Assembly: GCA_946186455.1 (NCBI GenBank)
Contig: CAMHNK010000003.1
Span: 1 to 41,085, forward strand
From: an uncultured Candidatus Saccharibacteria bacterium
GTDB lineage: Bacteria; Patescibacteriota; Saccharimonadia; Saccharimonadales; Saccharimonadaceae
Length of the DNA: 41,085 nucleotides
Direction: 5' to 3'
The notes under the pieces are model-generated. The model was not told where the DNA came from. It saw only the letters and a program-made list of their open reading frames with translations, and searched no databases. The stretch's first letter is position 1. The number at the start of each line of letters is the position of its first letter. This document shows positions 1 through 41,085 of the stretch, in pieces. Made by a program: the position numbers and the translations under genes.

Positions 1-182
1 GAAATAATGTCGTTGATTTTTTGTTCGTCAGCCTCGGTGAGATCTTTCACCCGAGTGGTAGGCTCGATTTTAGCCTCCGCAAGGATGGCTTTAGATGTTG
101 TGCGTCCAATCCCATAAACATAAGTCAGTGCAATCCACACTTGCTTATCGGAAGGAATCACAACGCTAGCTATTCTAGCCAT
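1..182 (-). CDS. rpsM: 30S ribosomal protein S13, partial (C-terminus outside window)
   Basis: The visible N-terminal 60 residues begin [14 protein letters not shown] and continue through an [17 protein letters not shown] stretch, the helix-hairpin-like segment typical of S13, which sits in the head of the small subunit and contacts the tRNAs and 16S rRNA. The gene runs off the left edge of the window, so its end and the following genes (usually rpsK, rpsD, rpoA) cannot be seen. The start lies only 5 bases after the rpmJ stop, so it is co-transcribed with rpmJ. Identity is secure from the N-terminal sequence and from the rpmJ-rpsM order, which is widely conserved. Confidence 0.93.
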
Positions 183-187
183 ATATT

Positions 188-304
188 TTAACCCTGCCTT
201 TGCTTATTCTTAGGTTTTTTCTTGTTGATAACACGAAGCACACCTTTGCGGCGTACAATGATGTCATCTGGGGAGATTTTTTTAACACTTGCACGTACTT
301 TCAT
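188..304 (-). CDS. rpmJ: 50S ribosomal protein L36, cysteine-less form
   Basis: This 38-residue protein begins [10 protein letters not shown] and ends KNKQRQG, both hallmark ends of L36, which binds 23S rRNA in the large subunit. Standard L36 carries a zinc ribbon of three cysteines and one histidine. Here the corresponding positions are occupied by other residues (SPDD where CxxC is expected, and no Cys or His later), so this is a zinc-independent version. It lies between infA and rpsM, its normal place. The start was chosen at the conserved MKVRAS; a purine-rich AAAGGAAAGG lies a little far upstream. A long imperfect inverted repeat lies in the gap between infA and this gene. Confidence 0.95.
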
Positions 305-330
305 AGTGTCAAAACCTTTCCTTTGTTAGC

Positions 331-389
331 GTTGTAAAAATACAATTTAGTCCCCTATAGCAAGACTAAAATGTTGTATTTTCTACAAC
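331..389 (-). promoter_or_regulatory. Long imperfect hairpin in the rpmJ-rpsM leader
   Basis: On the plus strand the arm at 331-352 is complementary to the arm at 364-389 over about 22 base pairs, with one small bulge and one 3-base bulge, around an 11-base loop at 353-363. Read on the minus strand it falls between the infA stop and the rpmJ start. It has no U-tract after the stem in the direction of the operon, so it does not look like an intrinsic terminator. Its position, upstream of the alpha-operon genes, is where ribosomal-protein autoregulation (S4 in E. coli) acts, but I see no direct match to that pseudoknot. Confidence 0.5.
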
Positions 390-397
390 AATTAATA

Positions 398-622
398 TTA
401 ATCCTTGAGTCTAAAGCTGATTCTACCCTTTGTAAGATCATAAGGGGTTAACTCAACCTCAACTCTGTCACCCGGGACGAGGCGAATATAGTTTTTTCGC
501 ATCTTCCCACTCATATGGGCAACAATAATATGACCATTCTCGAGTTCAACCCGAAACTGGGTATTAGGTAAAGCCTCAACGACAGTACCCGTGAGTTTAA
601 TCACTTCCTTTTGACTAGCCAT
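398..622 (-). CDS. infA: Translation initiation factor IF-1
   Basis: The 74-residue protein is a single S1-like OB-fold with the IF-1 landmarks [43 protein letters not shown] given here only in part: GHxIxAHxSGKMRKNxIR at about residues 30-47 and PYDLTKGRI at 60-68. IF-1 binds the ribosomal A site during initiation and works with IF-2 and IF-3. Length matches the family (71-75 residues). It lies directly upstream of rpmJ-rpsM, a conserved order. A promoter (TTTACA, 17-base spacer, TGC-TAAACT) lies just upstream and would give a leader of only about 7 bases. Confidence 0.96.
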
Positions 623-635
623 AAATTACCCTACT

Positions 636-664
636 AGTTTAGCACAAAAATAAAGGATTGTAAA
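636..664 (-). promoter_or_regulatory. Promoter for infA-rpmJ-rpsM
   Basis: On the minus strand a TTTACA -35 (659-664) is followed after 17 bases by TAAACT (636-641), which is preceded by TGC as an extended -10. It lies in the sortase-infA gap, so the infA-rpmJ-rpsM part can be transcribed separately from rpoBC-secY. Confidence 0.6.
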
Positions 665-681
665 GAGATATTTTTATCAAA

Positions 682-1383
682 TTATTTCACAAGAACAGCT
701 CTTAGGAACTGACGTGATAAATAAGTTCCCTTCGTTTGGGACCACTCGCCCGTGCAAGTAATTAAAGTCACTGATTCTACACCAGATACCGGTGAATGCA
801 TTGCTTTCACCATGTACTTATCCGCTTCCGCAAGCGGCACCGTCACATTGTCGTATACAGAATAGGTATATTCAACATCGTCACCACGCTGGATCACGAA
901 TTGATCGCCCGGAGCCAAATTTGGCAAATCTTTAAATACACCATGCTTCGTTGGGCCGCCATTATGACCGTCAATCACGATAGTTTTGCCTTCACCCGGC
1001 TTGCCGGAACTCGTGTACCAGCCCACGTCATAAATATTGCGTGGTGTCGCTAATGCACCATTCGAATCAACACCCACGCCAATCACCCTAGCATTGTAGA
1101 TTTCAAGCTTTGGAATATGTAGGTATTTTGGCCGATCCGCTGGTACCGAATAACTCTTAACCTCGGTTTCGACCGGTTTTTCTTCAATCAATTCTTCGCG
1201 CTCAATCGCTTCAACTGAAGAAATTGCCCTTTCGCTACCATCCATTCTTGTATAATAATCACCTTCGTAAATCGCAACGCGCACGAAGAAAACTATCACA
1301 AAGATACCGAGTAGGCCGATTACCACCCATTTTGCAACTTGTTTAGGACTAGTATCAATCTTCAGACTCATTTGAGAAATCAT
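682..1383 (-). CDS. Membrane-anchored sortase (LPXTG-type transpeptidase family)
   Basis: This 233-residue protein has a short cytoplasmic N-terminus, one membrane helix at about residues 19-38 and an extracellular sortase domain. Catalytic features are visible: His140 in VIDGHNGG, Cys210 in TLITCTGEW, and an arginine shortly after (Arg224 or Arg228). Sortases cleave a sorting signal and join the protein to an amine nucleophile on the cell wall or on a pilin. The class cannot be assigned with confidence from the sequence alone. The chosen start overlaps the end of secY by 29 bases, so translation is probably coupled; a second ATG four codons in is an alternative start. No clear LPXTG-type substrate is encoded in this window. 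Confidence 0.88.
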   Translation of the reverse strand: MISQMSLKIDTSPKQVAKWVVIGLLGIFVIVFFVRVAIYEGDYYTRMDGSERAISSVEAIEREELIEEKPVETEVKSYSVPADRPKYLHIPKLEIYNARVIGVGVDSNGALATPRNIYDVGWYTSSGKPGEGKTIVIDGHNGGPTKHGVFKDLPNLAPGDQFVIQRGDDVEYTYSVYDNVTVPLAEADKYMVKAMHSPVSGVESVTLITCTGEWSQTKGTYLSRQFLRAVLVK

Positions 1384-2788
1384 CGTATGTTATCATTAGA
1401 GCTCTGGAATCCACCGACCTTAGATTCTCTAACGCCACCGTCACTACGATAAGAAGCCCAGTACCCGAAATCGAAAGACCAATCGGAGCACCAGTTACTA
1501 CAATGAAAATATAATCCGTGATAAATGGAAGCATCGCAATTAAACCAAGTGCCAAAGCACCAAATAGATCAAGGCGATTCACGACCTTACTAAGATATTC
1601 GGCGGTCTTCGCACCCGGTCTGACACCTTCAATGAAGCCACCTTGTTTCTGCAAATTATCCGCAATTTCCTTCGTATTGAAAATAATCGAGGTATAGAAA
1701 TAAGTAAAGGCAAATACTAAGATGAAGTAAACAGTCGGGTAAACGAACCAGCGCCCATTAATGCCATCCGGATATAGTGAGGCAAAATTATTAGCCGATG
1801 GTGCTGAGAAGGTCGAAATTAATGACTGACCAAATTCATTACCTGGATCAACCGACGTTACTACCTGGCCAATCAGTGCTGGAAGCGACAAGAATGCCGT
1901 TGCGAAAATCACCGGCACCACACCCGCCGCAATCAATTTAATCGGGAGAATTGATTTAATCCCGCCGTACGACGAGTTACCGTGCACGCGCTTCGCGTAA
2001 TTAATTGTAATTACCCGCTGCGCCTCGTTTAACTTCACTAAGAAGTATATGACTATTAACATCGCAATTGCAAAGCCAAACACAATCCAGAAGGTAGTCG
2101 GATTCACCGGTAGCTCAAGCCAACCAAACAAATTGAGCGTACCTTGGCTCGTATCGAAGAGACTTGCCCCAAGTGCACCCATTGTGTTCGGGAGTTGCGT
2201 AATAATTGAAGCGAAGATAAGGGTTGAAATACCATTACCAATGCCCTGCTCAGTGATAAGCTCACCCATCCACATCAAGATAACCGAGCCAGCCGTCATT
2301 GATACTACTGAAAGTACCCAGTCACCAGCCGTTGGCACGAAATCAGTCGAGATGTTCGCCGAGAGCACCGATTGATAAAGAATGAAGATATAGGCAATTG
2401 ATTGCACGATTGCTAGAGGTACTGTGAGCATACGAGTCCACTGGTTGATCTTACGACGGCCAGACTCGCCATCGTTTGAAAGTTCCTCAAGACGTGGAAT
2501 CGCTTTAGTAAGCAGTTGAATCACAATCGAACCAGTAATGTATGGTGACAAACCAACCAAGATAATACTAAACGAAGCTAGGCCACCACCGGAAATAAGA
2601 TTCAAGAAACTCGAAAAATCGGATTTCTCCATTAAGTTTGAGACTGCTTCTTTAAATGTAGAAGCATCGCCCATCGGAACCGGAATCTGAGCAAGTAATC
2701 TATAGGCAACTAAAATACCGAAAATAATCAATACTCGCTTCAGCATGTCTTTATTTTTTAGGGATTTGAAAATAGTCTTGAAATGCAT
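1355..2788 (-). CDS. secY: Preprotein translocase subunit SecY
   Basis: The 477-residue integral membrane protein has the SecY pattern of ten helices and typical sequence landmarks: RLLAQIPVPMGD after the first helix, a plug-region segment LISGGGLASFSIILVGLSPYI, ITEQGIGNGIS in the middle, and the C-terminal GxxIGLSISGTGLLIVV helix. SecY forms the protein-conducting channel with SecE and SecG. An AGAGGT Shine-Dalgarno sequence precedes the ATG. The gene follows rpoC after a terminator-like hairpin and has its own extended -10 box. Its last bases overlap the downstream sortase gene. Usual neighbours adk and map are absent here. Confidence 0.96.
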   Translation of the reverse strand: MHFKTIFKSLKNKDMLKRVLIIFGILVAYRLLAQIPVPMGDASTFKEAVSNLMEKSDFSSFLNLISGGGLASFSIILVGLSPYITGSIVIQLLTKAIPRLEELSNDGESGRRKINQWTRMLTVPLAIVQSIAYIFILYQSVLSANISTDFVPTAGDWVLSVVSMTAGSVILMWMGELITEQGIGNGISTLIFASIITQLPNTMGALGASLFDTSQGTLNLFGWLELPVNPTTFWIVFGFAIAMLIVIYFLVKLNEAQRVITINYAKRVHGNSSYGGIKSILPIKLIAAGVVPVIFATAFLSLPALIGQVVTSVDPGNEFGQSLISTFSAPSANNFASLYPDGINGRWFVYPTVYFILVFAFTYFYTSIIFNTKEIADNLQKQGGFIEGVRPGAKTAEYLSKVVNRLDLFGALALGLIAMLPFITDYIFIVVTGAPIGLSISGTGLLIVVTVALENLRSVDSRALMITYDDFSNESED

Positions 2789-2808
2789 AGTACCTCTTGT
2801 CTCTAATC

Positions 2809-2816
2809 ATTATAAC
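2809..2816 (-). promoter_or_regulatory. Extended -10 promoter for secY
   Basis: TATAAT (2809-2814 on the minus strand) is preceded by TGT, forming an extended -10 element about 20 bases upstream of the secY ATG. The -35 position falls within the rpoC terminator and is poor, so recognition would rely on the extended -10. Confidence 0.55.
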
Positions 2817-2827
2817 ATATATTTACC

Positions 2828-2854
2828 AAAAAAAGTCCCCGAAGGGACTTTTTT
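2828..2854 (-). terminator. Intrinsic terminator after rpoC
   Basis: GTCCC and GGGAC arms around a CGAA-type loop are flanked by A-runs and T-runs on both sides, so the hairpin has a T-tract after the stem in either direction. It lies between the rpoC stop and the secY start and would separate the two transcripts or reduce read-through. Confidence 0.85.
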
Positions 2855-2869
2855 CTGCCGTTTTTTAGA

Positions 2870-6688
<3,819 letters not shown>

Positions 6689-6689
6689 A

Positions 6690-9600
6690 TTAGAACTCCT
6701 CTCCACCGAAGTCGACCGTGCCGTCGTCTAATTCTTCCTCATCCTCTACCGGGGATTCATCCAAATCTTCTGACTCGTCGCCATCAGTGATTTCGATACC
6801 TTCTTCAGCCATCATTTGTACGGCTTCCTCATCATCGAGGTCAACAATCGTTGGCGCGGTATCTTTCTTATGTTGATCGTAAATCGACTGATCATCCTTG
6901 TCTTTTTCGATCTCTCTTGAGGTCTTCTCAATCACATCGCCTGCATCGGCAGATTCACCGTGATCAAGGAGGTCGACCTTAAGACCAAGACCTTGAAGTT
7001 CCTTAACGAGCACGTTAAAGCCTTCTGGGAGCTTTGGACCTTCAATCGGTTCGTGTTTAATAATCGATTCGTATGCTTTAGCACGTCCGTAAACATCATC
7101 GGACTTGATAGTGAGCATTTCCTGGAGCGTAGTAGCAGCACCATAAGCTTCGAGGGCCCACACCTCCATTTCTCCGAAACGCTGACCACCATTCTGTGCC
7201 TTACCACCGAGTGGCTGTTGGGTCACCATCGTGTAAGGACCAGTTGAACGAGCGTGAATCTTGTCTTCCACCATGTGGTGAAGCTTCAGCATGTGCATTA
7301 CGCCTACTGAGGTGCGTTCGTTAAATGGTTCGCCAGTGAGACCATCGTAAAGTTGGACACGGCCATCGCGGGCGTAACCAGCTTTTTCGAGCTCATCAGA
7401 GATGACTTCGTCAGGCACACCGTTAAAGGATGGCGTTGCAACTTTGTAACCGAGTGCACGTGCAGCCATACCAAGGTGAGTTTCAAAGAGCTGACCGAGG
7501 TTCATACGTGAAGGCACGCCCATTGGCGACAAGATGATGTCGATTGGGGTACCATCAGCCATAAATGGCATATCTTCAATTGGGAGTACGCGTGAGACCA
7601 CACCCTTGTTACCGTGACGACCAGCGAGCTTATCGCCAACGCCAATCTTACGCATTTCGGCGACAAAGATTTTAATCTGCATGAGTACGCCGGCTTTAAG
7701 TTCGTGACCTTGTTCACGGGTGTAAATACGAACATCCACGACCTTGCCGGTTGAAGAGCCATTCATACGGACTGAAGTATCGCGTACGTCTTTGGCTTTT
7801 TCACCGAAGATAGCGCGGAGCAGTCTTTCCTCAGAGCTGAGCTCTTGCTCACCCTTTGGCGTAATCTTACCGACGAGGATATCGCCGTTTTTAACCTCTG
7901 AGCCAACCGTCACGATACCATCTTCACCAAGGTGGCGAAGTGAGTGCTCAGAAACGTTTGGAATATCGCGCGTAACCTGCTCTGGACCAAGCTTCGTTTC
8001 GCGAACTTCTACATCAAAGTCTTTAATATTAATCGAAGTAAGCGTATCATCTTCTACTAGGCGATTCGAGATGACGATAGCATCATCCATGTTGTAACCA
8101 CGCCATGGCATGAAGGCGACGAGAAGGTCGCGACCAAGAGCGAGTTCGCCATTATTGATGGATGCACCTTCAATTAAGATGGTACCTTTCTTCACTTTTT
8201 GACCACGAGAAACGACACAGCGTTGGTTGTAACAACGATCATCGTTGGTCTTTTCAAAGTGTTGCAATTTATATTCGCGATCACCGAGTTTTTCGTAAGT
8301 CACGATGACGGATTCGCCATCAGCCTTCTTCACTACACCAGTGGATTCGGCCATCACGAGTTGGGAAGTATTCTTAGCCACTTCACCTTCGATACCAGTA
8401 CCAACAACTGGGTTATCTTGGCGAAGTAGTGGCACTGCCTGTTTCTGCATGGCGCAGGCCATGAGTGAGCGGTCCACACGGTTTTTCTCAACAAATGGAA
8501 TGAGGCTTGCTGAGACGCCCAGAATTTCCTTATGTGCGGCATCGATGTGCGTCACACGTTTGGCTTCTACCTGAGCTGGAGTACCGTGAACACGGGCAGA
8601 TACCCAGTCTTCAGCAAACTTGCCGTCTTTGGTTAGCTTCACTGATGCGTCAGCGATAATCATATCGTTTTCGGTATCAGCATCCATGTAAACAACTTCA
8701 TCAGTTACTTTGCCGTTCTTCACGACGCGGTATGGCGCTTCGATGAAGCCGTATTCATTGATACGAGCATAAGTTGCAAAGTTCAGCACAAGACCCACGT
8801 TACCACCTTCTGGGGTTTCTACCGTACAAATACGGCCGTAGTGAGTCGGGTGAGCATCACGGACATCAAATCCGGCGCGCTCACGCGTCAGGCCACCAGG
8901 ACCCATCGAGCTTAGACGGCGCTTGTGTGCAAGCTCTGAGAATGGGTTTACTTCATCCATCAGCTGTGAAAGCTGTGAAGTCGAGAAGAATTCCTTAACG
9001 GCAGCCACGACTGGGCGGGAGTTAAGTAGTTGTGACGGGGTCACTTCTTCTACGTTAGCCATTGACATACGGTCTAAAATATTACGCTGTAAGCGGAGCA
9101 TACCAAGACGAAATTGTCTCTGAACGAGCTCACCTACGAGTTTGACGCGACGATTCGAAAGTGAATCAATATCATCCGGAGCTTCTTGAGTATTGTTAAG
9201 ACGGATAATCTCTTCCACAATCTTGAGCACATCTTGCATTTGCAGAGTGCGGTGCTCTGGATCGTTCTTCGTATCAAATCCGAGTCTGCGGTTCATCTTG
9301 AAACGACCAACATTTGAGTAGTCGTAACGCTTTGGATCGAAGAACATCTTCTCAATCATGGATTTTGCGTTATCGACGGTTGCAAGATCGCCTGGGCGAA
9401 TTCTGCGGTAAACCTCAAGCAAAGCCTCACCTTGGCTTGAAGTGGTATCTTTCTCGAGCGTAATGTCGATATATTTCTTTTCACCGTTATCAATTTCCTT
9501 GAAACGATCCTTAATCTCGGACTTAGACATACCGAGGGCACGCAGGAAAGTCGTGACAGGAATTTTACGACGGCGGTCGATCTTTACGTTAATTGAACCA

Positions 9601-10118
9601 TTTAATGCGGTCTCAAATTCAAGCCAAGCACCACGGCCAGGAATTACCTTAGCACCGTAGTAGCGGCGAAGACCAATAGTCTCAGCGTTAAAGAAAACGC
9701 CAGCCGAACGAATGAGCTGTGACACAATCACACGTTCAGTGCCGTTGATAATAAAGGTTGCGCGATTCGTCATCCAAGGATAATCACCGAAATAAATATC
9801 CTGTTCTTTCTTCTCGCCGGTCACCTTATTCTCAAGCTCAACTAAAACATGAAGTGGAGCTTCATAAGTCGCCAAATTGTATTTGGCCTGGGCTTCAGTT
9901 TCCTTTGGTTCTTTAAAATAGTAATCCTTAAAACGGAGTGAGAGTTTTTGGCCGGTATAATCGTCAATCGGATTAAGCTCAGCAAAAACTTCCCTTAGAC
10001 CGTTTTTGACAAAGTCATTCCACGAATCCTTTTGATGTGCCGTCAAATCAGGAATCGGGAGGGCTTGGTCACCTTCAGTGAAAAAAACTCTTTCACCAGT
10101 CTTTGGTTTTGTAGCCAT
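6690..10118 (-). CDS. rpoB: DNA-directed RNA polymerase subunit beta
   Basis: The 1142-residue protein has the rifampicin-binding region at about residues 377-410, with SQLSQLMD, HKRRLSSMGPGGLTRERAG and HPTHYGRIC. The residues matching the best-known E. coli resistance positions (D516, H526, S531) look wild type. Further on are the conserved GYNMDDAIVIS, GDKLAGRHGNKGVVS and LGQLFETHLG motifs. The C-terminus ends in a long acidic tail (about the last 45 residues). RpoB forms the catalytic core with RpoC. A Shine-Dalgarno AAGAGGTAG precedes the ATG. Transcription starts at a strong consensus promoter about 120 bases upstream, giving a structured leader. The gene is not preceded by rplJ-rplL here. 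Confidence 0.97.
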   Translation of the reverse strand: MATKPKTGERVFFTEGDQALPIPDLTAHQKDSWNDFVKNGLREVFAELNPIDDYTGQKLSLRFKDYYFKEPKETEAQAKYNLATYEAPLHVLVELENKVTGEKKEQDIYFGDYPWMTNRATFIINGTERVIVSQLIRSAGVFFNAETIGLRRYYGAKVIPGRGAWLEFETALNGSINVKIDRRRKIPVTTFLRALGMSKSEIKDRFKEIDNGEKKYIDITLEKDTTSSQGEALLEVYRRIRPGDLATVDNAKSMIEKMFFDPKRYDYSNVGRFKMNRRLGFDTKNDPEHRTLQMQDVLKIVEEIIRLNNTQEAPDDIDSLSNRRVKLVGELVQRQFRLGMLRLQRNILDRMSMANVEEVTPSQLLNSRPVVAAVKEFFSTSQLSQLMDEVNPFSELAHKRRLSSMGPGGLTRERAGFDVRDAHPTHYGRICTVETPEGGNVGLVLNFATYARINEYGFIEAPYRVVKNGKVTDEVVYMDADTENDMIIADASVKLTKDGKFAEDWVSARVHGTPAQVEAKRVTHIDAAHKEILGVSASLIPFVEKNRVDRSLMACAMQKQAVPLLRQDNPVVGTGIEGEVAKNTSQLVMAESTGVVKKADGESVIVTYEKLGDREYKLQHFEKTNDDRCYNQRCVVSRGQKVKKGTILIEGASINNGELALGRDLLVAFMPWRGYNMDDAIVISNRLVEDDTLTSINIKDFDVEVRETKLGPEQVTRDIPNVSEHSLRHLGEDGIVTVGSEVKNGDILVGKITPKGEQELSSEERLLRAIFGEKAKDVRDTSVRMNGSSTGKVVDVRIYTREQGHELKAGVLMQIKIFVAEMRKIGVGDKLAGRHGNKGVVSRVLPIEDMPFMADGTPIDIILSPMGVPSRMNLGQLFETHLGMAARALGYKVATPSFNGVPDEVISDELEKAGYARDGRVQLYDGLTGEPFNERTSVGVMHMLKLHHMVEDKIHARSTGPYTMVTQQPLGGKAQNGGQRFGEMEVWALEAYGAATTLQEMLTIKSDDVYGRAKAYESIIKHEPIEGPKLPEGFNVLVKELQGLGLKVDLLDHGESADAGDVIEKTSREIEKDKDDQSIYDQHKKDTAPTIVDLDDEEAVQMMAEEGIEITDGDESEDLDESPVEDEEELDDGTVDFGGEEF

Positions 10119-10143
10119 TCTACCTCTTATTTTTTAGTGTTAT

Positions 10144-10223
10144 TATTCTTAGCGCCGAAGAATACTGTCCTATCGCCCCCAGAGAGTCGCCAGCTCTCAA
10201 AAGATATATACAAAAATAGGACA
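10144..10223 (-). promoter_or_regulatory. Structured 5' leader of rpoB (candidate cis-regulatory RNA)
   Basis: In the rpoB leader an 8-base-pair stem pairs 10166-10173 with 10216-10223. It encloses a smaller hairpin pairing 10182-10186 with 10194-10198. A separate 7-base-pair hairpin with a 7-base loop pairs 10144-10150 with 10158-10164. All three stems are perfect matches and lie between the consensus promoter and the Shine-Dalgarno sequence. I do not recognise a known riboswitch or ribosomal-protein leader class in it. Confidence 0.5.
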
Positions 10224-10241
10224 CACTACTTCTTGCTACTG

Positions 10242-10270
10242 ATTTTACTCCCATAAAGTCAACCTGTCAA
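10242..10270 (-). promoter_or_regulatory. Consensus sigma-70-type promoter for rpoB-rpoC
   Basis: TTGACA (10265-10270) and TAAAAT (10242-10247) on the minus strand are separated by exactly 17 bases. Transcription should start near 10235, about 115 bases before the rpoB ATG. Confidence 0.85.
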
Positions 10271-10284
10271 GAGAATTTTCCACC

Positions 10285-10311
10285 AAAAAACGCCTCAACG
10301 TGGCGTTTTTT
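10285..10311 (-). terminator. Intrinsic terminator upstream of the rpoB promoter
   Basis: ACGCC and GGCGT arms with a 7-base loop are flanked by six A and six T residues, giving a T-tract in either direction. On the minus strand it ends the transcript coming from the khpA-like gene or from the small promoter at 10380-10408. Confidence 0.85.
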
Positions 10312-10374
10312 GAACATATATAAGCTCTCAACAATTATTCTATGTTTTAAGCGAACTCGCAGTTAGTTAGCTTA
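10285..10374 (-). ncRNA. Candidate small RNA of about 90 nt between khpA-like gene and rpoB
   Basis: A consensus promoter (10380-10408) would start transcription near 10373, and an intrinsic terminator ends at 10285, leaving an RNA of about 90 bases with no convincing open frame. Within it GCG-AGTT-CGC can form a small hairpin and AAGCT near the 5' end can pair with AGCTT near the middle. It could be a free small RNA or an attenuated extra leader for rpoB. The 305-base gap between rpoB and the khpA-like gene is otherwise filled by the rpoB promoter and leader. Confidence 0.4.
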
Positions 10375-10379
10375 AGTTT

Positions 10380-10408
10380 AGTTTACACGAACATAAGCAA
10401 AATGTCAA
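10380..10408 (-). promoter_or_regulatory. Promoter upstream of the candidate small RNA
   Basis: TTGACA (10403-10408) and TAAACT (10380-10385) on the minus strand are separated by 17 bases. It lies immediately after the khpA-like stop codon and upstream of a terminator rather than upstream of a gene. Confidence 0.7.
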
Positions 10409-10423
10409 GGACATTTTATAATA

Positions 10424-10864
10424 TTATATATCTAAATCGTCAAGGTCAGCGAGCTCGGCGCGAGTCTTTTCAGCGAGTTCGGAAGATTCCTGTTCCTCTT
10501 CAAAATCCTCGTCTTCATCATCATTAACCTCTTCAGCCGGAGCCTCATGAGCTTCTTCATGCTCTTCATGCTTCTCATGCTTCTCGTGGTGATGAGCTTC
10601 GCCTTCACCTTCGCCTTCATCAGTGTTTACGATCTTAAGATTGTAACGAGCATCTTGCTTAGTACCAAGAGCACGGAGTAGCATACGGATAGACTGAGCC
10701 GTCACACCACGCTTACCAATTACACGACCGACATCATCTGGATCGACAGTTAAAGAAAGTAGTACGCCTTTTTCGTCAATTTTGCGGTCCACCTCAACTT
10801 TATCTGGATTGTTGACTAGGGTTTTTACGATATATTCTACGAATTGTTGGTCAATAGTAGCCAT
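10424..10864 (-). CDS. khpA: KH-domain RNA-binding protein (KhpA/YlqC family) with acidic, His-rich tail
   Basis: Residues 1-80 form a single KH domain with the nucleic-acid-binding GxxG loop as GKRG at residues 50-53 (VGRVIGKRGVTAQSIR). It matches the small KhpA/YlqC family, which binds RNA and in Gram-positive bacteria partners with KhpB/EloR and influences cell elongation. It sits next to rpsP, as in many bacteria. Standard members are about 75-80 residues; this one carries an extra tail of about 65 residues that is rich in Glu, Asp, His and Lys (HHHEKHEKHEEHEEAHE-like), then strongly acidic. The ATG has a GGAG sequence upstream. A terminator separates it from rpsP, and an extended -10 box may drive it. 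Confidence 0.88.
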   Translation of the reverse strand: MATIDQQFVEYIVKTLVNNPDKVEVDRKIDEKGVLLSLTVDPDDVGRVIGKRGVTAQSIRMLLRALGTKQDARYNLKIVNTDEGEGEGEAHHHEKHEKHEEHEEAHEAPAEEVNDDEDEDFEEEQESSELAEKTRAELADLDDLDI

Positions 10865-10895
10865 ATTGTCTCCATTTTTAAAGTTATATACCTTT

Positions 10896-10904
10896 ATTAT
10901 AACA
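10896..10904 (-). promoter_or_regulatory. Possible extended -10 promoter for the khpA-like gene
   Basis: TGT-TATAAT lies on the minus strand at 10896-10904, directly after the T-tract of the rpsP terminator. The -35 region is poor. Read-through from rpsP is the alternative source of transcript. Confidence 0.4.
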
Positions 10905-10934
10905 AAAAATAGTCCCGTGTAAGGACTATTTTTT
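10904..10934 (-). terminator. Intrinsic terminator after rpsP
   Basis: TAGTCC and GGACTA arms with a 7-base loop are flanked by A and T runs. The hairpin lies between rpsP and the khpA-like gene. Confidence 0.8.
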
Positions 10935-10942
10935 GAAAATTT

Positions 10943-11362
10943 TTAAGCTTCAGCTGGTGCTTCTGCGGCTGGTTCTTCAGCCTTAGCTTCTTCAGCTGGT
11001 GCCTCGGCCGGAGCTTCTACAGCTGGTTCTTCAGCTGGGGCTTCTTCCTTTGGCTGGTTCTTGCGAAGTTTGTCAGCGTGTTTAGCCTTAACTGACTTCT
11101 TTGGCGCGAGCTTAACCCAATCTGGGAGCTTCACACCGTTCTTCTTCAAGATGAAAGCAACACGAGTGCTTGGTTGAGCACCGTTTTTAAGATATTTTTC
11201 CACCGCTTCCTTGTCCAAAGTTAAGGCCTTGGTGTCTGGGTTGTAATTGCCGACCTCGGCTACAACACGACCCGAAAGTGGGTGGCGCTGCGCTTCTTGG
11301 ACGACTATCCGATACGTAGGGTAATGCGTACGGCCATTACGTTGCATGCGAATCGCTAGCAT
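10943..11362 (-). CDS. rpsP: 30S ribosomal protein S16 with Ala/Glu/Pro-rich C-terminal extension
   Basis: Residues 1-80 match S16: MLAIRMQRNGRTHYPTYRIVV at the start (shown here only as its landmark), GRVVAEVGNYNP in the middle and VKKYLxNGAQPSxxV-like EKYLKNGAQPSTRV at about 55-68. S16 is needed for 30S assembly. The usual length is 75-90 residues; here a tail of about 45 residues, almost entirely Ala, Glu and Pro with some Lys, is added. A strong AAGGAG Shine-Dalgarno sequence precedes the ATG. It has its own promoter and terminator and is followed by the KH protein, but the usual rimM and trmD do not follow. Confidence 0.95.
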   Translation of the reverse strand: MLAIRMQRNGRTHYPTYRIVVQEAQRHPLSGRVVAEVGNYNPDTKALTLDKEAVEKYLKNGAQPSTRVAFILKKNGVKLPDWVKLAPKKSVKAKHADKLRKNQPKEEAPAEEPAVEAPAEAPAEEAKAEEPAAEAPAEA

Positions 11363-11392
11363 TTTTTCTCCTTAAATTTTATTAACTTCACC

Positions 11393-11421
11393 ATTTTACC
11401 ACATTTTTAAAGAAATGAAAA
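11393..11421 (-). promoter_or_regulatory. Promoter for rpsP
   Basis: TAAAAT (11393-11398) preceded by TGG forms an extended -10; TTTTCA (11416-11421) lies 17 bases upstream as a weak -35. The leader is about 30 bases. Confidence 0.5.
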
Positions 11422-11441
11422 GGGCTTCCCGAAGGAAGCCC
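11414..11441 (-). terminator. Intrinsic terminator after the 207-residue unknown gene
   Basis: GGGCTTCC and GGAAGCCC arms form an 8-base-pair stem with a four-base loop, followed on the minus strand by TTTTCATTT. Confidence 0.8.
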
Positions 11442-11457
11442 ACGAGCTGGTTGTCAG

Positions 11458-12081
11458 TCAGCTCATTTTGGAGGTCTTTGAATGTTTTCTTTTGAATCCG
11501 ATGATTTTCCAGATATCCTGGATGGACATTTCACGGCGCTCATTCTTAAGCACCTTGAGTATCGCCCGAAATTCTTTGCGATTTTCAGCGTCATGGAAAA
11601 TACGAATCACGAAACCATAAGGTTTCTCTTCGCGCGCCACGCCGTTTTCGTCACTTAGAACATCATAATCAAAAGTCATCAGATTCAGGAACTTCTCTGG
11701 ATCGGTGATTTCTTGCAGGCCATCAGCCTTCAGAATGTCATTCAGCTCTAAAACAAGCTTCAGACAACGCTGGTGGCAACCCGAGTTTAACGTCGGCTTA
11801 TCTTCAGTCGGAAGACCGACTGCATAAGTCAGGCTCTCAAATGCCTTATTCATCACCTCAGGCGGAGCCTTGTCAAAAGTCTCCCCTTCACCGAGAAAAC
11901 GCACATGAAAGTAGCGTCTCGCCCGCTTGTCCACCTCTTTAAGAGGCAGGTGATACTTCCGCCACAGGTTCATCTCATACTGAGTAAAACGTACCTTGGC
12001 GTACTTCTCAAGTGCCGCACTCGGTCCATTGAAAAGTTCATCTAATACTTCAAAATACCCTCTTTTAACGTTCTCTGCCAT
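11458..12081 (-). CDS. Unrecognised soluble protein, 207 residues
   Basis: I do not recognise a family. The protein is charged, without a signal peptide or membrane helix, so probably cytoplasmic. It has a mostly helical-looking N-terminal half, two close cysteines with a histidine between (GCHQRC at about residues 101-106), and a basic C-terminus (KRKHSKTSK). The real coding status is supported by a complete transcription unit: a near-consensus promoter (TTGACT, 17 bases, TATAAT), a GGGGG Shine-Dalgarno sequence, and a strong terminator right after the stop. It stands alone between rpsP and rnc. Confidence 0.8.
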   Translation of the reverse strand: MAENVKRGYFEVLDELFNGPSAALEKYAKVRFTQYEMNLWRKYHLPLKEVDKRARRYFHVRFLGEGETFDKAPPEVMNKAFESLTYAVGLPTEDKPTLNSGCHQRCLKLVLELNDILKADGLQEITDPEKFLNLMTFDYDVLSDENGVAREEKPYGFVIRIFHDAENRKEFRAILKVLKNERREMSIQDIWKIIGFKRKHSKTSKMS

Positions 12082-12125
12082 TTCTACACCCCCTAATCTG
12101 TTGGCAGCAACAAGTTTATGCCCTA

Positions 12126-12154
12126 ATTATAGCACAGAACGCCAAAAAAGTCAA
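12126..12154 (-). promoter_or_regulatory. Near-consensus promoter for the 207-residue unknown gene
   Basis: TTGACT (12149-12154) and TATAAT (12126-12131) on the minus strand are separated by 17 bases, in the gap after rnc. Confidence 0.85.
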
Positions 12155-12178
12155 TACTCCACCCCTATAAAATCGAGC

Positions 12179-12904
12179 CTAGAGCGACTTATTTCCAGTC
12201 TTTTGGCGGTACTTTTTTACCCCTTCGCGCGCCGCCGCCGTCTGAGCTTCCTGCTTTGAGTGCCCAGTACCAGTCCCCATCAAATGTTCTTTTACATATA
12301 AACCAACGGTGAAGGTCTTATCGTGGTCCGGACCTTCTTCTTTCAAGGTCTTATAAACCGGCGTCACACCATCCTCGCGTTGGGCCAATTCTTGAACGTA
12401 AGATTTCGGATCACGCCAAGTACCCTCTTCGATAATCTCATCGATTTTTACAATAATATGTTTATAGATAAAATCTTTCGCTACATCGTAACCTTGATCG
12501 AGATAAATCGCCCCAATCACGGCCTCAAAACAGTCCGCGAGAATCACATCATGCGCCCGGTCGGAGCCATTCTTCTCACCATGCGACAAACGCACCAGTG
12601 GCTCGTATCCGAGTTCCTTGCCAGCATCGCCAATCGACTCAGTGCGAACCAGTGCCGAACGAAGCGCCGTCATAATTCCCTCAGGTTCGTTGTAATTCCG
12701 ATACAAAAAATCTGAAGTAACTAATTCTAAGATAGCGTCACCTAAAAATTCCAGGCGCTCGTTATGCTCGTGTACCGTATTTTTATGCTCATTCACATAA
12801 CTACGATGTGTGAGCGCCGTCACCAACAAATTAATATCATTAAATGAGAAACCGAGCTTCTCTTTTGCAAACTCCTGATAAGGAGTCGTATCAATCTGAT
12901 TCAT
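12179..12904 (-). CDS. rnc: Ribonuclease III
   Basis: The 241-residue protein has the RNase III signature HNERLEFLGDAIL at about residues 47-59, with catalytic acidic residues Glu52, Asp56, Asp124 and Glu127 (ADCFEAVIGAIYLD). A double-stranded RNA-binding domain follows at about 165-236, ending in SKQEAQTAAAREGVKKY. The enzyme cuts double-stranded RNA, including rRNA precursors. An AGGAGGT Shine-Dalgarno sequence precedes the ATG. It is the last gene of the rpmF-nusB-Nudix-rnc run, 8 bases after the Nudix gene. Full length, no oddities. Confidence 0.96.
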   Translation of the reverse strand: MNQIDTTPYQEFAKEKLGFSFNDINLLVTALTHRSYVNEHKNTVHEHNERLEFLGDAILELVTSDFLYRNYNEPEGIMTALRSALVRTESIGDAGKELGYEPLVRLSHGEKNGSDRAHDVILADCFEAVIGAIYLDQGYDVAKDFIYKHIIVKIDEIIEEGTWRDPKSYVQELAQREDGVTPVYKTLKEEGPDHDKTFTVGLYVKEHLMGTGTGHSKQEAQTAAAREGVKKYRQKTGNKSL

Positions 12905-12912
12905 TTTACCTC

Positions 12913-13491
12913 CTATTTATAATCACCAGCACGAATACGTTTCTTGGCAATTAGCATCAACTTTTCAATGTCATCATACTCGATCAAATCGAGCGCATCG
13001 GCAAACGGGAACCATTGAATCCCCTTCATCCACTTCTCGCCAATCGGCGTTTCATGTGTGTCCATCGCTTCGACCAGGTAAATTTGTGTTGTCATCAGCA
13101 CCAATTTATCTGCCCGGCGATATTTAAAATGAATTTTGCCTAGCCACGTCAAAATGTTCACGTTCTTAAGACCGGTCTCTTCCTCAATCTCACGACGTGC
13201 GGTCATCTTAGCGGTCTCACCCGGTTCAATGTGACCTTTCGGGATCGTCCAGCGACCTTTCGAATCTTGAATCAAAAGAATTTCAATATCTTTTTTATCT
13301 TTTGTCAATCGAAAAATGATACCACCGGAAGTTGGTTCCCTCACAATCTCTTGAATAGTGGCCTTCTTGCGGAAGACCGCGGATGTCAATTTCTTAAAAG
13401 GAGACTCTTTGATTCGCTCCGCCGGCAACGCCTCCGGAACTTTAAGCGCTCTCCTTGCCATCGGCTCCGATGGACTTTGATTTTGCTCCAT
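12913..13491 (-). CDS. Nudix hydrolase
   Basis: A complete Nudix box GHIEPGETAKMTARREIEEETG-like (pattern Gx5Ex7REUxEExGU) lies at residues 86-108, in a domain spanning about 52-190. Nudix enzymes cleave nucleoside diphosphates linked to another group; the metal-binding glutamates are intact. The substrate cannot be told; the WTIPKGHIEPGE form resembles the Ap4A/diadenosine polyphosphate or MutT-like groups. About 50 N-terminal residues precede the domain. The ATG at 13491 overlaps the end of nusB by 50 bases; the internal ATG at MARRAL, ten codons later, is an alternative start. It is co-transcribed with nusB and rnc. Confidence 0.9.
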   Translation of the reverse strand: MEQNQSPSEPMARRALKVPEALPAERIKESPFKKLTSAVFRKKATIQEIVREPTSGGIIFRLTKDKKDIEILLIQDSKGRWTIPKGHIEPGETAKMTARREIEEETGLKNVNILTWLGKIHFKYRRADKLVLMTTQIYLVEAMDTHETPIGEKWMKGIQWFPFADALDLIEYDDIEKLMLIAKKRIRAGDYK

Positions 13492-13936
13492 TGTTATTGT
13501 CTTCTACTATACCGAGCTTTTTATAAGCTGTACCGAGCACACCGTTGATAAACTTCGATGAATTCTCAGATCCAAAAGCTTTCGCAAGCTCAACAGCTTC
13601 ATTAATGGCTACCTTAGGCGGGACTTGGTCCCGACATTCGGATAATTCATACAGGCCCATCCGTAGGACATTACGATCAATTGCGGCAATCGAACTAATC
13701 GGCCATTCTGGCGCCATCGGGGCGAGTGCCTCGTCTAGCGTTTCAAAATTCTCCGTCACTTTATGTGCCAGATTATAGACAAATTCTGTATCACCGAGAG
13801 CTTTCTCGTATGGCTCGATATTCTTCGCAACGATAATGTCCAAATCGACGTCAGGGTCATGTGCCAAAGTTCTTAGTTCGTATTCATACAAACTTTGCAG
13901 AACGATTACTCTACCTAAATGTCGATTACTTGCCAT
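13442..13936 (-). CDS. nusB: Transcription antitermination protein NusB
   Basis: The 164-residue protein has NusB landmarks: an N-terminal RxxAxxxLYxxE-like helix, AIDRNVLRMGLYEL at about residues 85-98 and VAINEAVELAKAFGSENSSKFINGVLG at about 109-135 (given in part). NusB with S10 (NusE) binds boxA RNA in rRNA antitermination. The last 20 residues are a polar extension. It starts 5 bases after rpmF and overlaps the Nudix gene at its end. Confidence 0.93.
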   Translation of the reverse strand: MASNRHLGRVIVLQSLYEYELRTLAHDPDVDLDIIVAKNIEPYEKALGDTEFVYNLAHKVTENFETLDEALAPMAPEWPISSIAAIDRNVLRMGLYELSECRDQVPPKVAINEAVELAKAFGSENSSKFINGVLGTAYKKLGIVEDNNNGAKSKSIGADGKESA

Positions 13937-13941
13937 ATTTT

Positions 13942-14112
13942 TTAAGCTTCTTTTTTCTTAATTGTCTTTACTTTTAAATTTGGTGTCTTCTTCTTGGTTT
14001 CGAAGACTTTCACAGGTGAAGTCTTGTTCACTCTGCGAGCAAGCTCCAAGCGAATGTGACTGCGGCGAAGGCCGGTCTTTCTTGGGCTACTCTGTTTTTT
14101 AGGTTCAGGCAT
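13942..14112 (-). CDS. rpmF: 50S ribosomal protein L32, cysteine-less form
   Basis: The 56-residue basic protein begins MPEPKKQSSPRKTGLRRSH, matching the L32 N-terminal pattern of a PKxxxS stretch followed by RRxH. Typical L32 then has a CxxC...CxxC zinc ribbon; here that part (about residues 25-50) has no cysteine at all. The start was placed at this ATG because a GGAG sequence lies just upstream and because the L32 pattern begins here; an upstream in-frame ATG lies before the promoter. The identification rests on the N-terminus, size and charge, so it is less certain than for L36. It is the first gene of the rpmF-nusB-Nudix-rnc run. Confidence 0.78.
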   Translation of the reverse strand: MPEPKKQSSPRKTGLRRSHIRLELARRVNKTSPVKVFETKKKTPNLKVKTIKKKEA

Positions 14113-14144
14113 TTTGCTCCTTAGTTTAATAGATACTTTTGACC

Positions 14145-14173
14145 ATATTACCACTTTTTTAATCACTTGGCAA
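14145..14173 (-). promoter_or_regulatory. Promoter for the rpmF-nusB-Nudix-rnc operon
   Basis: TTGCCA (14168-14173) and TAATAT (14145-14150) on the minus strand are 17 bases apart, with TGG before the -10. Confidence 0.75.
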
Positions 14174-14177
14174 GGCG

Positions 14178-14209
14178 AAAAAAATCCCCTCCGTTTATCT
14201 ACGGAAGGG
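14178..14209 (-). terminator. Intrinsic terminator after the 173-residue unknown gene
   Basis: CCCTTCCGT pairs with ACGGAGGGG (one G-T pair) around a 6-base loop, followed on the minus strand by seven T residues. Confidence 0.85.
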
Positions 14210-14215
14210 TGATGG

Positions 14216-14737
14216 TCACAGGTCCTCCTTTTTTAAAGGATCACAGGTCTCGGTTGCCGAATTATGGTAAAAGAAATCTTCGCCCGAGCCATCGCTCGCT
14301 TCAATTTCTGCATAAATGCAGCCCATTCTTCTAGCGTAATCCGACAAAGCCTTTTTGGCAAACTGCATGAGATATACTTTCTCGACCTCAGTAAACAATT
14401 TATTGTCGCGTGTCGTAAAAATAAATCCGAGCTCAACCACTCCCACAGATTCAAATCTGCGGAATTCATTAGCTCCAGATACGCTGAAGGCATCAATTCC
14501 ACCCTTGTAGGTATCTGCAATAGGCATCGCATAGCGAATCATGACAAGATTCCCATTTCCGCCCGCAATACCGGCCAGCACTTCAGGATCAAAACCAAAT
14601 TTTGATACTTTGTACCACTCGGCATCTTCTTCTTTCTGCGCTAGCAGCCTATTAAATAATTCGACGTATCGATCTCTGCTGTAGGCAGCAATATAACAAG
14701 TTGCTTTCACTCTGACCTTGTTAAACAAATAAACCAC
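14216..14737 (-). CDS. Unrecognised protein, about 170 residues (distant GNAT-like C-terminus possible)
   Basis: I do not recognise it firmly. It is soluble, without signal peptide or membrane helix. The C-terminal half (ALSDYARRMGCIYAEIEASDGSGEDFFYHN-like, about residues 125-155) recalls the last part of GNAT acetyltransferases, where a helix, a strand and an xFYxxxG segment follow each other, but the acetyl-CoA loop is not clear. The frame opens with GTG at 14737; a TTG three codons later (14728) has a better-placed AGGGG Shine-Dalgarno sequence and may be the true start. It has its own extended -10 box and a strong terminator, so it is a single-gene unit. Confidence 0.72.
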   Translation of the reverse strand: MVYLFNKVRVKATCYIAAYSRDRYVELFNRLLAQKEEDAEWYKVSKFGFDPEVLAGIAGGNGNLVMIRYAMPIADTYKGGIDAFSVSGANEFRRFESVGVVELGFIFTTRDNKLFTEVEKVYLMQFAKKALSDYARRMGCIYAEIEASDGSGEDFFYHNSATETCDPLKKEDL

Positions 14738-14774
14738 CCCTTCATTTCTCTATGGACCAAAAACCATCATCTTG

Positions 14775-14794
14775 ATTATACCATATTTGGTATA
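14775..14794 (-). promoter_or_regulatory. Extended -10 within an inverted repeat, promoter for the 173-residue gene
   Basis: TGG-TATAAT (minus strand, -10 at 14775-14780) overlaps a 6-base inverted repeat TATACC...GGTATA (14777-14782 and 14789-14794). No good -35 is seen because the region runs into the end of the glutaredoxin gene. The dyad could be an operator or simply the symmetry of a two-way -10. Confidence 0.45.
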
Positions 14795-14795
14795 T

Positions 14796-15002
14796 TTAAG
14801 CGGCAATTTTTTTGAGAGCTCTTTTAATGGCTGGGCGATCAAAGCCAACAATTCTCTCGTCACCAATCACAGTAACCGGCACCGAACTAATCGTCTTATC
14901 TTTAGAGGCATCAACTTCTTCATATTCGACACCCTTTTCATCAAGCCAATCCATTAAAGCATGGCAATAAGCGCAGGTTGGAGTTGTGTAAATTTTAATC
15001 AT
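14796..15002 (-). CDS. Glutaredoxin-like thiol oxidoreductase (NrdH/mycoredoxin type)
   Basis: The 68-residue protein starts MIKIYTTPTCAYCHALMDWL, with the redox CAYC motif at residues 10-13, and has the TVPVxV-like segment SSVPVTVIGDERIVGFD around 39-55 with the cis-proline. This is the minimal glutaredoxin fold. Such proteins reduce disulfides, for example in ribonucleotide reductase or mixed disulfides. The partner reductase is not in the window. The ATG is 6 bases after a TAGAAT -10 box, so the mRNA should be leaderless. It shares its -35 with the divergent plus-strand gene. Confidence 0.9.
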   Translation of the reverse strand: MIKIYTTPTCAYCHALMDWLDEKGVEYEEVDASKDKTISSVPVTVIGDERIVGFDRPAIKRALKKIAA

Positions 15003-15008
15003 AATTAC

Positions 15009-15058
15009 ATTCTATCACATAAACACCATTTTGCAATAAATCGAAAATATGCTATAAT
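15009..15058. promoter_or_regulatory. Divergent promoter pair sharing one palindromic -35
   Basis: TTGCAA at 15031-15036 reads the same on both strands. To the right, 16 bases away, lies TATAAT (15053-15058) for the plus-strand gene at 15111. To the left, 16 bases away, lies TAGAAT on the minus strand (15009-15014) for the glutaredoxin gene. Confidence 0.7.
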
Positions 15059-15065
15059 ATATTAG

Positions 15066-15083
15066 ATTTGCCTCAAGGCAAAT
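15066..15083 (+). promoter_or_regulatory. Hairpin at the 5' end of the 15111 mRNA
   Basis: ATTTGCC-TCAA-GGCAAAT forms a perfect 7-base-pair stem starting at the predicted transcription start. A run of six T residues follows 5 bases later, so it may be a 5' stabilising hairpin or a short attenuator. Confidence 0.45.
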
Positions 15084-15110
15084 AGAATTTTTTAAAAAGA
15101 GGTGTTAGAA

Positions 15111-15941
15111 ATGGGGAGAACTCCGCTTACAGCAATCGATGCAATTAATCCCGATGGAACTTTGCGCCGCTCACTCACGTTCATGACAGAACAAGGATTA
15201 TCTGAATCTCGATTCTTTGACGAGAACAGTATGGCCATTATTTGCGGCCCTCGCGAGATGTACGACTGGTACGGTCGTCCAGTTGAAATCAGCGACTCAA
15301 TCGAGTCCGTCATCTCTGCTTATGGGTCAGAAATTGATGGTATTACTCCGTCAAACGCCAATCAGACCTTTATTACTAAGAAAACCAATGGCAAATATGC
15401 CATTGCTATTCTTAAATTGGAAGAAGAAAGTGAAACCATTAAGGAAAAAATGCCGCAGTTTAAGCGCATTCTCACCGGAGGTTTCATTGGTAAGAAACCC
15501 GTCCTTGAAGCTACCGAATGGGAATTCGATGGCATTGATTACGAACTGATGAACTCATTGGTCATGCAAGCCTATATTAAAAATCGGCCTAGTTACATCA
15601 CTCCAAGCAGAATTGATGCCTTTAGTAGCGTCAGAGACTCCTTTAAGACATCAGGTAGTACCTATACCGTTCTCCGTACCCCCGAAGATTACGGATTTGG
15701 GACCTGGATTTGCCATTGTTTTGTACCGAATCGTGATCTTCTTTTTGAGACCGCCGTCGGCAAAGAACCGCCACAGACCCATGCCAATTATGTGGTTGGC
15801 GATATTACTGTTTCAAAAGATGGCGTCAAAATGTATGCCAAGGCTCCCTTCGCAGACAAAAAAGGTCGTACCAAAATCGCCACCGATATTGATGTCTTAA
15901 ACCACATGAAAGGCATCGGCATCTACTGGTACTATTGCTAA
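15111..15941 (+). CDS. Unrecognised soluble protein, 276 residues
   Basis: I do not recognise a family. There is no signal peptide or membrane helix. The protein has a mixed alpha/beta look, several aromatic patches (MYDWYGRP at about residues 47-54, GTWICHCF near 200, and a C-terminal GIYWYYC), and a central Lys/Glu-rich stretch. The ATG was chosen because an AAGAGGTG Shine-Dalgarno sequence lies 7 bases before it; an upstream in-frame GTG overlaps that sequence. It forms a single-gene unit with a promoter on one side and a strong terminator on the other, between the glutaredoxin and RNA methyltransferase genes. Confidence 0.85.
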   Translation: MGRTPLTAIDAINPDGTLRRSLTFMTEQGLSESRFFDENSMAIICGPREMYDWYGRPVEISDSIESVISAYGSEIDGITPSNANQTFITKKTNGKYAIAILKLEEESETIKEKMPQFKRILTGGFIGKKPVLEATEWEFDGIDYELMNSLVMQAYIKNRPSYITPSRIDAFSSVRDSFKTSGSTYTVLRTPEDYGFGTWICHCFVPNRDLLFETAVGKEPPQTHANYVVGDITVSKDGVKMYAKAPFADKKGRTKIATDIDVLNHMKGIGIYWYYC

Positions 15942-15950
15942 CACCACTTT

Positions 15951-15977
15951 ATCCCCCGTAGCTAACGGGGGATTTTT
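15951..15977 (+). terminator. Intrinsic terminator after the 276-residue unknown gene
   Basis: ATCCCCCGT and ACGGGGGAT form a 9-base-pair stem with a 5-base loop followed by five T residues. It sits between convergent genes. Confidence 0.9.
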
Positions 15978-16482
15978 ATTTCGCCATTAATTGATACATC
16001 GCAATTCCGGCCGCCACCGATACATTAAAGGATTCTTTCTGGCCCTGCATCGGAATTTCAATAAATAGGTCAATTATCTCATGGAGCGAATAATCGATAC
16101 CATTTACCTCTTCACCTAGAATTAAGACGACTTTATCTGATAGCGCCTCTTTAAGTTTCGGGTCATTTGATTGAAAAAGTGGTACATTTTGGATATTATT
16201 TTCCAAACCAACAATTTGCCATCCCTGTTCGCGGAGCTTAACCAACTCCGATTTTATATCATCAGATGAATAAATATCCAACATATCTTCCGCACCGAGT
16301 GCCGTTTTATGAATCTCGTGATCGAGTTTCTCGCGCAGATGCGGAAGCAGATTCTTATCATGCACTCGTGGCGTATAACCTGACAAAATCACCTTCGAAA
16401 CACCAAAACCATCTGCCGTGCGAAGAATCGCTCCGACATTATAAGTCGAGCGGATATTATCAAGAACGAGCGTCATTTTCAT
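15976..16482 (-). CDS. SpoU/TrmH-family RNA 2'-O-methyltransferase
   Basis: The 168-residue protein shows all three SPOUT motifs: NIRSTYNVGAILRTADGFG at about residues 9-27, VVLILGEEVNGID at about 118-130, and IEIPMQGQKESFNVSVAAGIA near 140-160 (given in part). It should bind S-adenosylmethionine in the trefoil knot and methylate a ribose in tRNA or rRNA. The exact target cannot be told; its size fits the minimal TrmH/TrmL-like enzymes without an extra substrate domain. The start is the first ATG; a second ATG two codons on is possible. It is divergent from the tsaC-like gene. Confidence 0.92.
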   Translation of the reverse strand: MKMTLVLDNIRSTYNVGAILRTADGFGVSKVILSGYTPRVHDKNLLPHLREKLDHEIHKTALGAEDMLDIYSSDDIKSELVKLREQGWQIVGLENNIQNVPLFQSNDPKLKEALSDKVVLILGEEVNGIDYSLHEIIDLFIEIPMQGQKESFNVSVAAGIAMYQLMAK

Positions 16483-16489
16483 AAAAATA

Positions 16490-16498
16490 TGATATAAT
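16490..16498 (+). promoter_or_regulatory. Extended -10 for leaderless tsaC-like gene
   Basis: TGA-TATAAT has its hexamer at 16493-16498, 7 bases before the ATG at 16506. The -35 is weak and no Shine-Dalgarno sequence is present. Confidence 0.65.
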
Positions 16499-16505
16499 AA
16501 AATTT

Positions 16506-17042
16506 ATGAAATGTCAAAATAACTTAGCCTCTGAATACGACAAATCTGCTATTATTAAGCAGCTTCTTTCGCATGAAGTCGCCACTGTTCCAACCGAGAC
16601 GGTGGAAGGCTATGCTGTCCTTTTAGATGACAAAATCGCCATCAATAAACTGATGGAGCTAAAGAATCGCGGATTTGAATCTGGTAAAGTTTTTACACTT
16701 GTGCCAAAGAATAAATCGGATATCAAAAAATACGTTATCGTTCCAGAAGGTGCTAAGGAATTAATCAAGAAGTATGTTCCAGGTGAAATCACCCTAATCC
16801 TCCCGAAGAATCCGGATTTCAAAAATTACTATTTTGACCACTTTAATACCATTGGCATCCGCATCCCAGATCACGATTTTTACGAAGAAATCTTAAAAGA
16901 AGTCGGCCCAATGCTTCTAACATCGGCCAACCCGCGTGGCGGCACGCCGAAATCCATCACCGGTCACCTGCCATCCACTATCGTGGACTTCACCGGTGAT
17001 TCCCCTAAAATCATTCGACAAGGTAACCTAAAAGTGCTATAA
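16506..17042 (+). CDS. tsaC: Sua5/YciO/YrdC-family threonylcarbamoyl-AMP synthase
   Basis: The 178-residue protein is a single YrdC domain. Landmarks are VPTETVEGYAV at about residues 28-38 (family form PTETVYGLA), LKNRGFESGKVFTLVP where the KRxxxKP-like substrate loop normally lies, a central PGEITLILPK, and LLTSANPRGGTPKS near 136-149. TsaC makes threonylcarbamoyl-AMP for the t6A modification of tRNA position 37. The PTETVEGY and KNRGFESG forms differ from the consensus, so it may be a divergent paralogue. The gene is probably leaderless, and its stop codon lies within the -10 box of leuS. Confidence 0.85.
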   Translation: MKCQNNLASEYDKSAIIKQLLSHEVATVPTETVEGYAVLLDDKIAINKLMELKNRGFESGKVFTLVPKNKSDIKKYVIVPEGAKELIKKYVPGEITLILPKNPDFKNYYFDHFNTIGIRIPDHDFYEEILKEVGPMLLTSANPRGGTPKSITGHLPSTIVDFTGDSPKIIRQGNLKVL

Positions 17043-17043
17043 T
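17015..17043 (+). promoter_or_regulatory. Promoter for leaderless leuS, containing the tsaC stop codon
   Basis: TCGACA (17015-17020) is followed after 17 bases by TATAAT (17038-17043) with TGC before it. The TAA at 17040-17042 within the -10 is the stop of the preceding gene. The leuS ATG is 8 bases after the -10. Confidence 0.78.
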
Positions 17044-17051
17044 TATCCATT

Positions 17052-19436
17052 ATGGATAGATATGAGCCACTAAAAATCGAAGAAAAATGGCAAGCTCGTT
17101 GGGAAAAAGAGAAGCCGTTTAAAGCAACTGAAACCTCTGACCAGCCGAAAGTATTCCTAGCAGAGATGTTCCCTTACCCATCTGGTGCCGGCCTACATGT
17201 CGGTCACGTTCGTAACTTCACGATTGTTGATGTGCTCACCCGTTTCTTTAAACAACAGCAAATGAACGTCATGCGTCCATTTGGCTACGATACCTTTGGT
17301 CTCCCGGCCGAAAACTACGCTATCAAGACTGGTACCGCCCCACAAGACATCACTAAGATTAATATTGATAATTTCCGTAAGCAAGCTAAAAGGCTCGGCT
17401 ATGCTATCGACTGGGATCGCGAAATCAATACTTCCGACCCAGAATATTACAAGTGGACTCAGTGGTGCTTCCTTCAACTTTACAAAAAAGGTCTCGCCTA
17501 CCAAAAGGAATCTTACCAATGGTGGTGCCCAGTCGACCAAACTGTGCTCGCGAACGAACAAGTCGAAAACGGCAAATGCTGGCGCTGTGGCCACGAAGTA
17601 GAAAAGAAAAAAATGAAGCAGTGGTTCTTCAAGATTACTGCCTATGCTGATGAACTTCTCGAAGATATTGACCACGTCGAATGGCCAGAAAAAATCAAGA
17701 CCGCCCAGAAAAACTGGATTGGTCGTTCCGAAGGTGCCGAAATCACCTTTAAGATTAAGGATCACAAAGAAACTTTGACCGTCTTTACTACTCGTCCAGA
17801 CACTTTGTTTGGTGCTACCTTTATGGTGGTCGCTCCTGAGCATCCGATTATCGCGAAACTCGTCACGAAAGACACCAAGAAAGCCGTCGAAGAATACTGC
17901 AAGAATGCGATTAAGAAATCCGAAATCGAACGCCAAGAGAATAAAGAAAAGACTGGCGTCTTTACCGGTTCTTACGCTATTAACCCAGCTACTGGCGAGC
18001 TCATGCAAATCTGGGTCGCTGATTACGTCTTGTTTGGTTATGGTACCGGCGCCATTATGGCTGTGCCGTCCGGCGACGAACGCGACTTTGAATTCGCAAC
18101 CAAGTTTAAACTCCCGATTATTAAAGTTGTCGAACGCCCAGAAGGCATGGAAGATGATTCCCCATGCTATGTTGGCGAAGGCACAATGGTAAATTCCGGC
18201 CCATTCACTGGCCGCCCATCTAGCGAAGTCCGCGAAGAAATCAACGACTGGCTCGAGCAGCAAGGTTATGGCAAAAAGAAAGTCACCTACAAGATGCGTG
18301 ACTGGCTGATTTCTCGCCAACGCTATTGGGGCTGCCCAATTCCAATTGCTTATGACAAGAATGGCAACCCACATCCAATTCCAGAAGACCAACTTCCAGT
18401 CATTATTCCAGAAGTCGAAGATTATCGTCCAGATCACACCGGTCGCTCCGCCCTTGCGAAAGCCAAAGACTGGCTGAAAGTCACGATTGACGGCGAAGAA
18501 ATGACCCGTGAAACCGATACTCTCGATGGCTACGCTTGTTCATCTTGGTATCTCTGGCGCTATGCTTCACCTCGTGATTCAAAACACGCCTGGGATCCAG
18601 ATGCCATTAATTACTGGGAGCCACTCGATTATTACTGTGGTGGTGACCACGCCGTAGCACACTTGCTCTACGTTCGCTTCTGGTGTAAATTCTTTGCCGA
18701 CGAAGGTTATCTCCCATTCCGTGAGCCAATCAAACGCTTACTTTACAATGGTTACATCAACGCTCCAGACGGTAAGAAGATGAGTAAATCCAAGGGCAAC
18801 GTGATTGATCCACTCGATGTGATTAATGATGGTTACGGCGCCGACACACTCCGTACCTACGAAATGTTTATTGGCCCATACGACCAAGACGCCGCCTGGG
18901 ATCCACGTTCAGTTGGTGGTGTTTATCGCTTCCTCAACCGTTCTTGGAGTCTAGTCTTCGACAAATCCCTGAAGCCATCCGCTAAGGGTGATACCACTGT
19001 AGTTCGCCACAAGACGATTAAAAAAGTCACTGAAGACATTCACCGCTTCAGCTTCAACACGGCAGTCGCTGCGCTTATGGAATATGTAAATGAGCTTTAC
19101 AAACTTGGCGCTTCGAAGGATGATCAAATTACCTTAGCCAAACTCTTGAAGCCATTTGCACCACATCTCGCTTCCGAAATGCTTGAAGAGTTAAAGAGCG
19201 ATGACGTCTGGCCAGTTTGGGATGAAAAGTATCTTGCCTCCGACACCGTTGAAGTTGTCGTCCAGATCAACGGCAAACTCCGCGCCAAACTCATAGTTGA
19301 TAAAGCCGACCTTGAAGATGAAAAGAAAGTGATTGAAATCGCCAAAAAAGACGAAAAAGTGAAAAAGTACACCGCTGACGGCATCAAGAAAACGATTTTC
19401 GTGAAAAAAGCTAAACTCTTAAATATTGTAGTGTAG
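17052..19436 (+). CDS. leuS: Leucyl-tRNA synthetase
   Basis: The 794-residue class I synthetase has the HIGH-type motif HVGH at about residues 49-52 (PYPSGAGLHVGHVRN) and KMSKS at about 576-580. An editing CP1 domain includes TVFTTRPDTLFGATFMVVAPEH-like landmarks near 236-256, and a zinc-type module has WWCPVDQTVL and CWRCG near 158-182. The anticodon-binding helical domain and the short C-terminal domain follow. It charges leucine onto tRNA-Leu and edits mischarged products. Zinc cysteines are kept here, unlike in L36, L32 and RpoC. No Shine-Dalgarno sequence; probably leaderless. A large hairpin ends the transcript. Confidence 0.97.
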   Translation: MDRYEPLKIEEKWQARWEKEKPFKATETSDQPKVFLAEMFPYPSGAGLHVGHVRNFTIVDVLTRFFKQQQMNVMRPFGYDTFGLPAENYAIKTGTAPQDITKINIDNFRKQAKRLGYAIDWDREINTSDPEYYKWTQWCFLQLYKKGLAYQKESYQWWCPVDQTVLANEQVENGKCWRCGHEVEKKKMKQWFFKITAYADELLEDIDHVEWPEKIKTAQKNWIGRSEGAEITFKIKDHKETLTVFTTRPDTLFGATFMVVAPEHPIIAKLVTKDTKKAVEEYCKNAIKKSEIERQENKEKTGVFTGSYAINPATGELMQIWVADYVLFGYGTGAIMAVPSGDERDFEFATKFKLPIIKVVERPEGMEDDSPCYVGEGTMVNSGPFTGRPSSEVREEINDWLEQQGYGKKKVTYKMRDWLISRQRYWGCPIPIAYDKNGNPHPIPEDQLPVIIPEVEDYRPDHTGRSALAKAKDWLKVTIDGEEMTRETDTLDGYACSSWYLWRYASPRDSKHAWDPDAINYWEPLDYYCGGDHAVAHLLYVRFWCKFFADEGYLPFREPIKRLLYNGYINAPDGKKMSKSKGNVIDPLDVINDGYGADTLRTYEMFIGPYDQDAAWDPRSVGGVYRFLNRSWSLVFDKSLKPSAKGDTTVVRHKTIKKVTEDIHRFSFNTAVAALMEYVNELYKLGASKDDQITLAKLLKPFAPHLASEMLEELKSDDVWPVWDEKYLASDTVEVVVQINGKLRAKLIVDKADLEDEKKVIEIAKKDEKVKKYTADGIKKTIFVKKAKLLNIVV

Positions 19437-19520
19437 GGGCAACAAAAAAAGTACTTTTGGGACCATAAGCTTGGCCGAGCGGCCTCGAGCGTGTCCCAAA
19501 AGTACTTATTTTGTTGACCC
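19437..19520. terminator. Large hairpin terminator between convergent leuS and glycosyltransferase genes
   Basis: A perfect 15-base-pair stem pairs 19450-19464 with 19493-19507, and imperfect pairing of CAACAAAA with TTTTGTTG extends it outward. The loop carries its own GGCC-GAGC-GGCC hairpin. A- and T-rich flanks on both sides suit two-way termination. Confidence 0.7.
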
Positions 19521-20759
19521 AATTACTTTGCTATATATATTTAAAAATTTATCTATTGTCTTTTCGAGATCGTGCTCAGCCGCGATTTCGAGTGATGCTT
19601 TACTGTATTTCTTCTGTAATTCCTTATCAGACAATATATTATATATACTATCCGAAATCTGCTCCACATTTTTTGGTTCACATAAGAATCCGTTTTTGCC
19701 AGTAATACATACTTCTGACACTGCACCAGCATTTACGGCAATCAGTGGCAAACCTGAAGCAGCCGCTTCAATTAACACAATTCCCTGCGTCTCAATTTCG
19801 CTTGCCGTTGCAAACACATCACCAACTCGATACAACTCATAAAGATCCGGTTGTAGTACCCGACCAAGAATCCGAATCGATTTCAGGACCCCGAGTTTTT
19901 TCACATTTTGCTCAATCCTAAGCCTATCCACGCCATCACCAACTATCACAAGTTGTGCTTCTGGCAGTTTCTCTAACACTTTCGAGAACGCATCCACTAC
20001 TAATCCAACTTTCTTCTCCGGGTCAACCCGCCCAACATATACTACGGTTGGTACGTTTTTACGAATTTTATATTTCTCGTAAATCTCATCCGAAGCTTTG
20101 CCTGGTTTGAAATTCGACAAATCTACGCCGTTCGACACCGCTGCGACCGGTACCTTGAATTCTTTTTTCCGTGACAAAATCAAATTCTCAATTGCTTGTT
20201 TGGTCGGCATCGTCACAAAATCACTTTTCTTCTGGCGACTATAAAAATACGAAGACAACATTGCATCAACCGGTTTTTTAATCAGCTTTGGCATATGAAG
20301 CGGTTCCGTAAATACTTCCGGCTGATTATGTTCCGTTGTCACCACCGGCACGTTCATTTTTCTAGCATATGATACTACCGATAGTCCAATCGGATCAGAA
20401 ACCTGCACATGCACCACGTCCGGCTTAAATGCCTTCATGATTTTCTTAATTTGGCGCGCCGGAAAAACTGACACTCTAAGACTATGCTTATAGAATAGGT
20501 GCGGCATTTCCTTGCCAAGTAGTTTTTTCTTCGCCGGTACATCATGTATTTGGTCTGGATATACTCTTGCCTGCGTTGACTTTAAATAATGCACCTTTAC
20601 ACCATCTTCAGTCTTCGAATGATTCTTACCGGTCTGGCTTGGGCAAATCACCGCGACTTCATTACCACGCTGGGCTAGTCCCGTCGCCAAGTTATGCGAG
20701 AAAACCGCCACACCATTTACCATCGGGTAGTAGACGGCAGTAGCGATTAAAACTCTCAT
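19506..20759 (-). CDS. GT4-family glycosyltransferase
   Basis: The 417-residue protein has a GT-B fold. The N-terminal half starts MRVLIATAVYYPMVNGVAVF, a typical GT4 acceptor-domain start with a glycine-rich turn. The C-terminal half has VVYVGRVDPEKKV at about residues 247-259, LVIVGDG near 277 and the ExFG/E-x7-E region as EIETQGIVLIEAAASGLPLIA near 327-347. It most resembles enzymes that build glycolipids or mannosides from nucleotide-sugars. It has no signal peptide and probably acts at the inner membrane face. Its ATG overlaps the stop of the S41 protease gene by one base, so the two are translationally coupled. Confidence 0.92.
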   Translation of the reverse strand: MRVLIATAVYYPMVNGVAVFSHNLATGLAQRGNEVAVICPSQTGKNHSKTEDGVKVHYLKSTQARVYPDQIHDVPAKKKLLGKEMPHLFYKHSLRVSVFPARQIKKIMKAFKPDVVHVQVSDPIGLSVVSYARKMNVPVVTTEHNQPEVFTEPLHMPKLIKKPVDAMLSSYFYSRQKKSDFVTMPTKQAIENLILSRKKEFKVPVAAVSNGVDLSNFKPGKASDEIYEKYKIRKNVPTVVYVGRVDPEKKVGLVVDAFSKVLEKLPEAQLVIVGDGVDRLRIEQNVKKLGVLKSIRILGRVLQPDLYELYRVGDVFATASEIETQGIVLIEAAASGLPLIAVNAGAVSEVCITGKNGFLCEPKNVEQISDSIYNILSDKELQKKYSKASLEIAAEHDLEKTIDKFLNIYSKVIGSTK

Positions 20760-21952
20760 TATAGCTCCTTTGCTTTATCCAGTTGCGGATCACGCATCGC
20801 ATTAATATCTTCGTACGAGCGCTCAACTTCAATATCTGGAGTAATACCAGTCTTATTGATTGAGCGTTCTTTTGGCGAATACCATTCTGCAATCGTTGAC
20901 TTCAAAGTGCCACCGTCCGAAAGATTATACAGACCTTGCACCACGCCTTTACCGTAAGTCTTCTCACCGACGATAGTTGCCAGTCCATAGTCTTGAAGTG
21001 CACCAGCTGTAATCTCCGCTGCCGAAGCGGTCGAACCATTTACAAGCACCACTGTCTTCATGCTTCTTAGAATTGCTTTGCCAGAAGATGTTTTCGTCTC
21101 AGTATTACCATAATGTTTCGATTTTTGAATCACGACTGTCTGGTTGTCAACCCAAAGCGAAACTAAATCTGCCGCTGCGGATACATAGCCGCCACCATTA
21201 TTGCGAAGATCAAGAATCACCTTCGTAATATTACGCTTCAAGAACTCCTGCGCCATTGTCTGAACTTTTTTACCGGTGTCCTCGTCAAATCTCGTAATCG
21301 TAACAATTGCGGTCGAGCCATCATATTCTACATAGGCCGAAACATTATTAATTACTTCGCGCGTCAAATCAAACGATAATTCTTTACCGTTTCTAACTAC
21401 AGTTACTTTCACCTTCGACCCAGTTTCGCCGCGGATTTTGAGAGCGACTTCGTCAGCCGTCAAACTCCAAACTTCTTCATCATCAACCTTAAAGATGATA
21501 TCACCTGCTAGAATTCCGGCCTTACGAGCCGGGTTGTCTGGGAGCGTTCTTAAAACTCTCACATATCCATCGCGCACACCAACTTCTACACCAATACCAG
21601 AGCCAACATTACCATGCAAATCATCATAAAATTCCTTGCTGACTTCTGCGTTCATGTAAGTAGTATATGGATCACCGAGCGCTTCAACTAAGCCCTTCTT
21701 TGCACCTTCAATAATATCGTTTTTATCAATATCACCATTAAAAGTCGTCGAAAGCTGATTATAAACTTCATTAAGTGGCGACCAGTCCATGTCAGAAATC
21801 TTGCGATTAGTAATACCGAGATATGGTGCAAAATTATTAAACCAAGTTTCCCAGTTCATCCCGACAAAAACACCAAGCACTGCCATTACGGCACCGATAA
21901 TTATGGCGTTGCCAAGACTAGTCTTTTTCTCTCTCCACTCTATTTTCTTCAT
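20759..21952 (-). CDS. ctpA: S41-family C-terminal processing protease (CtpA type)
   Basis: The 397-residue protein has one N-terminal membrane helix at about residues 14-32. A PDZ domain at about 115-195 includes GSGIGVEVG and NPARKAGILAGDIIFKVDDE. The S41 domain has the serine nucleophile region NGSTASAAEI at about 306-315 and the catalytic lysine Lys335 in GEKTYGKGVVQ. Such enzymes are anchored outside the membrane and trim or degrade exported proteins; in Gram-positives some cut proteins linked to division or sporulation. The gene follows the CHAP hydrolase and precedes the glycosyltransferase. A TGC-TATAAT box lies 6 bases before the ATG, so a leaderless internal transcript is likely. 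Confidence 0.94.
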   Translation of the reverse strand: MKKIEWREKKTSLGNAIIIGAVMAVLGVFVGMNWETWFNNFAPYLGITNRKISDMDWSPLNEVYNQLSTTFNGDIDKNDIIEGAKKGLVEALGDPYTTYMNAEVSKEFYDDLHGNVGSGIGVEVGVRDGYVRVLRTLPDNPARKAGILAGDIIFKVDDEEVWSLTADEVALKIRGETGSKVKVTVVRNGKELSFDLTREVINNVSAYVEYDGSTAIVTITRFDEDTGKKVQTMAQEFLKRNITKVILDLRNNGGGYVSAAADLVSLWVDNQTVVIQKSKHYGNTETKTSSGKAILRSMKTVVLVNGSTASAAEITAGALQDYGLATIVGEKTYGKGVVQGLYNLSDGGTLKSTIAEWYSPKERSINKTGITPDIEVERSYEDINAMRDPQLDKAKEL

Positions 21953-21958
21953 TATTTA

Positions 21959-21967
21959 ATTATAGCA
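21959..21967 (-). promoter_or_regulatory. Extended -10 for leaderless ctpA
   Basis: TGC-TATAAT with the hexamer at 21959-21964 lies 6 bases before the ctpA ATG. The -35 is weak. Confidence 0.6.
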
Positions 21968-21986
21968 CAGCCAGTTTAAAATAGCA

Positions 21987-23186
21987 TTAACGAACGTGAA
22001 TATAGTTATATTTACGAGCTTCTGACGCCGACAAAGTTTGTGCACCGAAATCACCCACGTGGTAAGAACCAGTTAATTTACCAGTAGACCACCAGTTGTT
22101 ATATTCTGTAATATTCACCGAACCATCGGCATTCACACTTTCTACCCAGAACACGTGGCCGGTACCATAATCGCCTGGGTTACCACTCTGACCAATCGAA
22201 TAAGCGGACGGGTTATGATCCACTCTGAAGCCAGCGTTTCTTGCGCTTTGTGCCCAGCTCTTCGCGTTGCCCCACCAAGCAATTGCCACGTTACCAGCCG
22301 TTGCTTCGTAGGCTTTCCAACCAGCATAGCTCGTACATTCACAGACATAACCACCAATGTATTGCCCGCCATAAATGGTGTAGTATTGATCCATTTGGCC
22401 TGGACAATTGGCTTGCCATGGATAAGTGTTAGCACCGGTATAAACTTGGCCTTGACCGAACATTTCTGGGTGCTCACGCTGATACTTTTCCTCAGCGGCA
22501 ATCTTCTCAGCGAGTGCTTTCTTAGCCTGCTCTTCGTAAGCAGCGGCATCGTGTTCATACTTCACAACTAACGCCTGTTGTTCTGCACGGGCGGCCACGA
22601 GTTGGTTCTTCGATGCTTGCTGTTGCGCTAAGAGTTGTTCGACTCTGGCCTTATCTTCTTCGAGTTTAGCTTTCTGCTCTTTCACTTTTTCAGCTGTAGC
22701 AGAAATTTGCTGTTTCACCACTTCGTTTCTGGCCATCTTCTCAGAAAGGTCGGAGATTGAACTAGCCCCTGCCAGAATTGTAATCGGCTCCGCATCGCTT
22801 TCAAAATGCATATTGATGAGAAGTTCCGCGAGAGCATCTTGCTCTTCGGCTAGTTTCTCCTCGGTCTTCTTGATTTGTTCTTTCAAATCTTCCACCTGAG
22901 CAGTCGTATCAGCAATCTGACGTTGCATCGAAGCAATCTGGGAACTCAATTCTAAAACCTTTAATTGGAACATGTTTGCCGAATTGCTCGCCGCGGCCGC
23001 ATTCTTATTTGCCTGCGCTTCACGCTCAGCCGCCGCCCGACATTCTGGGCTCTGGCTACAAGCTAGTGAAATGCCATCAACATCTTCTACAATCACAAAA
23101 TCAGCAATTATTGGAGTAGCACAAAGAATAATTACAATCATACACACAAGAATTTTTGTAATTTTTGTTTTAGAGATAGTTCTCAT
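21987..23186 (-). CDS. Secreted CHAP-domain peptidoglycan hydrolase with coiled coil (PcsB-like)
   Basis: The 399-residue protein has a signal peptide (residues 1 to about 28), a long coiled coil (about 65-235) and a C-terminal CHAP domain (about 260-399). The likely catalytic Cys284 lies in CECTSYAGW (Cys282 is adjacent), with His344 in GTGHVFWVES and the polar ITEYNN near 359-364. This is the layout of PcsB, whose coiled coil is gated by FtsX and whose CHAP domain cuts peptidoglycan at the septum. The ftsE-ftsX genes lie directly upstream, which strongly supports that role. Own promoter: TTCACA, 17 bases, TGC-TATAAT, with the ATG only 6 bases later. Function inferred from architecture and context. 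Confidence 0.93.
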   Translation of the reverse strand: MRTISKTKITKILVCMIVIILCATPIIADFVIVEDVDGISLACSQSPECRAAAEREAQANKNAAAASNSANMFQLKVLELSSQIASMQRQIADTTAQVEDLKEQIKKTEEKLAEEQDALAELLINMHFESDAEPITILAGASSISDLSEKMARNEVVKQQISATAEKVKEQKAKLEEDKARVEQLLAQQQASKNQLVAARAEQQALVVKYEHDAAAYEEQAKKALAEKIAAEEKYQREHPEMFGQGQVYTGANTYPWQANCPGQMDQYYTIYGGQYIGGYVCECTSYAGWKAYEATAGNVAIAWWGNAKSWAQSARNAGFRVDHNPSAYSIGQSGNPGDYGTGHVFWVESVNADGSVNITEYNNWWSTGKLTGSYHVGDFGAQTLSASEARKYNYIHVR

Positions 23187-23192
23187 ACTTAC

Positions 23193-23221
23193 ATTATAGC
23201 ATAAGCGTCAAGCTTTGTGAA
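23193..23221 (-). promoter_or_regulatory. Promoter for leaderless PcsB-like gene
   Basis: TTCACA (23216-23221), 17-base spacer, TATAAT (23193-23198) with TGC before it. The -35 lies in the end of ftsX; the ATG follows 6 bases after the -10. Confidence 0.75.
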
Positions 23222-24275
23222 GATACTTCGACACTGCTAAGCGAGATGAAACACGACCAATAATAATACCAAGCCCAATAAAGATTAAGAACATTAGCAC
23301 CAACTTACTTGATTGGAGTATGTCTACGATCTCATCGACATTAATGCCGTATCCCGACAGTTTCGGTGCAAGCCACATAAAACCAAAGTAACTAGCTGAT
23401 GCAGCAATGAGACCAGCGAGCACACCACAAATCTCCGCTTCCACTAGGAATGGCCCACGAATAAATCTTTTATCGGCACCCACGAGTTTCATCATGTAAA
23501 TCTCTTCACGGCGTGAGAAGATCGCCATACGAATCGTGCTAAAGATAATGAGAATCGAGATTACAAGGAACACTGCTGCGAGAATAATACCACCAGTCCT
23601 AGCAATTCTCGCCCAAGATGTAATCGTGGCAATTTCTACCTGGTTTACATCATAAGTCGGTTGTTTTTCTTCATCCACTAACTTTGCAAACAATTCATCA
23701 TTTTCGACAATGTATTTAATACTTTCGAGATTATCGACATTGTAAACCTTGACACGCATCGTCGCCTGCATCTTTGAAATCATCAAAGCCTTCATTTCAT
23801 CATCGAGCACGTTGATGATTTCCTCGCTACCAGCATTCTCGGCCACAAATTTTTCGTATTCTTCTTTCGAATCCGCCGTCACGACACTCTTAGTATTACT
23901 ATCCGCCGAAATTATTTCGGTAAGCTCATCAAGGTTTTCGCGCGTCGTTTCTGGCTTGAAATAAATCGTAATATCAATTTTGTCGCGCATCATATCGGCA
24001 GTGTTAGTGAGAATCACGCTCGCAACTACCGTCACAAACAGAATAATGAGCGTAATCGACATTACTACGGTTGCTGCCGAAGATAGCCAAAAGTTTCTTG
24101 CAAAACCCTTAGTGCCATATTTAATAATGCGACCCTCTTCGCGAAGCGGATGACGCCTGCGGGTTTTTCGCATGGTCTTTAAGCCGTTCTTTGCGGCTTT
24201 TTTCAGGCTTTTTGACTCTTTGATCTCGTCCTTTACCTTTGGTTCTTTAACTTTCTTTTCTTTATTTCCCACCAT
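23208..24275 (-). CDS. ftsX: Cell-division permease FtsX
   Basis: The 355-residue protein has a long basic cytoplasmic N-terminus (about 60 residues). The first membrane helix is at about 66-90, an extracellular domain of about 130 residues follows, and three more helices lie in the C-terminal half, including the FtsX-typical FSTIRMAIFSRREEIYMMKLVGA near 250-272 (given in part). FtsX pairs with the FtsE ATPase and transmits ATP hydrolysis to an extracellular hydrolase. The ATG overlaps the ftsE stop by one base. The N-terminal basic tail is longer than in most homologues. Confidence 0.94.
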   Translation of the reverse strand: MVGNKEKKVKEPKVKDEIKESKSLKKAAKNGLKTMRKTRRRHPLREEGRIIKYGTKGFARNFWLSSAATVVMSITLIILFVTVVASVILTNTADMMRDKIDITIYFKPETTRENLDELTEIISADSNTKSVVTADSKEEYEKFVAENAGSEEIINVLDDEMKALMISKMQATMRVKVYNVDNLESIKYIVENDELFAKLVDEEKQPTYDVNQVEIATITSWARIARTGGIILAAVFLVISILIIFSTIRMAIFSRREEIYMMKLVGADKRFIRGPFLVEAEICGVLAGLIAASASYFGFMWLAPKLSGYGINVDEIVDILQSSKLVLMFLIFIGLGIIIGRVSSRLAVSKYLHKA

Positions 24276-25048
24276 TATTGAATCACCCTTCTAGGTCTTT
24301 GTTTTAGTGCGTGTCCTGGTGCTTGCATCATATTTCTGATTAGTTTCGGTCCTGGAGTTTCATCAAGCTTATAAATACCACCGTTCTTCTGATCGGCCAC
24401 AATTTTGCCATCCTTCATCGTCACTACGCGCTTCTGCAAAGTATTTACAATGTTTTCGTTGTGTGTTGTCACCAGAACCGTCGTGCCAAAATCATTAATT
24501 TTCTTGAGTAGTTGAATTATTTCCTCGGTCGTTAATTTATCAAGATTTGCCGTCGGCTCATCTGCAATTAGAATCTTTGGCTGCCTTGCGACCGAGCGCG
24601 CAATGCCCACACGTTGCCTTTGACCACCAGAAAGTTGAGCCGGGAATTTCTTCGATTGGTCAGTAAGGTCTACCAGTTCGAGAACCTTCGGTACCGTCTT
24701 ACGAATTTCCTTGCCACTCATACCGGCAATTTCCAGCGCAAATGCCACGTTTTCGTAAACTGTACGGCGTGGTAAAAGCTTAAAATCCTGGAACACTACG
24801 CCTAGACGTCTACGATAACCCGGGATATGGCGTTTCTTCACATAATCAAGATCAATACCACCAATAATAATCTTACCAGAATCCGGCGTCTCCTCTTTGG
24901 TAATCATCTTCATGAGAGTTGACTTACCGGCGCCTGATTTACCTACTAAAAACACGAACTCGTTCGGCTCGATATGGAGCGACACCGAATCAAGCGCTGG
25001 CTTATGATCGCCAGGATACGTTTTAGTTACGCTATCAAGCAAAATCAT
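24275..25048 (-). CDS. ftsE: Cell-division ATP-binding protein FtsE
   Basis: The 257-residue ABC ATPase has Walker A GKSGAGKST at residues 36-44, the signature LSGGQ at 139-143, Walker B ILIADEP at 159-165, and the switch histidine in TTHN. The segment RRLGVVFQDFKLLPRRTVYENVAFAL is typical of FtsE (positions about 80-105). The C-terminus extends about 30 residues beyond the usual length and ends in a basic stretch. With FtsX it drives the adjacent CHAP hydrolase. A promoter lies in the gap after pheT: TTGCAA, 17 bases, TGG-TAATAT, with the ATG 6 bases later, so this is probably leaderless. Confidence 0.95.
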   Translation of the reverse strand: MILLDSVTKTYPGDHKPALDSVSLHIEPNEFVFLVGKSGAGKSTLMKMITKEETPDSGKIIIGGIDLDYVKKRHIPGYRRRLGVVFQDFKLLPRRTVYENVAFALEIAGMSGKEIRKTVPKVLELVDLTDQSKKFPAQLSGGQRQRVGIARSVARQPKILIADEPTANLDKLTTEEIIQLLKKINDFGTTVLVTTHNENIVNTLQKRVVTMKDGKIVADQKNGGIYKLDETPGPKLIRNMMQAPGHALKQRPRRVIQ

Positions 25049-25054
25049 AACTTG

Positions 25055-25083
25055 ATATTACCATAAACGTTTTATTTTTGCAA
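25055..25083 (-). promoter_or_regulatory. Promoter for leaderless ftsE
   Basis: TTGCAA (25078-25083) and TAATAT (25055-25060) on the minus strand are 17 bases apart with TGG before the -10. The ftsE ATG follows after 6 bases. Confidence 0.75.
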
Positions 25084-25085
25084 TG

Positions 25086-27377
25086 TTAGCGAAACTCTAG
25101 GTGGAAGGTAATATTCTTTTCTTCTTTGCCTTCTGGTTGGTAAATTCCGACCGGCGAAATCTCAGCTTCTGGGTATTTCTCTTTTACTTCAGCCAGCACT
25201 TCGGCGTAAGTCTTCGTCGAAGTGACCGTCAAATCTTGCTTGTCTTTAATCTCGAAATCTTTCGCAACTAGTTTTGGCGACTCGAGTTCAAGAATCGCGA
25301 GTAAATCTAATTCAAAACCAGCCAAATAATCCGCTAATTTGAAATTACGCTTCACGACAGTCTTGAATTCACCGACCACACCAAGATACCGATCGCCTAC
25401 CCAGACTTCCGCCGAGCGCTTTGGCTCAAATGGCAAGGCCTCTGCGGTCTTTGTCTTTAATGGCTTAAAAGTTGCCTCGATATTTAGCTTTGCCAAATAC
25501 TTTTCAACGAACAGTTTTGCTTTGTAGTATGCGTCACCGGTGGTTTTGCGTTCCGCTAGTACGAGCGCGATATTCATCTTTTCAGTTGGCACGTCTTCTT
25601 CGTCCATGCCCCAGTCTTTGCGATAGATCTTATTCATTTCAAAGAGCGCGAACTTATCGAACGGGATCTTTTGATTCATATGTGCTTTATCCAACAAACT
25701 CGGAATCAAAGATTGACGGACCAACTGGAGTTCTGGGCTAATCGAATTCACAATTTTGTATGAATTCTTCGTATCAAGTCCAGCGTTTTCGAGTAGTCTC
25801 TCACTCACGAAACTATAAGTTAGAACTTCATTTGCACCAAATTCTTTTAAGGTTTGGCGTGAAAAACTCTTCAACTTAAATAGTTTACTTGGCGTAGCAG
25901 TACCATGCTTCGGCAGAACCGGCGCAATATTATCATAACCAAGTAATCTACCAACTTCCTCAGTAATATCTTCCTTAATATGGATATCCGTACGCCAAGC
26001 CGGAGCTACAACTTTGAGGTTTGCATCGCCAGACACTTCAAACGAAACGTTCGTTAACGTCTTCTTAATCAAATCATTTGAATAATCCGTACCAAGCAGG
26101 TTATTAATCTCGCTCGTCGCAATTTCTACCGCCGGCGTTTTTTCCGGTTTTGGATAGCAATCCGACACGCCCGCTACTTTGAATCCATCTTTTAGCATTT
26201 CGGCACACTCACCGGCCACGGCTAGAGTTTGGTAAGCTGGTTGGCCTTTTGTAAATCTCGTGATTGCTTCCGAAAAGATACCGTGCGCCATCTGGGTTTT
26301 ACGAAGGTTGTACAAACTAAAGGTTGCCGACTCCAAAATGATGTTTTTAGTGTTTTCATCAATCATCGTCGAAGCGCCACCCATCGCACCAGCGAGTGCC
26401 ACTGGTACGTTGTTGCTCGTAATCACGATGTCATTTTCGTTTAACTCAACATCTTTACCATCAAGCAAAGTTAGCTTCTCACCATTCTTGGCAAGTCGCA
26501 CGATAATCTTTGGTTCTTTCGCGCCACCTACAGCCACAAACTTATCGTAGTCAAAAGCGTGTAGTGGCTGGCCAGTTAGAAGCATCAAATAATTCGTCGC
26601 GTCTACAATCGGGTCAATCGGGCGCATACCGGCTTTGGCAAGATAGGTATCCTGTAATGATAAATACTTCTTTTTAATCTCACCGTGCTTTTCGAGCACT
26701 ACCGCCGTATAACGACCGCAAACATTTTCATCAACTTCAATCTTAATGTCACCAGTAGTTTCTAGCTCAGCTTTCACTTCTGGCTCTTCGAATTTTTGGC
26801 CTAAAATCCCTGCAACTTCGCGAGCAAAACCAATTAAACCAAATGTATCCGGGCGGTGCGTGAGCGACTTGTTTTCGATTTCGAGAATCTTGTCGTCAAG
26901 CTCAAAGATGTCCGCAAATTTGTCACCTGGCTTTGCCATTTCTGGATCGATTTCCGCAATACCGTCATGTAAATCACCAAGATCGAGTTCATCCGGCGCC
27001 GCCAGCATACCATGCGAATCATATTTACCAAGCATCTTGCGCGTGCCAATTACAAATGGCGCATCTTCATGTACACTAGCTGGCACGGTTGCACCCGGTG
27101 CAATCCAAGCCGCGAGCATTCCCTCATGTACGTTTGGCGCACCACAAAGCACTTGCGTCAGCTCCGCGGAGCCATCATTCACCATACAAAGCGTTAAATG
27201 TGTACCTTCGATTTTCTCCGCCGTCTCGACGCGTACAATTTTAATCCCATCATATTTGTGCGATTCATCTACAACACCCTCAACTTCTACGAGTCTCGCG
27301 CCAATCAAACGAATTAATTCCTCATCAGAAACCGGAATTTTAACACATTTTTTAAGCCAATTTAGTGAAATTAACAT
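25086..27377 (-). CDS. pheT: Phenylalanyl-tRNA synthetase beta subunit
   Basis: The 763-residue protein begins MLISLNWLKKCVKIPVSDEE and has the expected order. First is an EMAP/tRNA-binding-like domain (about 40-150, GAPNVHEGMLAAWIAPGATVP), then the B3/B4 editing region with TNYLMLLTGQPLHAFDYDK near 260-280. B5 follows, then a catalytic-like core (YSFVSERLL), and a C-terminal ferredoxin-like anticodon domain. It forms an alpha2-beta2 enzyme with PheS. Slightly shorter than E. coli PheT (795). The ATG comes directly after the pheS stop. Confidence 0.96.
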   Translation of the reverse strand: MLISLNWLKKCVKIPVSDEELIRLIGARLVEVEGVVDESHKYDGIKIVRVETAEKIEGTHLTLCMVNDGSAELTQVLCGAPNVHEGMLAAWIAPGATVPASVHEDAPFVIGTRKMLGKYDSHGMLAAPDELDLGDLHDGIAEIDPEMAKPGDKFADIFELDDKILEIENKSLTHRPDTFGLIGFAREVAGILGQKFEEPEVKAELETTGDIKIEVDENVCGRYTAVVLEKHGEIKKKYLSLQDTYLAKAGMRPIDPIVDATNYLMLLTGQPLHAFDYDKFVAVGGAKEPKIIVRLAKNGEKLTLLDGKDVELNENDIVITSNNVPVALAGAMGGASTMIDENTKNIILESATFSLYNLRKTQMAHGIFSEAITRFTKGQPAYQTLAVAGECAEMLKDGFKVAGVSDCYPKPEKTPAVEIATSEINNLLGTDYSNDLIKKTLTNVSFEVSGDANLKVVAPAWRTDIHIKEDITEEVGRLLGYDNIAPVLPKHGTATPSKLFKLKSFSRQTLKEFGANEVLTYSFVSERLLENAGLDTKNSYKIVNSISPELQLVRQSLIPSLLDKAHMNQKIPFDKFALFEMNKIYRKDWGMDEEDVPTEKMNIALVLAERKTTGDAYYKAKLFVEKYLAKLNIEATFKPLKTKTAEALPFEPKRSAEVWVGDRYLGVVGEFKTVVKRNFKLADYLAGFELDLLAILELESPKLVAKDFEIKDKQDLTVTSTKTYAEVLAEVKEKYPEAEISPVGIYQPEGKEEKNITFHLEFR

Positions 27378-28334
27378 TTAAAACTCCTTCAAGAAATTAA
27401 GGTTACCAGATTCAAAATGGCGCACGTCTTTCAGCCCATACCGGAGCATCACTAGGCGGTCAATTCCGCCACCCCATGCGAAGCCGTGATACTTTGTCGG
27501 ATCAATGCCGGCCATCTTTAATACATTCGGATGAATCATGCCACATCCCAACATTTCGAGGAAATCACCTTTTTTGCCACCAAGCGACTTTGGTTTTTCA
27601 ATCATAAATTCGAGTGATGGTTCCGTAAATGGGAAGTAGCCCGGCTGGGTGCGAATGTTAAGTTTCTGCTCGTAATATTTCTCGAAGAATTCACGCAAGA
27701 TCCCAAGCATGTTACCAAGCGTACAATCTTTCGACACAAACACGCCCTCACATTGATAAAAGGTGTGCTCGTGCGTCGCATCAACATCTTCATTACGATA
27801 CACACGACCTGGCACCACTACAGCGATGTCTTTCCCTTCGTCCAAATTGTGTTTGTAGGCCTTGAGCACGCGATGTTGCATCGTGGAAGTGTGGGCTGGC
27901 GGAATCAGACCTTCTTCCGTACGGAAGGTGTCATAACCATCGCGAGCCGGATGCTCTTTCGCGAAATTAAGGCTATCAAACATATGGAACTCATCATCAA
28001 GTTGGCGGGATTCGACTACGTCAAAACCCATGAGTTGGTAGATTTCGGTGACACGATCAAGCTCGGTCATCAGTGGGTGCTCTGAACCTTCAAAGACGGA
28101 ATAGACTTCTGGCAAAGGCTCATTGCTAGAACAAGGCGCCGTAATATCAAGTGGCACCACGTCCGCATCAAGCAATGCTTCCTCAGCCTTTTTAATCCTT
28201 TCTAATATTGCATTTTTCTTGGCATTTAATTCACGACCAAACTCGCCACGCTTCTCGGCCGGAACCTCTTTTATTTTAGCGTATTCGCTATTTAAGCTCT
28301 TTAATTCGAGCTTTAATTTCTCCAACTCTTCCAT
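27378..28334 (-). CDS. pheS: Phenylalanyl-tRNA synthetase alpha subunit
   Basis: The 318-residue class II synthetase subunit begins with a short coiled-coil arm. Motif 2 reads GRVYRNEDVDATHEHTFYQCEG near residues 177-198 (given in part) and motif 3 has GFAWGGGIDRLVMLRYG near 284-300. The N-terminal arm is short compared with E. coli. It charges phenylalanine onto tRNA-Phe together with PheT. It is likely leaderless: a TATAAT box lies 7 bases before the ATG and contains the stop codon of the preceding 984-residue gene. Confidence 0.96.
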   Translation of the reverse strand: MEELEKLKLELKSLNSEYAKIKEVPAEKRGEFGRELNAKKNAILERIKKAEEALLDADVVPLDITAPCSSNEPLPEVYSVFEGSEHPLMTELDRVTEIYQLMGFDVVESRQLDDEFHMFDSLNFAKEHPARDGYDTFRTEEGLIPPAHTSTMQHRVLKAYKHNLDEGKDIAVVVPGRVYRNEDVDATHEHTFYQCEGVFVSKDCTLGNMLGILREFFEKYYEQKLNIRTQPGYFPFTEPSLEFMIEKPKSLGGKKGDFLEMLGCGMIHPNVLKMAGIDPTKYHGFAWGGGIDRLVMLRYGLKDVRHFESGNLNFLKEF

Positions 28335-28341
28335 ATATTAT

Positions 28342-28347
28342 ATTATA
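28342..28347 (-). promoter_or_regulatory. -10 box for leaderless pheS, containing the upstream gene's stop codon
   Basis: TATAAT at 28342-28347 on the minus strand; its TAA (28343-28345) ends the 984-residue gene. The -35 is weak. The pheS ATG follows after 7 bases. Confidence 0.65.
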
Positions 28348-31297
28348 CTACAAAAACGCGGTTTCTAACATCGGCAAATGAGATTGCATTGGTCAGAATA
28401 ATGGCCGGTGCTTCAGCCACATAATTTTCAGTGTCAAAGAGAATTTGATTCGGCATCACCACTTCTGGTTCACCGAATTGGTGGCGGGTGGTCGGATCGT
28501 AATCGGCAATGTAATTTGCAAGTTCCAAATAGTTCAAAACAGCAACAACCTGATCCTTCTGAAGACCAGAGTATCTCGCAAGAATACCTTCGTAAGTATT
28601 ATCGAGAGGATGTTCTTCGTAGTATTCTTCAAGAAATGCCGTAACAGCAGATTTTTCAATAACGCCCATTGTTTCTGCAAGAGATTGGTCCTCAAAGAAT
28701 CTTTGATAGAGCTTTGCTCTCTCCCAATTAGGTGATTTTGCAGCGTTCACATCATTACCGGCAACACACGATTCACCACTAATATAACCAATCCCTTCGA
28801 GCGCCTCAACAGATTGGAACATATCGACAATGTCTCCAAAGACCGGAACTGCACCAATGGCAGCATTTGCAACTGAATTAAGCTTACCATTTTTCGTTCT
28901 TACTCTAGCCCAGTTTTGCAAATCATCGGCGATATTTTGGTCAGCAACACCAAAAGTAGACTCCCTGTTATTACAATAAAGCATATATTTGGCGAGATCG
29001 GAATTCCCCGCAATTTTAACATTGCCATCAGACGTTAATTCATCTGCAAACTGGTCTTCACCAATCTCGTTAATAATTTGCGCAGGATCTTCGTTAATGG
29101 TAGTAATATCCGTTATCGCATATGGATTACAGAAGGCATCACCTATTGCGCCAATCGAAGCAAGATAAGGGCAAGTTTTTTTGTACTCTTCTAAATCTGG
29201 CAAGTTTTTCGCAATACTGCTAGCAGTAGCAGTTGGGGAAAGTGAAGCGATAGAAGAAGAGAGTACGTTTGTGCTAGTCGAAATAGCACTCATGACAGAG
29301 CTTGTAGACAAGAAGCTCATAAATTGCGTTATTAATGAGCCCATAAAAGTATATTTAGAAGTGATATCAAATGGGCTACGATTCATCCGCTCCAACCTCG
29401 CATTTTCGGCAATTACCTCCTGCTGCGCGACCGCAAACTCGACATATTTCTCTTGCGTAGCTAGAGATCCACCATTTGATCTATGATTATTACCCATAAC
29501 CATATTACCACCAGAAGTCAATGCATTACCCAAATCTTCTCCACCGATATCAGATATCAAATCTCGAGTAAGAATATTAGTAAGTACAGGCGTAATAACG
29601 GCAACTATTGCGCTAATTGCAACCGTAGCAGCAACGCCAAGTGCAATACTCGTACCAATATCACCAAGCAACGGCAAACAAGTCGCAATCGATGCGCCAA
29701 AAGTAAATAGCGCGCCCACAAGCCCAGCAAAGCAAGTTCCAATTTCAGCAATCTTTATACCAGCAGATACGAGATTAGTAGCCGCTTTAGCGATCATACA
29801 AGTCTCAAACACATCAGTCCTAGATGTGAACGAAAGCATGTTTGAAGAAACGTTAAAGCTCTTTACGCTAGGGTCTTTCGTATTAATTTTGGTTCCCTGA
29901 AAAACTGCAGCAAATCCCTCAGATTCCATTGCGGTTTTCTCAGAAGAAGACTCATCCGTAGTATTCCCAAAAATAGATATATGAGTATTCTTCCGTCTTT
30001 CATTTAGTGCATCTGTTAAATCAGTCAGTGGTGATTCGTCGCCAAGGCCAGCCTTAGTTTTATCTACAGCTTCAGTGTATCCAGAAATAAGATTAATAAT
30101 CTGAAGAGCCTCGGCAGCGGAAGCCATCAAACTAAGTGCACCCAAGAAATTGACACCGGCGCAAGTAACATTTACTACCTTTTGTGCTGTACCAGCACCT
30201 TTATTTGCTCCTTCAAATTTCTTTTTAACATTATCAACAATGTCGCCGACTAATTCAGGGTTTGCTTTAATCTGAGCACGACTTATTCTGCCTTTACCAC
30301 TAGACGCCGGAGCACCTAAATGCTGATCTTCAACAACATCGTGGACTGTTCTACTTACGCCATCTTCGCCAACCTCAGTTCTCTCATAATCCTGATCCTC
30401 TGCAGTAGCCATTTTTGAACCGGGCTCTTCTATAGAATCTGTACCTTCAGCCATTTTTTCCAAAGCATATCTTCTAGTATTACCGGCTTCTGCTCTATTT
30501 GTTTTTTCTATAAAATCCTTAAACATATTTCTAGTAATTCTGTTTTTTGAAAGAAACTTTGCGGTAACACTACTAAACCAGTTAGATATTGCCCCTCGCC
30601 AAGTCATTGATCCTTGATTATATCCGTTAAAAAAGTCCGGATTATCCCTATATGCCGTTTTAAAATCAATCGCATCACCACCAACTCTACCGATATCGTC
30701 AGGGTCCGCTACAATGGTTTTAATTGTGCCACTCCCATCATCAAACCTCAAAACAGTGGTTCCATTTACCTCATCCACTTCAATGCCTTGTTTTGCTAGT
30801 CTGTTTCGCTGCTTAGGAGTAATTTTAAACGTATCATTACCGAAGACGTGCCCTTTAATTGGGTTGGCGTATTTCCCCTTGCCCATCTGCATCTTAAAAA
30901 ACACATCCGATCTCTTATTGGTGGAAACATGCATAGAATTATATAGCTCTCTAAGATTTTCAACTAAAGCAAATGGTTGGAAAAACTGTGTACCGGCCAT
31001 CAATCCACCGCACCCCATTATAAGTGCGATAATTAATCCAATCGGCCCCTTACTTTTAAGAAAACTCTTGCCTTTTCCCTTACCTTTAACAGAAATTAAC
31101 TCACGACCAGTCCCAGTATAAAACCCATTCGCGGCCGCTTCGTTTGCGCGGTTCGCATCAAGATTATCACCGGTCTCTTTCGGCTTATCCGAAGCTGCGC
31201 CAGCTTCAACTGCACGCAAACCTCTCGCGGCTTCATTATTAGCCGCGTCAATCTTAGGAATATCATTCCGTTGCGCCGGTTTAGACCTATCGTCCAT
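28343..31297 (-). CDS. Large Gly/Ala-rich membrane protein of unknown function, 984 residues
   Basis: I do not recognise a family. Visible layout: a polar cytoplasmic N-terminus ending in a Gly/Lys run (residues 1-83); a membrane helix at about 86-105; a polar region with a cluster resembling small alpha/beta folds (about 150-240); a hydrophobic segment at about 375-405; a strongly hydrophobic, glycine-zipper-like block at about 505-577; a Ser/Thr-rich helical segment at about 650-695; and a soluble C-terminal third. Nine cysteines lie in or after the first helix. The arrangement suggests a surface or membrane-inserting protein. Transport, secretion-apparatus or pore-forming roles are all possible and none is shown. 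It is preceded by its own -10 and is probably leaderless. Confidence 0.9.
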   Translation of the reverse strand: MDDRSKPAQRNDIPKIDAANNEAARGLRAVEAGAASDKPKETGDNLDANRANEAAANGFYTGTGRELISVKGKGKGKSFLKSKGPIGLIIALIMGCGGLMAGTQFFQPFALVENLRELYNSMHVSTNKRSDVFFKMQMGKGKYANPIKGHVFGNDTFKITPKQRNRLAKQGIEVDEVNGTTVLRFDDGSGTIKTIVADPDDIGRVGGDAIDFKTAYRDNPDFFNGYNQGSMTWRGAISNWFSSVTAKFLSKNRITRNMFKDFIEKTNRAEAGNTRRYALEKMAEGTDSIEEPGSKMATAEDQDYERTEVGEDGVSRTVHDVVEDQHLGAPASSGKGRISRAQIKANPELVGDIVDNVKKKFEGANKGAGTAQKVVNVTCAGVNFLGALSLMASAAEALQIINLISGYTEAVDKTKAGLGDESPLTDLTDALNERRKNTHISIFGNTTDESSSEKTAMESEGFAAVFQGTKINTKDPSVKSFNVSSNMLSFTSRTDVFETCMIAKAATNLVSAGIKIAEIGTCFAGLVGALFTFGASIATCLPLLGDIGTSIALGVAATVAISAIVAVITPVLTNILTRDLISDIGGEDLGNALTSGGNMVMGNNHRSNGGSLATQEKYVEFAVAQQEVIAENARLERMNRSPFDITSKYTFMGSLITQFMSFLSTSSVMSAISTSTNVLSSSIASLSPTATASSIAKNLPDLEEYKKTCPYLASIGAIGDAFCNPYAITDITTINEDPAQIINEIGEDQFADELTSDGNVKIAGNSDLAKYMLYCNNRESTFGVADQNIADDLQNWARVRTKNGKLNSVANAAIGAVPVFGDIVDMFQSVEALEGIGYISGESCVAGNDVNAAKSPNWERAKLYQRFFEDQSLAETMGVIEKSAVTAFLEEYYEEHPLDNTYEGILARYSGLQKDQVVAVLNYLELANYIADYDPTTRHQFGEPEVVMPNQILFDTENYVAEAPAIILTNAISFADVRNRVFVV

Positions 31298-31304
31298 ATA
31301 ATAT

Positions 31305-31310
31305 ATTATA
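31305..31310 (-). promoter_or_regulatory. -10 box for the leaderless 984-residue gene
   Basis: TATAAT at 31305-31310 on the minus strand lies in an AT-rich palindromic stretch, 7 bases before the ATG. A TTCAAA -35-like element lies about 17 bases upstream. Confidence 0.5.
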
Positions 31311-31350
31311 TAGCACTTATGCTAAATTTTGAAGCGTTTTCAAACTAAAA

Positions 31351-31608
31351 TTATCGCTGCTGAGTCAAAAGATAAATGACTACAATAACAATCGCTACAA
31401 CACCAACAATGGTGCAAACCACCCAAAGCCAAGCATATTTCTGAGTTTCTTTCATATCGCGGACATAATCAGAATCTTCCACTAAATCAGGATCTTTTTT
31501 ATTGCCATCTTGCTTCGATGTCTTATTCATTTTTTCACGCAAGTCTGCATTAATTCGACGCGAAAGTTCATCCGTCACATCATCTTTTTTACTTACCATT
31601 ATGCCCAT
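31351..31608 (-). CDS. Small tail-anchored membrane protein, 85 residues
   Basis: No family recognised. The first 55 residues are highly charged and polar (many Lys, Asp and Glu); one membrane helix lies at about residues 59-81, and only a few residues follow (TQQR). This is a tail-anchored layout with the bulk in the cytoplasm. The start is the first ATG with GGGA about 8 bases before it; a second ATG three codons on is possible. It lies upstream of the 984-residue gene on the same strand, so the two may act together, and it shares a two-way promoter region with the aquaporin-like gene. Confidence 0.78.
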   Translation of the reverse strand: MGIMVSKKDDVTDELSRRINADLREKMNKTSKQDGNKKDPDLVEDSDYVRDMKETQKYAWLWVVCTIVGVVAIVIVVIYLLTQQR

Positions 31609-31639
31609 AGTCTATTCCCTAAAAATTAAATACTTTTTC

Positions 31640-31668
31640 ATTATATCACACCGATAATATGCTATAAT
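31640..31668. promoter_or_regulatory. Symmetric divergent promoter
   Basis: TGC-TATAAT on the plus strand (hexamer 31663-31668) and TGA-TATAAT on the minus strand (hexamer 31640-31645) are 17 bases apart, so each -10 occupies the other's -35 position. It serves the aquaporin-like gene to the right and the 85-residue gene to the left. Confidence 0.7.
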
Positions 31669-31695
31669 AAAGTAAATATTATTTAAGGAGGAGAA

Positions 31696-32625
31696 ATGGC
31701 AACAAAAAAGCCTAAGGCATCGTCTAAGACTACGAAGTCCAAAACGACCAAGCCAAAAACTGCCGCGAAGACTGTCACAAAGCCAGTGTCCGAGGCCTCT
31801 AAAACACAAACGGTGGAGAGAGAAGTTATCACTTCAACAAAAGGTAAATCTATCTTTAGTGGTTTCTTCGCAAGAAAATATGAAGAAAAAGAAAGCATCT
31901 TGACTGTGTTCAAGAATCACAAGTTCTACGGCGCATTGCTCGGCGAAGTGCTTGGTTCAATGCTCATCACATTGTTCCTCTTCGCACTCGGCCTTATGGG
32001 CGTGGCAAGTGTTGCTAACTATTCATTCTTGATCCTAGCAGTCTTCATTGCAATCTACTCACTTTCAGGCGCCTGCCTCAACCCAATCATCACGGTTGGC
32101 ATGATGGCTTCCCGCCGCATCTCAGTCATTCGTGGCGTGATGTATCTCATCGCTCAGGTGCTCGGTGCCTGGCTCGGTTGGGTCATCTTCAACGCCTTCC
32201 ATTTGGCTGGCGGCGAAACCGCCTACGAAATTCCAAAGATGACCGCAATTGGCGAGAACCAATTCTGGGTCTTCGCAATGATTGAGCTTCTTGGTGCAAT
32301 CGTGATCGCATTCTTCTTTGCTCGCGCTCTCAAATACAAGCGCAGCGTCTTTACTTTCGCAGCAACCACTGCTGGTGGTATTGTTCTTGCAATGCTCATT
32401 GGCTTCGTTGTTTCAGCCGCTTTCGTCGGCGTCCAAAACAACTTCGTCTACAACCCAGCAGCTGCATTAATGTTCCAAATCTTCCCAGAATCTGGTGATA
32501 ACTTTGGCGCAGTTCTTGGCGGTATTTGCCAAGCGCTCTCAGTCTATGCATTGCTCCCAATGATTGGTGGCGTAGTAGGTTTCTACCTCTCCGACTTCAT
32601 GGGTAAGCTTTCCGGCGAAGAGTAA
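31696..32625 (+). CDS. Aquaporin/glycerol-facilitator family (MIP) channel, atypical filter
   Basis: The 309-residue protein has about 50 N-terminal residues dominated by Lys, Thr, Ser and Ala, then six membrane helices and two half-helices in MIP order. The first NPA box is NPI (residues 129-131, SGACLNPIITVGM) and the second is NPA (253-255, VYNPAAALMF). The conserved glutamates in helices 1 and 4 (GEVLGS, IELLGA) are present. The arginine that normally follows the second NPA and lines the selectivity filter is replaced by alanine. It should pass water or small neutral solutes across the membrane, but the spectrum may be unusual. AAGGAGG Shine-Dalgarno sequence, terminator downstream. Confidence 0.88.
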   Translation: MATKKPKASSKTTKSKTTKPKTAAKTVTKPVSEASKTQTVEREVITSTKGKSIFSGFFARKYEEKESILTVFKNHKFYGALLGEVLGSMLITLFLFALGLMGVASVANYSFLILAVFIAIYSLSGACLNPIITVGMMASRRISVIRGVMYLIAQVLGAWLGWVIFNAFHLAGGETAYEIPKMTAIGENQFWVFAMIELLGAIVIAFFFARALKYKRSVFTFAATTAGGIVLAMLIGFVVSAAFVGVQNNFVYNPAAALMFQIFPESGDNFGAVLGGICQALSVYALLPMIGGVVGFYLSDFMGKLSGEE

Positions 32626-32633
32626 AATCCAAT

Positions 32634-32668
32634 AAAATAACCCGTCTAAATGGCGGGTTATTTTTTTT
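32634..32668. terminator. Intrinsic terminator between convergent aquaporin-like and metG genes
   Basis: AAAATAACCCG and CGGGTTATTTT form an 11-base-pair stem with a 9-base loop, followed by T residues on the plus strand; A residues before the stem give a T-tract on the minus strand too. Confidence 0.9.
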
Positions 32669-32678
32669 ACCTCTAGAT

Positions 32679-34091
32679 TTAATTCTTCGGGAAGAGTGGC
32701 GTTTCTGGTGGCACAATCTTACCGCTAAAAATCTTCTCGATCTTTTCGGCTGTGCCTGGAATAAACGGACGAAGCATGTGGGCCACGCCAACGAGATTAC
32801 TAATCATCTCGCCCATCACCTTTTCGAGTTTTTCCGTCTCACCAGCCTTCGCGAGCGCCCATGGTTTCTCATCGTCAATTCTACGATTAATACCCTGAAT
32901 CTTTTCCCAAACGAAATCAAAGGCTTTGTTAAACTCAAAGTTATCCATGAGTTCACGGTATTCTTTTGGCAAGTTCACCTTTACTTTTGGCGCTGAAATG
33001 CCATTCTTGTTTGCAAGCGTGGCAAGACGTTGCACTAAATTGCCAAGATCATTTGCAAGTTCATTATTGTAAGCATCCTCGAACTTTTCCCACGTAAAAT
33101 CGGAATCCGCAAACGTATCGATGTGACGGAGGAAATAATATCTCATCGCATCGAGACCGTGTTTATCCATCACTTCAATCGGATCAACTACGTTGCCAAT
33201 CGACTTGCTCATCTTCTGTCCGTCCGCAAGCACCATGCCATGCGAGACCAAAGTCTTTGGCACTTTGAGACCTAGACCAAGTAACATCGCTGGCCAAATG
33301 ATTGCGTGGAACCTCAAAATATCTTTACCCACAAATTCGGCTGATGCTGGCCACCATTCCGAAATATCTTTTTCCGGAAAGCCAAGCACCGTAATATAAT
33401 TTGCGAGTGCATCAATCCAAACATACATCACTTGCGTATCATCATCCGGTACTGGCACACCCCATGTAAGCTGCGCTTTTGGACGTGAAATCGATACATC
33501 CGGCGAATCTTCAAGCAATTTCAAAATTTCGCGTTTTCTAAATTCTGGCAAAATCAAAAGTTCATCGCTTTCAATCTTTTCGCGAATCTCGTCCTTGAAA
33601 TCCGAAATGCGTAAATAATAATTCTCTTCTTCGAGCCTTTCGTACGGTTTTTGATGATCCGGACAAATGCCGTGATTTTCTTCGGCTTCTTTGTTCGTGA
33701 CATATCTTTCACAACCAGTACAATACCAACCTTCGTATTTTGAAGAATAAATGTGGTCTTTTAATTTTAACCATATTTGTTGACAAAGTTTTTCGTGACT
33801 ATCATCGGTCGTACGAATAAAATCCGTATATTCTACACCGAGTTTATGAATGAACTCTTGGAATTTCTTTGCATTCTCAGCCACATATTCTTCGACCGGC
33901 ACACCGAGCTCCTTGGCTTTCAAAAAGATTTTATTGCCATGTTCATCCGTTCCGGCTTGGAAACGTACATTATCGCCAATTAATCTATGATATCTAGCAC
34001 AAGTGTCTGCAAGACAATAATCCATCGCGTGACCGATATGTGGCACACCGTTTACGTATGGAATTGCAGTTGTAATATAAAAATTAGACAT
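32679..34091 (-). CDS. metG: Methionyl-tRNA synthetase (single-zinc type)
   Basis: The 470-residue class I synthetase has HIGH at residues 18-21 (PYVNGVPHIGHAMD) and KMSKS at 293-297. Its zinc knuckle is CxxC...CxxH (Cys124, Cys127, Cys143, His146), as in the Thermus-type MetRS. It ends after the anticodon-binding helical bundle and lacks the C-terminal tRNA-binding (EMAP-like) domain. The enzyme charges methionine onto initiator and elongator tRNA. A TATAAA box lies 8 bases before the ATG, without Shine-Dalgarno sequence, and a 12-base inverted repeat spans the -10 and the start codon. Confidence 0.97.
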   Translation of the reverse strand: MSNFYITTAIPYVNGVPHIGHAMDYCLADTCARYHRLIGDNVRFQAGTDEHGNKIFLKAKELGVPVEEYVAENAKKFQEFIHKLGVEYTDFIRTTDDSHEKLCQQIWLKLKDHIYSSKYEGWYCTGCERYVTNKEAEENHGICPDHQKPYERLEEENYYLRISDFKDEIREKIESDELLILPEFRKREILKLLEDSPDVSISRPKAQLTWGVPVPDDDTQVMYVWIDALANYITVLGFPEKDISEWWPASAEFVGKDILRFHAIIWPAMLLGLGLKVPKTLVSHGMVLADGQKMSKSIGNVVDPIEVMDKHGLDAMRYYFLRHIDTFADSDFTWEKFEDAYNNELANDLGNLVQRLATLANKNGISAPKVKVNLPKEYRELMDNFEFNKAFDFVWEKIQGINRRIDDEKPWALAKAGETEKLEKVMGEMISNLVGVAHMLRPFIPGTAEKIEKIFSGKIVPPETPLFPKN

Positions 34092-34121
34092 AACACAATT
34101 TTATAATGCTATGTCTAATTT
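34081..34121 (-). promoter_or_regulatory. metG promoter with 12-base inverted repeat (possible operator)
   Basis: AAATTAGACATA (34081-34092) and its exact inverse (34110-34121) flank a 17-base centre holding the -10 TATAAA (34100-34105). One arm includes the metG start codon. A TTGATA -35-like element lies just upstream with a short spacer. Confidence 0.6.
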
Positions 34122-34144
34122 ATCAAGCGTAAGGAATAAACGCG

Positions 34145-34828
34145 TTATTTACCAAGTTGCATAATGAGTACAACTACGAGCACTGCAACGATTAAACCAG
34201 CAACCGCTACAAGTGCAATCAAAGTTGATTTGCTAGTTTTCTTCTTGGCTGGAGCTGGAGCCGAGGTGTTTGTCGGCTGATCACTAGTAGCCGGATCGTT
34301 AAAAGCAACACTTGGTGTGCGACCTGGATCGGCGGCCGGAGCGGCACCTTCCGGAACGGAAATCGCACTACCGATTGAACCAGGAACTGGTTCAGCAGCC
34401 TTGAATGGGGCCTTGAGTTCTTCTTCAACTGGATCCGGTGCTTTCGGTGGAGCCGGCATCGTAATTGGGTCAGTTGCGCCAACAAGTGGTTGACTACCTG
34501 CGCCTGGAGCAGCAAATACCTCTGAAGCAGACATTTGATTAAATACTGGAGCAGCACCCGGAGCAGCAACTGGTGGCACCGGTGGTACCGGTGGCACGCC
34601 TGGAGCAGCAGGTGCGGCCGGAGCAACAGGTGCAACTGGCGCCGGAGCTGGAGCAACTGGCGCAGCAGGTGCGGTCGGAGCAACAGGCGCAGCTGGAGCT
34701 GGAGCAACCGACGCTGCTGGGGCAGCTGGTTCTGGGGCTGGTACTGGTGGTACTGGTGGTACCGGTGGGACGGCCGGTGCAGCTGGAGCTGGAGCCGGTG
34801 TCGGAGTTGGATTAGTTAGTGGATCCAT
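34145..34828 (-). CDS. Pro/Ala-rich tail-anchored protein, 227 residues
   Basis: No family recognised. Residues 1 to about 105 are an almost pure Pro/Ala/Val low-complexity stretch (APAAPV, PPVPPV repeats), followed by a more ordinary polar stretch (about 106-195), a Lys-rich KKKTSKS and one membrane helix at about 201-224 near the C-terminus. This places the bulk on the cytoplasmic side if it is a simple tail anchor. Pro/Ala stretches often act as stiff spacers. AAGGAA precedes the ATG, and a promoter (TTAACA, 17 bases, TGG-TAAACT) overlaps the end of the upstream gene. Confidence 0.85.
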   Translation of the reverse strand: MDPLTNPTPTPAPAPAAPAVPPVPPVPPVPAPEPAAPAASVAPAPAAPVAPTAPAAPVAPAPAPVAPVAPAAPAAPGVPPVPPVPPVAAPGAAPVFNQMSASEVFAAPGAGSQPLVGATDPITMPAPPKAPDPVEEELKAPFKAAEPVPGSIGSAISVPEGAAPAADPGRTPSVAFNDPATSDQPTNTSAPAPAKKKTSKSTLIALVAVAGLIVAVLVVVLIMQLGK

Positions 34829-34869
34829 TTGTTATATTCCTTACTTTTTTATACACTATACTTTATTCT

Positions 34870-34898
34870 AGTTTACCATTAATGCTTATTTTTGTTAA
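34870..34898 (-). promoter_or_regulatory. Promoter for the Pro/Ala-rich gene
   Basis: TTAACA (34893-34898) and TAAACT (34870-34875) on the minus strand are 17 bases apart, with TGG before the -10. The -35 overlaps the stop codon of the preceding gene. Confidence 0.7.
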
Positions 34899-37800
34899 TA
34901 CCTCGGTGCGATTTCGTGGGTATAGACTGCTGTCAGATTCTTGTGTTCGTTATTTGGATCTGACTTTGCTCTACCCCAAAGAATCGTCGAAGTATCGTAA
35001 TTCACAATTTCGGCCGGAACTTTCGAATTCACGCCGGTCGCCGCACCGTACGTACGGTTAAAGAACAATTTATTTGTAATGATTGCGCCATTCACTTGCA
35101 AGCGATATGAGTTCTGTCTAGAATTAATGTCATTCGATTCACAAGTGCTCAGATCATTCTCAGCGATAATAATCGCATCAATTCGTCTGACCGTACAACC
35201 AATCTTAATATTATTCGCATAAATAATCACCTTCGGAATCTGGTCGAGCGCCGTGAAGGTCGAACTCTGATACTGAATATTGCCATTAATCGTCAAGTCG
35301 CCAGCCACATTAATAATATGCGTTCTGCCAACATTCACAGTGTTCGCGTTAATCGTCGCATTGCCGTTCACATTGTACCTTACGATATTCTTCGCTGAAC
35401 TATTGTTAATCGTAATCGTCGAGCCACCGGAAAGCTCATTGACTAGGCTGTCCTCATTCGGCAGTTGCCCAATTAGCGACTTCTGATTTGATAGCACGGC
35501 CGAGATTCCGGAATTACCAGTTACCTGTGCCCCCGGACAGATACCAGATACGATGTTACTAGCGTAGTTTGCTAAGCTGAGCGGCACCCGATATTTACAG
35601 TAGTCCGACGCTGGCTCTTGCGAGCCACCCCCTGCGATGTTATTAGCAAGACCGGAAGCGGCACCTGATGCGAGAGCGAGGATCGTACCATTAGCCGTTA
35701 CGCTTTGCTCAACCCATGACGAGAAGACAAACACGCCACTAAATGCCGGAAGATTCTTCAAATTATTCTTAATCGCGGCAGAAGTCTTAATCGTACCACC
35801 AGAATACAGGCTACCACCCCAAACTTGGAAACTCGGACGCTTTGCAATCAGGAAACATTTCGATTCGGAAATCCGCCAAGTTTTGCTACCTTCTTTTTCA
35901 TTCCAGTTGGTATAAGCACCACTGTATGCTGGGTAAGTTGCCACGGCCACACAAATGTAGGTTCCGGCCTTTTGATCCGGCACGCTCATTTTGAGCTCAC
36001 GATTGTAAGCAATACCATCAAGTCTACCCGTCGTGTTGAGCGGGCTGTTTTCCTCATTATCATAACGACAATTCACATCATCCTTAGTTAGCCCGAAGTA
36101 TCTACAAACATCCTGCGTCTTACCATTACCCCAACTATCCGCGGCGTTTTTCACGCCATTAAGTGGTGTGTAAATAATGATACGCCCTAAGAATTCCGGC
36201 ACAATCGTTGCATACTTTTGCGCATCGGAACCATCCGTCGTTTCCGGATTCTTGCGCGGAACCACGTCGATTTCATATTCAATCTTCTTGTCTTCACCAG
36301 CATAAACTGGATCGGTATTGTCGGTCTTAATCTTGAGCGCCATATCAAAGTTATACGGAACATAAGCGTGTGCGATGCTCGTCTTGCTTGTCGTGCTAAC
36401 ATTAGCGAGGTTATCTTTTGCCGTGCTATAAGACGTAAAGGTCACTTGGCTTGGCGACATCGCCGTCGCGTTCGATTTAGTAATGTTCGTCGTCACCGAC
36501 TCACCCAAATCCTTACCTACTTCCGAAATCGTCACGCGGTGAGTATTAACTTCTTTTTGCTTATCCGTTTTACCAAGATTATAATAATGTGGCGTCGAAT
36601 AGCTAAATGAGCCGTTGCTATGTACCATGATGGCATTATTCCAACTATTATTATTGCCACGGTTTTGGTTAAACAGCTGATATAGATAGTAATAAGTATT
36701 TAACGAGCCGGTCGGCTTAACCGCACCACCATCAATTTGCAACCTTTGCGGCACGAGATAAGTCGTGTATTGGAGAATCGGGTTATAAGTTGCACGATAT
36801 GAAATAGTATTACCCGGCTTCGCGTAAACCGCCTTCTGATACTTATGATATTTAGTCGGACCATCTGGGTTCTTCACGCGCATATCGAGGAAGGCATCGC
36901 TGAGTTGGTCGTCCTCCATCGTCGTCGGATCATTCGTCGGGTCATCCGGTTGCGCCTTACCCAGCGCCGAAGCACAAAGCTTGAGTGAAGTGTAAGCCGG
37001 CGGCGTTACATAGTTATTATTCGGTTTGAATTGTAAAATCTCACAAACCACCTGCCCAGGTTTCAAAGTCAAATTATTGTCCGTGAGTACCTGGTGCGGG
37101 TTCCTCGTAAAGTATTCTTCGCCACTACCAAGATTGTTATTTGCCGTGACAGTCGAGGAATAGTTTGAAGTACGCGAAATTACATAATTAGTCGAACCGG
37201 TACCAGCCGTGCGCCTAAGATTATGGTTAAACGAAACCGTACATCCCGTCACCGGACAGTTGTCGATATTCTTTACCACTGTCTTACTCGCATCGGTCCA
37301 ATCCACGGTGTCACTACCAGATGGTGTCGTTACATTAATCTTACCCTGGAAGGTTGATGGTTTAGCATAGGCGCAAGCCTTGACTGTTACATTACCATTC
37401 CCCTTCGGGCTAAATACAACATAATAGCACAAGGTCTCACCCGGGCGAATCGATTCTACATATGGATTTCGATAGGCCGATCGTAGCCACACGCTAAGCG
37501 TTGAACCAGACGTACTTGGTGCAAACGGAGCCGCCGGATTAGTCGTCTGCTGATACGCAGAACCACCAGTTATTTGCCGGTAAACCACAAAGTTTACATT
37601 ACCTTCACCTTTTTCTAGCTTCATCGCAATATCAAAGGCTACATCACAACCCGAATTCGGACAATCTATCTGGATATTCTGCGTCGCGTCTCGCTGGGAG
37701 AAACCAGTACCAGTCCCACTTATCGAACTACCACCGGATACCCTCGCTCGCGCCGAGAATTCCTGATGCTGATAAATCGCATAAACTGTCTGATTACTCC

Positions 37801-38863
37801 AAAGTGCCGTCACCGCGTACGTTATATTGGTCGAAATATATGAAGAGCTACTTAGACTACTCTTCCAGCCCACAAAAGTATACGCTGCCGCCGTTCGCCG
37901 CGTGATTGCGGCATAGTACCCTTCTTCCACCGTATTTGTTACATTGGACATCAAATTCCGAAGCGAATTACCATCCGTATCGTACGCAATACCAGTCAAA
38001 GTATATTCCTTGTATTCATGATACACGGCGTACATTGTGGCGTCACTATACATATACTGGCCCCACCAAGTATCCGTCGACGCATAATACGAATCATTCT
38101 TCCGGTACTTCCAACCCTTAAATATATAATTGGTCTTCTCACGACGATACACATAAGTATAATTTCCTTCTTCCACTGTACTTGTCACGTCACGAATAAT
38201 GTTTCTCAGTGAATTACCATTTTCGTCCACCGCCACCGCTGTCAAAGTATATTCTTTTACTTGTGGCTGAACTTCTTCCACCGAACTTGGACCACAGAAC
38301 CAACCCAGGTTACTACCATAGCCCCAACCAGATCTAAAAGTGTTTGGATCTTGCGCTTGGAGTGCCAAATAAATCTCTCGTACGTCTTCCCACCTACCAT
38401 CATTCCAGTTATAACCATACGCATACTTCATCGGCCCACCAAAGAAGACCGAATAGTACGAGCCTGTACCAATCGAGCTAATACCACGCTGATCGTACTG
38501 ATCATACGAATAGCCACAGTTCCAGTTGCTATAGCCTCTCTGTGCCACCCAGGCATAACGCCAATAGCCACCATAATCACCGCAACCTCTAATATGGCCG
38601 CCGGCTGCCACACCATCCTCTTGACAAGTGTTATCGTCCACGGTACCGCTAATACGAATATCATTTGAAGAGGTTGAATACCAACGCCAAACCGCACCAA
38701 AACATGTCGCAAGCACCAAGCTCTGACAACCCGGAACACCACCATAACCACCACCATAACCTTCACCGGCTTGCACCGACCCAATCATGACGGTACCAGA
38801 AACAATAAACGAAATAAAACCACCAATCAGAATTGCCCAAATTCTTTTAATGCTGGTTTTCAT
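34895..38863 (-). CDS. Large secreted multidomain surface protein, 1322 residues
   Basis: A signal peptide (residues 1-32, cut after VQA) is followed by a Gly/Tyr/Trp/Cys-rich domain (about 33-195). Two InlB B-repeat-like units follow (203-283 and 285-365, each with KEYTLT...EEGxY...F.GWK...YAxY). Next is a duplicated domain of about 130 residues with a CPxxGC motif (about 370-502 and 506-636). Further beta-rich domains follow, then a C-terminal part with short Asn/Ile/Gly repeats (about 1130-1250) that looks like a parallel beta-helix. There is no LPXTG motif or C-terminal membrane helix, so attachment is unclear. The ATG at 38863 has AGGGGG upstream; a GTG two codons earlier is an alternative. 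It overlaps the end of the preceding gene. Confidence 0.9.
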   Translation of the reverse strand: MKTSIKRIWAILIGGFISFIVSGTVMIGSVQAGEGYGGGYGGVPGCQSLVLATCFGAVWRWYSTSSNDIRISGTVDDNTCQEDGVAAGGHIRGCGDYGGYWRYAWVAQRGYSNWNCGYSYDQYDQRGISSIGTGSYYSVFFGGPMKYAYGYNWNDGRWEDVREIYLALQAQDPNTFRSGWGYGSNLGWFCGPSSVEEVQPQVKEYTLTAVAVDENGNSLRNIIRDVTSTVEEGNYTYVYRREKTNYIFKGWKYRKNDSYYASTDTWWGQYMYSDATMYAVYHEYKEYTLTGIAYDTDGNSLRNLMSNVTNTVEEGYYAAITRRTAAAYTFVGWKSSLSSSSYISTNITYAVTALWSNQTVYAIYQHQEFSARARVSGGSSISGTGTGFSQRDATQNIQIDCPNSGCDVAFDIAMKLEKGEGNVNFVVYRQITGGSAYQQTTNPAAPFAPSTSGSTLSVWLRSAYRNPYVESIRPGETLCYYVVFSPKGNGNVTVKACAYAKPSTFQGKINVTTPSGSDTVDWTDASKTVVKNIDNCPVTGCTVSFNHNLRRTAGTGSTNYVISRTSNYSSTVTANNNLGSGEEYFTRNPHQVLTDNNLTLKPGQVVCEILQFKPNNNYVTPPAYTSLKLCASALGKAQPDDPTNDPTTMEDDQLSDAFLDMRVKNPDGPTKYHKYQKAVYAKPGNTISYRATYNPILQYTTYLVPQRLQIDGGAVKPTGSLNTYYYLYQLFNQNRGNNNSWNNAIMVHSNGSFSYSTPHYYNLGKTDKQKEVNTHRVTISEVGKDLGESVTTNITKSNATAMSPSQVTFTSYSTAKDNLANVSTTSKTSIAHAYVPYNFDMALKIKTDNTDPVYAGEDKKIEYEIDVVPRKNPETTDGSDAQKYATIVPEFLGRIIIYTPLNGVKNAADSWGNGKTQDVCRYFGLTKDDVNCRYDNEENSPLNTTGRLDGIAYNRELKMSVPDQKAGTYICVAVATYPAYSGAYTNWNEKEGSKTWRISESKCFLIAKRPSFQVWGGSLYSGGTIKTSAAIKNNLKNLPAFSGVFVFSSWVEQSVTANGTILALASGAASGLANNIAGGGSQEPASDYCKYRVPLSLANYASNIVSGICPGAQVTGNSGISAVLSNQKSLIGQLPNEDSLVNELSGGSTITINNSSAKNIVRYNVNGNATINANTVNVGRTHIINVAGDLTINGNIQYQSSTFTALDQIPKVIIYANNIKIGCTVRRIDAIIIAENDLSTCESNDINSRQNSYRLQVNGAIITNKLFFNRTYGAATGVNSKVPAEIVNYDTSTILWGRAKSDPNNEHKNLTAVYTHEIAPRY
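36956..37756 (-). repeat. Tandem duplicated four-cysteine domain (within the 1322-residue protein)
   Basis: Two units of about 130 residues share the order CPxxGCxVxF, then a YxxxRxxxx strand, then PGxxxCxxxxFxPxxN, and end in KxCAxA. Copy 1 spans about residues 370-502 and copy 2 about 506-636. DNA identity between copies looks low, so this is an old duplication. Confidence 0.7.
37769..38257 (-). repeat. Two tandem InlB B-repeat-like units (within the 1322-residue protein)
   Basis: Units at residues 203-283 and 285-365 share KEYTLTxxAxDxxGNSLRN, TVEEGxY, TFxGWK-like and YAxY blocks. These are small beta folds seen in many bacterial surface proteins. Confidence 0.78.
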
Positions 38864-39404
38864 TGTCACATCCCCCTTCTATACATCCATAATAGTCTTT
38901 ATGTGCCTGCACGGACAAAGCCTCATACTCTTCCGCTTTTTCCGTCTCGCCTAAATCTCTATATACTACCGCATAAGTATGGTAAAAATGTTCCCGTTGT
39001 CTTTCTGGCACTTCCGGAAAATTCACCTTATCGAGCTCTTTTAACGCCTCTTCGTAATATCCAAATTCATCCTTGTCTAACTCTTGAATATACGCTAGCA
39101 AAAATTCGTATTTGTATTCGCGGTTCTCGCACTGCTCCGAATAAGCTTGGAGTAAATCTAGCTCCTCACTTTCGGATTTTTGCATTGCACTCGTAATTGC
39201 ATTACTTACTTCGCTAAGATCTTTAAAATTACAATCAACCTTACCAATCTCTGGTGCTTTTGGACGGAAGAAATTAATGTAAATCAGTCCACCAGAAAGA
39301 CCGATGATTGCCACAATAAAGAAAATCAAAAACCCATATAAAATGAAGTTGCTTTGTTTTTTCTCTACCTCAACTGGTACAGAACCACTCTCTCCCACGT
39401 CCAT
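38847..39404 (-). CDS. Single-pass membrane protein with helical repeat-like outer domain, 185 residues
   Basis: No family is recognised with certainty. Residues 1-20 are polar and cytoplasmic, one membrane helix lies at about 23-46, and the rest is an acidic, helix-rich domain outside the membrane. Around residues 125-172 paired helices (YYEEALKELDKV; YAVVYRDLGETEKAEEYEALS) look like tetratricopeptide-type repeats. Four cysteines (including the last two in the C-terminal CIEGGCD) could form disulfides outside. Its end overlaps the start of the 1322-residue secreted protein by 17 bases, so they are probably made together. Its own -10 is 6 bases before the ATG. Confidence 0.85.
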   Translation of the reverse strand: MDVGESGSVPVEVEKKQSNFILYGFLIFFIVAIIGLSGGLIYINFFRPKAPEIGKVDCNFKDLSEVSNAITSAMQKSESEELDLLQAYSEQCENREYKYEFLLAYIQELDKDEFGYYEEALKELDKVNFPEVPERQREHFYHTYAVVYRDLGETEKAEEYEALSVQAHKDYYGCIEGGCDNENQH

Positions 39405-39410
39405 ATATAT

Positions 39411-39416
39411 ATTATA
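39411..39416 (-). promoter_or_regulatory. -10 box for the leaderless 185-residue gene
   Basis: TATAAT (39411-39416) on the minus strand lies 6 bases before the ATG; an overlapping TGC-TAATAT is also present just upstream. Confidence 0.55.
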
Positions 39417-39457
39417 TTAGCACAAGCTTTTTAATGTTTTAAGTATTTTTATACTTT

Positions 39458-41085
39458 TTAGCGACCTCCGCCGCCGCCTCCGCCGCCGCCTCCGCCGGAG
39501 AAGCCGCCGCCTCCGCCACCAGAGAATCCAGACGAATATCCACCACCACCGGAAATACTTCTGCTGCTACTATAGCTTGTTGAGCTATTAGCATACCTCG
39601 TGGCACTATTGATAAGAGAATGCATCCGATAAGAATCTAATCCACTTCCATACCACTCCGGTTCCTCGATGTCCATTGTCTTGCAATAATCTTCCATTTC
39701 TTTCATCCAGCTCTCCTCAAGTCCAAACACCGCCGCATACGGAAGTAATTTCTCATATAGGTTCACGATTCCTTTCGCCGAAACATCCGCACCGCTCACG
39801 CTCTGCAAAAATTTCAATCTATCTGCTTCCGCCATTTTGATATACATTTTTAGCCCATCCATAAATCTCGAAGCCTCAAGTCCTTTTTTCGTCCTTGCCA
39901 TGTATTTATTCGTATTCTCACGAAGCAAAGCAAAGATAATAATTGTTAAAATCACCGTTACGCATATAACTGGTAATACATATTCTTTTCCTACCGCTAC
40001 ACCGACTAGGGCGTCCTCGGATTCCGGATTTAAAAGTCCAGCAAACACCACAATCGTAAACGGAATGAAATACCAAAACGCCAATATAAAACCAATGATC
40101 TGCCCAATAATACTACCACCACTCGAAGTATATTCTGAATACTTTGATTCCGCTAGCCCATACGATTTCAAATTCGAAATAATTGACTTTGTATAATTTC
40201 GACCCAAACTCGCCAGCGACGAAGTTGGGGTTTGTTTTTTAATCTCAATTTCATCACCATCTTTTACGGCCGTACCACCGTTTAGAATCTTCAGAATTAT
40301 GCTCCCCTCTTTTGTGATGTTTTCATTTTTTTCTACCAAAATCTTCCACTTATTTTTCTTGGACGACTCGTCTTTTATTAAACGGATTTGTTTCTTCACC
40401 AACATATCAAGTAGCACTGCAACCTTTGAGTCTTTTTTATCACCAATATAGATTTCCGCCATTTCGCCAACCGTATATTTATCATGCGGTTGGAACTCCG
40501 GTTTTACAAAAAATCCTTTATAGAATTTTCGCTTTTCTTTTGCTTTGATGAATTTTTTTAATGGGAAAAACAGAATAATTACACAAATTGCAATCACACC
40601 CACCATGATTTTTATCAAAGTATAATTCTTATCAAGCGGTGGAATTACGAAAGAATTCGGTTTAAATTGAACATCGAAAGTTAAATTTTCAAAACTGTCC
40701 AAATCCTCGGTTACAAATTGTACGCCATCCTCAATTTCCGTAATTACACATTTATCCTCATTTTTGCCATATTTACCAACATAACACCATTTTTTGTTTT
40801 CGTAATTCTCTTTCACTTCCGGTGAAAAATGAATTCTCGCCGTAACCTTATCAAATCTCTGAGACCATCCATTACCATTTGTATCCCAATATAATTCCTG
40901 ATAATCACCCCAATCCGTTACCGGCTTAACAAATTCATATTCAAAAGTATAAACTTGCCTACCTAGCACGTAATCATCGTTCCCGGTGCAAACTCTAAAG
41001 AAACCGTTCATTTTTTCAATACTGTAAATCGGCTCTTTTACGCCATTTCTGGTCAATTTCAAATTTGATTCGTTCAAATCATAGA
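39458..41085 (-). CDS. DUF2207-family membrane protein, partial (N-terminus outside window)
   Basis: The frame is open to the right edge, so the signal peptide and first residues are missing. The visible part has the DUF2207 extracellular beta domain (Y.FEYEFVKPVTDWGDYQELYW, then FDKVTARIHFSPE), a membrane helix near visible residue 155-172, and a cytoplasmic part with a winged-helix-like region. A pair of helices follows near 325-350 and 370-390. The C-terminus is a long Gly/Ser run ending in an eleven-glycine tract. The family's function is not established; members are predicted membrane proteins. It lies upstream of the helical-repeat and secreted proteins on the same strand, suggesting a surface operon. 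Confidence 0.9.
   Translation of the reverse strand, partial: YDLNESNLKLTRNGVKEPIYSIEKMNGFFRVCTGNDDYVLGRQVYTFEYEFVKPVTDWGDYQELYWDTNGNGWSQRFDKVTARIHFSPEVKENYENKKWCYVGKYGKNEDKCVITEIEDGVQFVTEDLDSFENLTFDVQFKPNSFVIPPLDKNYTLIKIMVGVIAICVIILFFPLKKFIKAKEKRKFYKGFFVKPEFQPHDKYTVGEMAEIYIGDKKDSKVAVLLDMLVKKQIRLIKDESSKKNKWKILVEKNENITKEGSIILKILNGGTAVKDGDEIEIKKQTPTSSLASLGRNYTKSIISNLKSYGLAESKYSEYTSSGGSIIGQIIGFILAFWYFIPFTIVVFAGLLNPESEDALVGVAVGKEYVLPVICVTVILTIIIFALLRENTNKYMARTKKGLEASRFMDGLKMYIKMAEADRLKFLQSVSGADVSAKGIVNLYEKLLPYAAVFGLEESWMKEMEDYCKTMDIEEPEWYGSGLDSYRMHSLINSATRYANSSTSYSSSRSISGGGGYSSGFSGGGGGGFSGGGGGGGGGGGR

Follow-up and report, generated by a model that had tools for sequence, protein, structure and literature searches.

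A 984-residue, probable envelope protein of an uncultured Saccharibacterium is a hydrolase-less relative of proteins encoded directly after virB4

Here, we report that a 984-aa protein encoded in a 41,085-nucleotide stretch of DNA from an uncultured Candidatus Saccharibacteria bacterium (the window) belongs to a family whose members are encoded directly after virB4 in type IV secretion system (T4SS) loci of the order. To judge from sequence, members of the family most likely serve in the envelope, facing the host, as a subunit that belongs to the essential T4SS or descends from it. For the window protein we think it moderately probable that it is a paralogue of a constant Saccharibacterial T4SS component and acts as a non-catalytic, host-facing variant subunit, diversified by replacement at its locus. 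The T4SS is essential for epibiotic growth on the host in S. epibionticum (PMC10633639), and peptidase and lysozyme homologues encoded right after virB4 have been reported as essential (PMC12102498); that peptidase is probably a family member. Neither a cargo nor a wall-opening mechanism is shown in the cited T4SS literature. The finding bears on how ultrasmall epibionts breach thick Actinobacterial host walls, and on host range: a locus-constant protein with exchangeable wall-cutting ends, encoded next to a PrgK-like lysozyme, is a concrete and testable candidate, to which the window copy adds paralogues that have no enzyme and undergo replacement at one fixed site.

The gene occupies 28343..31297 on the minus strand, and its assignment draws on the open reading frame, the family and a profile match. 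It is flanked by pheS (27378..28334, minus strand; Pfam tRNA-synt_2d, 2.9e-72) and, 53 bp away on the same strand, by a gene for an 85-aa protein (31351..31608), beyond which lies a MIP-family channel gene (31696..32625, plus strand; Pfam MIP, 8.8e-13). Coordinates, strand and lengths of both reading frames agree with a preliminary description of this DNA, which was also right to call the 85-aa protein tail-anchored, as a single hydrophobic segment lies at its C-terminus (residues 55-85, Kyte-Doolittle 3.2). The longer frame is not a chance one: 128 of the 199 genomes of the window's taxonomic family have homologues, frequently more than one each, and members of the genus keep the gene order. 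Searches of Pfam, NCBIfam, PHROGs and PDB sequences gave zero matches for the 984-aa protein, which agrees with the earlier statement that it fits no family known to that reader. A weak Pfam match to DUF4112 (E 0.28) was under the cut-off and was dropped, a weak PDB match to CagX (E 0.41) was taken as chance, and Rfam matched nothing in the window. Elsewhere in the window, a 1324-aa frame (34895-38869, minus strand) has no Pfam domain above the cut-off and no PDB sequence match.

The protein carries an N-terminal transmembrane anchor that had been overlooked (residues 84-107; 30977..31048, minus strand). Identified from hydrophobicity and the homologue alignment, it follows a Lys-rich tail, and almost every one of 66 homologues shares its position in the alignment. 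The strong hydrophobic block described earlier at 505-577 is found at residues 509-582, with a peak Kyte-Doolittle value of 2.46. Hydrophobicity, the homologues and an AF2 model (pTM 0.77) point to a hydrophobic helical hairpin at residues 509-577 (29567..29773, minus strand); the model has helices at 494-526 and 551-577, with low confidence over 511-557. The glycine zipper proposed for this block did not hold up, given 0 GxxxG pairs in residues 505-577 and small-xxx-small pairs at the level of shuffles (P = 0.30), nor is the protein unusually rich in glycine (8.4%) or alanine (10.9%). Two further hydrophobic segments had been suggested: the one near 375-405 is there, as a weaker stretch at 373-405, and at 650-695 nothing rises above the threshold. 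Conservation in the 66 sequences defines a family motif, SPFDxTSxxTF(L/M)GS (residues 641-653; 29339..29377, minus strand), in which P642 and D644 are invariant and F651 and G653 nearly so. Three cysteine pairs, C379/C500, C709/C723 and C775/C844 (residues 379-844; 28766..30163, minus strand), are likely disulfides and so probably extracytoplasmic. C379 and C500 occur together in 53 of the 66 sequences and are jointly missing from 13; for C775 and C844 these counts are 48 and 18. In neither of these two pairs does one partner ever occur alone. Residues 885-984 (28346..28645, minus strand) form a C-terminal module that is exchangeable in the family, as indicated by the AF2 model and by the enzymes of virB4-adjacent homologues. 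Here it is helical (AF2 helices at 884-895, 902-910 and 914-931), with an Arg-rich, YADVRNRxFAV-like end and no enzyme domain by Pfam.

From these features we infer a family topology with the N-terminus in and the body out. The N-terminal tail is Lys-rich and hence would be inside. The wall-cutting ends of relatives must lie outside and the cysteine covariation fits disulfides, which argues for a body outside the cell. Hence, residues 509-577 should cross the membrane as a hairpin or lie in it, and 373-405 should not cross.

Profile matches to the family occur in three other families of the order, and when 381 genomes of the phylum were searched by profile, matches fell within the order only, at the level of sequence similarity. 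A plasmid or phage origin was considered and rejected, tblastn against 72,556 records of plasmids and 50,697 of phages giving 0 matches. The settings of the homologues in 42 neighbourhoods fall into few types, the commonest being a T4SS locus beside dnaA-dnaN-recF. Its typical order is VirB6/TrbL, PrgI, a TraC/TrsD-like protein, VirB4, the body family, a phage-type lysozyme and small membrane proteins, with T4SS pilins nearby. Because searching with the 984-aa protein itself biases the neighbourhoods, loci were also picked by VirB4 alone: VirB4 was searched for in the order (130 of 149 genomes) and the gene after it was read. All 35 usable loci obtained in this way outside the window's genus encode a protein of 787-1535 aa directly after virB4, and the family gene is mostly followed by a gene for a PrgK (VirB1)-like lysozyme and by recF. 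The common body consists of the N-terminal membrane anchor, paired cysteines, the hydrophobic hairpin and a SPFDxTSxxTFLGS motif. Many of the virB4-adjacent proteins are <20% identical to one another, and outside the window's family many are joined mainly by position and profile, at ~15% identity. VirB4 is 80-84% identical across genera; set against VirB4 at ~80%, an identity of 15-30% marks the neighbour as the likely host-facing part.

Some loci vary on this plan. L073 and L135 (G104) have VirB6-PrgI-TrsD-VirB4, two inserted ABC-exporter genes, a family member with a lysozyme, and a second lysozyme adjoining recF, an arrangement that is possibly an intermediate. At L130:490-4298 (G024), VirB2-like pilin genes form an array of seven, of which one encodes 412 aa, and the T4SS lysozyme protein at L045:6448-8250 is modular, combining a phage-lysozyme domain, a GDSL lipase and a weak NlpC/P60-like end.

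The window protein is linked to the locus members by profile and by shared residues. Aligned with hhalign, the off-locus paralogues, window protein included, match the 35 virB4-adjacent proteins with a probability of 98.8 (E 1.4e-16), compared with 0.3 for a reversed control, and the window protein carries the family features P642, D644, F651, G653, C379/C500, C709/C723 and C775/C844. Its gene is not virB4-adjacent: it sits between the 85-aa gene and pheS and is a paralogue, not a locus member. The window genome encodes VirB4, PrgI, VirB6 and pilins. The T4SS contig of this genome stops 107 bp past virB4, so that a further copy may lie there, although related genomes have none at this place; across the window's genus other genes follow VirB4 and no family member adjoins it (L183-L186). 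A second family member in the window genome, of 752 aa, lies beside recF, and in the genus the origin-proximal place retains only this 752-aa type (L076-L084). The earlier proposal of an apparatus protein, perhaps in host contact or transfer, therefore survives at the level of the family, whose virB4-adjacent homologues are constant in the Saccharibacterial T4SS locus; over the body, no characterised family is matched, and members are common across the order, so neither of the findings named beforehand as counting against the proposal was made.

Family members vary in their C-terminal ends. Domains seen in the family are M23, VanY/M15, M14, M74, amidase, NlpC/P60, GDSL and Exo_endo_phos; members scanned singly within the window's taxonomic family gave M23, VanY/M15, NlpC/P60, Amidase_2 and M14. 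Among the 35 virB4-adjacent proteins across the order we found VanY in 10, M23 in 3, Exo_endo_phos in 2, and GDSL, M14, M74 and M15_4 in 1 each. The Exo_endo_phos and GDSL ends, carried by A9 members (L160-L199), mean that the variable domains are not only peptidases. An enzyme end is present in at least 17 of the 35 virB4-adjacent proteins compared with 0 of 35 off-locus paralogues, window copy included (Fisher P 1e-6, with phylogeny ignored), and some virB4-adjacent members are also without a recognised enzyme. Wall peptidases of solved structure, such as LytM, lysostaphin and LdcB, were found as matches to the M23 and VanY ends. Several M23 ends keep the HxxxD and HxH residues and one (L088) has lost the first; as the LytM domain of PrgK is degenerate and regulatory (PMC11323569), the M23 domain of the family need not be active. 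An AF2 model of an M23-tipped relative (pTM 0.67) has a similar order of body elements to that of the window protein, judged by secondary-structure strings. The two diverge past one helix (858-877 in the window protein, 824-847 in the relative): in the window protein three more helices and then a disordered tail follow, in the relative a beta-rich domain.

The closest known systems include the PrgK/VirB1-like hydrolases of Gram-positive T4SSs (pCF10), which are likewise membrane-anchored extracellular wall hydrolases with genes that come right behind virB4. A LytM (M23-type) domain is found in PrgK (PMC11323569) and in part of the family. However, the family lacks sequence or profile similarity to PrgK, its body is unlike PrgK, and the 35 off-locus paralogues, among them the window copy, have no hydrolase domain by Pfam; the PrgK homologue in these loci is the neighbouring lysozyme protein (96.9%). 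The T4SS cluster of S. epibionticum, SEML1_0006-0019 (PMC10633639, PMC12102498), is the same locus type by dnaA/dnaN/recF and shares PrgI, the TrsD-like protein, VirB4, VirB6 and a pilin array, but the window copy lies outside such a cluster. In those two papers we found no description of the shared body, of tip exchange or of relocated enzyme-less paralogues. Patescibacterial T4SSs have been described as related to the monoderm MPF-FATA class, mostly relaxase-less and often near dnaA (PMC12102498); a search for a body homologue in characterised Gram-positive T4SSs found none. With polymorphic toxins and modular effectors the family shares a constant N-terminal part and exchangeable C-terminal domains, although the window copy has no recognised enzyme. 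It differs from them in having an N-terminal membrane anchor, mainly wall peptidases as tips and one constant gene per T4SS, with no adjacent immunity gene: the window neighbours are the 85-aa core gene and pheS.

In the mechanism that we favour, a T4SS component encoded right after virB4 would be anchored by a single N-terminal transmembrane helix, with a disulfide-held body outside the cell that bears the hydrophobic hairpin and a C-terminus that displays an exchangeable tip where the cell meets the host bacterium. At the T4SS locus the tips would mostly be wall-cutting enzymes (M23, VanY/M15, amidase, M14, M74), and tip and neighbouring PrgK/VirB1-like lysozyme together could make way for the secretion conduit through the peptidoglycan. 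Within the window's genus, the T4SS has moved away from the replication origin, the 752-aa member having stayed by recF and others having been inserted at the pheS site. The tip of the window copy, helical with an Arg-rich end, may bind or position rather than cut, and this copy would diversify through replacement at its locus; of all parts of the scheme, the role of this enzyme-less copy is the least certain.

The pheS site has the gene order MIP, 85-aa gene, (984-aa gene), pheS, pheT throughout the genus, and the large gene is its variable part. Of 20 loci sampled, 7 have the large gene and ~10 lack it, and in the latter the 85-aa gene stands directly before pheS. At the syntenic locus, identity to the window protein is 25-52%, with pheS at 78-89%. 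The syntenic copies fall in four separate places in the tree, and a single origin is rejected by the AU test on a 37-row version of the alignment (p 4.4e-6). On this sequence evidence, different members of the family have arrived at the pheS site on at least four occasions within the genus. In some genus genomes without a copy at this site (L055:12727-14517, L093 and L046), family members lie near a cutinase plus von Willebrand A protein and a P-type ATPase, and L055 has two family members in tandem.

Four other explanations were weighed. The suggestion that the 984-aa and 85-aa proteins form an undescribed two-component system, made on the strength of adjacent genes on one strand 53 bp apart, now looks very improbable: all 60 genus genomes have the 85-aa gene, about half of the loci sampled have it beside pheS with no large gene, and similarity to the window's 85-aa protein is no lower at loci with a replaced large gene. 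Being universal and often without the 984-aa gene, it is a genus core gene and not an obligate partner, and the window copy is better read as a relocated paralogue of a T4SS gene than as half of an independent system. A structural T4SS channel subunit of VirB6 or VirB8 type, as opposed to a tip carrier, is improbable. The constant slot after virB4 indeed corresponds to the one that orf15 (VirB6 type) occupies in Tn916 and trsF in pSK41, and TrbL/VirB6, TrsF and Orf15 are large membrane proteins of the same clusters. However, a genuine VirB6/TrbL protein is encoded separately in these loci, no profile similarity connects the family to VirB6, TrsL, TrsF or Orf15, and one anchor plus one hairpin is not a polytopic core; a hypervariable, enzyme-carrying end is also unlike such subunits.

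Two further explanations concern the role of the protein at the host, and both are unlikely, the first of them slightly more so. The protein could be an effector delivered by the T4SS, its hairpin entering the host membrane and its Arg-rich end or tip acting in or on the host. This would suit a conserved hairpin with few other membrane segments, C-terminal domains that vary (two Exo_endo_phos and one GDSL included), fast evolution and copies scattered over the genome. It accords poorly with an N-terminal anchor conserved in place, with a virB4-adjacent copy that is a single constant locus gene and not dispersed cargo, and with tips that mostly cut peptidoglycan, which is external to the host cytoplasm. 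Alternatively, it could be a surface adhesin or antigen that has lost its T4SS role and diversified by exchange at the pheS locus, as replacement at the locus, absence in many congeners and the missing enzyme would allow, along with relatives in another genus that adjoin a ricin-B lectin protein. Yet a recognised binding domain is absent, and the motifs and cysteines shared with the T4SS-locus members argue for a shared body function.

A broader extension of this subunit reading, which is tentative, is that a T4SS contact-face protein with interchangeable warheads sets which host envelopes can be opened, and that the window's genus uses freed, enzyme-less, wholesale-replaced variants as host-range determinants. 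Within it, the warheads would be mainly wall peptidases and sometimes phosphatase/nuclease-like or lipase-like, a point that we hold equally loosely.

Paralogues of the family in another genus (L044:13491-15818; also L041, L042, L058, L061 and L072) lie divergent beside a gene for a secreted protein, which has ricin-B-type lectin repeats in the one scanned and, by eye, LGFP-like repeats in another.

Upstream of the 984-aa gene, a TATAAT at 31305..31310 (minus strand), 7 nt before the ATG, is a putative promoter of the leaderless type; TATAAT or TATACT stands at the same position in almost all syntenic homologues. A special shared promoter motif (HTAAGTRNTATAMTAT) was rejected, its genome-wide matches equalling those of the reversed-pattern control. 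TATAAT near the ATG is general in this genome (15 of 54 genes checked). It often takes the form TGnTATAAT and ends 6-8 nt before the ATG at window positions 16506, 17052, 20759-21952, 28334, 31297 and others, and in L034 and L075; this placement suggests that leaderless mRNAs are frequent in the window genome.
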